The notes below the pieces were generated by a model. That model made no database searches and had not been told where the DNA came from. It worked only from the letters and a program-made list of their open reading frames with translations. DNA of 64,000 nt, taken from positions 4,845,001 through 4,909,000 of the forward strand of contig CALZFC010000017.1 in assembly GCA_945643635.1 (NCBI GenBank), read 5' to 3'. Below are positions 1-64,000 of this stretch, in pieces (position 1 is the first letter of the stretch; every line of letters starts with the position of its first letter). The translations under genes were made by a program, and so were the position numbers. This DNA comes from Allodiplogaster sudhausi. Its lineage: Eukaryota; Nematoda; Chromadorea; Rhabditida; Diplogasteridae.

Positions 1-177
1 GGAGCTTGCATTCAGATTGAGTGGAACAGATTAGAGAAATAATACTGGCAAATGAGAACTAATGTAAGCGGTGCAACATGATAAAACGTATCAGGGGACA
101 ACGCCAGAAAAATAATCATTTTTATTCTTTTTTTTCATAATTGAGGCTCAGTTGATAGAGAAGAAGAGAAAGGTCAG

Positions 178-452
178 CTAGAGCGAGAGGGAGAGAGAGA
201 GAGAGGAAGAGAGAGGGAGAGAGAAAGAGAGAGAAAGAGAAATATGAACGGGAAGGATGACGTGCACCATGCAAGGCTCTTTCTTCGCATGCATGAAATT
301 CTCGCGTCTAACGAGATTTGACTCGCTCTGCTCTCTTTCTCGCTCTTTGCAGACGGTGTGTATTTGTTGGAGAGAGGGCGAACGGGGACACGAGGGATGT
401 CCTTGGCATGTGGGGAACAGGGGAAAGAGAGTGAGAGATGGAGGGTGAGAGC

Positions 453-486
<34 letters not shown>

Positions 487-1857
487 CTCATGAGGGACAG
501 TGAGGGTGAGAGAAGAAAAAAAAATTAGAGCTCGAAAGAACGCGCCGTGCGTGCATGCTATAACGTGCGTGGGAGTGCCGTCTGGCTGCAAAGACAGAGA
601 AAGAGAAGAGAGAGAGAGAGAGAGAGAGAGAAACAGAGAGAGAGAAACAGAGAGAGAGAGAGAGCGAGAGAAACAGAGAGGGAGAGAGAGAGATTGTTGA
701 GAGAGATAGGAAGAGAAATAGAGAAAGAGGGACAATGAGGCAGTGATTTTGAGAGGACAGGCGAAATGAGACCAACATCTCCCTCCCTCCTTTCCTTACT
801 CTCTCCGCATTTCTCTCCAACTCTTTTATGCACTCTCTATCTCTCTCTTTCTTTCTCACGTTCTCTCTCTCCCCTTTCTCTCTCTGTCTTTCTGTCTTTC
901 TCTCTCTCTCTCTCTACAAAGTGCACGAGACAGACTCGGCTGTAGTGGCTGAAAGAAACAGCCAGCCAGCCAGCCGGCTGCACTCTCTAAACTGAGAGGA
1001 ATGAGAGAGTGTGAGACAAGAGAGAGAGAGAACGAGAGGCGCAGAGAAAAGAGCAAGAAGGTGAGAGTTCGTGAGAGCTAGAGGTGGAGAGAAAAAGAGA
1101 GAGGGATCAACTAGACCAATGTAGAGACTATCGGAGACGTTGCGAAGAGCAATGGCGATGGAAAGAATGCGGTGCAAAGTGAGGACAGCGATGGAGAAAG
1201 AAAGAAGAGGGAGGAGAGAGAGAGGGAGGAAGAAAGAGAGATGATACGGGCAGACAGAATGAGAGATAGAGAGTACGGAGAGATGAAGCTACGCGGAAAC
1301 AAAGAAGGCAATGAATGGAGCAGAGAAATGATGAGAGAAGAAGCAGAGTGGAAGACGGCGAGAGAGAGAGAGAGGGAGAGAGTAAGAGTGAAAGAGTATC
1401 CAGAGAAGAAGAGAATAGCGGACGTGTTGGCTTTGGTTGCGGACCGCCAGACTTGTTTACGCCGTTGCTCTGATGGAGGGCGCGGCCTCGCTCTCCGAGA
1501 GCACATGCGAGACGTAAAAAGCGCAAGGGAGAATGGTGGAGAGGTGAGAGAAGAGAGAGAAAGAGAGAAAGAGAGAGAGAGATAGAGAGAAAGAGTGAAA
1601 AAGAGATAACAAGAGAGAGAGAGAGAGATAGAGAGAAAGAGTGAAAAAGAGATAACAAGAGAGAGAGAGAGAAAGAGAGAAAAAAAAGAAAAAAAAGAGA
1701 AGAAGGAAGGACGAGCGATTGAAAAGGAGACGAAGTGGTGGAGATGACTTTGAAATAGCAACGTTTGACCGGGAGCAAAGTAGATATGTAAAGTGGAGAA
1801 AAGAGATTTAAACAGGGAAAGGTAGAGCGTGAAGAAGACTGAGAGAGAGAGAGATAG

Positions 1858-1904
<47 letters not shown>

Positions 1905-2077
1905 CTGTACAGTCCGAGAAGCAAAACGCTAGGCTTGGTGAAATGGGAAAGGAATCGAGTGACGTGGTGATAGCCAAGCGGTGCCAGTTTCGGGTCGGGA
2001 AAATTTTTTTCTCTCTTTTTTTCTCGCTCAGTATTCGTGAAGAGTGACATAGAACAGAGAGAAATTGATAGAGTGAT

Positions 2078-2122
<45 letters not shown>

Positions 2123-2125
2123 ATG
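178..2125 (+). repeat. purine-strand GA-rich satellite-like region
   Basis: Interrupted (GA)n runs recur on the plus strand, for example at about 190-240, 455-482, 605-695, 1545-1690, 1845-1905 and 2080-2118. The 1575-1680 part contains two near-identical copies of a roughly 50-base unit that includes GAAAGAGTGAAAAAGAGATAAC. Short CT-rich segments near 780-920 interrupt the purine strand. Confidence 0.8.
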
Positions 2126-3329
2126 CTCCTGTTGGCCGTGTATGCGTGAGCAACCAAGCGACACATGCGGAATGAGAAGAGTGATTTATTCACTTTCTTA
2201 CTACCTGCCAATTCAGAAACTACACCAAATAGCAGCACACTACCTACATTATACCTAAAAATATTGTCACCCTATCATTTCCGCAAGAAAAATTTATATG
2301 TGATGCTAGTTTTAAAGCCCCACATAATCTTATATATTATCGAATTGTTTCGAGATAAAGAAAATGCATGTGAAAGACCACAAAATGTTTAATATTCAAG
2401 TATAATGCACATGAAAGTGGAACTTTTGAATCAAATTGTGATTGGTGTGTAAGTACAAAAACAGGGTTTATGCAGTAATTTCGGGAAGATTTACCTGCTA
2501 ATGGCTAATGTACTGTGCATCAAAATATAAAACCAAAATTTACATCTCGTTTTGGAAAAAACCATGCATTTCGAAAAAGCGTCACATGTGCCTGCGCTCT
2601 TCGAGTACATTTTAGAAGGAAATGATGGTTAACTTCTGAGGAATATAGATTAATATTTTTTAATCAACGTTTGTCCATCGAAAGAGGCTGAGATTGAGCT
2701 AATTTCTCGGTATCAAAATGAATAAGAGGTGTTTTGCGAAAGAAAAGCGCGACGACTAATCCAAACGGGGTCAAAAGGGTCGAACAGCGATCGGTCAGTC
2801 AACTTCTCCATCCGCACTTTCGGTCTTCTTATCAGGGCGCAGGCGAGTGATCGGTCAAGCCAAACGCCGCAAATCGTGTCAAGACCGGAGCGGTGGGGAG
2901 GAGGGAGGGAGGTTCCGCACACAAAAGTAAAACAAAAGGGGGAGAGGCAACTGACCAACCGCAATGTCCATCCACGCTACAACTTTCTTATTTTTATTAC
3001 ACATTGATCAATATTAACCAGTGACAGCTAAAATTAATTTGATTTTAATATGAGAGTTCAAATGAGAGAAGCGTTCAAGCTGAAATCAAGGCAACATTTG
3101 GCTAATGAAGGCGGATGATGTTGCTTCCTGGACGATTTATAATCTAATTTTTAAAAGTATGCCTTTAAAAAATAAATATTTTGTTTCTACGCCTGACTGT
3201 GCTAGGGGTCGAGCGAAGGAAAGCGGATCGTATGTGCAAAATGGTTGAAGCGGCCACTATCTGTGCTTGACCGGCTGCTCTTCTTTCACTAAAGGATCAA
3301 CTAGAGATGATTAATGATAGCGACATTCA

Positions 3330-3775
3330 ATGAGAGAGAGAGAGGGTGAAGAACGGAGAAAGCAATACACGCATAGAGAGAGAGAGAAAGAGAGAGAGAG
3401 AAAGAGAAAGAGAGAGAATGAGAGAAAGAGAGAGAGGGATGGAGGGAGAGAGAGAGAGAGAGAGAGAGATACTGCGATAGCGAGAATTTTTTATGTGAAA
3501 ATTTTCATTTCAACATTCGAAAAAATTAAGGGAAACCACTTAAAACTAGAATTTAATTCCACGAGCTGATTTCTGCTGGTAAGCCTATTAGCTTGTCAAA
3601 ATTTTTTAAATCGGGGCCATTGAGAATTTTTCCAAGAGTCATCTTGGCCAATTGACTTGATTAATCGAGATTTTTGATCTCTCTCTCTTTCTCTCTCTCT
3701 CTCTCTTCTCTCTCTTTCTCGCACCCCATCTCTCTCCATCTCTCTCTCTCGCTCTCTCTCTCTCTTCACCAAGAT
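3330..3775. repeat. GA tract followed by an inverted CT tract
   Basis: A GA-rich tract at about 3330-3470 is followed about 200 bases later by a CT-rich tract at about 3678-3772. The two could pair as a long imperfect hairpin. No coding content is visible between them. Confidence 0.65.
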
Positions 3776-5121
3776 TATTAAGCCAATGCGCTTCTAATTT
3801 CTGAGCTATAACATCTTTTCAAACTGTTTCCGCTTGTTCCGTTATCCTTTTGATGTCTAGGCTCTGGCTTCATTGTTCTGTCTCTCAAAAAGTATCCACT
3901 TATCGTTGTGAGATTAAATTATCAAAAGATAAAAAGTAATCCTAAGAAATGTTTGCGATTTTCGTTTAATCTTAGGCTCTTTGGAAATAAAGAAATACAT
4001 GTGTCTCTATGTAAAATGCCAAAGGTCTCAGTAAAAGAGTCATCCTACAAAACACGAACCCGTGAGCAGTTTCTAAAAAGCTAAGTAAAGTCAGTCAAGG
4101 ATATGAAAGAACAACACTAGGAAATGTCGTATGCTTGAGCACAGAGATTGAGAGTTCATGCACATGTGTAGCCTCTCTCGTTTTTATAGTCAAATTGTAA
4201 TGCGACGACGAAAAAAGGAGGAAACTAGAAAGAAGAATGAATTCTGTGAAACATCACACGCAAAAGCATCCTTTTTTTCTCGTCTTCTTCCTATAAGCAA
4301 TTCTGCCATTTTGTGTAATAGCTCTTAATTTTTGTGGTTAGAGTAGATTAGGGTGAAATGATAAGTGACACTAACAGATCAAGCATCTAGCTCATGCTCG
4401 CAAAGCTTCGAAATGATTAACTTAAATAAATGAGAGTATCTTCCGGGTAGAGTTATGGACACAACTTCATAAATATGCAATTCAAGGCTTAATGATAGGA
4501 TGATTCATTTCTTTTTTTATATAATAAAATAACGATCGGAATTCAAGTTTCACGCTACGAGTATCCGAGTGTTGCGCGAAAAGGGGATGAGCAAATCTTT
4601 GCTTTTAAATTAGCACAAAACTCAATCATTGTCTCGTGGGATTTTCCTGAATACATGCATGCACCTTCATATTCAGACAAAAGAGCTTGAAATCAAAAGA
4701 TTGAAAAAAGGGAAACAAAACAACAGGGAAACAGAAAGTGTATGCTATGAGATTGTCTTGTTACTTTACTGTGTTATTTGTATGCATGTCTTAAAATAGA
4801 AAGTGTTAATCTAGTTGCTAGACAGTCTGGCAATGCCAAAAATACTTTGACAAGTAATAGAAGAGGCATGCGGCAATGTCTGCAGTTGTCATGTGAAGAA
4901 GTGCTTGAGAATGTAAGGTGTTGTGCTTGTTTAATTGAAGGAACACAAAATAAGGATGTCATTCACAGAAAAAAGGCCCTCTAAAATGCATATATGCCCT
5001 CTTGATTCAAACATGTATGTATATTCGGGCAAAATTACGCGAAAACTAAAAGAAAAAAAACCGACTTTACGGCCCATTTAAACACAATTGTAATTGTAAG
5101 GCTTACAATTAGAAGAAGGTG

Positions 5122-5388
5122 TCAGAGGCGCGTTGGCTGCTGGGGGTAGTACCCAATGAGCTGGACACTACTGGCAAGAGGCGCATCACCACCACTGCTG
5201 TGCTTCTTCTGCACACCTGGCTCTCTCTTGGCTCGCCGCCGCCAACTCTGGCGCCAGCGGCCGCCGCGGCGAGTTGCCGTGAAGAAGATAGCGGCCGCCG
5301 AGACGAGAAGAAGAAGGAGAACGAGTGCCACGAAAATGGAGACGAGAACCGGAAGCGTGATCCACTCTTCATCAGCTAATGTATCCAT
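5122..5388 (-). CDS. small single-pass membrane protein (unrecognised)
   Basis: A single open frame of 88 codons, preceded on its sense strand by an A/T- and C-rich stretch. Residues 1-10 are acidic (MDTLADEEW). Residues 11-34 form one strongly hydrophobic segment (ITLPVLVSIFVALVLLLLLV) flanked by a basic cluster (RRGGRWRQSWRRRAKR). The layout suggests a type III or signal-anchor protein with a short basic tail outside the membrane. Codons are GC-rich at third positions, unlike the AT-rich surroundings, which favours real coding. I recognise no family. It could also be one exon of a longer gene, since small ORFs like this are easily part of a spliced transcript. Confidence 0.5.
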   Translation of the reverse strand: MDTLADEEWITLPVLVSIFVALVLLLLLVSAAAIFFTATRRGGRWRQSWRRRAKREPGVQKKHSSGGDAPLASSVQLIGYYPQQPTRL

Positions 5389-5504
5389 GGAGAAAAAATC
5401 GGAAAAAAGTGCAAAAAAAAATGTAGATAAAAATTAGTTCTAGGTGTGGAGTTGTATAAATAAGGTTGCAGCTGAAAGAACATTCAACAAATCCTATATT
5501 GCAT

Positions 5505-5636
5505 TCAAGCCTTGTGCACCCGAGGTTGTCTGCGGCTGACGATGAGTAGTAGAAGCGTTATCGCCAGCAATCGAACTCGAATTTGTTCCGATGTATTCAT
5601 CATTGTTGTTGTAGATGTTGATGTTGAATGTAGCAT
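5505..5636 (-). CDS. possible 43-aa peptide upstream of the small membrane protein
   Basis: This 43-codon frame begins MLHSTSTSTTTMMNTSEQIR and contains a hydrophobic stretch (LLAITLLLLIV) before a basic end. It lies about 115 bases upstream of the 88-aa ORF on the same strand. It might be an independent micropeptide, an upstream ORF, or a chance frame. There is no motif, and the evidence is only composition and position. Confidence 0.2.
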   Translation of the reverse strand: MLHSTSTSTTTMMNTSEQIRVRLLAITLLLLIVSRRQPRVHKA

Positions 5637-7339
5637 TCTATAACGGAAGATCGTATCATTTCGAATTTTTAACGGAAAATAATTAAAATATTGCGCCTAT
5701 GCTCGGCATAGATATTTGGCGGCTGCGGTGTGATTATTGATAAAAAAAATGACTTTTAGAAAAAAAAATGAAAAGAGATTCTCATTACTTGGCTATCGAT
5801 GGGCACACAAAGTGTGTATATCTGTGTCGTCTTCTCGTGACATCTTGCCTCTAATTGCGAACCATCATATCTAAATATCACTTCCCCTCCCCTCCTGACC
5901 AATGAAAGGTTGTTGATAAGCTACCTCTAAAAGGCTGAAGCGAGAGCCATCTCTAAAGCCCCCATTTTCTCAGTTAGCAATAGTACTGCTATGCATGCAC
6001 GTTTATTCTTTGAAAAAACCTGCATGCATAGAACATTTGTTTAGAAGTTTTTGGAAAAAAAAGAGAAAGAATATTAATCTTTTCATATCAGTGAAAACAT
6101 TTTAGTTATCATATGATTTCCTGCAGACATGTCTATGTGCGTACATACATACATATATACATACTATCAATGTAAATGTAAAGAGATGCGCGACAATAAA
6201 TGCACCAGCATTCCTTATTTAGTTCATTAAATTAATACATACACATATTTTATTATTACAAATAAGAGAGTTCCTCTCGTACCAGAAGGTCGAGAGTGTC
6301 GTCGTATTCTTCCAATTCTTGTGCTGAGGTGGTAAGTAGGAGAGGAAGAAGAAGGACAAGAAGTATGGTTTTGTCACAGTGCAAGCCGATTCTGATACAG
6401 TGAATCATTCTTGTTGTCGTGAGCTGAAAGAATTGGGATCGTATTTGTCAGCGATTTGTAATAATGAAAAAAATCCGTCAAGAAAGAGAGAGAGAGAGAG
6501 AATGCCTTCGGCCAGTGTGGGAAAGCGAACGAAAAGTGTGACAATATTCACATGATCTCTTAGTACAGTCAGATGACAACGAGGTTGGAGAGAGAGAGAA
6601 ACGGAGAAATGGAGAAATAGAGAAAGTGGAAATAAATTCCTTCTTCCTTTTTTTCACATGCTTCATCTCTCATTTGCATCTTTCGCCTGCATTTTTTTTT
6701 GTAGCTTCTAAGGAAGGACAATTTGAGAGGCACTTCATCTCCTCAAATAGACGGTGTTTATACTCTGCAATGGTAAATATACAGCATCCTTCTCCGAATT
6801 GATGCGTCATTTCATATTTATTTCATAGCTTTCATAGCTTATCAATTTAATTTCTTTTTTATTTGCCGTTAAACAAAGTTTTTTTTATATATTTTACAAA
6901 TACTTAGAGAAGGCATAAAAAGGAACCAAAAAAGCATAAACCTAAAATAGAATTTGAGGAACAAGAAGGTGTGCAGAAGAGAGAGAGAGAGAGGGAGAGA
7001 GAGAGAGAGAGGAAGAGATCTGTTCACAATCAGATGAGAAGATAAAAATGAACGGTTGCGGGAGTGATCGCGCAACGGACTTGAACAGGAAATTGGGAGG
7101 AGAAGGGAAGGAAAGGATTGCGACAGAGAAAGGCAGAGAAATATAGGAAGAGAGAACAATGGAAGGCGATATGCAGATAGAGAAAGAGAGCAGGAAAGAG
7201 AGAGAGAGCGAGAGAGAGTGAGAGAGAGAGAGAGAGAAAAATGAATGGGCAAGGAAAGCATGAGCAGCAGCAGCTGCTTCTCTTGACCGGTCCATAGCGG
7301 TGACCGCCGGCGTGGCTCTCGGCTCGCTGCGCAACAGCA
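5637..7339. other. intergenic, AT-rich with GA tracts
   Basis: No gene is supportable. The stretch holds GA-rich tracts at about 6480-6630 and 6975-7240. The last one ends roughly 100 bases before the first exon of the next gene. Open frames here are repeat translations. Confidence 0.5.
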
Positions 7340-9392
7340 ATGAGGAGATTGTCGCTCTTCTTCGCAGCCTTCCTAACTTTCACTTGAACAGGTTTGAAGG
7401 ATTACTTCAAATTGTAATATGAGAATCTCGTCATATGCTCTGTTTTTCATAAATACATTGAAGGTCAGGCGTTCAAGAAAAGAAAATCTTTAACGAAGTA
7501 AATTTTTAAAACATTTCACGAGATACTTAATATTTTTGGATAAAATGATACCAAATGAAATGTTTTTGATTTCCAAATAGGGATTTTACAATGAGAAGAA
7601 AAAGGAAATAGCGTCAATTTGCCTTCGTGACTTTCAGCAGCAGCAGCAGCCCATCAGCTCTCCAAGTTCCATATACGCAACCTTGTCTTCGAGTCGTGGC
7701 GTGACGCGTCGCGGTTGGATGTGACGCGTCGCATGCGTCGCCAAGCATTTCCGCCTAATCCGGCGCCTTACCAGGCGCGTGTCGAAGACTACAATCTGCC
7801 GCCATTTTACCAGGTATCATTTTTGGCCATTGTTCGAAGGCTTATTGACCAATGTTTCGTTTTAATACAGACAGTAAGGATAATTAGAATAGTTTGGGAA
7901 AACAGTTTTGGGTTGAAAAGAGTAACTAAAAGAGAGGGAAACTCAACCGTCATTTATTTGAATTTTCCTGACCAATTTGGTCGCATCTCTCTAAATTACA
8001 CGATTTCTCGCCATTGGGTCAGGCAAAAAAGCGCGAATTTAAAATTGAGCTTATTTCTCCTAATAAGCAAACTTGCATGTCATTTCTTTGTGTTCACCTC
8101 AGCCTCACCCGGGAAGAGACGCCTTTCGCTCACGCCCATCTTCCCGTTCACCTCCGAATTCAGCAACGGGCTCGACATTAACCCGGGCACGAGAATCACT
8201 GTGGATGGCAACGTCAACTTGCCCATTCTTGGCTGGGGCATCTGGGACTATAAGGGTTCGAACATTTTTGTTATTCTTTACTTTAATCATTATAATTTAT
8301 CTATGATAATTTAAAATATAAGAAATATATATTAAAAACAGTTAGAAATTAATGAAAATGTGTTTGTAATATTTAAGTAAAAATAAAAAGACTTAAAAAA
8401 AGGGTTTTTTTTAATCAGGCGGCCTCAAGGTTGGCCGGCCTAACACGCGCGTCGGCTTCGGGACGCTGAATCGGCCGACGAACGTCCTCGGCATCTCGCC
8501 CGAGACGCTCGCCGTTCTCGGCAATGACAAGACATTCAACGAGGCCCGAGGCATGTCACCTTTGCTTTAAAAAAAATCATGTGGCTTTTAAGCCTATCAT
8601 GTTATTATTAATACCTGCCTAATTTATCTCTTGTTGAATTCGAAAAAGACTCTCTAATTCAAGAAGGCGGTTAATTAAAATTAATGTAAATATAATGAAG
8701 AAAGATATTCGCTACTGGTTTCCGCTTAAATTGACATTTTTTTTTGCAAAATAACTACTGGTTTTGGCATTTCTTTATACATATACTAAACAGTTCAAAC
8801 ATTTGTCGAAATTTTACGGAAAACATGTAGCAAGAAAAGATTTATCGATACGAACAAAAAGATTGATTGCTTGAAGAAGCCGTGCCATCGCTGCCGGTGA
8901 GTGTGCTGCCGGGCAACTTTGTGCCTCTCCGCTGCAAGCCGCCCTTCTGCAATCCGTTCCTGCACAACGCAGCCTTCGGCGTCGACGTCGAGCCCGGTGA
9001 TGATATCCTCGTGGATGGCGGCTTCGACTTCCCCGTACCGCTCGGCCCCATCGGAGTCGGCGTTCGAATGCCGATTTCGGGCATGTTTCACTTCTTTCTT
9101 TCTTTCTCCTTTTTTTTAAAGCTGTTTTTATTACCATCAGATATGCACGCGCATTCGTCGGCAAAGTCTTTTAAATAAATAAAAATGGGATTAATTGACT
9201 GCAGGAGCCGTGAACGTCGGCACTGACCCGCTGCTCATCACTTACGGCCACGGCATGGGGCCGGTCGAGCCGCCCGGCTTCCGCAACAAGGACGGCAGCG
9301 GACCACTCGCCACGCGCAAGCGGCAAGCGGCGCCGAAGAGGGACGCGCGAGATGGAAGCCTAAACCCGAAGAATCTAGATGGCTCATTATAA
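7340..9392 (+). CDS. predicted secreted CKPPFCNPF-family protein, copy 1 (exon 1 has an in-frame stop)
   Basis: Exons proposed: 7340-7391, 7638-7813, 8117 (or 8103)-8255, 8419-8550, 8877-9080, 9205-9392. Exon 1 reads like a signal peptide (MRRLSLFFAAFLTFT) but hits TGA before the phase-1 donor. Exon 2 is Arg-rich. Exons 3-6 align block by block with the gene at 38.3-42.2 kb: an FPFT...NG.(D/E)(I/L)NP segment, GWG, ISPETLAVLG, CKPPFCNPF, DGGFDFPVPLG and a C-terminal YGHG. Introns 4 and 5 fit only with GC donors (both start GCATGT), and the same phase-1 boundaries occur in the paralog with GT donors. The phase at intron 2 is unresolved: CAG|GTATCA is phase 0, but the best-looking acceptor at 8102 gives phase 1. 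It may be a young pseudogene, carry a sequence error, or use another first exon. I recognise no named family. Confidence 0.6.
7952..8060. repeat. dispersed repeat family A, copy in intron of secreted gene 1
   Basis: The segment around TTTGAATTTTCCTGA, then TCTCTCTAAAT, then GGTCAGGCAAAAA is closely similar to 51139-51250. Weaker relatives lie at 19347-19395 and 24993-25125. All four have the same left-to-right order, which points to a short interspersed element of about 110 bases or more. Confidence 0.75.
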
Positions 9393-12300
9393 ACTACGAT
9401 TCCAAGGAGGCATGAATCTTAATGGCGAGCTTAATTTATTGTATATTTCATGTTCCTTGAAGTCTGCTGATCTCTGGTCAGAAAATCAATGGGTAACCTA
9501 TTAAAAGGTAACCGTCACTGGTCACCACCGTCAGGCCTTGCCTTGATTCCGGCTAACTTTGTATCTTCGTTGTATTAAACTGATATATGAATTGTGCCCA
9601 AATGAGCTGATATTTAGCAGGGTCATCTTGTGAAGGATGAATATGTAGGAACGAATTTCGAATAACAATATTTGAGCTGGCAGCACATGCAGGATTCCTT
9701 CTCGCCATCGTTGGGTATTCATTCTTTTTTGAAATTTTAGATTCGACCCAAACTTGTATTCCTAAATAACTCCTTGAAGAAAAAGAAACGTAGAGGCCTT
9801 GACCCTTATCCTCAGTCCATGATCCTAATACCCGTTGGAACCGTCAACGAGGGCGACAGGGCAACGATGACCAACCCGCGGTGAACCGAGAAGCGTTGAT
9901 AATAAGGAGATGCGAAGCGGGAATAACTTGCGAAGAACCAGAGAAGACTTTAAACACTTTATTCACTGGTAGCAGGGGGTTATATAGAGACAGAAGATGA
10001 TGCAATTTATGGACTTCAGGATGTATTCCGGGTGAATAGAGTGTATATTTCCTACTTTCCCTTGTGTCCCAAGTCACGTTTTCTACTGATATACAGTACC
10101 GCTCAACGGCGAGGGGTCAATTCTATGTCGCCTATGGCGGTCGCGGCCAAATGGGCCAAGTGGAATATCTCGCTCGGAAAACGTTTTCAGGCAAATCACA
10201 TATCAATATCTTCGGGAGCAGGAGGAAAAAGCGAAAGAGGGTGGTTAAAAAAGAATTCTTCTTCTCTCTCTCTCTTCTCCCGCCAACTCTAGCGACACGC
10301 TTACTATTGAGAGGGAATGGCCAGTCTTGATATACATATTTTGCTCTTTTTTTTTAATAACGTTGAAATCATGTTGACAATCCATATGTGTACATACATA
10401 CATATTGTTCTCATTTTCCTCCTCCACCGCTCAGGATGCCGCGTCCCTCAACTGGAAGGTTCGGCTGTGTTAAGGAAGACCCGTTAAGACTAGGGTGCTG
10501 GTGATTACAGCCGCAAATTGTTGAACGAACAGCTCGTCTCTTTGATGATTTTACTCAGCTCACTCCTAACACCGTGAGGAAGACATAAAGTTTACTGAGA
10601 GACAATGATTTTTTCATTGATAAATTCAAAAAAAAAATTTATTTTTCCACTTTGCTTCTCGTCTTTCTCGTCTTCAGTTCCTTCTTTCCTCTTCCGCTCT
10701 TCTTCCATTTGCCCGAATGGAAAAAAATATTTTTATTTGCATAATAGACAACGATATCACTAAAAGTGGTGGAAAAACACCGTGGCGCTGTGTGGTCGTG
10801 GTTATCGTGTATTGTAAAAGTGCTGTTAAAAAAACATGTAAATGTTCAAAATATGAATTCGGAAGGTGACATATTTTTTTTAAATATCAAGAGAGAAAGG
10901 GATAGAGAGGAGTGAGCATGACTAAATAGAAGACCGTTAAATTTTCATATTTTTAGTATTCTAATAATAATAATAAAAATAAATAACATAATTGCACTAG
11001 CAATTTCTTTGAAAGTGCAGCACCAGCGCAAGCGTCACGGTGGAACCAAAAAGGAACCGCCAGGCCGGCCAGCCACCACCAGATCGCGTTCTGGTTGGCG
11101 CTGCCGACCGCGGACAGCCGGCTTTCCCGGGGCTGAGCCCCTCGGCCAGTGCTGCAGTGGGGCCTGCGCCGCGTGAGCAGCACAAACCCGTGGGATGAAG
11201 CATGCAATGACATGCCAATGCAATAGCGCACCCTAGTTCTATCGGATAGTTCGTTGCGTTACATCGGACTGTGAAAAGGCGACCGGCTAGCAGAGGACGA
11301 GACAGAGGACGCCTCGTCTCCCACCCCTCCGCTGGTCGTAATCGTTCGGTCTCTGTCTCTAGGTCTCGATCTCTAGGGTCGTCTATCTCTCTCGCTCTCT
11401 TTCTACCTCCCTCTCTCTCTCTTGCTCTCTCTCACACAATCCTCTGCTGTTCTCTGGTTGGCGTTCTAATAGCTACTCACATGCGTAGAAATATAGTTGC
11501 CCGACACAATTTCCCAATTTCCCCGGACTGGGCAGGGCCAAATAAAAGTTGGGCCAGCCCGTAGGCCCGGCCCTCAAGTCAGAAATTTTCGGCAAACATA
11601 TGGAAAAGATGTAAACTTTAAAGTTTCGGAAATATAATAAATTTATGTATGTATATATATACTAAAAATGGTAATTTATTTCAGTGGAAATCTTGTTATA
11701 AATTTTTTCGAAAATTTATTAAATTGAAAAGAAAAATTCAAAAAACCTAATTGTGGGACTAGGAGAGTACAACCAGAGACAGAGGGCACTTCAATGCAAT
11801 GTCTATATGTACATGCATACTATTTATTTCTCTTTCCCCCATATCTTCTCACGGTCTCTGTATCTCAGACTCTCTCTGTCTCTGTTAGCCCTTCTTCTTG
11901 TCCATCTTTTATCAATCTGGTTCTCTAATTTCATTAACTGTTTTTTTGTTCTATAATTAACTTCAATGCTCCATTAAAAATATCGTAATCTTTTCTTTTT
12001 CTGGATAATAATTATAAGCGAGGATGCATTTGGAACCCACGGTGGCATCCGAACCCTCCTTGGAACAAAGATCCTGGGCGGGACTGTATGTTTGAACAAT
12101 TTGTTCACCACTTTACTATTTAATATTAAAATAAAATATTGTAATAATAAATTATAAATGTGCAATCAAAATATTAAACAGTCAAAATTTAATTCATAGT
12201 AAAAGAATATGCATGTTATATGTATGTTTTCCAAAATGTACACCGCGCCATGAAGACATCTTAAGAGGTTGAACCCTGTTGGATCCATAGGATTCGGCTG

Positions 12301-13448
12301 GTTCTTGAAGCTTCAGTTCCCACACAACAAATTGAAGTTGTTTGGTGAAGTTTGTTGCTATGCTGAAAACGTTATTTATCTAATGCTTAGGAAAGAGCCA
12401 ATTTTACTACATACACCAATGAGCTTGATGAGTGCAAGAAGTAACAATGGATGAGAGAGAATTCTGGAAGATCTCAAGGTCAGATGCGTGAAATTCCTTT
12501 CGTTTCCTCCGAGCGTTTGCATGATGCTCGACTTGGTGACTGACATCAATCATGCTCCCGAAGTTTTCCGTATTTGGCGCACTTATTATCAATTCTTATT
12601 CTAGGCGACGCAGTCATTTACCCTCGAGGATCACCTTCATCATCGTTTACTATAAAGGAAGCCGACTTTCTGTGAAATTTTTTTTATATTTTCCGAAAAG
12701 GATTCAAGATGGAAAGTGGAACTTAAAGGAATTATCCGGCGAATAATTATACAGTAGCGCTAGAGAACCACTTTGAATGCGCGCGCTCAAAAAGTTGCCT
12801 GTCGCTCGGTCGAGAGAGCATGTGAAATAGGAGGCCGGCTCTGGCCTACCGTAGCTAATTCTCTACCCGCCAGTTTTCACGTTACTATTGCTCAGAATGT
12901 AATGGAAGAAAATCGTTCAAACTTTCTGGATGTATGTTTTACGCCATGATGAACTTGTCCACATAGAACAAAACATACGTTACTTATTCCCCGGATACTT
13001 CCTTTAAGATCGCAAATTTTATGCTCGCATTTCCTTCTATCCTCATCTCAGCAAACACTGAAATCTTTCTGAATGTGAAACGAATCCACTGCTCACATTC
13101 ATATTCCAATATTAAAGGTGCGTTGTGATAAATATTTGTTACAATTATTCACTGAACAGTGAACTTATCAATTCAACTTTTTCTACACATTTTATTTCTT
13201 GACTAGTGGCTTATTGCAACTACAGACAACAATGTGAAAATATATTATGTAATTCATGTCTTCAAGAAAATTATCATGATTTCACAGTTTTATTGGCGCG
13301 AGAGATGCTAGGAACTAAATTTCAAACAATCTTTTATCCGTAGAGAGCGAGGGTGAACAGGTAAGGGGAGCGACTTTTAGATGGCAAACTGCTACGGGGC
13401 TGCGCCTTCCCTGAAAATAACCTTTTATTTCATAAAATTATTTTGATT
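9393..13448. other. repeat-rich intergenic region
   Basis: Apart from the GC-rich possible exon at 10953-11231, I see no supportable gene. At 9840-10330 a moderately GC-rich stretch with TTATATAGAGACAG and no coding frame could be an LTR remnant. At 11513-11575 a block with repeated GGGCC/GGCCC words resembles one at 33046-33160. A CT-rich tract lies at 11380-11440, and a further unexplained mixed-composition patch at 12760-12880. Confidence 0.45.
10953..11231 (-). CDS. possible exon with one membrane segment (unrecognised)
   Basis: A 230-base GC-rich island in AT-rich surroundings is open in more than one minus-strand frame. The frame with the highest GC at third positions contains a hydrophobic Trp-rich segment (NAIWWWLAGLAVPFWF), which would suit a membrane span. 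CACTGCAG upstream could be a 3' splice site. No start, terminal exon or motif is clear, so this may be a non-coding GC island. Confidence 0.25.
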   Translation of the reverse strand: MRYCIGMSLHASSHGFVLLTRRRPHCSTGRGAQPRESRLSAVGSANQNAIWWWLAGLAVPFWFHRDACAGAALSKKLLVQLCYLFLLLLLEY

Positions 13449-14420
13449 TCATAATATCATTTTGATTGTGATATTCAAAATGTTGGGACATTTTCGAGAG
13501 GATAGAGCTGACTTTGGAGAAGAGCCGCGTTCCTTGTGGAGCTCCTCGTTGCCGGGTGAAGGGGAGGACGCGGAGTGGAGAGAGGGAGTGAAGGCGTCCT
13601 TGAGCTGCTCGGCCGTCTCCATCTGGGATACCTCGCAACAGCTCTGCGCGCGCTGCTCCATCTCAGCCTCCTCCTTCACCGTCTCCGGGCCCAGGCTGCA
13701 ATTCATTCTTGATTCCGTTGTCGAAGAGCAAGGAGAGAGAAAGGCCGCACGGGATGTCTGCCTGGCGGGGGCGGCAGCAGACAACCTTCGCGACCGTCGG
13801 GTTCACTTCGGCCAGAGCATGCGACTTGCACTGGCGGCGGCCAGCAATTCCCGCGGGCGCCGGCGTCTTTGCGGGGTCCGTGCTGAATTACTTCTTCCAC
13901 TGCAATCGTTTGTTTCAAGAGATTCTCAATGAATACAAACCAGCGCTTCTTCTTTGGTACGCCCGCAGAAAAAGGCGCGAAGATGGGAGGGATGATCAGA
14001 CGACCCTTGCGGAGGTTGCGGAGAGAGCACGTTGCAGGGGAGAAAGATTCAGGAGTTCTGAAAGCGGAAAGAGAGAAAGAGAGAGAGAAAGAAAGAGAGA
14101 AAGAGAGAGAGCGAGAGAGAGAAGGAGTTCTGGGGAGAGGGAACGGGAGAGAGGAGTGAAAGCAATAAGTGAGTAATTGACAAGAACTCGGACCCAGTTG
14201 CATTCGCTCCGAGTGTCGTCCCCTGAAGCTGCACCGCGTAATTTTCCGCCTCAACTAAAGAAGAAAATGTTTAAATTTGCAAGACTTATTTATTATTGTA
14301 AGCAATTTCTCTGCAAAGAACAAGCTGACCCTGCTGTCGATTCTGAGCGTAAATCCAGTAGACTGCGACTCCTCCCGCGCTCGCTCCGACCAGGAAGGCT
14401 CCGAACAACGACAGTGCCAT
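13449..14420 (-). CDS. 224-aa single-pass membrane protein with Ser/Arg-rich tail (unrecognised)
   Basis: Exons (minus): 14330-14420, 14194-14254, 13941-14057, 13807-13899, 13449-13761. All junction phases agree (1,2,2,2) and the total is 675 bases including the stop. The first exon is preceded directly by CCCCTCTCCAG, a likely trans-splice acceptor, and encodes MALSLFGAFLVGASAGGVAV, a glycine-zipper-like signal anchor. Next come a polar segment, a basic patch (RTPQRRRRPREL) at about 85-100, and an acidic stretch (PETVKEEAEMEQRAQ). The two middle introns are only about 41 and 45 bases. The family is not recognised. The hydrophobic first exon and consistent phases are the main support; the short introns make the middle of the model the weak point. 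Confidence 0.5.
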
Positions 14421-16282
14421 TCCTGGAGAGGGGCTTGTACAAGTTGAAGAAAAGAAAAACAATTCATTTCTAGTTCATACAACTCAAAGAAATTATTCTA
14501 TTGGCGGTAATCTTTAGAAGTCAAACTTTTTGGCAATGGGAAAATCAGCGAATTATTCGCTTCGTTGCCAGGAAGAGAAAGCCTCCGGCCAGCTGCGAAG
14601 AGATGCGAAGGTGGAAATGAAAGAAAAAGAATCGGAAAATCGACTCGTCGACTTAGTAATATTTGGCACTTTAGGAACATTGCCCTAGTAATAAAAATAT
14701 GCATTAATTAACTCTCTTTTCCTCACGTTTTAGCCGCCGTTGTCCTCATCATAAACGAATATGATAAAGAAGGACTCAGCTTCAAGTAACCTCATGAGAC
14801 TATATTACTATTCGCTTCTTTTCTTTTCCATTACTCCAACAATATAGCGCATTGAGCACTGCGATGAGCGAATTTCTAGGCATTTAGGTTTTTTTGCCTC
14901 AGTTTTTTAAAAGAATTTTTATCCCAACAAATCAAAATGTCCTATTTGATACATGAGGCTTCTCTTTAGGAATTGACATGATCCGTTTCCTACTGTATGC
15001 CGAGTCTCTCTACCCGGCAATATTTCGGAAGGCTGTAATTTCTGTTGCGAATATGTTAGGAAAGAGGTTGGCAAAACTCGGAAGCAGTGAGAGTTCGAAC
15101 CCAGGACCACCTACTCGTGAATCGGCTGCCCTTCCACTGAGCTACACTCCCTAAGAGTTCTTCGTTTGTTGCTACTCGGATCACGATTCCATGATCTTTG
15201 GTCCAATGATCAGGAAACCTCGGTTCACACCCACGACAAATGCAGAACGCTTCTAATTTTATGCCAAATTCCCTTTGAATCAAAACAAGCGTGAAAGCTA
15301 GAAATCGCAATCATCTTCATCAATTCTAATATGTTTTTCTCGTTCAATCTCTCTAATTATTTCTGCTCCTTGACCATTTCTAGAATGAAAAACGGGCGAA
15401 GTGGTTTTTACAATTTGGATACCTCAAACTTGGTTAATTAAACCGGGAGGAGCATGGAAGGTTCCAGAAGAAAACTGTTACATACCCACGCTTAGCTCTT
15501 TATTAGTAGTTAGACTTCATTGTAGCAATAATGAACACAGGGTCGCGGATAGAAGCAGTTCAGCCATCACCTCAAGAAACAAATTCTTCGCTGCCGGTTC
15601 TCCTTGCCAGCAAGTCTTTAAATCTTATTGTGAGAAGTAGTATTTAAACACATCTCACCCAAATTTCTAAGTATGTTTCTGCTACATCTCCACTTGCAAA
15701 AGGCCTCGATCCAATGATGTGAATTTCAAGTGTACTACGTTGTCGACTTATTTACACGCGCTCGTTGAAATAATGAAATATTGCCACGAGACACTTTAAC
15801 AGCAATAATGTCAGAGATACAAAAGCAAAAAGTGCATTTTTTCATCTCATTATAATCAGCTAACAAAGGCATACAGTAGGTAATGGGTAATAGAAGAATC
15901 TGTCACTCGCTTTTTGTCTATATAGATTCATAAATACAATAATGATGTAACAACATTTAGAGTGACTTTGGCAAATAAATGAAGACGCGGAAAAAGGGAT
16001 GAATGGACTGTGTTTAAAAAAATCATCATTTTGTATGCGACGGCTATATGTTATTCGTTGTTTTTGTACTCATTTCTTTTTCTCTGAACAATTTGACCCG
16101 CGAAACGGACGAGGCTCGAAATGTTTTACACTTTGGAAGGAGTCCAACCAGCGCTAGTCGATACTCGCTGCTGCAGTGATTAAGTATTCGTGAACACTAA
16201 AGTCTTAGATTTGTACTAATACACGTTATTTGAGAGTACGGATAATAAATATAAGGATTTGAATATGCAAGACTTATAAATA
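14421..16282. other. intergenic with tRNA-like repeat and start of a duplicated segment
   Basis: No gene is supported. The 14498-14704 frame on the minus strand and 15401-15640 on the plus strand lack motifs and bias. The segment from about 15850 to 16280 is the left part of the duplication that also carries the receptor gene, with a matching copy at about 20250-20490. Confidence 0.45.
15090..15152 (-). repeat. tRNA-derived SINE-like element or tRNA relic
   Basis: On the minus strand an A-box-like word (TAGCTCAGTGG, complement of 15134-15144) is followed about 40 bases later by a B-box-like word (GGTTCGAACTC, complement of about 15091-15101). The T-stem halves do not pair and no acceptor stem closes, so a functional tRNA is unlikely. 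A tRNA-derived SINE head or a decayed tRNA fits better. Confidence 0.6.
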
Positions 16283-17871
16283 TTATTTATACACAAAGTA
16301 GAATCCGATCGATCCTTTTTTCAAGCAAGAAAAATTCTTGTCAGTTATTCGAAATGTGAACCTCGTAACATAAAAGATGAACACGTTCGCGCACAGAGAC
16401 GTGTTGACAAAGATGCCCGAGAACAGCCCAATGATCACCTGAATGAGAAATCAATGATGTCATCCATGGACAGCAACCTTTAAAAAAAATATATTTTGAG
16501 TGCAATGAATCTATCTAACTAATCTTTCTCACTGACACTCCAAATGCTGCTGATGTCGACGAATAGAATGTTGAGCATGCCAATGGCGAAAGTCAACGTC
16601 CACCCTCCGGCGACTGCGAATGCTACGATTCGCAATGAACGGAAGATTCGCGTCGCGCTTTGGCCAAAGTCTGTCACAATTCTTTTTTGTTGATCGATTG
16701 ATAATGATATAAAATTAATCAATAATACTAATATTATTATTATTATTGATTAATAATATTTATAAGCAAAAACAAAATAAAACAAGCCACCTAGTTTTCG
16801 CAAATTCTGAGCAACCATCGCATAAACGAGCAGCGTGAGGAAATTGATTAATAGAGTGCCGTAAATGAAGATGTAGCGTGCATTTCTGCGAAAGACCTCA
16901 GGGATGGCGCATACGATTTGCCTTTAAAGTTATTATTTAAAAAAAGAAATACAAGTTGATGTTCAATACATATGTACATATATAACGGTTATAAAAAGTC
17001 TATAAAGGAACAACAATTTCTTTATTTTAATCACAAAAAACCCACTCATCAGGTAGCTGGCTCCAAGTGAATATGAGGCAGCAAATAATGTAGCTTACAA
17101 TTATAGCAAGTTGAATCGCGAGATAATATCGGTTGTTCTTTATTTTGTAACTGAATTCAAGTATTCAGAGCTAGAATCTGTCTTCACATTCTATTTCGAC
17201 CATTATATTCATTTGCTCAATCTTTTGTTTCTCTTTCTGAATAGCAATTTAAATGATGGACATTCATAATAAGAAGAAAGCATATTTCTGACAAGTGTAT
17301 AAAAACACAGCTGAGCAATCGATCGATTGAAATTGAAAGCATCGAGAAAGATCCACCGAGCAAGCCAATCAGTGGAATTATCTGAAAAATGCCACTCTAC
17401 TCCTCTAATCTGATTCTTCCCTCTTTTAGAAAATTTCCGTGCAGTTGTTACTGCGTCTTTCGAAATTTCAAATTTTGTCAAGTAATACAAATATTAAAAA
17501 TAGAAAAAAATAGTCTACTACTGTGCTGCCCTCCAAATCTCGTAGTAAAACTGACCAAAAAATGGAAGCATTCCATAGCAGGAATGACTTGAATGCCAGC
17601 AAAGAAGTTGTAGATCATTGGAAGATGTCCGAGGAGGTGGACTCCATCGAGAACAGAACAGACGGCGATGAGAATGTTGCAGGGGCCGTGGAGGGATCTG
17701 ATCGAGCGTGCTTTCAAAAGTAGATTAATATCGTTCTTGTTCCAACAACATTTATAAAAATTACCTGTTCCTTACAGTAGCAACCAATATCAACGTGTTT
17801 CCGACAAGACCGACAATGACGAATAATATAAAGATGGAAATGAGCGCGTTGAGCAGGAAGTTGACGTCCAT
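16283..17871 (-). CDS. serpentine chemoreceptor (SRSX-like 7TM GPCR), copy A
   Basis: Seven exons (minus): 17765-17871, 17556-17697, 17293-17381, 17046-17150, 16791-16921, 16537-16670, 16283-16438; all phases agree, giving 287 aa. TM1 is in exon 1 (FILFVIVGLVGNTLILVATV), with the conserved GN. TM2 carries NILIAVCSVLDG. Exon 3 holds TM3 ending ISIDRLLS, the DRY-equivalent. Exon 4 holds TM4, exon 5 TM5, and exon 6 TM6 (IVAFAVAGGW). Exon 7 holds TM7 ending ANVFIFYVTR, typical of nematode SRSX and related rhodopsin-like receptors. Such receptors usually act in the cilia of sensory neurons, an inference from the family. Copy B at 20495-22310 has the same exon lengths except the last. Family assignment beyond nematode serpentine receptor is moderate. 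Confidence 0.85.
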
Positions 17872-18148
17872 TTGTGGAGCGAATCAATTTGCTGAAGTAT
17901 TACCAGAATTTGCAATGGATCGAGCTAGAGATCATATGGTGAGAATGAATTTGCTGAACTTGAAACTGGTGCCAAATCCGTATGCACATTTGCAATGAAC
18001 CGAGCTACAGATCTTGCATACCGTTTATTTTTCCTATTTTTTGTTTGTATTCTTAAAACATCCCTCTCAAAGCAGATATCTAAGTACATATACAGACATC
18101 ATGCCTGAGCTGAGACAACGAAGAAAAACCGCCTAACCACGTCTTGAA

Positions 18149-18337
18149 TCACAAATGAGTTCCCAGGATGTTGATGATATAAAAAAAATAGCCATAAACT
18201 AGGAGTCTCAGAGGAACGAACTTCCTTGTTTCTATGTTTGTTGGGTCATTCCGGTTCTTCAGGGCGACTTGCAAGCCTACAACGAACGTGGTTGCAAGGA
18301 CCAATTTGTATGTGGGACCGATAGATTGACTTTTTCT
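18149..18337 (-). pseudogene. membrane-protein exon fragment co-duplicated with the receptor (copy A)
   Basis: A 63-codon exon-like frame starts after TTCATAG and ends in a stop. It contains GPTYKLVLATTFVVGLQVAL, a membrane-span-like stretch, then KNRNDPTN and RKFVPLRLLV. A truncated relative lies at 22555-22674, at a similar distance from the second receptor, so this fragment belongs to the duplicated unit. I see no other exons of the parent gene nearby and do not recognise the family. Confidence 0.4.
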
Positions 18338-19346
18338 CTATGAATTCCTCAAACAATTCTGACTTTTCAATCTGCATGGTCTCCTCCCATCTCGCAGCAA
18401 ATTAGAAAGGACACAACAGATCGCATATTATCTGATGTGAGAGACGTGCAAGGGTGGAGGGAATTGCAGAATCACCTTTGACATAATAAAACTACACTCT
18501 TGAGCAAGAACTGATAAGCCATTCGCAGAAAACGAACGATATTTGCATGAGAATCTTCCTATTTGAGAGAGAAAAACGGAGCGTGGTAATGATTGTAAAT
18601 GTGTAAAGTATGAAATATGATGGAAAAACACTTTCGCGCTCAGTCCAAAGGCTAAAAAGCGACCTAATATATAGCGATTAAATAAAAAATTCTGTAGTTT
18701 TCTGAATATTTCCGAGAGGCAAACTTAAGGACTTACATATTTTGAACTCAAAACTTTAGGTAGGAATGGTTAGTGCTACTTGTGATTTATATACTTTCAC
18801 TCACATAGATTAGCATTTTTATTAGCACAGTTGTGCGAATAAAAGATCCCTTCCGTTACCTACGGAAATTGTGGAAAATAGACTTGTAAATTTGCACAAT
18901 GCAAAATAATGCAAATTAAGTCACTTATGTAAGAGTAGAGGTCCCAAAAGTACCCTTCAGGACTAACTGATTGGGCACTCTGTTGAATGGCTAAGAGTTC
19001 TAAACAAGTTTTATATAGGATCTCTAGGCAGCAACGAGTTCTTTAGAAGGTTTTGTTCTTGTTAAGTCCTGCTCCGCTGTGAGATTTCATCGCTCGCTTC
19101 TTCGTCGAATGCGCTTCCATTGCGCATGTTCTCATAGTGGCGGCGCCGTGCATCTCACAAGTGGCGACTCTGACTTCGCCAAAGGCGTGGCTGCATTCAG
19201 TTAGAAGCGCTACTTTGTTAATCGATCAACATTCATTCATTCACATTTATCTCCCCTGATCAATTCATCTTCACACTTGGTAATTTAACTAGATTCTTCA
19301 AACACAACAGAGCTTTAACAGAGCACGAGTCCAATTTTTTTCCATG

Positions 19347-19395
19347 CCAATTTTCCTGACCATTGTTACCGGGTCTCTCTAAATCTCTCTCTCTC
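19347..19395. repeat. dispersed repeat family A, short copy
   Basis: This 49-base piece (AATTTTCCTGACCATTG, then TCTCTCTAAAT) matches the left half of the copies at 7952-8060 and 51139-51250. The rest of the element is missing. Confidence 0.5.
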
Positions 19396-19499
19396 TCATT
19401 TGTGGCAGAGAAAAAGGTGCATAACTTTTTGACTCCTTTAACATAACATTTAGTAGCCTCGAACACTTGACGGCAGCTTCACTTTTTGCTCATTGCCAG

Positions 19500-19715
19500 A
19501 TGACGTCATCAAAGGCGGTGTTTGCCTTTTTCCAGGTGGCGGACGAGGTGCTGCTGCTCGGCGTCCCGGTCGCGCTTCTCTTCATGATCAACTGCTCGAT
19601 CGGCTCCACCAAGACAATGTTGGCGGCCAAGAAACGCGCGCATCGACACGCGGTGCCGGCGCGCATAGAATTACTAATGGATAGCAATCACCCGCCAACC
19701 AATGCATTCTTATAA
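19500..19715 (+). CDS. 71-aa membrane protein (unrecognised)
   Basis: The ATG follows TTGCTCATTGCCAG immediately, a good candidate trans-splice acceptor, so this may be a complete single-exon gene. The frame is 72 codons with the stop and strongly GC-biased at third positions, unlike its flanks. A hydrophobic segment at about 15-32 (VLLLGVPVALLFMINCSIG) is followed by a basic region (KKRAHRHAVPAR). No family is recognised. Alternatively TTTTTCCAG at about 19527-19535 is an ordinary 3' splice site and only the part after it is coding. Confidence 0.45.
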   Translation: MTSSKAVFAFFQVADEVLLLGVPVALLFMINCSIGSTKTMLAAKKRAHRHAVPARIELLMDSNHPPTNAFL

Positions 19716-20494
19716 GTCAATAAGGACAAAGCAATCAATAAGTTTTTATCTTACAGTAAATATGTACTAATGTAAGTTGTTTGCTGGAGAATGATAGCGT
19801 TCCTGTGTTTTCGTATGCCGTGTTCCGCAATCTTTCATTTCCGTTTTTAAATATTTTTATGGAAGGTAAACAGAATGGTTACCACCACCACGATTGCTTC
19901 CAAGAGAGGAAGAGGCCAGAATAAAGCAGCAAAGTAAACAGAAGAAAAATGTTAAGTGAGTGAAAGAGACGGTGAGAGTTAAAAAGCAATGAGAGAGAGA
20001 AAGAATTGAGTGTGAAAGAAAAAGAGAAAGTGAGAGAAAGAGAGATAAAAATATAGTCAAAGTGAGCAAAGAAGCATCATAAATGGAACATGACACCTTC
20101 TTTGTCATGAATATAAAATGCAGAGTTCAGTATGTCCATAATATCTCTATACAAACTGTGAATTTCTAGAGTAATACGGCTTTGAAAGACAAATATTCCA
20201 CCATAAATGTTAGAGATACAATAGTCTAGAGTGTATTTTTGTCTTCTCTTTATCATCTGTTAACAAAGGCGAGCAATAAGTAATAGCAGAATCTGTCCAA
20301 AGCTTTATGCTGTTTTTAATAAACATTGTTGCATATTGATGATTATATGCCATTCGTTATTTTTGTACTCGTTACTCGCGAAACGGTCGACACTCGAAAG
20401 GTTTTACACTTTGGAAGAAGGTCGCCCAGCGCTAGTCGATACTCGCTGCTGGAATGATTAAGTATTCGTAAACATTTAAACGTGTTTGTTGATG
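19716..20494. other. intergenic, repeat copies
   Basis: Contains a GA-rich tract (about 19965-20045), one copy of a three-copy repeat (20088-20250), and the left end of the receptor duplication from about 20250. No gene is visible. Confidence 0.45.
20088..20250. repeat. dispersed repeat family B, copy 1
   Basis: The order CTTCTTTGT, AAAATGCA, TATGTCCATAATATCTCTATA is shared with 22866-22990 and, in part, with 23529-23650. Divergence is moderate. No coding content is seen. Confidence 0.55.
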
Positions 20495-22310
20495 TTACAC
20501 TGTAATTCCAAATTCGAACCTCGTGGCATAAAAGATGAAGACATTCGTGCACATTGCCGTATTGACAAAGATGCCCGAGAACAGCCCAATGATCATCTGC
20601 ACGAGAAATTATGAACCTCTAAACAGCCTTTTCCTCATTTTAACGGAAGGCGATCACGGAAAATGTAAAAACTAAAAATTTTCAGACAGGGAAATAGCAC
20701 GGGGTAAAGTCGTAAACGGAACATTAATTATTTTTAATTATTTTTTGGTGATCGTTCTCCATTAGAGTGCTACGAATCTGGCTGGCTAAAAATGATTTCT
20801 CACTGACACTCCAAAGGCTGTTGATGTCGACGAAGAGAATGTTGAGCAAGCCAATAGTAAAAGTCGACGTCCACCCTCCAGCGACTGCGAATGCAACAAT
20901 TCGCAAAGAACGGAAGATGCGCTCCACGCTTTGGAGAAATTCTGTCACAATGATTGTTTTGTTGTTGATGAATAATTATATTAGATTAATAATGATAAAG
21001 TTAATTTGATAATAGTGATATTAATCAGAATATTAATAAAAATAACAACAAAAAGTAGCTAGCCACCTAGTTTTCGCAATTTATGAGCAACCATCGCATA
21101 GACGAGCAACGTGAGAAAGTTGATTAGAAGAGTGCCATAAATGAAGGGATAGCGTGCATTACTGCGAAAGACCTCAGGAATGGCGCATACGATTTGCCTT
21201 TAAAGTTATTGTATTATAAAAGAATATATAAATTTGTTTTTGAAAAAAAAATATTACAAGAAGTTTAAAAATAAAAATAATTTTTTTTAATAATTACAAG
21301 AGAAACGTACTCGTTTGGTAGCTGGCTCCAAGTGAAAATGAGGCAGCAAATAACGTAGATTATAATTACAGCAAGTTGAATTGCAAGATAATATCGGTTG
21401 TTCTTTATTTTGTAGCTAAATTCAAGTATTCAGAGCAAGAATCAGTCTTCACTTTCTATTTCGTGTATTCTCGCTTTTTTTGAATTGCTTACTTCCAATT
21501 AATTCTTAAATGAAGGTTATTCATAATAAGATCAAAGCTTATTTCTGACAAGTGCGCAAATACGCAGCTGAGCAGTCGATCGATTGAAATTGAAAACATC
21601 GAAAAACATCCATCGAGCAAGCCAATCAGAGGAATTACCTGAAAACTGCATACTTGTCCTCAAATAGAATGCCTCCCTTTTTTAAATGTATTCATTTATT
21701 CATATATCAGTTCAATGACCTGACCACAGTTAACAGTATCACATGAAAAACTTTACGTTGTGGGAAAAAACAATGTGAATAATAATAATTATGATAATAA
21801 TAGAATGGGAGTTGTCAAAACTGCGTCAGTCTCCATTTTAAAAATATAAATTTGTAGTCTACTATTGCGTTTCAAATCTTGTATTAAACTCTAACCAAAA
21901 AATGGAAGCATTCCATAGCAGGAATGACTTGAATGCCAGCAAAGAAGTTGTAGATCATTGGAAGATGTCCGAAGAGGTGGACTCCATCGAGAACAGAACA
22001 GACGGCGATGAGAATGTTGCAGGGGCCGTGGAGGGATCTGATCGAGCGTGCTTTCAAAAGTAAATCAAAAACATATTTTCCTTCAAGCAAAATTTGTATT
22101 TATCTACTTTTGAAAGAACGATTTTTTTTTTCATACAATAAGTTCTTTTTAAGTAATTCACACACAAAATTGAACGAACAAATTGAAAATGAAATATTCT
22201 TACTTGTTCCTTAAAGTAGCAACCAAAATCAACGTGTTTCCGATAAGACTGACCATGACGAATAATATATAGATGGAAATGAGCGCGTTCAGCAGAAAGA
22301 TGATGTCCAT
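20495..22310 (-). CDS. serpentine chemoreceptor (SRSX-like 7TM GPCR), copy B
   Basis: Exons (minus): 22204-22310, 21896-22037, 21550-21638, 21311-21415, 21067-21197, 20808-20941, 20495-20596; phases agree, 269 aa. The first six exons have exactly the lengths found in copy A, and the coding text is very similar: GNTLILVATL in TM1, ISIDRLLS after TM3, AFAVAGGW in TM6. The last exon ends 18 codons earlier, after TNVFIFYATR, so the cytoplasmic tail is nearly absent. The TM2-TM3 exon 2 is almost identical to copy A, which suggests recent duplication or gene conversion. Introns differ more than exons, as expected if both genes are under constraint. Confidence 0.85.
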
Positions 22311-22554
22311 TTATCGAGAGAATCAATTTGCTGAAGTATTACCAGAATTGGCAATGGATCGAGCTTGAGATCTTGCAATTTTATTTATTTAGAGAGCCAT
22401 TCTGTAATGGTCCAGGCATGGGGTCTTTACCGAGTACCAAGTTTTCAGCAAAATAAAATTTAAAAAAAACTCCCTTCAGGAAATGATGAAAAGTAAGCTG
22501 AATTTTTGAATAAGCGTACCGTTTACCACCACGAATATTTTTCGAATAGCAACA

Positions 22555-22674
22555 AATTGAGTTTCCAAGGTATTGAGGATATATGAAATAGTCATGAACT
22601 AGGAATGCCAGTGGAACAAACTTCCTAAAATTTTTATTAGTTGGGAGATTGCGGTTCTTCAGGGCGGCTAGACC
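22555..22674 (-). pseudogene. membrane-protein exon fragment co-duplicated with the receptor (copy B, truncated)
   Basis: The frame reads GLAALKNRNLPTN then RKFVPLAFLV, matching the exon fragment at 18149-18337. The upstream half of that exon is missing and is replaced by sequence that runs into a GA tract. This is consistent with decay after duplication. Confidence 0.4.
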
Positions 22675-22865
22675 CAAAAATATTTTTTAGGTAAGGGAAG
22701 AAGCAGAATGGATAGAAATTGCCACAGAGAGAGAGAGAGTGGTGGAGAGAGAAAGAAAAGCTAGAGAGAGAGACATAGAAAGGGAGGGATATCAAAGCGA
22801 GAGAAAGAAAGACAAAGTGAGAAAAGAGAGAACCAACATATTCAAAGTGAACATAGAAGTTCAAG

Positions 22866-22990
22866 ATACACTTGAATATGGCACATTCTTTGTTATTATT
22901 ACAAAATGCAGATACATATGTCCACAATATCTCTATATACCATGTGAATACCAAAAGGATTACGTTCTTATTATACACTGTTTATTTTCC
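22866..22990. repeat. dispersed repeat family B, copy 2
   Basis: Contains CACTTGAATATGGCACATTC, TTTGTTATTATTACAAAATGC and ATGTCCACAATATCTCTATA. It corresponds in order to copies at 20088-20250 and 23529-23650. Confidence 0.6.
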
Positions 22991-23159
22991 TGCGAATTCC
23001 CACTTCGTAGAAATAATGTAATATTTCCAGACGTATTGACATTGAGTCAAAAATGTCGGATGGTGAGATACAAGCACTTTTTGATGACCACGCGAGGGAC
23101 AAAGCTGCAAAGGTGTCCATGACCATAGAGATTTGTTTTCTTTATTTGCATGGGACCAT

Positions 23160-23179
23160 GTCTTAGACATGTCTAAGAC
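23160..23179. repeat. perfect 20-bp palindrome
   Basis: GTCTTAGACATGTCTAAGAC equals its own reverse complement. Just downstream GTCCAGGACATGT (about 23195) and ATGTCCTGGAC (about 23248) form a second, looped inverted repeat. This may be the core of a small inverted-repeat element. Confidence 0.7.
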
Positions 23180-23528
23180 CCCACGTGGATGTGTCCAGGA
23201 CATGTGCCCGTTTTATTCTGAAAAGGTCATCATCGATTGTCAGTGAAATGTCCTGGACAAAAGATTGATGTCACGTTTGATCTCGTTGGTTCACCTTTTC
23301 TAATTTTAGAAATTATTATTCAATGATTTCATCTCTTCTTTAGTTGTATAACTTTCGAAGTATGTTTTCTCACTTTGTTTTTAAATTAAGAAATGCTTGG
23401 TCGCCATGAAAAATAATTTTATATTTATTTTGAAGGCTAAAAATGTTTTCAGGGAAGCGAAGAAGCGTAATTTCAATCTTGCTTCTTACAATTAGAGCGG
23501 GCACGGTCAGAAAGTGTCACAAGTTTCG

Positions 23529-23650
23529 TACAAGATAAACTTGAACATCACACATTCTTTGTTATGATTACTGTACAAAATGCATTTATATCCATAATAC
23601 ATACATATATATGTATAGTAAGACAATGTATATTTTTCCCGCGCTCGTAA
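23529..23650. repeat. dispersed repeat family B, copy 3
   Basis: Begins GATAAACTTGAACATCACAC, followed by ATTCTTTGTTATGATTACTG and ATATCCATAATACATAC, the same order as the copies at 20088 and 22866. Confidence 0.55.
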
Positions 23651-24196
23651 AATTTACAATGACGGTGGGACGTACACATGTAAATGTTAGAGATGCAAGC
23701 GTTTAATATATTTTTATTCGCATACATGATGTTACTTACAATTCGTGCGACAAGACTACAATGGCATGATAATATGTAAAGCAAGAGAAAATGACGGAAC
23801 AAATGCAAAGAATACATATTACATATGTATGTATGTATGTACATAGATGTAGCAACAAAACTTACATCATTCCAAATATTTAAAAGTGCAAAATACAAGA
23901 TATAGGAATATTAGAAAGTGCTTTTTCTCTGGTTGTGAGGTGGCAAACTATTATAACTTACATCATTCTTAATATTAAAAAAAATAATGGGAAAGAGAAA
24001 ATGTGAGGAACTGTAGAGAACGATCGTATAATTTATGGTGGAAATAACTTTATCAGTAATGAAGAGTGGTTAGAGTTGAGCGAGACAGACTGTTAGTGCG
24101 AAAGGGACTGGGATCCCCTGGATTGGAGGATTTGGTAACTCCAATCGGAGGGAGGTCCGGGATGTCAAGAAGCTGTTAGAGGAACAGTGAAGGACG

Positions 24197-25659
24197 TCAT
24201 ATCAGCAAAAGAGGAACATCAATTTTATGACGCGGAAAGGAGCCCGCGACATTGCAGGCATCCCTTGCATTCTTCTACAAGCATTAAAAACTAATATATT
24301 CCCGTAAAAACACGCGAATTCAAACTAGAATTTTCAGCTTATACCAACAATGTTTTACTCCTTACATCGTTCGCCTTCGCCGGGTAGACGAGAATGGTAA
24401 TTTTCTCCGGCTTTCTCGAGGGCGCGATACGTTTCACCTGCGAGAATGCAAGCCCTTGAGAGATAGATTTGGAGAGAGTATAGAGAGAGAGAGTGAGAGA
24501 GAGAAAGAGAGCGAGGAGAGAGCAGAGGGAGCAGGGAAGGTGTTGGAGTTTGACCTTACAGTTGACGGGCTGGCCGGCAGGCAGCAGATGGTAGACGGGG
24601 AAGACCTGGAAGGACGCGTTGTTCGAGCAGCGCACCTTCAGCGCCATGACTTCTGACGAATTGTTCGTGACCTCAGAAATGTTTTATAACCACGGGAAAA
24701 ATTATGTAAGATTTCAAATTGCCGCTGTCCTTCGCACTCTTATGCGCCCTTGCCATTTTAAGCCAGCGGGTTGTGCCCCTCCTAAATGAGAGAACGCGGC
24801 AAATTTGAGCCCGAATTAATTTTTGTGATCGTCCTCCTTTAAATGCTTTATTTTATAATTTTACACTTTTTAAATTAATTCTCTTTACCGATATTTTGCT
24901 AACAGTTCCAGAATAAGTTGTGAACTTTGCAATTTTCCTTGTTTGTTTCATCTTTTTGTGCTTGAGGAAAACGAATGCGTTAACTATTAAAATAGGAAAC
25001 TCAACACCAATCTTTTCGATTGTTGCAGTCGTATCTCTCCAAATGACATGCATGCTCTCTATCCCTGGTCATGCAAAAGGGCGCGGATTCCAAGAGTGAG
25101 TTTTTGGGGTGAATTGTCCTTTAACGCGTCTTCCACATCTTCCAGATATACCACTCGAGTCCGTCTTTTTGATTTGTCTCGCCATTTCCTTTTCCCTCCT
25201 CTTCTCTCGTCCGAACCTTGACCATGTGGTTAGTCACTTCGGCGCCTGACGGCCAGCTCAGCTGCGTCGGCTCGACCGTCGCGGTCGCGACTGCCTGAAT
25301 ACAATATTTTGTTTCCCTTTTAAACTTTTATTATAGCAAAATTTATGTCTTTCTTTCTATATAATAAACCGATGACAAAGCACATAAAAGCCCAAAAGAA
25401 GCTGTCATTCTCTGTATCGATAATGTCCCACACTTTGCTCCAGGCACCCCTGGCAGTCGGTCAAGGTCCTTCCACGCACCCTCTGGACGACGGAGATGTT
25501 GCCGATGAAGGTGGCAGCCGACATGGGGGGCGGCGAGCAGTCTTCCGAAGAGCCCTCATCCATCAGGGTGGGAATGGTCGAGATGCCATCGCTGACCGGC
25601 TCGGCCTTCTTCGTCTTCGCCACCGACTTGTCCGCCGGCTTTGCCGTCGGCGGCACCAT
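24197..25659 (-). CDS. MSP-domain protein
   Basis: Exons (minus): 25480-25659, 25238-25294, 24555-24671, 24366-24437, 24197-24274; all junctions phase 0, 167 aa. Residues 1-60 are a low-complexity Lys/Pro/Ser-rich leader (MVPPTAKPADKSVAKTKKAE). The major-sperm-protein beta-sandwich follows: VEPTQLSWPSGAE, then VTNNSSEVMALKVRCSNN, then FQVFPVYHLLPAGQPV, then PEKITILVYPAKAND, ending in KIDVPLLLI. Known MSP-domain proteins are sperm cytoskeletal or signalling proteins, or VAP-like adaptors that bind FFAT motifs; which applies here cannot be told. The leader makes it longer than a classic MSP (about 127 aa). The intron before exon 4 is largely a CT tract that serves as its polypyrimidine tract. 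The last exon is the least certain. Confidence 0.8.
24993..25125. repeat. dispersed repeat family A, copy in MSP-gene intron
   Basis: GGAAACTCAAC, TCTCTCCAAATGACATGCA, CATGCAAAAGGGCGCG and a TTTTTGGGG tail match, in order, parts of the copies at 7952-8060 and 51139-51250. It lies in the intron between exons 2 and 3 of the MSP-domain gene. Confidence 0.55.
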
Positions 25660-26994
25660 CCTGACAATTGTGAGGAGCATTGTTCGCAAGCTATCGGAGA
25701 AAGAAAGAAGATTAACCAAGAAGACGACCGACTGTGATTGATGCAGTAGTAAGTAATGACGGACAAAATTCCTCTAGAAAAAAAAATAGATCGTGGTACA
25801 CGTGGGCCAACGTTTTATCACGTTTATTTTATAAATATGCGTTTCAAACTTTCTGATCTAAAATTGCACTTTATGGCTATAATTAGTGCTTTTTCACAGT
25901 GCTTTGTTTATGTTAATATTATGTGCGTTTGTTTGTGCATAATCAGATCAAAATGTTGATTCTTCATTTAGAAAAGAAAGTTTGACGCACTATTAACGAC
26001 CACTGTGGACACTCTCTCGCCATCACCAGAATCCCGTACTTAAACGAGATGAATTGTCCTTATGTGAGGCCTAACTGAAGAACAGTTGAAAACTCGAGTA
26101 GGAGTTGAGATGCCACTGAAAAATAATAATTTCTATGTGTCAATGAATGTGTCTTGTTGGATCCTTTACACTTCATGTACATATGTGCCGAAGGAAATAA
26201 TTGAATTGTTCGGCAAAGAGACAAAATTTCTTCATTCTCACTATCAGTCTTTGTTCCTGTTTTTTGTCGCTTGCAGTAACAATACAACGCAACTGATCTG
26301 TCCGGTCCACAATGCTAATTGTAAGTTTTTGATCTCTCTATGAAAACTATGGCGTGTGGAAAAATATTATCCTATCACATTTTTCACCAGTTGATAATAA
26401 CTATTTAGAATAACTACACTAACAAGAGACCTCTTCTAGAAATTCTCCCTCAAATACGAAAACTATCGAGAACGGCAGCAGGGCCAAACATAGCGCGAAC
26501 ATCCGGTTTTAGTCATTTCATTAGATAGCTATTATTAAAAATTGTTTTAGAAATTGTATTCGAACTCATGGTAGTCTTATTGATAAAAAAATAAATGATT
26601 TTCTGAAGATTAAAAGGTGCATTAAACAACTAAATTTTCTCTCCATTCATTTCGATTCTGCCTGTTTTGTCATTTTGTCAAAACAATGTAACTCTCGCCT
26701 GCCCAGCCGGTTCTTTCTTAAGCTGATTTCGCATCCAGAAGAAATTTACTCTGCTGCATCATATCAACCTGTTTCTCCATACCTTGGCCGTTGTTGAATG
26801 TACGTATATAAAGCAGGAATGAAAGGGAGAGCAAGCATCAGCGCGGCTGTCTTCACTTTTTATTTCGAGCGCAGCATTCTTGTGCTCTCACTTGCATTTT
26901 CCACTTCTAAACTTATTTTGTATTCATTAGAAAATTTTTTGATGATTAGCTAACATTTCACTTTAATAATATTTTTTTAATATTTCAGAAAAGA
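25660..26994. other. intergenic between divergent genes
   Basis: AT-rich and without a supportable gene. The MSP gene starts leftwards at its left end and the secreted peptide gene rightwards at its right end, so this 1.3 kb probably holds both promoters. A TATA box is visible at 26805-26813. Confidence 0.5.
26805..26813 (+). promoter_or_regulatory. TATA box of the secreted peptide gene
   Basis: TATATAAAG lies about 190 bases upstream of the start codon at 26995. Between them is a likely 5' leader ending in TTTAATATTTCAG, six bases before the ATG, which would be a cis or trans splice acceptor. The TATA box is inferred from sequence alone. Confidence 0.5.
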
Positions 26995-27475
26995 ATGAAG
27001 CAATTCCTTGCGTACGCTCTCGTTGCCGCAGCCTTCCTCGCTACTGCCATCAGCGTTCGTTATATGGAGTTATTATTATTCTCCATTTTTATTCATTTTA
27101 AGTTTATAAAAATAATAATTGCAGACGCAAGCATGGGAGTCAAGATCGGCGGTAAGAAGTGAGCAAATTGTCGGGTGTTGCATCTAGACGATGACGTCAC
27201 GTCATGGTGCACTTCCACAATTCATCTCTTCTTACTCTTCTCCATCTCCCCTTTCACCCCCATCCACTTATCCACTCTATTCAAGATAAAAAAATTTCGG
27301 CCGTGCATGTTGATTACAACTGTGTATGAAATTTTTTTATTATTTCGAAATGTTGCTTCATATGAAAAGGATAATATATTTCATTTTACTTAAAGAATAC
27401 TTGAAGAAGAGGAAGAAAAAAGCAACGCAAGCATGCGGCAGAGATCAAGGAATCGCAACAAAGAAATTGAACTAA
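26995..27475 (+). CDS. 56-aa secreted cationic peptide
   Basis: Exons 26995-27058, 27125-27151, 27396-27475, phases 1 and 1, 56 aa. Residues 1-20 form a textbook signal peptide (MKQFLAYALVAAAFLATAIS). The mature part, about 36 residues, contains a very basic run (YLKKRKKKATQAC) and a C-terminal TKKLN, with a single cysteine. Size, signal peptide and charge suggest a secreted peptide such as an antimicrobial or neuropeptide-like precursor. That role is inference; I recognise no family. The first donor is ambiguous: AGC|GTTCGT or GTTC|GTTATA. Only the second keeps the third exon open to a sensible stop. A TATA box and a pyrimidine-AG site upstream support a real, well-expressed gene. Confidence 0.6.
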
Positions 27476-27551
27476 TACTCATGGTCAATTTAAATCAACA
27501 TAAGTCATAGTGAGAATGTCCCTTGGACTCTCCTTCTTTATGACTGGTGAA

Positions 27552-27783
27552 TCATATGGTGCCAATGTTCTTGAGATTTCGCTGCATAATAAGGTCAACG
27601 CAAGATTTGAAGACCTGAAAGAAAGTATTCAGTCACTTATCCCCTTTACTTCACTTTCTTTTCACAACGTTTCTTCCCATTCTTATTTTCACAATGTCTC
27701 TCTCAACTCTCATCCCTCGCTCTCTCACTGTTTCACACTCTCAATCTCACTCTCTCTCTATCTCTCGCACTCTTACTCACTCA

Positions 27784-27838
<55 letters not shown>

Positions 27839-30389
27839 CATCCACATTGTCCGTGTCTGTTGCTGTCGTCATGTGCACGTAGAGCTGTCCCTCACTCTTC
27901 CCTCCGGCATTCGTCCGGTCTACGAGCAACTTGAATCGGTCGGCAATGTAGGCGGCGGACGCGTCGGCGCTGGCGCCAGCTAAAGTCTTCTGACTTCTCT
28001 CGTTCTCTAACTCTCTCTCACTCTCTCATTCTCTCATGCCTCTTAAATTGTTTTTTTTTTAATTTTGGAAAAAAAATTGTTCACAACGTAGTGAAAAAAA
28101 TAATGAAATACCGTTATATCTTCTGAAGCACGACGTGAGTGGCGATTGTTCAATCTTGGCGCGGAAGAGGTCAAACTTAAAAATTTTTTTTGAGGCTTTT
28201 CGAATGCACCACGTTTTATTTTTATTTAATAAATTAACAAATAAATCAAAAATACCCTGAGGATAGAGATGAAAAAAGAAAAGGAATAAATGAACCTTGT
28301 TCAAGAAGAGAATGAGCGCCATATGCCGCGTGAAGGCGGGATGACGAGCGACGCTGCGGAAGATGGCCATCGCGTACTTTAGACGATTCCATGGCTTGAC
28401 GCCGGTCGGAGGTGGAGAGTGGCATTCGCCCGGCGGCACTTCGATGTTTCTGCAAGGGTCACTCAATCAGCAGAGAGAGAGAGAGAGAGAGAGAGACGGG
28501 CAGAGAGGAGAGAGAAAGGAAGAGAGAGAGGGAAAGAGAGAGCGGTAGAGAAAGCAAGAATGAGAGGAGGAGAGACCACCAAATTTTTTTCATTTTGTAA
28601 GCGAACGAAGTTGTGTGTGATGTTTATAGTATTTGCAGAAAGGTACATTTTATGTTTGGCCCGGATGAGAATATAGGGGTAAAATGTCATTTTGGGTTTG
28701 GTCCGGATGAGAACCTTGCGGGAAGATGTCGTCATCAGCAGTGTGAGTGTATAATATAATACTCAGATTGTAATTCGTATATTACCACGAATGTGGAAGA
28801 TTTTGAAGTGAACATTTTAAGACTTTTTTAAACAAAGAAATTCATAGCAATGCTTGAACGAACACATCCAAACATGCTCGGTCGTTTAAACCTTTCGGCT
28901 AACTCGCTCGCGTCGATCCACTGGTTGTAGCTGCTCACGTCGACGATGAAGAGTACGCTGCTGACGTCGTCGAAGCAGTGCAGCCATTTCCGCCGCTGCG
29001 AACGCTGCCCGCCGATATCAATCATCCTGATGGTTCATCAAGGATGAATTGATTAGTTCGGATATTAACTTGTTGCTCATTGCAATTCGATGCAAATATA
29101 CTTCAGAAAGCTCATCGTACAATATTATATGCAACCGTTCTCCTCTGTGAACATTCAAACTCTAGTGTTGACTATCTTTTTGTTGGTAGAGTAGTGTAAA
29201 TATAAGCAAGGAAAAGACTCCGACGAAAGTACCCTGCCCCACCTCATCTCCATGTCGTTGAACGGAAACTTGATCTCGATGATGCCGGTGGTGGCGCTCC
29301 TCGCGCGCAGGATGTCCTCATTTGTCGGCAGGAACGTCGGATCCGTCACGCGCTCCAGGTCGTCGAGGAAGCTGTTGGGCATAGGATTTTGATTGCATTG
29401 ATTAGGGCCAGCTGTGGAATCGAACTCGGGCACCCCGAATGGTGCCGCTGACGGCATACCACTCGGCTATCCCAACCCCCGGTGGTGGGAAACGAACTAT
29501 TCAGCCGAGTCGAGGAGCGGGAAGTCGGTGCAATGCGAGAGCGTCAATGCCGCTGCGTCCGACATGTAGATGCGTCGGATCGGCTCGGTCAGGGTCGTGA
29601 CAATGTCCGAGTCGGTGTTGTGCGGGCCTTGTGACTCGAGCGCCGACTCGAAGTGTCTGATCGCGGCCTTGAAATGGCGGGCGCATTTTGATGTTTCTAT
29701 TTAATTTGCATAAATTCGTTGTATATATTTAAATACAAACATCATGCAAGTAATGAATGCACAAGTAGATGATTAGTTTTATTATAAATATACATACATA
29801 TGTACAAAATTGTAGGATATTATAGCATGCGTAAGCGCCCGTATTGTTCGAAGATCTCTTATGTAATCCCATATTCGCTTTTATCTTGTTGCATCATCGC
29901 TTTACGGATTTGCTCTTGATGGACTTTCGCGCGTGTTTCTTTCTCTGTCTAGTGAGTGTTGTTTTGAAAAATACGGTATAACATAGTTGACAAGTACCTA
30001 TATAGCCGTCAGGCGCATGAATATTTATAAATATGCTCTTTACAATTCACAAACAGATTATTTTAATTTGATTTTTTTTTAAAATTTATGTAGCATACTT
30101 CAAAAGGCAACATAAATTCAACGAATTTCGGGATTTTTGAATGCATGATTAAAGGGCAAAGAAAGCAAACACATAAGAAGATGTAAATTTTAAAAACAAT
30201 TGGTTTTTTTCTTCATTTTTGGTTTTTTTCCTATTACATATGCACACTGATTTAGACTATTCTAGAACATATTATTATCAAACTCTGAATTGACAATTTT
30301 CATATCGCCACATGAAATGGCAAACGGTGGATTATTCTTACATTAGTCCCAGAAATTTTTTTTACTGACATCGTTTTATATATACATAC

Positions 30390-30432
<43 letters not shown>

Positions 30433-31352
30433 GATTTCAGTAAAAAATAACAAATACCTCGGTTTGTTCCTCGATGGGTACTTCTAATAAACGTGCTCCA
30501 GCAATAATCTGCTGCGTTGCTTGCAAGACATTCGCGTAGATAATAAACCGAAAGTTGACCAGGTCGTACTTGTTGAAGCCGGACTTGTGCAAAATCCTGA
30601 ATTAACTCATATAATATAATATATTATATATAATAGTGCACTATATCCCACAAAAGGCTACCTAAAAACATCCAGCAACTAATCATGCTCCACTAACTTC
30701 ATCTGCTTGAACACAGTGCTCTTGCCGGATTCGGGGCCTCCTACAATTTTGCGATCCGTTTTTGTTGTTGTTGAAAAAAACTCTTTTTTGAAAACAGAGT
30801 TAAAAAGGGATTATTGAAGAATCTTTACAACACCAGTGAAATAAAAATAGCTTCAGATTATATAATCTCAAAGTTGTGCAAAAGGATGTTATTGAGAGAA
30901 ATGAAGCAGCAGTAAAAAAAACCTCTTAAAAGTATAAGGATTTATGTATAGTACATATATCTAAGCTTCTTACCTAGCAGCAGAATCTTCATCTCTTTCT
31001 TGCGCCTCGCCCTCTCTCGTTCGATCTCACTCTCGATGGTCGCATTGCGAATGTTGACAACGACGCTATCCGACATGTGGGAGTTCTGATGAAATAAGCG
31101 ATTTCATTTTGTTGTCCTCCGCGCGAGAATTTTTATCATTCAAAGAAACAATGGCTACTTTTGATCACTAATTAGTTTTTAAAAAGTTTTTTTTTGTTTC
31201 TGTTACAAATTATTTAAAAAAAACTACACATTTATTTCAAAATAAAAGGAAACCCTCGCGTCGAAGCTGCAGCAAGCCATTCGAGCGAGTCCGTTGGATT
31301 TCTTGCTTTCGCGAACGACTTCTACAGTAAGGATGTCAGCCCCTGTCCGCAT
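27552..31352 (-). CDS. heterotrimeric G-protein alpha subunit, gene 1
   Basis: Exons (minus): 31254-31352, 30974-31085, 30698-30740, 30458-30596, 29498-29667, 29243-29371, 28904-29026, 28296-28449, 28112-28175, 27837-27979, 27552-27614; every phase agrees, 412 aa (388 from the inner MACC). Motifs in order: MACC palmitoylation motif as in Gq, P-loop [21 protein letters not shown], switch I RARSATTGI with the catalytic Arg, switch [14 protein letters not shown] with the catalytic Gln, FLNKFD guanine specificity, HMTTATDT, and C-terminus LKNIGTI. Residue 2 of the P-loop variable part is Pro where Ras has Gly12. The C-terminus lacks the Cys needed for pertussis-toxin modification. An in-frame ATG 24 codons before MACC follows a pyrimidine-AG site and is taken as the start. 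It should act at the plasma membrane under a GPCR; which one is unknown. Confidence 0.92.
29410..29480 (-). repeat. tRNA-derived SINE-like sequence inside a G-alpha intron
   Basis: The 126-base intron between exons 5 and 6 is mostly a tRNA-like sequence on the sense (minus) strand: A box TAGCCGAGTGG and B box GAGTTCGATTCC about 50 bases apart. The first resembles tRNA-Ser/Leu class II. Stems do not close properly, so it is probably a tRNA-derived element rather than a working tRNA. Confidence 0.6.
30396..30430. repeat. (TA)n microsatellite in G-alpha gene 1 intron
   Basis: About 17 TA units in the fourth intron, close to the 3' end of that intron's complement (the splice donor lies at 30457). 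Likely length-polymorphic. Confidence 0.85.
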
Positions 31353-32452
31353 GGGACGACTGGCTGAAATGGAGCAAAAATGCGATGTTTACACGAGTAT
31401 ATTGTAGTTGTAAAAAATCTTTTAAACTAACATGATGCTTTTTTCGTCGATTAACGGAGCTCCGTGGATCAATATTGACAAACTTTTAAAAGAATCAATC
31501 GGTCCAAGGTGGTTTGGTGCAGCTGACAGCCATGGACCTGATAAAGCGAGCATATTTATGTATATATATCGAAAAAAAATGAATAGCTTGAGCGCAAGGA
31601 GATGTTTCACTCTCTCTAATCGTAGGCCAGTGAACTTTGCAGGACTTACCAAGCGGCAAAAGAAATAGAAGAAGCAATGAATGAATGTTGTGGAAGAGGC
31701 CTTCTTTTCCATTGGTCTTGTATTATGAAAGCCGACGACGCTTGGCTGAGTATCATTCAATTGATGAAGGATGAATAGAATGCGGGGTTGATGGTATTGA
31801 CGATGTTTACGCTTTTCTTTATCTCTCTCCCAAAGGGGATTAACAACGTTGAGAGCGTTGGGCAGGAGAGTTTGAGAATTAGAGATAACAAAGAAGAGTC
31901 GAGAAGAGCGGGATAAATGGTTCTAGAGTGAGATAAAGTGAAAGAAACTATAATGGCATGTCTCATTTTTGGTAGGGTCGTCGTCACTGATGTGTAATAT
32001 GTATTACGTTTTCTACGATGTACGAAGGAAGACTTGCTCACTCTATGTTTTGGCAATTCTTTACACATCAAACAAAACGTAATACATGGATAATACTAAT
32101 CCCTCTATTTCTCTCTCATTTCGCTTATCATCAGATTAATCAATACCAAAGCGCGATATCCGTCAATGACGAAATTACATTTTCGAATAGCATACAATTC
32201 CGTGGACTAGTCTAGACACTACATATTCTATGAGATTTTGACTAAGCTACATAGAAAAGCATAAGAAGTCTTGATGATATTTTACATAGTGCTCTTGTAC
32301 ACAGCAGATCAGAAGAATACTTGAAACAGAATATATACCAATGTTTCAAGTAACGCAATCATTGACAACAGCATTAGATGCACAGTTTCCTGCTTGAAGA
32401 AAGATCAATAGCAATTAATGGAAGCAAAAGAGGTACTGTTTCAGCAATATAA
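31353..32452. other. intergenic upstream of G-alpha gene 1
   Basis: Promoter side of G-alpha gene 1. Open frames here (31422-31760 minus, 31757-32071 minus) have no bias or motif. No clear promoter element is visible. Confidence 0.4.
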
Positions 32453-32967
32453 CTAAAGAACGCGTGCAATGGAGCGAGTATCAAAACTAGATTCTTTCTT
32501 GAGCTGGGCGGAGACGCTTCGAGAGAGCAGCGACCAACACACGGAGAGCGCGATCTCACTCAGTGGAGCTATGCCCCTCAGGCGCATCTGGAAAGGGGAG
32601 GAATTGGACGATGATGTCACAAAAGTATGTATACTATGTGATACATTCGCAACGAACTGATGTCGAGTAATGTAATAAAGATAATATATCATTTCATGTT
32701 TCCAACAAAATAAAAAAAAGATATTTCTGCAAAGACAAATAAAGCATGGCCTGCCTGATATAAAATGCTGTCGCTAACGAAGAAGACGCGCCCTCCTGGA
32801 GCGACCTCTCGGTAGAACCTCATCCACGTTGGGTTGTTGTTTAGACGCGCAGTCTTGACGTCATCGGCGCCATTGCACTCCACTCTGAACAGTTCCATGC
32901 GGTGCGCCGTCGTCAAGAACACCTTGAGCTTGAAGTGGTGCGCGTCGCTCGAACTAATCCGCATCAT
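32453..32967 (-). CDS. small unrecognised gene between the two G-alpha genes
   Basis: Two exons (minus) 32779-32967 and 32453-32587, phase 0, 107 aa. Exon 1 has strong GC bias at third positions and reads HHFKLKVFLTTAHRMELFRV, then NNNPTWMRFYREVAPGGRVFF, like a compact beta-rich domain. The second exon is basic and Ser-rich. The first ATG follows GCGCCGCAG, which could be a splice acceptor, so upstream exons are possible. The donor (GTTAGC) is chosen for phase; reading through to SDSILYQ with a GC donor is the alternative. No family is recognised. It lies between two tandem G-alpha genes on the same strand. Confidence 0.45.
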
Positions 32968-33045
32968 TCGCTGCGGCGCCGCGCCCCCGAAAGACGAGAG
33001 GTGGTAATGTCATCGACAGCAGAGGTCATAAATGTCCAAACATTT

Positions 33046-33160
33046 TGGGCCGGCCCCGCGTCTCATGCCCAAGGACTCGGCCCGGCCGGCATAGACCATT
33101 TCCATACCTAGCATTATGAGTACGGCCCGGGGAAGGCCGGCCGGACCTACAGGCAGGGGC
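33046..33160. repeat. GGGCCGG/CCGGCC-rich block
   Basis: Repeated words GGGCCGGCC, GGCCCGGCCGGC and GGCCGGCCGG in an otherwise AT-rich region. A smaller relative lies at 11513-11575, and a CCGGGCCGAAGGCCCGG hairpin at about 56590-56608. It may be a short inverted-repeat element or a GC-rich regulatory patch. Confidence 0.4.
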
Positions 33161-33292
33161 GTTACAAGTTTGTCGGCAGGCTACTTTTTACGCCAGATTA
33201 GACTGATATGTGCACGCTTTAACTATTATAGAATTCTGCAAACAAGTAAAAACAAGGAATGACAGAGTAATTCAAAGTTCCATGATCACAGA

Positions 33293-36228
33293 TCACTGAG
33301 CGCCCATCGCTTGCATTTTACGTTGTAGAATGACGTCGACGCAAGAAGAGAAAACCTGTGAAAATTTTTTTAAAGATTTTTTTAAATAGCAAATTGGTGT
33401 TTCAAATGATTTATTGGCACAAAAAAAAACTTTAAAAATGAGCGTGTAACAGATACCAAGTTTTCATGGATAATTTATAGAAAAAAGAAGATGATTAAAA
33501 CTGACCATATTAACAGCCTCCGTATCCGTCGCCGTCGTCATGTGCATGTAGAGCTGGGTGGTGTCCTCCTCTTCGACCTGCGGCTTTGCTGGATCTCTTC
33601 TGCCTCCGCTCTGCCCTGTCGCTCCCTCTCCTTCTTCTCCTCCTCTCGTCCGCCTCTTCCGCTCCACCAGCTGCCGGAAGCGTTCCGCGATATAAGCGGC
33701 GGCCGCTTCTCCGCCAGGCGGGCCTCAAAATTCACGCAGTACAAAAGGACGCTGTTAATTTTTTTAAAGCTTCCGATCCATTTTTTACGTATTTTTTTTT
33801 ATAAATATTAATTTATCATCTGAAATTTTTTTAATGGTCAGTCACTAACCGAAAAGCTGGGTTCCAAATGAGGGATGTGAGGGAGTTTTTCACATTGTTT
33901 CGGAAACGCCAATATTCACATTAGACATTGAAAGATTTCAAATTGCTCTATATACGAGTAAATATCAGGAATCTTATAAAACCTTCATGATAACTATAGT
34001 AGTGTGTGTGTCAGTATAAAATGTATGCAGGTGCGGTTCATTTTGCAACCATGTTACTTTTCATCTACAAGTGCAGATGAAAAGCAAAATCATGTTTATT
34101 TCATCACAATTAGAATTTCAGAATCATAGATTCGCGCCATCCTACAGTTCAGTAGTGCAATATCGTGTTGTCCACTCGAGACTATTGCGCGGTTGAAATA
34201 GTCATGCCCAATATCAGGTAATACTATAGTCTTCATTCCCCATATGATTGAACAAAAGAAGGAATGCATTATATTTTCCATAACAAAATGAAAATCTGAA
34301 AGAGAGAAGAGTGAAAGGGAAAGAAGAAGTGCTTACCGTCATATCTCCGGAAGTGCTTGGCGAGGGGAACAGCGTCGATCTTGGCACGGAAGAGATCAAT
34401 CTAAGATAGTTTTATTAACTGTGTTTATCGCTTGCTAAATACAAAATAAAATAATATAATAACAGCAAAAAGTAAAAGGGATATTTATTTCAGTGAATTG
34501 ATGTTTTTCTCCACACCCGCAATGACGCAATTTATATGATGTAACCATAAAGAGACAAAAGAGGAGTAAAATCGAGCACTGTTTACAAATCTTGTTTTTG
34601 TAGCTGACCTTGTTGAGGAAGAGAATGAGCGCGATTCGTTGCTTGAACGCGGGATGGCGCGCGATGCTACGGAAGATGGCCATCGAGTGCTTCAGACGAT
34701 TCCACGAGGACGAAGTGGCATTCGGCTGCAGCGAGGCCGCTTCAACTTGCCTTAAAAACGCACGTTTGAATTCGCGCCCTTTTGCCTGACACAAAGGCTA
34801 GTGAGCATATCATTAGAAAGACACGACTACAACGGTCAGGAAATTTCAGATAGATTGCGGTTGAGTTTCATGCACCTTAAAGGCAGTGAGATATTCATTC
34901 TTTGCATTATCATCACTGGATACGAACTCCCGTGCGTTTATGGCCATTTCATTGTCCAACTCCAAACAAGGAATCGTCAGTAAATCGAGCGTGCATTTGT
35001 GGCTTTTCGAGAAAAGAGAGGGCTTCGAAAAAAATTCTCATCTTACTCGTTCGCATCAATCCGTTGGTTGTAGCTGCTCACGTCGACGATAAAAAGCACG
35101 CTGTTGACGTCGTCGAAGCAGTGCAGCCACTTGCGCCGCTGCGACCTCTGCCCACCAACGTCGATCATTCTAAGGATATACAAAGTCAATATTATCGATT
35201 CGTTTGAAGTATTGATTGGTTTTGTGTTTTCAAAATTACATGTATTTGTGCAGAGTTAATGTTAATAATAAATTTGGGTAAAAAAATTTTTAAGTTCATA
35301 AAAATTATAACTAAAATGCGCCGTCTAGATACATACATACCTCATGATCGTGCCTCTGAACGCGAATTCAATCTCGATGATGCCGGCGGTCATGTTCCGC
35401 GACCGTAGAATGTCCTCGTTCGACGGCATGAACGCGGGGTCGGCGATGCGCTCGAGGTTGTCGAGAAAGCTTAAATTTACATACATATATGTATTTATTT
35501 TTGAAAATTTAAGAGTTATATTTTTTTACACAAAACAAAAATAAATTGATGGAAACATATGTAAATATAAAATTAGATAATTCATTAAAATATTGAATGT
35601 TAATTTGTTAATACTAATTATTATTATTATTATTATTGTTAAAAAAGAATTTTAATTATACAAAAATACATAAAAATAAAACTGACTACTCTGCCGAGTC
35701 GAGGAGGGCAATGCTGGCGCGTCTCGCGATCGCCTGCCTTACCGCGTCAGAAGCGTAGATGACGCGGATCGAGAAGACGAGCGCGTCCGACAGCTCCGTC
35801 TCGTTGCTGCCTTCCGAGGTCAGCATCGCGAAGCGAGCGGCTGCCGACTTTAAAAAGAACATTTACGAAATACTATTTCAATGTTATTAAAAAAAATAAT
35901 TAATGTACATATAGCTTCCTTTTTTTCTCTCGAAATACTCAGAAATGCAGCACATACGTTTGTATTGTTCGTTAAACCTAATTATTATTTTCAACACCTC
36001 GGTATCCTTGTCAAGGAAAAGTTGGAGATGGCGAGCGCCCTCAAGCAGTTGCCGTGTCGCCTTGACAATGTTCTCGTAGATGATGTAGCGATAGTTGATG
36101 ATGTCATACTTCGAGAAGCCGGATTTGTGCAGAATCCTTCAGGATGGATCCTTCTATGCTTTCTCTCTCTCTCTCTCACTCACTCTCTCGCTCTTTCTCT
36201 CTCCATCTCTCTCTATTGCTTTCTCTCT

Positions 36229-36266
<38 letters not shown>

Positions 36267-36814
36267 GCGCATTCTAACCTCATTTGTTTAAAAACCGTAC
36301 TCTTTCCCGATTCTGGTCCACCTGAAAATAAGATAACAGCTAATTCAACGTCTAAGTACCGCGTTATGTTGGTGCTTTCTGAAAACAGTAACTGTTTACA
36401 GTTATAAGTTTCGTCATACAGTACCCAGAATGAGTATCTTGAGATGTTTCTTTCGCTCGTCTCGCTCTCGTTCCAAGTCTGCATCGATGGTGGATGGCTG
36501 CTGGTAGACAGCACTGACGCGGGACGACGAACTTCTCTGTCATGACGTCATTATTATTATTATTGTTATTGTATTTTATGTAATTTAATTATGTGCATCT
36601 GTATATACATACATATGAACTGAGATTATATGTATAGATACATCTCTAAAATAACAAAAAATTCCAAAATATAGATTTTAGTATATGAAATATGTACATA
36701 CATACAGACATATATACGTCAGTGGAATAAATGTTTTGTGATGATTCTGCTGCGTTCTTTAAAAAAAAACTTTAAAAAAAAAGAAACCATGGCACGAAAA
36801 CTGCAGCAGAGCAT
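33293..36814 (-). CDS. heterotrimeric G-protein alpha subunit, gene 2
   Basis: Exons (minus): 36788-36814, 36425-36536, 36279-36321, 35998-36136, 35687-35847, 35341-35469, 35047-35169, 34609-34750, 34337-34400, 33506-33723, 33293-33355; phases agree, 406 aa from MLCC. Exon boundaries are those of gene 1, and seven of eleven exon lengths are identical, so the two are tandem paralogs. Motifs: MLCC, P-loop GGPESGKST, switch [10 protein letters not shown] (TTG changed to TAG), switch [29 protein letters not shown]-terminus MQAMGAQ. Exon 10 carries about 25 extra charged residues ([19 protein letters not shown] onwards) before [12 protein letters not shown]. The frame stays open upstream of MLCC for about 30 codons (LDKNETEQQQIHATETRQVE) without ATG, so a further 5' exon may supply an N-terminal extension like gene 1's. 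Confidence 0.9.
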
Positions 36815-37637
36815 TCTGTACGCGCCTTCTTCGACCTGGCGAGTCTCGGTCGCGTGAATCTGCTGCTGCTCCGTTTCGTTCTTGTCCAGCTGGGAAAACT
36901 GAGAATATCAAGGAAATGAAGACATCAATTACAATCGACAACAGTAACTTTAAGTAAAACGTAGGGTTGCGATAAATTCTCGAAGATTCAAAAATAAAAT
37001 AACTCATAAGTTATAACTTCTTTAACAAAGCCTTGGACATATATACAAATTTCATTCTAAGTAATATCGATTTTCGTTTCCGCAATTACTTTTCCAGTTG
37101 TACACTGAGGAGCCGGAGAGTTGTTGATTGCTTGAACAGACGCAGACATTCGGGAAAGAAGAAGAGAAGAAGAAGCTAAAGCCCTGAGGCTTGAACGAGA
37201 CAAATTATGATTCAGAAAAACAACATCCAACCTAGGAGGCACATCCGGATGATCTGTTAGATAGCTTTTTAGCAAATCCCGTAAAGAAAGAGAAGACACC
37301 CATTTACAGTGTATCCGCTTTTTCGCTCCGCATAAATCCCTGTTCTCTATTCACTTCCAAACAACATCAAAACATGCCCATGACAGAAGAAGAATTACAA
37401 ACTGCATTATCTGCGGATGAGCGGATTTTATATAATCCGTAAAACATCCATAAACTATAATCCTTAGCTGTGGGCGGCAGGGAATAAGCATTTCATTGGC
37501 AGGGAAATGCTGCTATGAAATCGTAGTAGCAGTTCGAGACAACATGATGAGCTTCAGAAGCTGCGTGGACCATTGTTTATGTCGTCCGCTTATTTGTGAG
37601 AGTGCGAGAGAGCGAGAGAGATACAGGGAGGGAACGC

Positions 37638-37679
<42 letters not shown>

Positions 37680-38309
37680 TGTGAAAGTGGAGAGAGAGGA
37701 GAGAGAGAGAGAGAGGAGCGTGACTATTTTTGGGTTTATTATTATTCTTATTCAAGCGGCTATTCAACGGGGACTGACTGGACTACAATATAATGCATAA
37801 CAAGAGATGGAAGAAGGACAAATGAACTAATTGAAAATAAGCATCTGAATGAAGAAAGCCATTTTTACAGTACACCATTGGAGTACTTTTGCATTATGCA
37901 TTCGAATTTTATCCTTAATTCACGTGTCCTCTGCATATGAATACGTGCATTCATATATTTGAATGGCTAGTAATCAAAATGTGTCCTGATGAGAATCAAG
38001 CGTTAAAAAAACAAGTGTTAAAAGATACGAGAAGTCAGTCCAGAGAGGAAAAGAGAGCTAGAACGGGAGTTGGAGACGAAGAAAAGATAGAAAAGATAGA
38101 AAAGATAGAAAGGGTGAGACGGATGATTGTATCGATAAAAGGGTTTGATTGGGAAAACAAGGGAGGAAATAGCAAGAGAAAAAAAAGATCTTGGCAATCT
38201 CAAGAGGGCAGCAGGCATTCCTCGCTGGACCGGATTTGACTGCGCGAAGAAGAGGGTTGGAGGGGGGGGGGGTGCCTTAGGCAGTTCGCTTTGTCACTCT
38301 CCTTTCGAT
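36815..38309. other. intergenic with GA tract
   Basis: Lies between the divergent G-alpha gene 2 and secreted gene 2, so it should contain both promoters. A minus-strand frame at 37057-37299 (about 80 codons, starting at GTG) has weak bias and no context. A GA tract lies at about 37640-37715, and three AAAAGATAG repeats near 38085-38110. No confident gene. Confidence 0.4.
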
Positions 38310-39343
38310 ATGCGATGGTGGCTCTCGCTCTCGTCTCTTACCATTCTAGCTTTCGGTTAGTAATGAATTTAATTTTTATTTTCTTCAGATTAGAATTGCA
38401 ACAACTACGTCAAATTTCAAGTATTATAATTAGAGTTAGTCACTGTCTTTAAAACAATTTGTTGGAAACAAAAATTATCGGGAAAACATGTTATCAGGCG
38501 TCATCAGTCAAAAGTACGGAGACAATGATCCGATCGTCATTCCAAAGAAGGGCATCGAGGCCGTCTTTCCGAATCTCGTGACCGCTGACAACTTCCCGCT
38601 CTTCCCCTTCACCGACCAACTCAACACGGGATTCGAGCTCAATCCGGCTAACAAGATTGTAAGTGCTTCTATTTTCCTCTTTTTCTCTCTCTCTCCCTTT
38701 GTCTCTCTCTCAATCTTCCTCTCTACCCTCTCTCCCACACCCTACAAGTGCTTTAGCATCCCTTCTTGTCACTCTCCTCTACCTCTCTCTTCTTCCCTTC
38801 CTCTCTGCACTTTCTCTCTCTTTCTCTCTCTTTCTCTCTCTCTCTTTCTCTCTCTCTCTCTCCCCCCCCCTCTCTCTAACTTGCCATTTCACAGAATGAA
38901 TTGAATAGAAATGGTGTAAATGCGCAAATATGTAGGGCAACAATCTATTCGGTCTAATGAAGAGAAAAGTCATGGTTAACAGTAATGAAAATGATTCATC
39001 TTCTGGCTACAAAACGAAGCTGTTTTCGTGAAAGAACATGTTCAGTTATATTACAAGTGCATTTTGGCATAGCATGCTACTTTTATTTATCCTTTTATTT
39101 GTTTAAAAAAAATACTTATTGCGAATGTTCTTTTCGTTTGCCAATTTATTTATTTCTTTAATTGATTAATTGCAGTCGCTGGCAGGTGATCTGAATATTC
39201 CCGTGCCGGGCTGGGGCAACTTTGATGTTGACGGCAACGTCTACTTTGGCAGAATCAACACGGATGCCAAGGTTGCGCTCCAATTTTGTTCCCTCTCCCA
39301 TTCTTTCCTCTCTCCCGCTTGTTTCTCTTCTGTTCTAAAGTCC

Positions 39344-39392
<49 letters not shown>

Positions 39393-42156
39393 ACTCTCTC
39401 TCTCTCCCTCAAAGGTCGGCTACCAATTCGCGCCGGTGAATAAGCTGAACATCAAGCCAGAGACTCTCGCCCTGCTCGGACAAAATCCTGCTTTTCGTGA
39501 AGCGCGAAGTTGTTTTTTGTTCTTTCTTTGCCTTTACATTTTTTTTAAAGATATGTACATATGTATATACAGTGCCGGTCAAAATTCTATTAACTTTTGG
39601 TTTTTCGTACATAATTTCTTTCAAAGTTAATGAAAGTTGATGAAATTTTCAGGGTTTCTTCTTTATGCTGTCAGATTATTAGTAGCGGAATATTGATTTC
39701 ATTGACCGACTACAAGGCGAGAAAAAAAATCAATAAGTCAATATCACCCATGTGCACATTTAGGCGAACTGAACAAAATGGGTTGTTTCTTTGATATTCG
39801 AGTAGTTTTTATCGGAAACATGATTTTTTCTGTATTCTAGAGCATCTCTGCGGTAAAGGTTTGATCTAATCGATATTTATTCACATGTTTTTACATGTTG
39901 TCTACCCACTGTTCACGATCCATGCCCTCGGACTGAGATGCAAGTGGTTCAGGAGGATAAAATCGATCATTTACTAATATACCTCTCTCAATAATGATTT
40001 TAGTATATTTGCAGGTCATCACTGAACTAATTCAGATGGTTACTTGAGCTGTAAAAATTAAGTGCTAATATTTGTGCACATTCTGAACACCGCTGTCAAC
40101 TTGGGTCCTCAGCTCAGACCCACCACTTATTGTGATGCTGTGCAGGGGTCCGTGTTCCAAAGGCGGTTTTGCCAATCTCAAATGATAGATCATAGGCTTT
40201 TATACCTTCAGAAGCCCTATTTCATCCCTTTCTTCATGAACCCACAAGATATAGTAGATCGTTTGAATGTACCCGTGGCATAGTAGTACCGTGTATTTGA
40301 CAGCGTTTGGTTGTAGATCAATCACAACATTAAATTATCTAATAGGGATTTAGATGATTGCTGAACTCTCGTCTGTACCGATTAATATGATTTTTGATTC
40401 GATGTTAAGTTTTTCGGGATTACTTTCTGGCCTTGTAGGGCGACGTACTACTCTTCGCCACGGGTACATTTAAACGATCTACTATATCTTGTGGGTTCAT
40501 GAAGACAGGGATGAATTAGGGCTTCTGAAGGTATAAAAGCCTATGAGCTATCATTTGAGATTGGCAAAACCGCTTTTGGAACGCAGACCCCTGCACAGCA
40601 TCACAATAAGTGCGTCAGGGCTGAGGACCAAAGTTGACCGCGGTGTTCAGAGTGTGCACAAATGATTAGCACCTAATTTTAACAGCTCGAATAACCATCT
40701 AAATTAGTTCAGGGATGACCTGCAAATATATTAAAATCATTATTGGAAGAGGTATATTAGAAAATGATTGATATTATCCTCCTAAACCGTTTGCATCTCA
40801 GGCCGAGTTAATGGATCGTGAACTGGGGGCAGGCAACATGTAAAAACATGTGAATAAATAGTGAATAGATCAAACTTTTATCGTAGTGATGCTCTAGAAT
40901 ACAGAAAAATCATGTATCCAATAAAACCTGCCCGAATATCAAAGAAACAACCCATTTTGATCAGTATGCCTAAATGTGCACCAGTGTAATTTGACTTATT
41001 GATTTTTTTTCTCGCCTTGTAGTCGATCTATGAAATCAATATTCCGCTACGAATAATCTGACAGCATAAAGAAGCAACCCTGAAAATTTCATGAACTTTC
41101 ATTAACTTTGAATGAAATTATGCACGAAAAACCAAATGTTAATAGAATTTTGACCGGCACTGTATATATGCACATATATAATATTTATTAAATACATACA
41201 TATGTTATATAATTTAACATTATTATTAGACCAAGATCCTTTAGCAACTCCGCTTCTTCTTCTTCAGAGAAGGTGAAAGAGGTGGTCGTTGGGCGGCTGC
41301 CCTACGGCTACGAGCCCATCAAGTGCAAGCCGCCCTTCTGCAATCCCTTCGTGCATCACGGCGCCGTCGTCGTCGAGGTCGAACCGGGTACGCCTTCCAT
41401 TATTCCTAATCTCCTACCGTACTCTCCAGACACTCCGAATATCTTATGGCATGCACGCCTGCGTTGTCATCTCTCTCTCTCTTCTTTATCATTATTTTGC
41501 ATGTATGCACAATCTTATAACAACATGCCGAAATCTCCGACAGCTCAAGTGTTCCTAGTCTGCTATTAAATATCGCGCCAACTTCCTTGCCGGATTAGCG
41601 TCCATATTTTTGTTTTGAAAGAATTTTTTTATTGAAACGCATTAGTCTAGCCGGAATCCTTCAGTTTGACATCACTTAAGATTTGTGTGAAGAATAGAGG
41701 GAGATTTACTCACTTATATGTCTAGCATCTAAATATCGATTGACTAAACTGTGTGAGAATCCTCTAGTGCCTAGGTGACGACTCCTTCTTCATCGGCGGA
41801 CTCGACTTTCCGCTGCCGCTGGGCGTCGACGGCAGCGGAGTGCGCTTCCCGCTCTCGGGCGCAGTCGAGCAGGTTCGCCTTGGCATTTTGCCAATTCTCT
41901 CTCTCTCTTCAGTGCTGTCCTTGATTACTAGAGTGCTTCTTCATTTCACTTTAACAACCGTACTCCAATAAGTGTATACTGTAGGGTACTTGACCCTCGT
42001 GTACTGTAGGGAACGTCACCCTACGCATACGCGCACGGCCACGCCTTCAACCCGGTGAATCCGTTCGATCTGGAGACCAAGGCGATGAGAGATGAGACAC
42101 TGCCACCGAGGAGGAGGGCAGAGTCGACGGCCGAGAAGGCTGTCAGGCAGAGGTGA
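38310..42156 (+). CDS. predicted secreted CKPPFCNPF-family protein, copy 2
   Basis: Seven exons: 38310-38355, 38498-38658, 39176-39271, 39415-39508, 41268-41387, 41775-41872, 42010-42156; all phases agree, 253 aa. Exon 1 is a signal peptide (MRWWLSLSSLTILAFG). The mature protein has FPFTDQLNTGFELNPANK, IPVPGWGNFDVDGN, IKPETLALLGQNPAF, CKPPFCNPF with two conserved Cys, GGLDFPLPLG and a C-terminal AHGHAFNPVNPF followed by an Arg-rich tail (PPRRRAESTAEKAVRQR). Repeated short G(L/F)DFP(L/V)P motifs suggest beta-strand repeats. It matches copy 1 at 7.3-9.4 kb over most of its length with conserved intron positions. Intron 4 is enlarged to 1.76 kb by a palindromic transposon-like element. The function is unknown; an extracellular or cuticle-associated role is only a guess. 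Confidence 0.85.
39570..41162. mobile_element. foldback element with Tc1/mariner-like ends
   Basis: The ends are CAGTGCCGGTCAAAATTCTA and its complement, flanked by TA on both sides (39568-39569 and 41163-41164), as expected for Tc1/mariner insertion. Unlike ordinary Tc1 elements the inverted repeats are about 720 bases each (39570-40290 and 40442-41162), leaving a loop of about 150 bases. No transposase frame is present, so the element is non-autonomous. The arms are diverged by scattered substitutions and small indels, so the insertion is not brand new. It sits in intron 4 of secreted gene 2. Confidence 0.85.
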
Positions 42157-42319
42157 GAGGGTGAGAGGGTAGGCAGAGATAGAATGGGAGAGACACAGAG
42201 AAGCATGGAAGCGTAGAGGGTGAGAGGGGAGGCAGAGATAGAATGGGAGAGAGATACGAGAAAGGAAGAGGGAGAACGAGAGGGAGGGAGGGAGAGACGA
42301 GAGAGAACAGAGAAGGAAT

Positions 42320-42350
<31 letters not shown>

Positions 42351-42954
42351 CGAAAACGAGACAGGGAGAGAAAGGGAGAGAATGAGAGAGATAATGTGGG
42401 AGAGAGATATTAGGAGAGAGAAAGGAAGAGAGAAAATTCGTGGACAGGGAAGGAGAGGCAGAAGTTTATGTGTCTTCAGAGCATCCTAACAATTCCAGGT
42501 ACTGGTCTCGAATGGGCAGCAGCTCGGAATCAAAGACTTCTGTCATCTTTTCTAAGGAATCCAGATTTGGAGGCATAAAAATTTGAAATCACTTTTTTTT
42601 GGTGTTTTAATGAAAGACAACCTTCATTGAATATCTTTTATTTCATTCGCTGGACATAAGTATATAATTCTTCACAATACTTCACGCAGTCATACTGCTA
42701 ATAATAGTGTTCCTATATACACACACTATAATTCGGGTATTAAAATCGGCTAGAGATATTCTTTGAAATCATATAAGTGAGTGCCGCGAAGTAGTGTGGA
42801 AGTTTTCTTGAAGATGATATTTATGTGCAATAATAATATTAATAAAAATAATAAAGCTCAATACTCTTTTTCTTGTAATATCGGCATACATGATGATCGA
42901 AACAATTATTTCATAAAGAACACATCTATTTTGCATCACAGAATGGGAAACCTT
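42157..42954. other. 3' flank of two convergent genes, GA-rich
   Basis: A GA-rich tract fills 42157-42450, right after the stop of secreted gene 2. The remainder is AT-rich and probably carries both 3' untranslated regions, since the phosphatase gene ends at 42955 on the other strand. Confidence 0.5.
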
Positions 42955-45900
42955 TCAGCTCTGACATCTCAATCGTTTTGTCCTGAAGGAAAGTTCAATG
43001 AACTGCAAAATGTTTTTCGGTTGATAATTAGCCAATAAAGAATTGAATTGAGCCAATAGTAGATATATTAGTACAGGAAGAAACGTTCGTTTAATATTTC
43101 ATTAATTCTCAATCTCTAGCAAATTTTGTTATTCTCCGATATTTTTACGCCTAGTTAGCTTAATATTTAATAATTACTTGACGCAAGATAAAGAAATTAA
43201 ATATATAAAAAATTACCATACCTCTGCCAGCATGTACAGTATGCATGCATTTGCATAGACATATTGCATACGCGTCTGTATGGAGTAAGCACGTTGCGCT
43301 CGGAGCTGCCTTGCGATGCGGACCATCAATGGGCGGGCCGTAGATTCGGTTTCGTGGTCCAAGCAAGTCTCGCTGGACCCCTTCAGCACATCCATCGGCT
43401 CTTTCGTCTGCTTCAGCGCGTGAAGGCCAAAGAGAACGGCTGAAACAGGGAAGTTTCCTTTATTTCTTCACCACGAATCGAAAACTCTTTTCTTCTTTTT
43501 TCCGTAACAAGAAAGCAGTACAAAAAATTCTCACTCTGTCTTAAACATAAGTAAAACATTACCAATCAAAGTAGACGTTCGGCCAATGCCAGCGAGGCAG
43601 TGCACAAGAACAGGCCCCTCTCCATCGGACTTCTGGAGGTAGATAGAAGGAACAATATATAAGAAGATAATTAGAAAGCAAGACTAACATTTTTTTATTT
43701 CATTTATTTTTTATTATTTTAATCATAAATGCTTACAAAATGACGATTACTTTTCTCACAATCAGTAACCTTTCTCTGATCGAGCCACCGTGCAACGGCG
43801 GCCACTGGCCGAACACAGTCGGGGACACCAAAGTCGGGCCAGCAACGAACGAAGACGTGCTCCACTTCAATCGGGGTGCATCTTCAAATATTTTTGGCAA
43901 TTATTGTTAGGGGCAATTATTGTTTTGGCAAAAATCTGGCTTACTTTGACACTTTGTTTTGTATCGGAGTTTATGCGTCAAAAATTATCTTCTGATTGTG
44001 GGATGATGGTTATGGGAAGATGGTACTTGATAAAACTTAGATATTTTTAATTTCGCCCCATTAATATATGGCATTCAGTAAAACGCATGTGGCGAGAGAT
44101 ATAAAGAATATGTAATTGTTATAAAGTCTTGCCCCTTTCTCTCCAGTCGAATCGTCCGCCACTCGACTCCATCTGCAATGTCCGGATGTCGTCGAGCGGT
44201 GACTGGCCGGAAGTAGCCGTAAGGCACGGAGCCGCCAACGTCATCCGCCCAGTATCGGGCGCAGCCGTGGAGGGCGGAGGGGCCTTGAATTAGGGTTTTT
44301 TTTCTTATAAAATTAAATAAATCTACTTTTTATTTACAATATCTAACTTCTTTATTAATAAATAATCGTTTAATTTAATTAAATACCATCTTTCTCCACG
44401 ATACTTGATATGACTAATATGGACTTAAAAAATTTTTTTTTGCGTATACCTAAAATACAGTACTCTAAGAATAAGGGACCTTCGTCAAATGAGCAGAGCT
44501 GAACGATGCAAGGGACGCGCTCCTGCATTACGAGGTGCCAGAAGTCTGAGATCGTATTGCTGAGCGGGCCCTGAGAAGAGCGGAAACTATGGTTTTAAAT
44601 TATGTTATTCATTTACTTTACTTTTGTTTTTTTTTATTAATGACTTATCAGTTCCTTTTTGTATAAGATCAATATGCTAATACAAAAAAATACCCTTTTT
44701 CACTTTATTAACCGGAAAAAAACAGGAAATATGTAATAAAAATAGTAATTTAAAGAATTACAAAGGCATAGTTAAATAACAAAGACAACAAAGTAAGCAA
44801 GAAAAAAAAGAATCGTACGAAAAGAAAGCAAACCTGCGCAGCGATGAAGTTGAGAGTTGCGTCATCCGGTGACATGACGCGATTCGCGTGGTAAAAGTCA
44901 CGTTCGCGATCCTTGAGCACGACACGATTGGAATCATAGCAGGGAATGTCGTAGTATCTGTCGAGAAACAAGCAATTAAATTTTTAATTAAATATCAATC
45001 TTATGACCAAACTTAACAATTTACTAATTCATTCATAATGCTTATAGGTATTCTGTAAATTTACATTAACTTACAATTATAAATTTCGCCGAATAAATAT
45101 TGTTCCAATGAGCATTTCAAAAAAACAGGCCTAATTGTAAGAGCAATGCTGGAGGTGTTACACATTGTATGCATGCGATTCGCAATACAATGAACTAGGA
45201 ATAGGAGAGGGGAAATAGATGACGTCATATTGTGAACACATGTCATTCTACTTGTGTGAATTTCACAATGTTTGTTGTCACTAGCAACGAAATAGCATTG
45301 TGGAAAAAAAACATTCGTTACATCATTCATTTCATTTCCACCGAGGCATACATCTAGAAGAGTCTTTGTAGAAATGCGCGCTGACAATCGAAATGAGAAT
45401 ACGTTTAGAAAAAAAAACAACAAGAAAAAAAAGATGAATCTTTCGTCCGATTGCGAAAGCATCTACTGTTTTATTTGAGAGAGCTGAGAATGGAGAGATA
45501 AAAAATAGAAGATATTGGCGCTAAATAAACGAACAAACAAAGTGACGGTAAAGATTAAATAAATAAATAAATAAAAATTAATAGCGATAACCTGCACTTG
45601 TCGGAATTCTGTTCGGATGATTTGTGCGGCGAAGACACCGTATGCCAGTCGATGAACTGATCAAACTCGCTGAGCAGCACCGAGCCGCCCTGCAATCATA
45701 TGGAGCGTGATCAAAGAATATTACGAGGAGGAAAAGAAACGAAAACATAGCCTGGAACAAAACTTTTATCGAAGAAAGTATGAACAAACATTGTTGACAT
45801 TCCTCGGGTGCAAGGTAATACGAATGGATACTAGGAAAAAGGAAGCGGAGAAAAAAGATCAGTTGAAATTACAAAATGAAAGTTATATAAAAGAAATCAG

Positions 45901-45995
45901 AAAGATAATAAAAATAACAACAAAAAAAATTAAGCAAAAAGAAACCAAACCTTTGCAATGACGTCTCGCGCCCACTTAAGCGCAAAGGAAGACAT
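42955..45995 (-). CDS. protein tyrosine phosphatase (single PTP domain)
   Basis: Nine exons (minus): 45951-45995, 45592-45689, 44834-44957, 44480-44570, 44133-44283, 43770-43881, 43563-43632, 43222-43439, 42955-43002; all phases agree, 318 aa. Motifs in order: RYYDIPCYDSNRVVL (pTyr loop), FYHANRV, FIAAQGPLSNTISDFW, CARYWADD, WPDFGVP with the general-acid Asp, the P-loop HCLAGIGRTS with catalytic Cys and Arg, and a Q-loop helix (RAQRAYSIQTRMQYVYA). All catalytic residues are present, so it should be active. Intron 5 needs a GC donor (GG|GCAAGA), required by phase. The protein is almost only the catalytic domain, like the many small nematode-expanded PTPs. The true 5' end is uncertain; MSSFALKWARD is the first ATG in its exon. 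Confidence 0.9.
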
Positions 45996-48301
45996 CGCGG
46001 TCAGGGATGAGGGCAGAATAGTAGAGGCTAGGCGCGGGCAATGCACTTCTTCTCTCTTTCTCTCTCTTTCTTTCTCTTTCTCTCTCAATCTCTCTCTCCC
46101 TCTTCCTCTCTTACTCTCCCCCACTATGCTACAAAGTGACGTCACTCACAGGACATGTAGCACACGCCTCTCGACTGCCATCAATGGAAAAGAGACGAGG
46201 TGAGAAGTTATTTCGAAATTTCAGCATGGCACAATATGACTCAATTGGGTGTATGTCCTAATGCGAAAAACATAAAGAGAAAGGACAAAGTACTGTAAGA
46301 AAAATATTGGTTATGAACTTTCACAAGGCTGGATACAAATGGGTACACAATGACAAAACAACTTTCGTGTCAAAATAAATTCTGTTCCTTAACCTTAATA
46401 GTTATACTTACAATTCTCATTAACAAGATGCATATTTTTGATTAGTTGAAGGACAAAATTCTGTGATAATAAAATATATCAATTTATTTCTGTTTAGTGT
46501 TCGATTGTCGAGATCGCCCACTGCAAAATCGTAATTACCTTTTACCGGTATTTGAATCAGCTGCACATAATACACCAACTGCTCTCTCAGGTAAAAAGCG
46601 AATGGCAAATAAATGGTTCAGTAATGGCCAGTAATTACCGAACAAACACGGTAGTTTACTGATACGCGGTTCAGCAATAATGCACCAATAGTGAACCATT
46701 AAACAAATTTCTCCGCATTAACCTTTCAATACAGTGGCTTTAACACGCATATACTGCAAACTTAACTGGCACTTCCCACAGCATTTTTGAGCCATTAAAT
46801 GGAGCACTGTAGGGTGGTGTGAACCACACTAAAAATAAATTTTTCTGCGATTTAATTATTGCGTTCCATTTCTCTGCCATTAAATGGCGTACTGTTGTTT
46901 GGTGTGAACCGCATTAAAAATATTCCTGGGCCTTTTATTCACTTCCACAGATGTGACGAAAAATTAAGACATTTACCAAGGAAAAAAGCATACCAGGAGA
47001 AGAGATAACGAGAAACCGAAAGGCAACGATAAATGAGCGATAACGAAGACAATTAAGTGGCATGGTTAACAACTTAAAATGTGTTACACAAATAGTGAAG
47101 AAATACTAGTATGGAAGCATTAACAACCTCAAGGTCATTCTAAAAAATGGAAATGGGCAGGGATTCTAGTCTTAGTATGGAATTAAAAGACAGGGTAATT
47201 ACTCGTAGGTAAACTCGAACATTAATTCAGTGGTTGTCCGTTTTTAAAGACACGTGATCTCCGAGCTCCGAGATGGCCATCATCATCGAACTCCTTCACG
47301 TCTTCTACTTCCTCACGATCGACATCAACGTCATCAATAGACGACACTGGAATTACAACAAATACAACACGAAAACCCTCACTCTTACAAGAACCTGCTC
47401 GTTGCTCTTCCGCGATGGCAGTCAAATTATCGCTCGATTACCTCCTAATCGACAAAAGAGGCCAGACATACGAGCGTGTCCGAAAATGAGACCTAAAACG
47501 AAGCACATCATCATACTCTACAGCAAAGCCAGCTAGAACTTATATTTTGCTCCAATCGATGATATTGCTTCGTAAAACGTAGGAAAAAACACTCAGAAGC
47601 TCCTGAAAGACAAAAACTAATATAAGAATAAACCAATTCGGGTAAAATAATGATCCTTTAAAATCATACCATGAGCAAACCTTTCAGACGACATAACTAG
47701 ACGTCTTGGTAAAAAAAAATCGTTCAAACTCTTCAATAACGAGCCTGAAATCAACAAACGACATTAAACAACAGCAGTAACCATTCAATCAAGGTTGTTC
47801 AACTTTCAAGTCTCCAGCTCAAGTCAAGATAGCAATGTATTTAAATACACATGTAATCTCCCGCCAATGAATATGATTACAGAATGCTGATATTCCAGCC
47901 AAGACTATTCAAATTTATAATGGCCAATAAAAACCCAAGTAATGGCCAGCTAATGGCGCAAATCAACTAGTTTACTGATACTCGTCCTACCATTAACGAA
48001 CCATTTCCGCGAAATACTAGCAATTTTGCACCAGTTGCACCATTACCGCGCGGGGAATTGGCCATTCGCTTTTTACCTGAGCTTGCTTTTTTTTTTTATA
48101 AGTATTCTCATTTTATTCTATTATGTTTTGTTTCGCTTGTTCTAACCTGACCACTTCCTATTGCTATATGGTAAGACTCTTTCTTGGATATGCGCTCCAT
48201 TTAGCGTTGGCGGGTATTGCAATTCTGTTGTGATTTGTGATGTTTTCGTTTCTTTATGCTCTTCTTCAGGCGCTACCGCCTCGTCTCCGTGCAAAGATAA
48301 G
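45996..48301. other. intergenic, occupied mainly by a TIR element
   Basis: Left 600 bases: CT-rich tract (about 46045-46120) and unremarkable AT-rich DNA. 46586-48081 is an inverted-repeat element. The last 200 bases are the 5' region of csn-2, including TTCTTCAG at 48263-48270, a probable trans-splice acceptor about 30 bases before its ATG. Confidence 0.5.
46586..48081. mobile_element. non-autonomous terminal-inverted-repeat element, about 1.5 kb
   Basis: The left end CTCAGGTAAAAAGCGAATGGC is matched by GCCATTCGCTTTTTACCTGAG at the right end. Inside, ATGGCCAGTAATTACCG-type motifs occur near both ends, and a roughly 80-base unit containing GCCATTAAATGG and TGGTGTGAACC is repeated at about 46790 and 46875. 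No transposase frame is visible. The superfamily is not assigned, and no target-site duplication is obvious. Confidence 0.65.
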
Positions 48302-53217
<4,916 letters not shown>

Positions 53218-53669
53218 GCTTTTGAATTTCCCGCCTTTTTATATATATTTTTTTAATTCCCCGCCGCATACTCGTTCAAACCAGTTTTTATTGTTCTTGA
53301 ATTCGAGAAAGCTGACGCGTCTTATTGTTAGGGAGAAGGTGGATTATTGAAACGTGCTCATCATAGTGTACTGTAATTGTTTGCCTGTGAAATGTAAAGT
53401 TTTTCTGCGCAATTAATTTCAAACCTATGATTTGGCAGTTCCTGAGATACGTCTACTGTGCGATTCATGATTTTATCGTTAAGTTTTGACGTGGACTCAT
53501 GCGAATTTATGCAGCATATTTATTGGTGGCTAATTAATGCTTCAAACTTGAAGAGCTTGTTTGGATTGATGAGTGCTGACGTCTTGACGTGAGTTAACTA
53601 TCGCAACCTATTTTGGGCGGGTTTCAGAATGACTATCGCGGAGTTAAACTCGAATAATGAGCCAGAATT
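53218..53669. other. intergenic between csn-2 and the Eaf6-like gene
   Basis: A 450-base gap that must contain the csn-2 3' UTR and the next 5' region. No obvious AATAAA is seen close to the csn-2 stop. The ATG at 53670 follows TTTCAG (about 53622-53627) at about 40 bases, a possible trans-splice site. Confidence 0.4.
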
Positions 53670-54906
53670 ATGACGAAAGAGCCTTCGGAGCTTCGGCGAG
53701 AACTCGGCGATCTTGTAAAGCGGCGAAACGAATTAAAGGTTAATATTCCAATTAATTTTTTATATTTTATTTTATTTTGGCAATAATGTTTGACATCAGC
53801 GGAAGTTCTTGTTCGAAAATTTCCTTTCGTGGAGCTATTTTTCGATCAGGAAACACTCGACCAGCTTGAGCATCAAATCTATAACTTTGAGACGACGTAT
53901 CTTGAAGAGACTGCCGAGTACGGTAATGTTATAAAAGGTGAGGATAATACTCCTTTTCATACCTGAAATAATAGTAATTCATAACTGCCTTTGATTTGTT
54001 GCTCATGAAGCATTTTTGTGTTACTTTTGTAAGGCGTCAAAAGAAATGTTCACGGGAATTTCTATGCATATTTGTGAATGGCTTAATGAAAATTTTTTTA
54101 AATTTGAAATGATAGCTTGATTGTGATATTCGGTAACTTGTAATTATGGTTACTGTAGCAATATATACAGGTTGGGACCGCTACTCTCTGGCACCACCTC
54201 CATCTAGATCATCAATAAAGCTAGAGAAGAAGCCAACGAAAAAGAGCATTAAGTGAGTGGTCGAGCACATTTAATTTTCATAATACAGAGTCCAATTAAT
54301 TGTAATAGTCAAGAGCACTAGTAAGTAATAAATTTATTTAAATATTGAATGTATCGTCGCGGTGTCGCAACATTAACTAATATCGAAAGGACCGCGAAAA
54401 AATTCAGATTCTAAAAGCTTAGAAGTTATATTTAAAACAAACATGATATCTTATTACATTTGTGTCTTTCTCTACAGAGACTCTGATAGACTCTTCTCGA
54501 ATTCGTCGATATCTTCGCCATCCGGACAACGGCTACAAGCCGCAGCCGCCTTCTCCTCCCTTCCCGGTGTCCCCAAGACGGAATCGTATGGGACCGGGCA
54601 GGGTTTTGCTCTCCCAGCTGCCCCATTGCCGAGTTCGCCATCAACAGCCCTCTCTAATAACATGGCCACCATTAAAGAAGAACCAGAAGAGGTTAGTGGT
54701 GGTGTTCTTTTGCAAATTTATCCTACATTATTAGTCCTTGGTTTTTATGATTTAAAACAGATACTATAATTGTTTTGACGAATTTAATTATGAGAGAAGT
54801 GTCCTTGGCAGCGTGCTCTATGCAATTCGAAAAGTCTGGCAATATATTTGAGATGAAACTTTTCTTGCAGGGACCTTCGAAAAAGAAGAAACGAAGACTC
54901 GATTGA
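53670..54906 (+). CDS. Eaf6/MEAF6-like histone acetyltransferase complex subunit
   Basis: Five exons: 53670-53738, 53850-53937, 54171-54252, 54478-54691, 54871-54906; phases agree, 162 aa. Residues 1-60 match the family core: [17 protein letters not shown] coiled coil, then [20 protein letters not shown] and the signature KGWDRY. This is the segment that packs with other subunits of NuA4/MOZ-type acetyltransferase complexes. The rest is Ser/Pro/Ala-rich and probably disordered, ending in a basic nuclear-localisation-like cluster ([10 protein letters not shown]). Length and layout fit animal MEAF6 proteins. A polyadenylation signal lies 113 bases after the stop. Confidence 0.9.
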
Positions 54907-55275
54907 ATCGCTTGATTATTCCGTCTAATTTACCGCAAGTTTAACACTGTTTGATACTATCATAGTGTATTTACATTGTCGCTAATACTGCATTGAAATT
55001 TGCCCACCGTGTACATATAATAAAGCTTTATTGCCAGAGATTATGGTGTATTTTATTCGTGTTTTCAACGTCTGGAACGTTCGTATTGCTAATATCTTGT
55101 CCCGGATCAAATTAAACTCGTAAAATTAGCTTAAATATATGTATAGTATCATTATATTTGCATATTTGTATTATTATAAGGAAATTGAGGACTGGGTGTG
55201 TGTAGAAATGGTATAAGATTAGTTATGAATACGATTATAACCAATAATGAGACGGCTTTTGTAGTCTTTCAGTTG
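54907..55275. other. 3' UTR and short intergenic gap
   Basis: Contains the polyadenylation signal at 55019-55024 and AT-rich DNA. GTAGTCTTTCAG ends three bases before the VPS34 start codon and is a candidate trans-splice acceptor. Confidence 0.5.
55019..55024 (+). promoter_or_regulatory. polyadenylation signal of the Eaf6-like gene
   Basis: AATAAA, 113 bases downstream of the TGA at 54904-54906, followed by a T/G-containing stretch. It is the only well-placed signal between the two genes. Confidence 0.7.
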
Positions 55276-57344
55276 ATGAGGATCGGGACGGCCCAGACAG
55301 GTGGTACAGTACCCGGAGCGGGGATGCCTCCTCGGTTCGTGTCAGGATCCGGAACGGTTCGAAACAACGGGATAGAGAGGCCGATCAGTCGAATGGTAGA
55401 TCGCTTCCTCTACGTGTACAGCTCTGATCTCGCGGACTTTGTGGAAATTAAGGTTAGAAAAAAGAAAGAAAATTACTTTTTTTTTACATTAGATATTACA
55501 AAAAAGCAGTTGTAAGTGAATAATTTAGCTTGGCGACCTCGAGGGTCACTTTCGCGATCCACGCGATCCTGGCAGAAAACTGTCATCGATTGCTTGCGAA
55601 ATGACGGTACGGACTTGCCCTTAATTATGATTCGAAAAAAGGAAAAGCAATGATATTTTTTTGCAAAGTTTTTAACATTATTGTTTGGACTGAATTTAAT
55701 TTCCACAAACTTTATGCACACCTCTTATTGATAGCCGCTGCCCAGTAGGTCAGTGCTGATAATAGTGAATTAGCACCCTGAACGCACGTTGTGGGGAGAA
55801 TGAAAATATACAGTTTGTATGTTAAACAACTCATAGTAGGTTTGGCTCCCGAAAAGGCCCAAAATCAGGCTGGGTACCTAAATTTGACGGTACCAAACGT
55901 GCCATATATTGTACCTACCTTGATTCTGGTCCCTCTCTCTCTCTTTCTCTCGCTCTATCTCTCACTCACTTTCTTTCTCTCGCTCTCTCTCTCTCTCACT
56001 CTCTTTCTCTCTTTCTGTCCATATCTCTCTCACTTGCCAGGTGTATTGCGCAGGGCGATCGGTTGGCAATCCGGTCTGCTCTTCCTTCTCCACGCGAGGT
56101 CCACGAAGCAATCGGAACGCGCTCTATTCCTGGAACGAATGGCTCACGCTTCCTGTTAGGTAGGTGTATAGTTGGTGTGGATAGTTCCATCTCTCTCTAT
56201 CTCTCTCTCTCTCTCTCTCTGTCTCTCTCACTCTATTTTCTCTCTCTATCTATTCTCTCTCGCTCTATTCTCTCTCTCTATTCTCTCTCTCACTCTCTCT
56301 CTCTCGTTCTCTCTATCTCTCCTATCTTTCTCTATCTAACTATCTCTGATCCCTCTCTCTCTCTTCATTTCCATTATTTCTCTAGATACTGCGAACTTGA
56401 CCGCGACGCCTTCGTTCACGTGATGATCTGGGAGCCGGACGAGGAACTGCTTCTTCCGCCTGAAGAGGAAGACATCGAGGTAATCGATATCTGAAAAGCT
56501 CCAAACATAGACGGATGCTATTGGAATGTTGGGGAAAGTTGAGGGGTTTACCAGTGCTGAAATAGGTCTGACTCATGACAGCGTTGTAATCCCGGGCCGA
56601 AGGCCCGGATGCATATTTCACTTTGTAACACCGTTTGTAACTACCCGGCCCAAGTTAAGAGGCAGGTACTATTTCAGCACTGGGGTTGGCTCTCGGATAT
56701 CTAACCCAGAAGTAGGTGGTCGTCAAAAGTCTGGCTTGATCTTACTTAGAGGAAAAATATGATTTTAAAGAGGCTGTTCAAGCAACTTACAATCTACCGT
56801 ATTCTACTGTCTGCGTCTCTCCTCTTGTATATTCTTTTCTTGAGGATTACGAAGGTTTTAAACGTTCCTGGACAGTCTCCTTAAGCTAGAGAGTACCAAC
56901 TCTTCTCCAATGCTCCACCACTTTGCCTTAGGCTGTCCGCTGGCGGACGGTCGCTTCGCCAGTGGACGACTACGAAGAGGACAACGACTGGCCGGCATGG
57001 CCGCCATCTTCCTCCGAATCGGTGGCGCCTCTCTTGACGGGCTCAGCCGCTGCAGCAGCCACCACTCCATCTGGCTATGGCCCAGCCTCCCTCGACCGAG
57101 GACTATGCAAGACAATCGGTTAGTGGGCTCACAATCAGCCTGGGATTCAAACGGGGAAGAGTTATCGATCCAATAGCGATCGAAATAGACTTGTAAAGTG
57201 GCTGTATCCTACTAATTTTATACTTCACATTTAATATAAAAAAATTTATCGTCAACTAGATTTTTTTTCGATTGCACTGTCTTTCTCCACACGCTCTCTT
57301 TCTCTCTCCCTCTCGCATTGTCCACTCTCATCACCCTCTCCTTT

Positions 57345-57390
<46 letters not shown>

Positions 57391-58064
57391 TTCGCTCTCT
57401 CCCGCTCTTTCTGATTCGCTGCGATTACGAAAAGTTTTGGCTATATCAATGTCCCGGTGGTTTTGTTGTGGTGCTTTGGAATAAGGTTGAAAATATCAAT
57501 GGCCAAGTGATTACGTATTTGCCTCCGTTTTGCTGTAATTTACTGATAAATATCTGAGATTATTACTCATTATTAGTAATATTTCAAGGATTGTCTAATT
57601 AGATAAAAATTGCAGGCGGTGATGTGATCGTTTGGCAGCGGCGCCTTCTGGCCGAGTGCAGCTTCAGACTCTTCAATCCAAGGAGCAATCTACTCAGATC
57701 AGGAATCATTGATCTTCAGGTTGTAGTCTCTTTTTCTTGGCAAGATTTGTTGTTTCAAGTCAATAAAAATGGATACGCACTATCCGTTTATATTGTTCAA
57801 AAAGATTAATATGGCAAAAAATTTTTTTTAAGAAGTTGGCTGTCCTCCTTGCCTGCTTCCTCTATCTATGCCATCCCTGCACAGCAGTTTTTATGCCCCC
57901 TTTTTCTTTATCTTTCTCACTGTCTTCCCTCTCGCTTTCTCTTTTTTTATTCTCTTTTTGTTTTAGATGATGTACTCACACTATCCCAATCCGTCTAGGC
58001 CGCCATGCGAGCCGTGGCAGTTCACGGCTGACGGACATGAAGACATTGACAGACTTATTAGGTT

Positions 58065-58109
<45 letters not shown>

Positions 58110-60868
58110 TGGAGAGAGATAGAAAGAAAAGAGAAAGCAAAAGAGTTATAAGAGATAGAGTAATGATCGGAGACTTGTTCCTTGTTGTATGTTATATTTG
58201 TTACAGAGATTACGAGACAAGCCGCGATGCTCTAATGAGTGAATCGCAATGGCTGACTCCCTTCACAATCTCGGCGATGGAGAAGCTCAAGAACGAAGTT
58301 AGAAATATTTTTTATTTTGATTTTTTTAAAGACTAAATTTCTATTTATATTTGCTACATGTTTATTTCTTTTTTATTCCAGAAAAAGTTTATTAAAGGAA
58401 CTATCCATGGAGTTTGAAAGCCGCTTGTGCAGAACTAACGTTTGAATTCGCGCAAGATATTGTAAAAAGTTTTGGCGGTATGCTAGCACAGTATCCATCA
58501 CTACAAACTAGACTTTGTGAGCCTTTTTCTCTCTGCCTCTCTTCTCTTCCCTCGAATCTCAAGCATGGCTTTCCGCTTCGCACCTAGTTTTCACCTTCTT
58601 TCTGGTAGAATGAGGGAGTGCATGCGGACAAAATAGGCAAGGGGTGATGACGTCACTCCCTAAATTCTACAGTACGGCGTATGGAAAATGTGGTTTTTCT
58701 CCTCAGGGCCCCTTCAGGACGCATTCTCACTTTTCCCAATGATGTTTCTAGTTGGACCGGATAGTATTAACAAAAAATTCAGTAACATTGTAATCTCCAT
58801 GGACAGCTCCTTTAAAATTAATGATTTCTCAATGTTCCGTGTCGTTTTACCCTTGCATGGTAAATATTTTTTTTGATTCTTCGATTAACTATTTTTTTGC
58901 ATTTAGCGGAAACGCTCACAACGTTCTCTGTTCCTGGTCGTCCAGATGCCGACAGTCTCTTTGAACGGCTCCATGTACGACATTCTCTTCTGCGAGCGGG
59001 AACTCACAGTGGTTATTTCTTTTTTTTCTTATTTATTCATATATTGTCATCAAAATTAATTGATGTGACGACATATTTTTTTTTATTTAAAAAAGTAACT
59101 TCATTGATATAGAGTGGTAAGTGGAAGATTTAAAAATGACTTATTTATTCTTAAAGTTAAATATTCGCTGTTTCTTCGTGAAGACATTTTGTATATAGTA
59201 CTTGTCAGTTTTTTATAGGCTATTCCAAATGTATGTATTATTTCAAGAATAATCATGCTGGTAGCCACTGTTGCCCATCGCTGTGTTTGTTCCAATTGGT
59301 GCGCAGGCACGTATTTCCCCCCTCGCGTTCCGGAACCTGTTTTTGACTTAACTTACCTCGCTGTTCATAGTAGGTTTAAGGCCACGGGAAAGTGGAGTGT
59401 GTGTGTGAGAGTGAGAGAGAGAGAGAGAGAGATACTGAAAGGAGAGGATGACGAGTGAGGAGAGCAAGAGGGAGAGAGAAATAGGGAGCGAAGAAGAAAA
59501 TCAGGATTGTTTTGAAAATGAGAAAGAAGAGAATACCGACTGATAGTAATAGCCTAGTTTGGACTACATTTAATCTTGCGACAATAGTTATGGCCAGCTT
59601 ATGCTTCATCGTTTTACCTCCTTGCTTTATTGTATTTCACCACTATTTTCGTTTAGGTTTTTGAAATCTGTTAGCGCGACCTATTTCAAATGATTATTTG
59701 ACAAAATAGAAATTACAGATGCAGCTCCTTTTAATAGTCATGCCTTTACTCGTCATTCGAATCATTGGACGACCATTACCTGAAGAGTACTGGAAGCTGG
59801 CTTTCGCGTTGGGAGTTGAGCGAGGGCGAAATTTATTCAAAATTTAACATTAAAAATGGGGCTGATTACTCCTTTTCTAATATTTAAATGATTATGATTA
59901 AGAACAGTATATTTAATTCTTCTAGAAGTAAGGTAAAAAAAAAATTAAAATGACTAGGCAATATTTTTGTGGGAAAATATTTTTTCTTCTTATAATTAAA
60001 AGATGAGAGGAAGAATTAGGTTAAAGAATTGCTTATTAAGTTAAATAAATAAATTCCTTTTAATGGAAAAAAGCTTGCAGATGGCGGCGCGTCGCTGGTC
60101 ATGCGTGGGCGCGGACGGCGACCCCGAACTGGGCATGGACAACCCATGCGAGCAGATGCACCACAACATGGCAAGGAACACGCGCAGCAATGAACTCGTC
60201 AAGACACTCAAGCCAAGCAAGCAGGCCAGGGCAGAGCTGGAGGCCATCCTCAAGGTGGGGAGAATGAGAGGAGAGAGAGAGAGAGAGTTAGAGGAGAGAG
60301 AAAGAGAGTTATGAGATGAGCCCTTCCACTAAAGTCATGGTTTTTTACGAAGACAAAAAGCGGTATTTCTACCCATATCAAAACTAGGAGTTACAATAGA
60401 GAAAGCATAACAAAGAGACACTTCGCATTCTTCAGCAACCGCCTTCACGCGAATTGTTGACATCACAACGAGATCTCATATGGAAGTTCCGCTACTTCCT
60501 CCGCAAGGATCGCAACGCACTCAGCAAGTTTCTCCGCTCTGTCAACTGGGAGGCGCCCATTGAAGTGGCACAGGCAGTACAGCTTATTGAGTAAGGGTTA
60601 ATGTTTATAGTCAGATACATATCAATTGCTTATTTAGCGTAATTTACATTGCGTACTTGAAAGTATGCTTACAATAAGCAACATTCTTTTCCTCTTCTCA
60701 TTCCCTCTCGCTCTTTCCCTTACTCTCTTTCTTTCTCTACTTTCTCTTGCAAATCTCTTTCCTCTCTATTTCTTCTTCTCTTTCTCTCTCTCTCTCTTCC
60801 TCTCTATTTCTTCTCTCTCGTTCTCTTCCTCTCTCTCTCGTCTGTCTCTCTTGTCTCTCTCTCGTCTC

Positions 60869-60909
<41 letters not shown>

Positions 60910-63900
60910 CAGTGAATGGGCCCCGATGCATCCGGAGGACTCGCTGGAGCTGCTGTCGGAGGACTTCCGCCATCCCGCAGTTCGTAGCTACGCCGTTTCT
61001 CGTCTCCTCTCCGCGTCCCCCGACCGTCTCCAACTCTTCTTGCCACAACTCGTACAGGTTTAGATGGCGGAGCGGAATGTAACGGAATACTTCCTGATCT
61101 TTTGTTTTTTTCTTTCTTAACATTTAAAATATTTAAGATTTGTATCCTTATTGAAGCGCTTGATGGAAAATATTTTTAAATGTAAAACGAAGTGATGTTA
61201 AAATATAATATTTTTTTCCAGGCTCTGAAGTACGAACTCTCAGATGCTGTAACGGTCGACTTTGATACGGCGGTTCGTTATTCTCAAGTTGTTTCCATTT
61301 TTTTCCTACGTAAATCCAGCTCTAATAGAGCTGCTCTATCTACAATTCTCTCAGGCCGTTGAGACGTCAACTCCAGATGGTTCTCCAGAGCTAGTTGAAG
61401 TGAAGGAGTCGAGAAAGGTGGGACATTTTTTATTGTTCGTTATTCTGTAAACAAAATTGTTAGTATTTGTAAGTAAGTGTCCACATTTTGTTTTGCGACA
61501 ATTACACGCTTGAAAATTTGACCGAGAAGTATTTCAAGGAAGAAAATCACAGGTTATTGTCACGAGAGTCACATGAATGTTAACATTCGTTAACATTTGA
61601 ATTTGTAGTCTGTTGTGCTAATAGAGCATGAGGAATTAATACTTATTAAATACGACCTCGAAACGAGCATGTGTGGCTAATTATTTTTTTTTATAATTTG
61701 AGAATGTTATTTATTCTATCTAACCACAATATTAATAATATCGTTGTATTTTCTTTATAAAGGATTTAATACTGCGTATATTTGATTCGAGGATATTTTT
61801 GCTTTTATCAGAACACTGACGACTTGGCGTCCTTCTTGATCCAGTATGCCACCAGCTACCTCAACTTTGCCAATTGTCTATTCTGGCATCTGAGGGTTGA
61901 GGAACAGTCGTCGGTCAAGGAGGAGTATAAGGAGGTGCGCCAGCCAGAGTTTGGAATAAGGAGAGAGAGAGAGAGAGGGTAGAGAGAGAAAGAGAGAAGG
62001 AAGAGAGAGCGTGAGAGAGAGACACAGAGAAAGGACAGAGACAACGAAATCCTAGAGATTTAAGGTAGAAAAAGAGAAGGGAGAGATGGATGGAAGTGAT
62101 AGGGAAAGGTAGTAGTAGCAACATTGAGAAGCGAAAGCATTTTTCCCTACAGAATTGATGTCTTTTCTTTTTTTAAATGAACTGACTTTCTAAGATTGAC
62201 TAAAGTAATTAAGCAAACTTGTCTGAGATGCTCACTAGGAAATCATCTCTACGTAGTAAGTTGGAGAATTTTGATTTCACCTGTCCAGATCGATTGGTAC
62301 TTTCCAAAAAAATAATGTTGCCTATTTTAATTTTTTTTTTGTTGCGCCAATGGATTTGGACAGGCGATTTCAAAATAATCCTTGAACTGACATTTGGATT
62401 CGTTCCCTTGCCAGATGTACAAGCAGCTCCGTCGCCATCTGATCTCGGCACTGGAGACGGCGCCGTCCCCAGACGCGCAACTCAGGGCGAGAAGCTTGGC
62501 AGAACAGGAGGTTGGCATTCAGAGAAAGAATAGAAAACAACAGATTCTTTTTTACAGATGCCGACTGTGGTCATTATCATCATTTTATAGACATTGTAAA
62601 AAATAATATTATTTATCTTTTTAAATCAATTTTACTGTTGTAAACATTGATGAAAAGAGTGTGGACTGTTCAATTAACATTTGTCTAAAACATATTGTCA
62701 TGAAGTTGAGCAGCGTAGAAGCTCAAGAATAGCCAAATATCTACGGGCGCAGATTCAAAATATCCCGTATTTATTACGGTATAATCATTTGGTACTTGGC
62801 TCCTTTAAAGGAGTTTGTCGCGCAGCTGAAGAAGATGACGAAAGCTGCGAAGGCAGTGGCGGGCGGGCGAGCGCAGCGAGAGCAAGCACTCAGGGAGCTG
62901 TTGGCAAAGAACCAAAAACTGGCCAAGATGGACGGGCTTATCCTGCCGATCGATCCGACATTTAGGTTTCTTTTTCATCTACCTATATCTTTTTTTTTCT
63001 CTTAAAAATCACGGTTCTATTTATAATCATGATGAAATTTAGTTAGTATAGAATTTAAAGGTAAAATAATGCACTCATTTATGTATATTGTGAAGGAAGG
63101 ATGTGTAATTAAAGCATATTATTGCAGAATGTCACAAATTGTGCCAGAAAGGGCGACCTTCTTCAGCAGTGCAATGATGCCCGCGCGTCTGTCATTCAAG
63201 GTTTTTTTTTTATTTTTTTATTTTTAGAAATGAAAATATTATTTATAAGATCTTTTTTTTAGCCTGTATTCTGTTGATTTACAAAAGAGAAGTAGCAGGT
63301 AATGTCATGTTAGATAATGATCAGTTGATCATTTGTTGATTGAATTCATTAAATTTTAAATTTATATATATTTTTTTCTTCTTCAGGGAATTCGGAGCGG
63401 CGAGCGGGAGGTGATCAATGATGTGTACACTGTCATTTTCAAGGAGGGCGATGACCTCAGGTCTTTTTTAAACATTTTTAATGTTCTCTATCCTATTTGT
63501 CATTCTTTAAATTTTATTTATTTTAAAATTTCTGTATTGTTAACTAAAGTGCGTAATTGGTTTTTTTTAAATACAAGTCAATTTCATTTCAGGCAAGACC
63601 AACTCGTAATGCAAATGATTCGACTTATGGATAACATTTTGCGTGAGAATCAAATGGATTTAAGGTTCTTCTATTGCTTTTCTCGTCGCTTTACCGCTAG
63701 TTTCTATTGTGACATTGAATTAGTATTTTTTGAAGTGTAAAATTGTTTGTAAAGGTTGAATGTCAAAACGAAATATTGGTTTCATTTTTTTTTAAACGTT
63801 TAAAATTTGTTTTAAATTTTTGCAACAACAAAAAGTAGTAAAAACAAGAAGTATATTTCTCATTTTAACAGAATGACACCGTACGCCGTAATGGCAACGG

Positions 63901-63977
63901 GCGCAGACGAGGGCTTCGTGCAGTTCATCAAAGCAATGCCGCTTCGTGACGTCATCTTGAAATATGGCTCAATTCAG
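55276..63977 (+). CDS. vps-34: class III phosphatidylinositol 3-kinase VPS34 (5' part; runs off the window)
   Basis: Coding exons: 55276-55452, 55529-55606, 56041-56159, 56386-56479, 56932-57118, 57616-57719, 57967-58061, 58207-58297, 58907-59011, about 59307-59345, 60081-60254, 60436-60590, 60913-61057, 61222-61272, 61355-61417, 61812-61934, 62415-62510, 62811-62965, 63128-63200, 63387-63460, 63593-63664, 63872-63977. Exons 1-9 are the C2 domain (DRFLYVYSSDLADFVEIK, YSWNEWLTLPV, LFLVVQMP). Exons 11-18 are the helical PIK domain (DLIWKFRYFLRKDRNALSKF, HPEDSLELLSEDFRHPAVRS). Exons 19-22 begin the kinase lobe (FKEGDDLRQDQLVMQMIRLM, FVQFIKAMP). Catalytic DRH and DFG lie beyond the window. It makes PI3P on endosomes and autophagosomes. 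Two oddities are an Ala/Ser-rich acidic insert in the C2 domain (exon 5) and an N-terminus about 40 residues longer than human. The exon 9-11 junctions need a tiny extra exon or are misjudged. Confidence 0.93.
56551..56684. mobile_element. MITE-like short inverted-repeat element in VPS34 intron 4
   Basis: CCAGTGCTGAAATAG at the left end matches CTATTTCAGCACTGG at the right end, total 134 bases. An inner hairpin, CCGGGCC-GAA-GGCCCGG, sits near the middle. It lies between coding exons 4 and 5 and has no coding content. Confidence 0.65.
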
Positions 63978-64000
63978 GTGCGCCTAATCTTACTGTAGAT

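What the first reader, a model, noticed from the sequence alone, without database searches (positions are those of the whole stretch)
30698..36321. Both tandem G-alpha subunits carry proline at the Ras-Gly12 position of the P-loop
Seen: the P-loop in both genes reads GGPESGKST, where conventional G-alpha subunits read GAGESGKST or GTGESGKST. The third residue corresponds to Ras Gly12 (G-alpha Gly42). Known: most substitutions there block GTP hydrolysis, but in Ras proline is the exception that keeps or raises it. Inference: the substitution predates the duplication of the two genes and may give G-alpha subunits with altered intrinsic GTPase or RGS sensitivity. The catalytic Arg of switch I and Gln of switch II are intact in both, which argues against simple decay.
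Basis: partly seen in the sequence, partly recalled or inferred. Interest (0 to 1): 0.75.

Follow-up and report, generated by a model that had tools for sequence, protein, structure and literature searches.

The report
GPA-11 G-alphas with rewired GTP switch
Two neighbouring nematode genes encode signalling switches (G-alpha proteins) of the GPA-11 type, and this type carries a proline in its nucleotide-binding loop and has lost part of the latch that normally fixes the switched-on shape, so it may switch in an unusual way.

Summary
Two tandem minus-strand G-alpha genes (A, 31280-27552; B, 36814-33293) each carry a 43-base P-loop exon that splices to [10 protein letters not shown]: proline at Ras-12/Galpha-i1-42. 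Arg178 and Gln204 are intact. The proline is not peculiar to this genome. It marks the GPA-11 group of nematode G-alphas, C. elegans GPA-11 included: Pro in 24 of 28 relatives, Ser in 4, Gly in none; none of 170 other listed G-alphas has Pro there. The two genes join that group (100/100), so the substitution predates their duplication. New here: the group has also lost the switch II-alpha3 latch. Glu245 is Tyr in 25 of 25 readable rows (window: Tyr/His) and Arg208 is Gln in 28 of 28 (window keeps Arg), against 169 of 169 Glu and Arg in the others aligned. Residues 208 and 245 correspond to GNAO1-encephalopathy hot spots. Best reading: a hydrolysis-competent G-alpha class with an altered activated state, probably poor RGS contact and poor Gbeta-gamma release; untested. 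Gene A has a non-GT donor at intron 5 and may be impaired. I found no paper that discusses the proline.

The parts
33293..36814 (-). Gene B: 11-exon G-alpha gene (405 aa), GPA-11-like. Exons 36814-36788, 36536-36425, 36321-36279, 36136-35998, 35847-35690, 35469-35341, 35169-35047, 34750-34609, 34400-34337, 33723-33506, 33355-33293
   Evidence: open spliced frame; 10 of 10 introns GT-AG; Pfam G-alpha PF00503 E 1.2e-91. Exon 1 rests on A/B similarity only
27552..31280 (-). Gene A: 11-exon G-alpha gene (387 aa if spliced like B). Exons 31280-31254, 31085-30974, 30740-30698, 30596-30458, 29667-29501, 29371-29243, 29026-28904, 28449-28296, 28175-28112, 27979-27837, 27614-27552
   Evidence: a first model had exon 1 one base short and was out of frame; Pfam G-alpha E 1.5e-90; intron 5 donor is AT, not GT
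30698..30740 (-). Gene A P-loop exon, 43 bases: (G)[13 protein letters not shown](K), Pro at position 42
36279..36321 (-). Gene B P-loop exon, 43 bases: (G)[13 protein letters not shown](R), Pro at position 42
29243..29371 (-). Gene A switch I exon (LRARSATTG; Arg178 and Thr181 kept)
35341..35469 (-). Gene B switch I exon (LRSRNMTAG; Arg178 and Thr181 kept, position 182 Ala)
28904..29026 (-). Gene A switch II exon ([12 protein letters not shown]; Gln204 and Arg208 kept)
35047..35169 (-). Gene B switch II exon ([12 protein letters not shown]; Gln204 and Arg208 kept)
28296..28449 (-). Gene A alpha-3 exon (NRLKYAM): Tyr in place of Glu245
34609..34750 (-). Gene B alpha-3 exon (NRLKHSM): His in place of Glu245
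29372..29500 (-). Gene A intron 5: AT at the donor, AG acceptor, 129 bases, two in-frame stops if retained; holds a tRNA-like stretch

Best explanation
Shown: genes A and B are tandem duplicates of a GPA-11-type nematode G-alpha, and the P-loop proline is an inherited hallmark of that group. Shown by comparison: the group has a remodelled switch, with Gly42 to Pro (4 of 28 Ser) and Glu245 to Tyr/His, plus Arg208 to Gln in the 28 relatives examined outside the window, while the catalytic set (Lys46, Ser47, Arg178, Thr181, Gln204) is kept. Inferred mechanism: the protein still binds and hydrolyses GTP with its own Arg finger and Gln, but without the Arg208-Glu245 latch, and with a rigid Pro facing switches I and III, it does not lock into the usual activated shape. 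It therefore probably exchanges nucleotide readily, is poorly sensed by RGS proteins and releases Gbeta-gamma weakly. It would act as a modulatory brake or buffer on stronger G-alphas in the same sensory neurons rather than as a classic on-switch.
For: Tree: A+B 100/99 and 100/100, on one side of a 100/100 branch with the GPA-11 rows. P-loop tallies. Joint states at 42/43/204/208/245: PEQQY 17, PGQQY 5, PAQQY 1, SEQQY 1, SGQQY 1, plus 3 rows unread at 245, of 28; window PEQRY and PEQRH; others GEQRE 166 of 169. [quoted passage not shown] the Gly-Arg-Glu triad has been tied to Gbeta-gamma dissociation and E245A affects both Galpha-i1 and Galpha-q (PMC13355190 passages). Position 42: Galpha(G42R) hydrolyses normally but cannot reach the active state or bind RGS, and Galpha-i1(G42R) holds Gbeta-gamma in both nucleotide states tested; residue 42 lies near 178, 180, 204, 236 and 245 (PMC3285607 passages). 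Ras G12P keeps hydrolysis but not GAP binding. C. elegans GPA-11 is modulatory in ASH downstream of serotonin (PMC8045692 passage).
Against: No biochemistry of GPA-11 was found, and none of the 60 best of 364 PDB matches shown is named as GPA-11. The human latch mutants reduce hydrolysis, so 'hydrolysis kept' is a guess that rests on G42R, K180P and Ras G12P. Evidence on Gbeta-gamma is mixed: in cells Galpha-o R209C bound Gbeta-gamma less than wild type and only E246K bound it more (PMC9544338). The window genes keep Arg208, so their latch is only half lost. Ser at 42 in three Pristionchus and one Cylicocyclus protein shows Pro is not obligatory. All changes may go back to one stem, so their co-occurrence may be one event and proves no functional coupling; the clustering test is weak (6 of 7 changed sites against 30 of 70 unchanged conserved sites in switch regions, p=0.046).
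Confidence: 0.4

Rival explanations
1. Slow timer: substitution at 42 together with the lost latch lowers hydrolysis, so GPA-11 stays GTP-loaded for long, as vertebrate Gz is thought to do (recalled: Gz is a slow GTPase). It would give long-lasting modulation.
For: Mammalian Gz in our list has GTSNSGKS, Ser at 42 (P0055), and 4 of 28 GPA-11 rows also have Ser at 42; Galpha-i1 G42V is GTPase-deficient (PMC3285607 passages); Galpha-o R209C and E246K hydrolyse 50-100 times slower.
Against: Proline is the one residue at Ras 12 that is not activating; G42R also spares hydrolysis; Arg178 and Gln204 are kept in 28 of 28 GPA-11 rows.
Confidence: 0.25
2. Tolerated change: Pro42 and the altered 208/245 pair are compensated within the protein, and GPA-11 is an ordinary heterotrimeric G-alpha with normal exchange, activation and RGS control.
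For: The AlphaFold model of C. elegans GPA-11 (pLDDT 87.4) matches Gi/Gt folds closely; the catalytic residues are kept; Tyr245 is uniform in 25 of 25 readable rows, as expected of a settled replacement contact.
Against: Positions 42, 208 and 245 are nearly or wholly invariant in 169 other G-alphas, and mutations at them in Gi/Go disturb activation.
Confidence: 0.25
3. Decay: gene A is becoming or has become a pseudogene, so its P-loop says nothing about function.
For: AT instead of GT at the intron-5 donor; read-through gives two in-frame stops.
Against: The other nine donors are GT, all ten acceptors AG, and the frame is open over 387 codons; A-B dN 0.32 against dS 1.25 (NG86; the YN00 estimate failed); A's end branch is no longer than B's (0.36/0.43 and 0.51/0.61). 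It could be an assembly error or a rare donor. It cannot explain gene B or the rest of the group.
Confidence: 0.07
4. Splicing artefact: the true mRNA joins other exons and has a canonical P-loop.
For: No transcript data were available here.
Against: No other P-loop-like exon seen in the window; 24 of 28 GPA-11 proteins from other genomes have Pro at the same place.
Confidence: 0.02

Closest known systems
C. elegans GPA-11 (P0008) and nematode orthologues
   Same: GGP[EC] P-loop, Tyr131 (25 of 27 readable rows), Asn231, Tyr at 245, intact Arg178 and Gln204; joined by a 100/100 branch
   Different: Window genes keep Arg208 and have Gln207, TTAT instead of TNAT, C-termini NIGTI/AMGAQ instead of EKVGFM-type, long branches, and occur as a tandem pair
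Galpha-i1 G42R / G42V mutants (PMC3285607; PDB 1as0 and 1as2 are G42V)
   Same: Same P-loop position substituted
   Different: Engineered Arg/Val, not Pro, in a protein that has Arg208 and Glu245
Galpha-o R209/E246 encephalopathy mutants (PMC9544338) and Galpha-i1 R208Q (PDB 6m8h)
   Same: Same latch residues; R208Q is exactly the residue natural in 28 of 28 GPA-11 relatives
   Different: Disease or engineered changes in a Gly42 background; the window genes themselves keep Arg208
H-Ras G12P (PMC6662853)
   Same: Pro at the equivalent position, hydrolysis retained
   Different: A small GTPase whose Arg finger comes from GAP; G-alpha carries its own (recalled)
Vertebrate Gz (P0055)
   Same: A natural non-Gly at position 42
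   Different: Ser42 and Asn43, with Arg208 and Glu245 kept

Membership tests
Heterotrimeric G-protein alpha subunit (PF00503) | Full-length profile match | tested here: met
   A E 1.5e-90, B E 1.2e-91, profile 3-333 of 333
Heterotrimeric G-protein alpha subunit (PF00503) | Catalytic and nucleotide residues Lys46, Ser47, Arg178, Thr181, Gln204, NKxD | tested here: met
   both genes
Heterotrimeric G-protein alpha subunit (PF00503) | Gly at P-loop position 42 | tested here: not met
   Pro in both genes; 167 of 169 other G-alphas have Gly. A conserved trait, not a criterion for membership
GPA-11 orthology group | Placement with the group in a tree | tested here: met
   100/100 in two trees of 40 and 45 rows, midpoint-rooted for drawing only; whether the pair is sister to the other GPA-11 rows or nested (beside Pristionchus 88/98) is unsettled
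GPA-11 orthology group | Non-Gly (Pro or Ser) at position 42 | tested here: met
   Pro; group 24 Pro and 4 Ser of 28
GPA-11 orthology group | Loss of Glu245 | tested here: met
   A Tyr, B His; group Tyr 25 of 25 readable rows
GPA-11 orthology group | Gln at 208 | tested here: not met
   A and B Arg; group Gln 28 of 28
GPA-11 orthology group | TNAT motif and EKVGF-like C-terminus | tested here: not met
   TTAT, NIGTI/AMGAQ; hence called GPA-11-like, divergent
GPA-11 orthology group | Expression in ASH/ADL sensory neurons | not testable with these tools
   reported for C. elegans only (PMC9249223 and PMC1550261 passages)

The most novel reading that the evidence does not exclude
GPA-11 proteins are a natural, conserved class of 'non-releasing' G-alphas: they load and hydrolyse GTP but, through Pro42 and the loss of the Arg208-Glu245 latch, never adopt the classic activated state. 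They are blind to RGS and hold Gbeta-gamma and receptors, working as built-in dominant-negative buffers in nematode nociceptive neurons. That would be the natural counterpart of the G42R and GNAO1 mutants.
Probability: 0.2. Interest if true: 0.82.

Novelty: new variant of a known kind. Interest (0 to 1): 0.58.

Why it matters
Positions 42, 208 and 245 are nearly or wholly invariant in the 169 other G-alphas compared, and changing 208 or 245 in human Galpha-o causes encephalopathy. A widespread nematode group of G-alphas that has lived with such changes shows either that the switch can be rebuilt another way or that a G-alpha can be useful without the standard activated state. C. elegans GPA-11 makes this directly testable with existing assays, and its compensating residues could inform work on GNAO1 variants.

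Tried and rejected
A read-through of the genomic stretch 34986-36321 as a PDB query gave nothing, because introns break it; spliced models were used instead. The idea that the proline is peculiar to this genome was rejected. A second acceptor for gene A's P-loop exon was not pursued, because its junction gives the same reading as gene B and the relatives. Whether Pro42 and the latch loss arose together or in order could not be settled: the window pair branches among unresolved lines; it sits beside Pristionchus (88/98, long branches flagged), so Arg208 in the window may be ancestral or a reversal. Clustering of changed sites in the switches is only weakly significant. A tRNA-like stretch in gene A intron 5 was looked for elsewhere in the window and found once only, not recognised as tRNA by ARAGORN or Rfam and not unusually stable. 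The organism was not identified; no listed match exceeds 50% identity to gene B, and the whole-genome tool was unreachable. Papers bearing on GPA-11: one search listed 12, of which I read passages of four (the held text has no 'gpa-11'); one search listed five, of which I had opened one (PMC8045692). Knight et al. 2021 is not held and is known here only through papers citing it.
Full report
What is there. A motif scan of all six frames finds two P-loops of the G-alpha type in the window, both GGPESGKS, both on the minus strand; a looser scan adds no other candidate with a KQM after it (2 of 40 places). From the sequence I built two 11-exon genes. Gene B runs 36814 to 33293 and encodes 405 residues; all ten introns are GT-AG. 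Gene A runs 31280 to 27552 and encodes 387 residues if spliced like B; nine of ten donors are GT. Both proteins match the whole Pfam G-alpha profile (A 1.5e-90, B 1.2e-91) and are 54% identical to each other over 411 aligned columns. The P-loop exon is 43 bases long in both, and the codon of the first P-loop glycine is split by the upstream intron, so the reading [10 protein letters not shown] depends on that junction; the acceptor, the donor and the agreement with relatives leave little doubt about it.

Position. In an alignment of the two proteins with 28 GPA-11 relatives and 169 other G-alphas, numbered by a 354-residue lamprey Gi alpha-1-like protein, the proline falls on position 42, the Ras Gly12 equivalent. 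The exon pair at 30698-30740 and 36279-36321 fits the given coordinates exactly.

Not peculiar to this genome. The 18 best-scoring relatives of gene B are nematode proteins, among them C. elegans GPA-11; the top one, a double-domain Plectus protein (P0001), is not of the GPA-11 type and has GPGESGKS. A profile search brought more. I counted 28 as GPA-11-type by their rank, names and similarity (P0002-P0018, P0121-P0130, P0136; three are fragments or damaged models at 245), before looking at all loops but after seeing those of P0002-P0018. Of these 28, 24 have Pro at 42 ([24 protein letters not shown] or GGPASGKS), 4 have Ser (three Pristionchus, one Cylicocyclus), none has Gly; of 170 other listed G-alphas none has Pro at 42, and two have Ser, a mammalian Gz and an Owenia protein. 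In one search the loop regex returned no key for one of the 28 (P0129, whose residues before the loop differ); the same call prints its loop as GGPESGKS, and one search counts it as Pro. A third search aimed at the P-loop region gave 8 matches of 42 candidates; six have GGPESGKS, three of them new fragments of other nematodes (P0199-P0201, not placed in a tree), and the two others have GPGESGKS and GAGGSGKS. The 170 are top hits of searches seeded with GPA-11-like proteins (120 listed of 5056 and of 2205), not a fair sample of all G-alphas, and I did not check that Gs and G12 are represented. No Trichinella or other enoplean GPA-11 appeared in the lists; Trichinella came up with a GPA-7-named protein (P0138).

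Phylogeny. A tree of 40 rows puts A and B together (100/99) and with the 16 GPA-11 rows on one side of a 100/100 branch; a second tree of 45 rows, with 26 GPA-11 rows and 17 others, agrees (100/100). Where the pair attaches is not settled: among unresolved lines, beside Pristionchus with 88/98 and a long-branch warning. The window also encodes a major-sperm-protein domain, which fits a nematode, but I did not identify the species.

The wider remodelling. Looking for positions that are at least 93% conserved in other G-alphas and lost in GPA-11 gave seven: 42, 131, 208, 219, 231, 236, 245. Two matter most. Glu245, present in 169 of 169 others, is Tyr in all 25 GPA-11 rows readable there (3 are gaps), Tyr in gene A and His in gene B. 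Arg208, also 169 of 169, is Gln in 28 of 28 GPA-11 rows but Arg in both window genes. These two residues form the salt bridge that fastens switch II to helix alpha-3 in the activated state; the equivalent Galpha-o residues Arg209 and Glu246 are disease hot spots, and the mutants R209C and E246K take up GTP faster, hydrolyse it about 50 and 100 times more slowly and lose RGS19 (PMC9544338, passages). The Gly-Arg-Glu triad has been tied to Gbeta-gamma release, and E245A affects both Galpha-i1 and Galpha-q (PMC13355190, passages). Galpha-i1 R208Q, a residue natural in GPA-11, exists as a crystal structure (6m8h) and is the fourth match of an AlphaFold model of C. elegans GPA-11 (pLDDT 87.4); that rank reflects fold and sequence and is no proof of shared behaviour. 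Six of the seven changed sites lie in the P-loop, switches or start of alpha-3, against 30 of 70 unchanged conserved sites (Fisher p=0.046): suggestive only. In the window genes Glu207 is also Gln, which the 28 relatives do not share.

What position 42 does. In Galpha(G42R), hydrolysis is normal but the activated state is not reached and RGS does not bind, and Galpha-i1(G42R) keeps Gbeta-gamma; Arg42 displaces residues 178 and 180, would clash with 234 and 236, and in one rotamer contacts 245 (PMC3285607, passages). G42V is GTPase-deficient (same source). In Ras, Pro is the one residue at 12 that is not activating (same source), and H-Ras G12P keeps intrinsic hydrolysis but is said not to bind GAP (PMC6662853, passages). 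So the replaced sites 236 and 245 are neighbours of residue 42, which suggests one remodelled pocket rather than a lone substitution. The alignment at 236 is next to a gap and less sure.

Mechanism. I infer a G-alpha that still hydrolyses GTP but does not lock into the classic activated state. That fits a modulatory role: C. elegans GPA-11 acts in ASH downstream of serotonin (PMC8045692, passage), and its promoter drives expression in ADL and ASH (PMC9249223 and PMC1550261, passages). The steps from sequence to altered kinetics are inference. The main rivals are a slow, Gz-like timer and a harmless, compensated change.

Against the reading. The window genes keep Arg208, so their latch is half lost; Ser42 in four relatives shows that Pro is not needed; and because the changes may date from one stem, their company is not independent evidence of coupling. 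In the human mutants the lost latch lowers hydrolysis, which would favour the slow-timer rival. Weak Gbeta-gamma release is also not a sure consequence: Galpha-o R209C bound Gbeta-gamma less than wild type, and only E246K bound it more (PMC9544338).

Gene A. The donor after exon 5 reads AT; intron 5 is 129 bases and has two in-frame stops if retained. The rest of gene A is open, and dN/dS between the copies is about 0.25 (0.32/1.25, NG86, 379 codons; the YN00 estimate failed), so any loss is recent, or the base is an assembly error, or the donor is a rare one.

Print record. No paper in the library holds the string GGPESGKS. Two papers hold both 'gpa-11' and 'proline'; the word concerns isp-1 in one and a HIF hydroxylase in the other. 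A search for nematode G-alpha evolution and P-loop listed five papers, of which I checked one by passages and found no discussion (PMC6316442); a G-alpha evolution study left out the divergent C. elegans subunits (PMC2954821, passages). The library lacks most subscription journals: O'Halloran et al. 2006 on the nematode-specific clade was seen only in a reference list and may mention it.

Noticed in passing
window 29395-29490 (-): tRNA-like stretch with A-box- and B-box-like motifs (recalled consensus) inside gene A intron 5, next to the odd AT donor; one copy in the window, not called by ARAGORN or Rfam. Possibly a SINE-type insertion.
   Followed up: partly
window 60641-63740 (+): Exons of a phosphoinositide 3-kinase catalytic subunit: PIK accessory domain E 2.4e-15; kinase domain E 6.2e-06, just under its Pfam cut-off.
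   Followed up: no
window 24345-24683 (-): Major sperm protein domain, E 2.8e-06, which fits a nematode.
   Followed up: no
P0015, P0124, P0126-P0128 (strongylid GPA-11; P0126 unnamed): Glu43, which in Gi faces switch I (recalled), is Gly here: loop GGPGSGKST; P0125 (Cylicocyclus) has GGSGSGKST.
   Followed up: partly
P0001 (Plectus sambesii, 672 aa), P0088, P0117, P0197, P0202: GPGESGKS loops: Pro one residue earlier, at position 41, in other G-alphas; P0001 has two G-alpha domains in one predicted protein.
   Followed up: no
P0144 (Owenia fusiformis): G-alpha-like protein with GASDSGKS, Ser at position 42 outside nematodes and Gz.
   Followed up: no
window 35341-35469 (-): Gene B has Ala at position 182 (Thr in gene A), an RGS contact in Gi (recalled); 2 of 28 GPA-11 rows also have Ala.
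   Followed up: no
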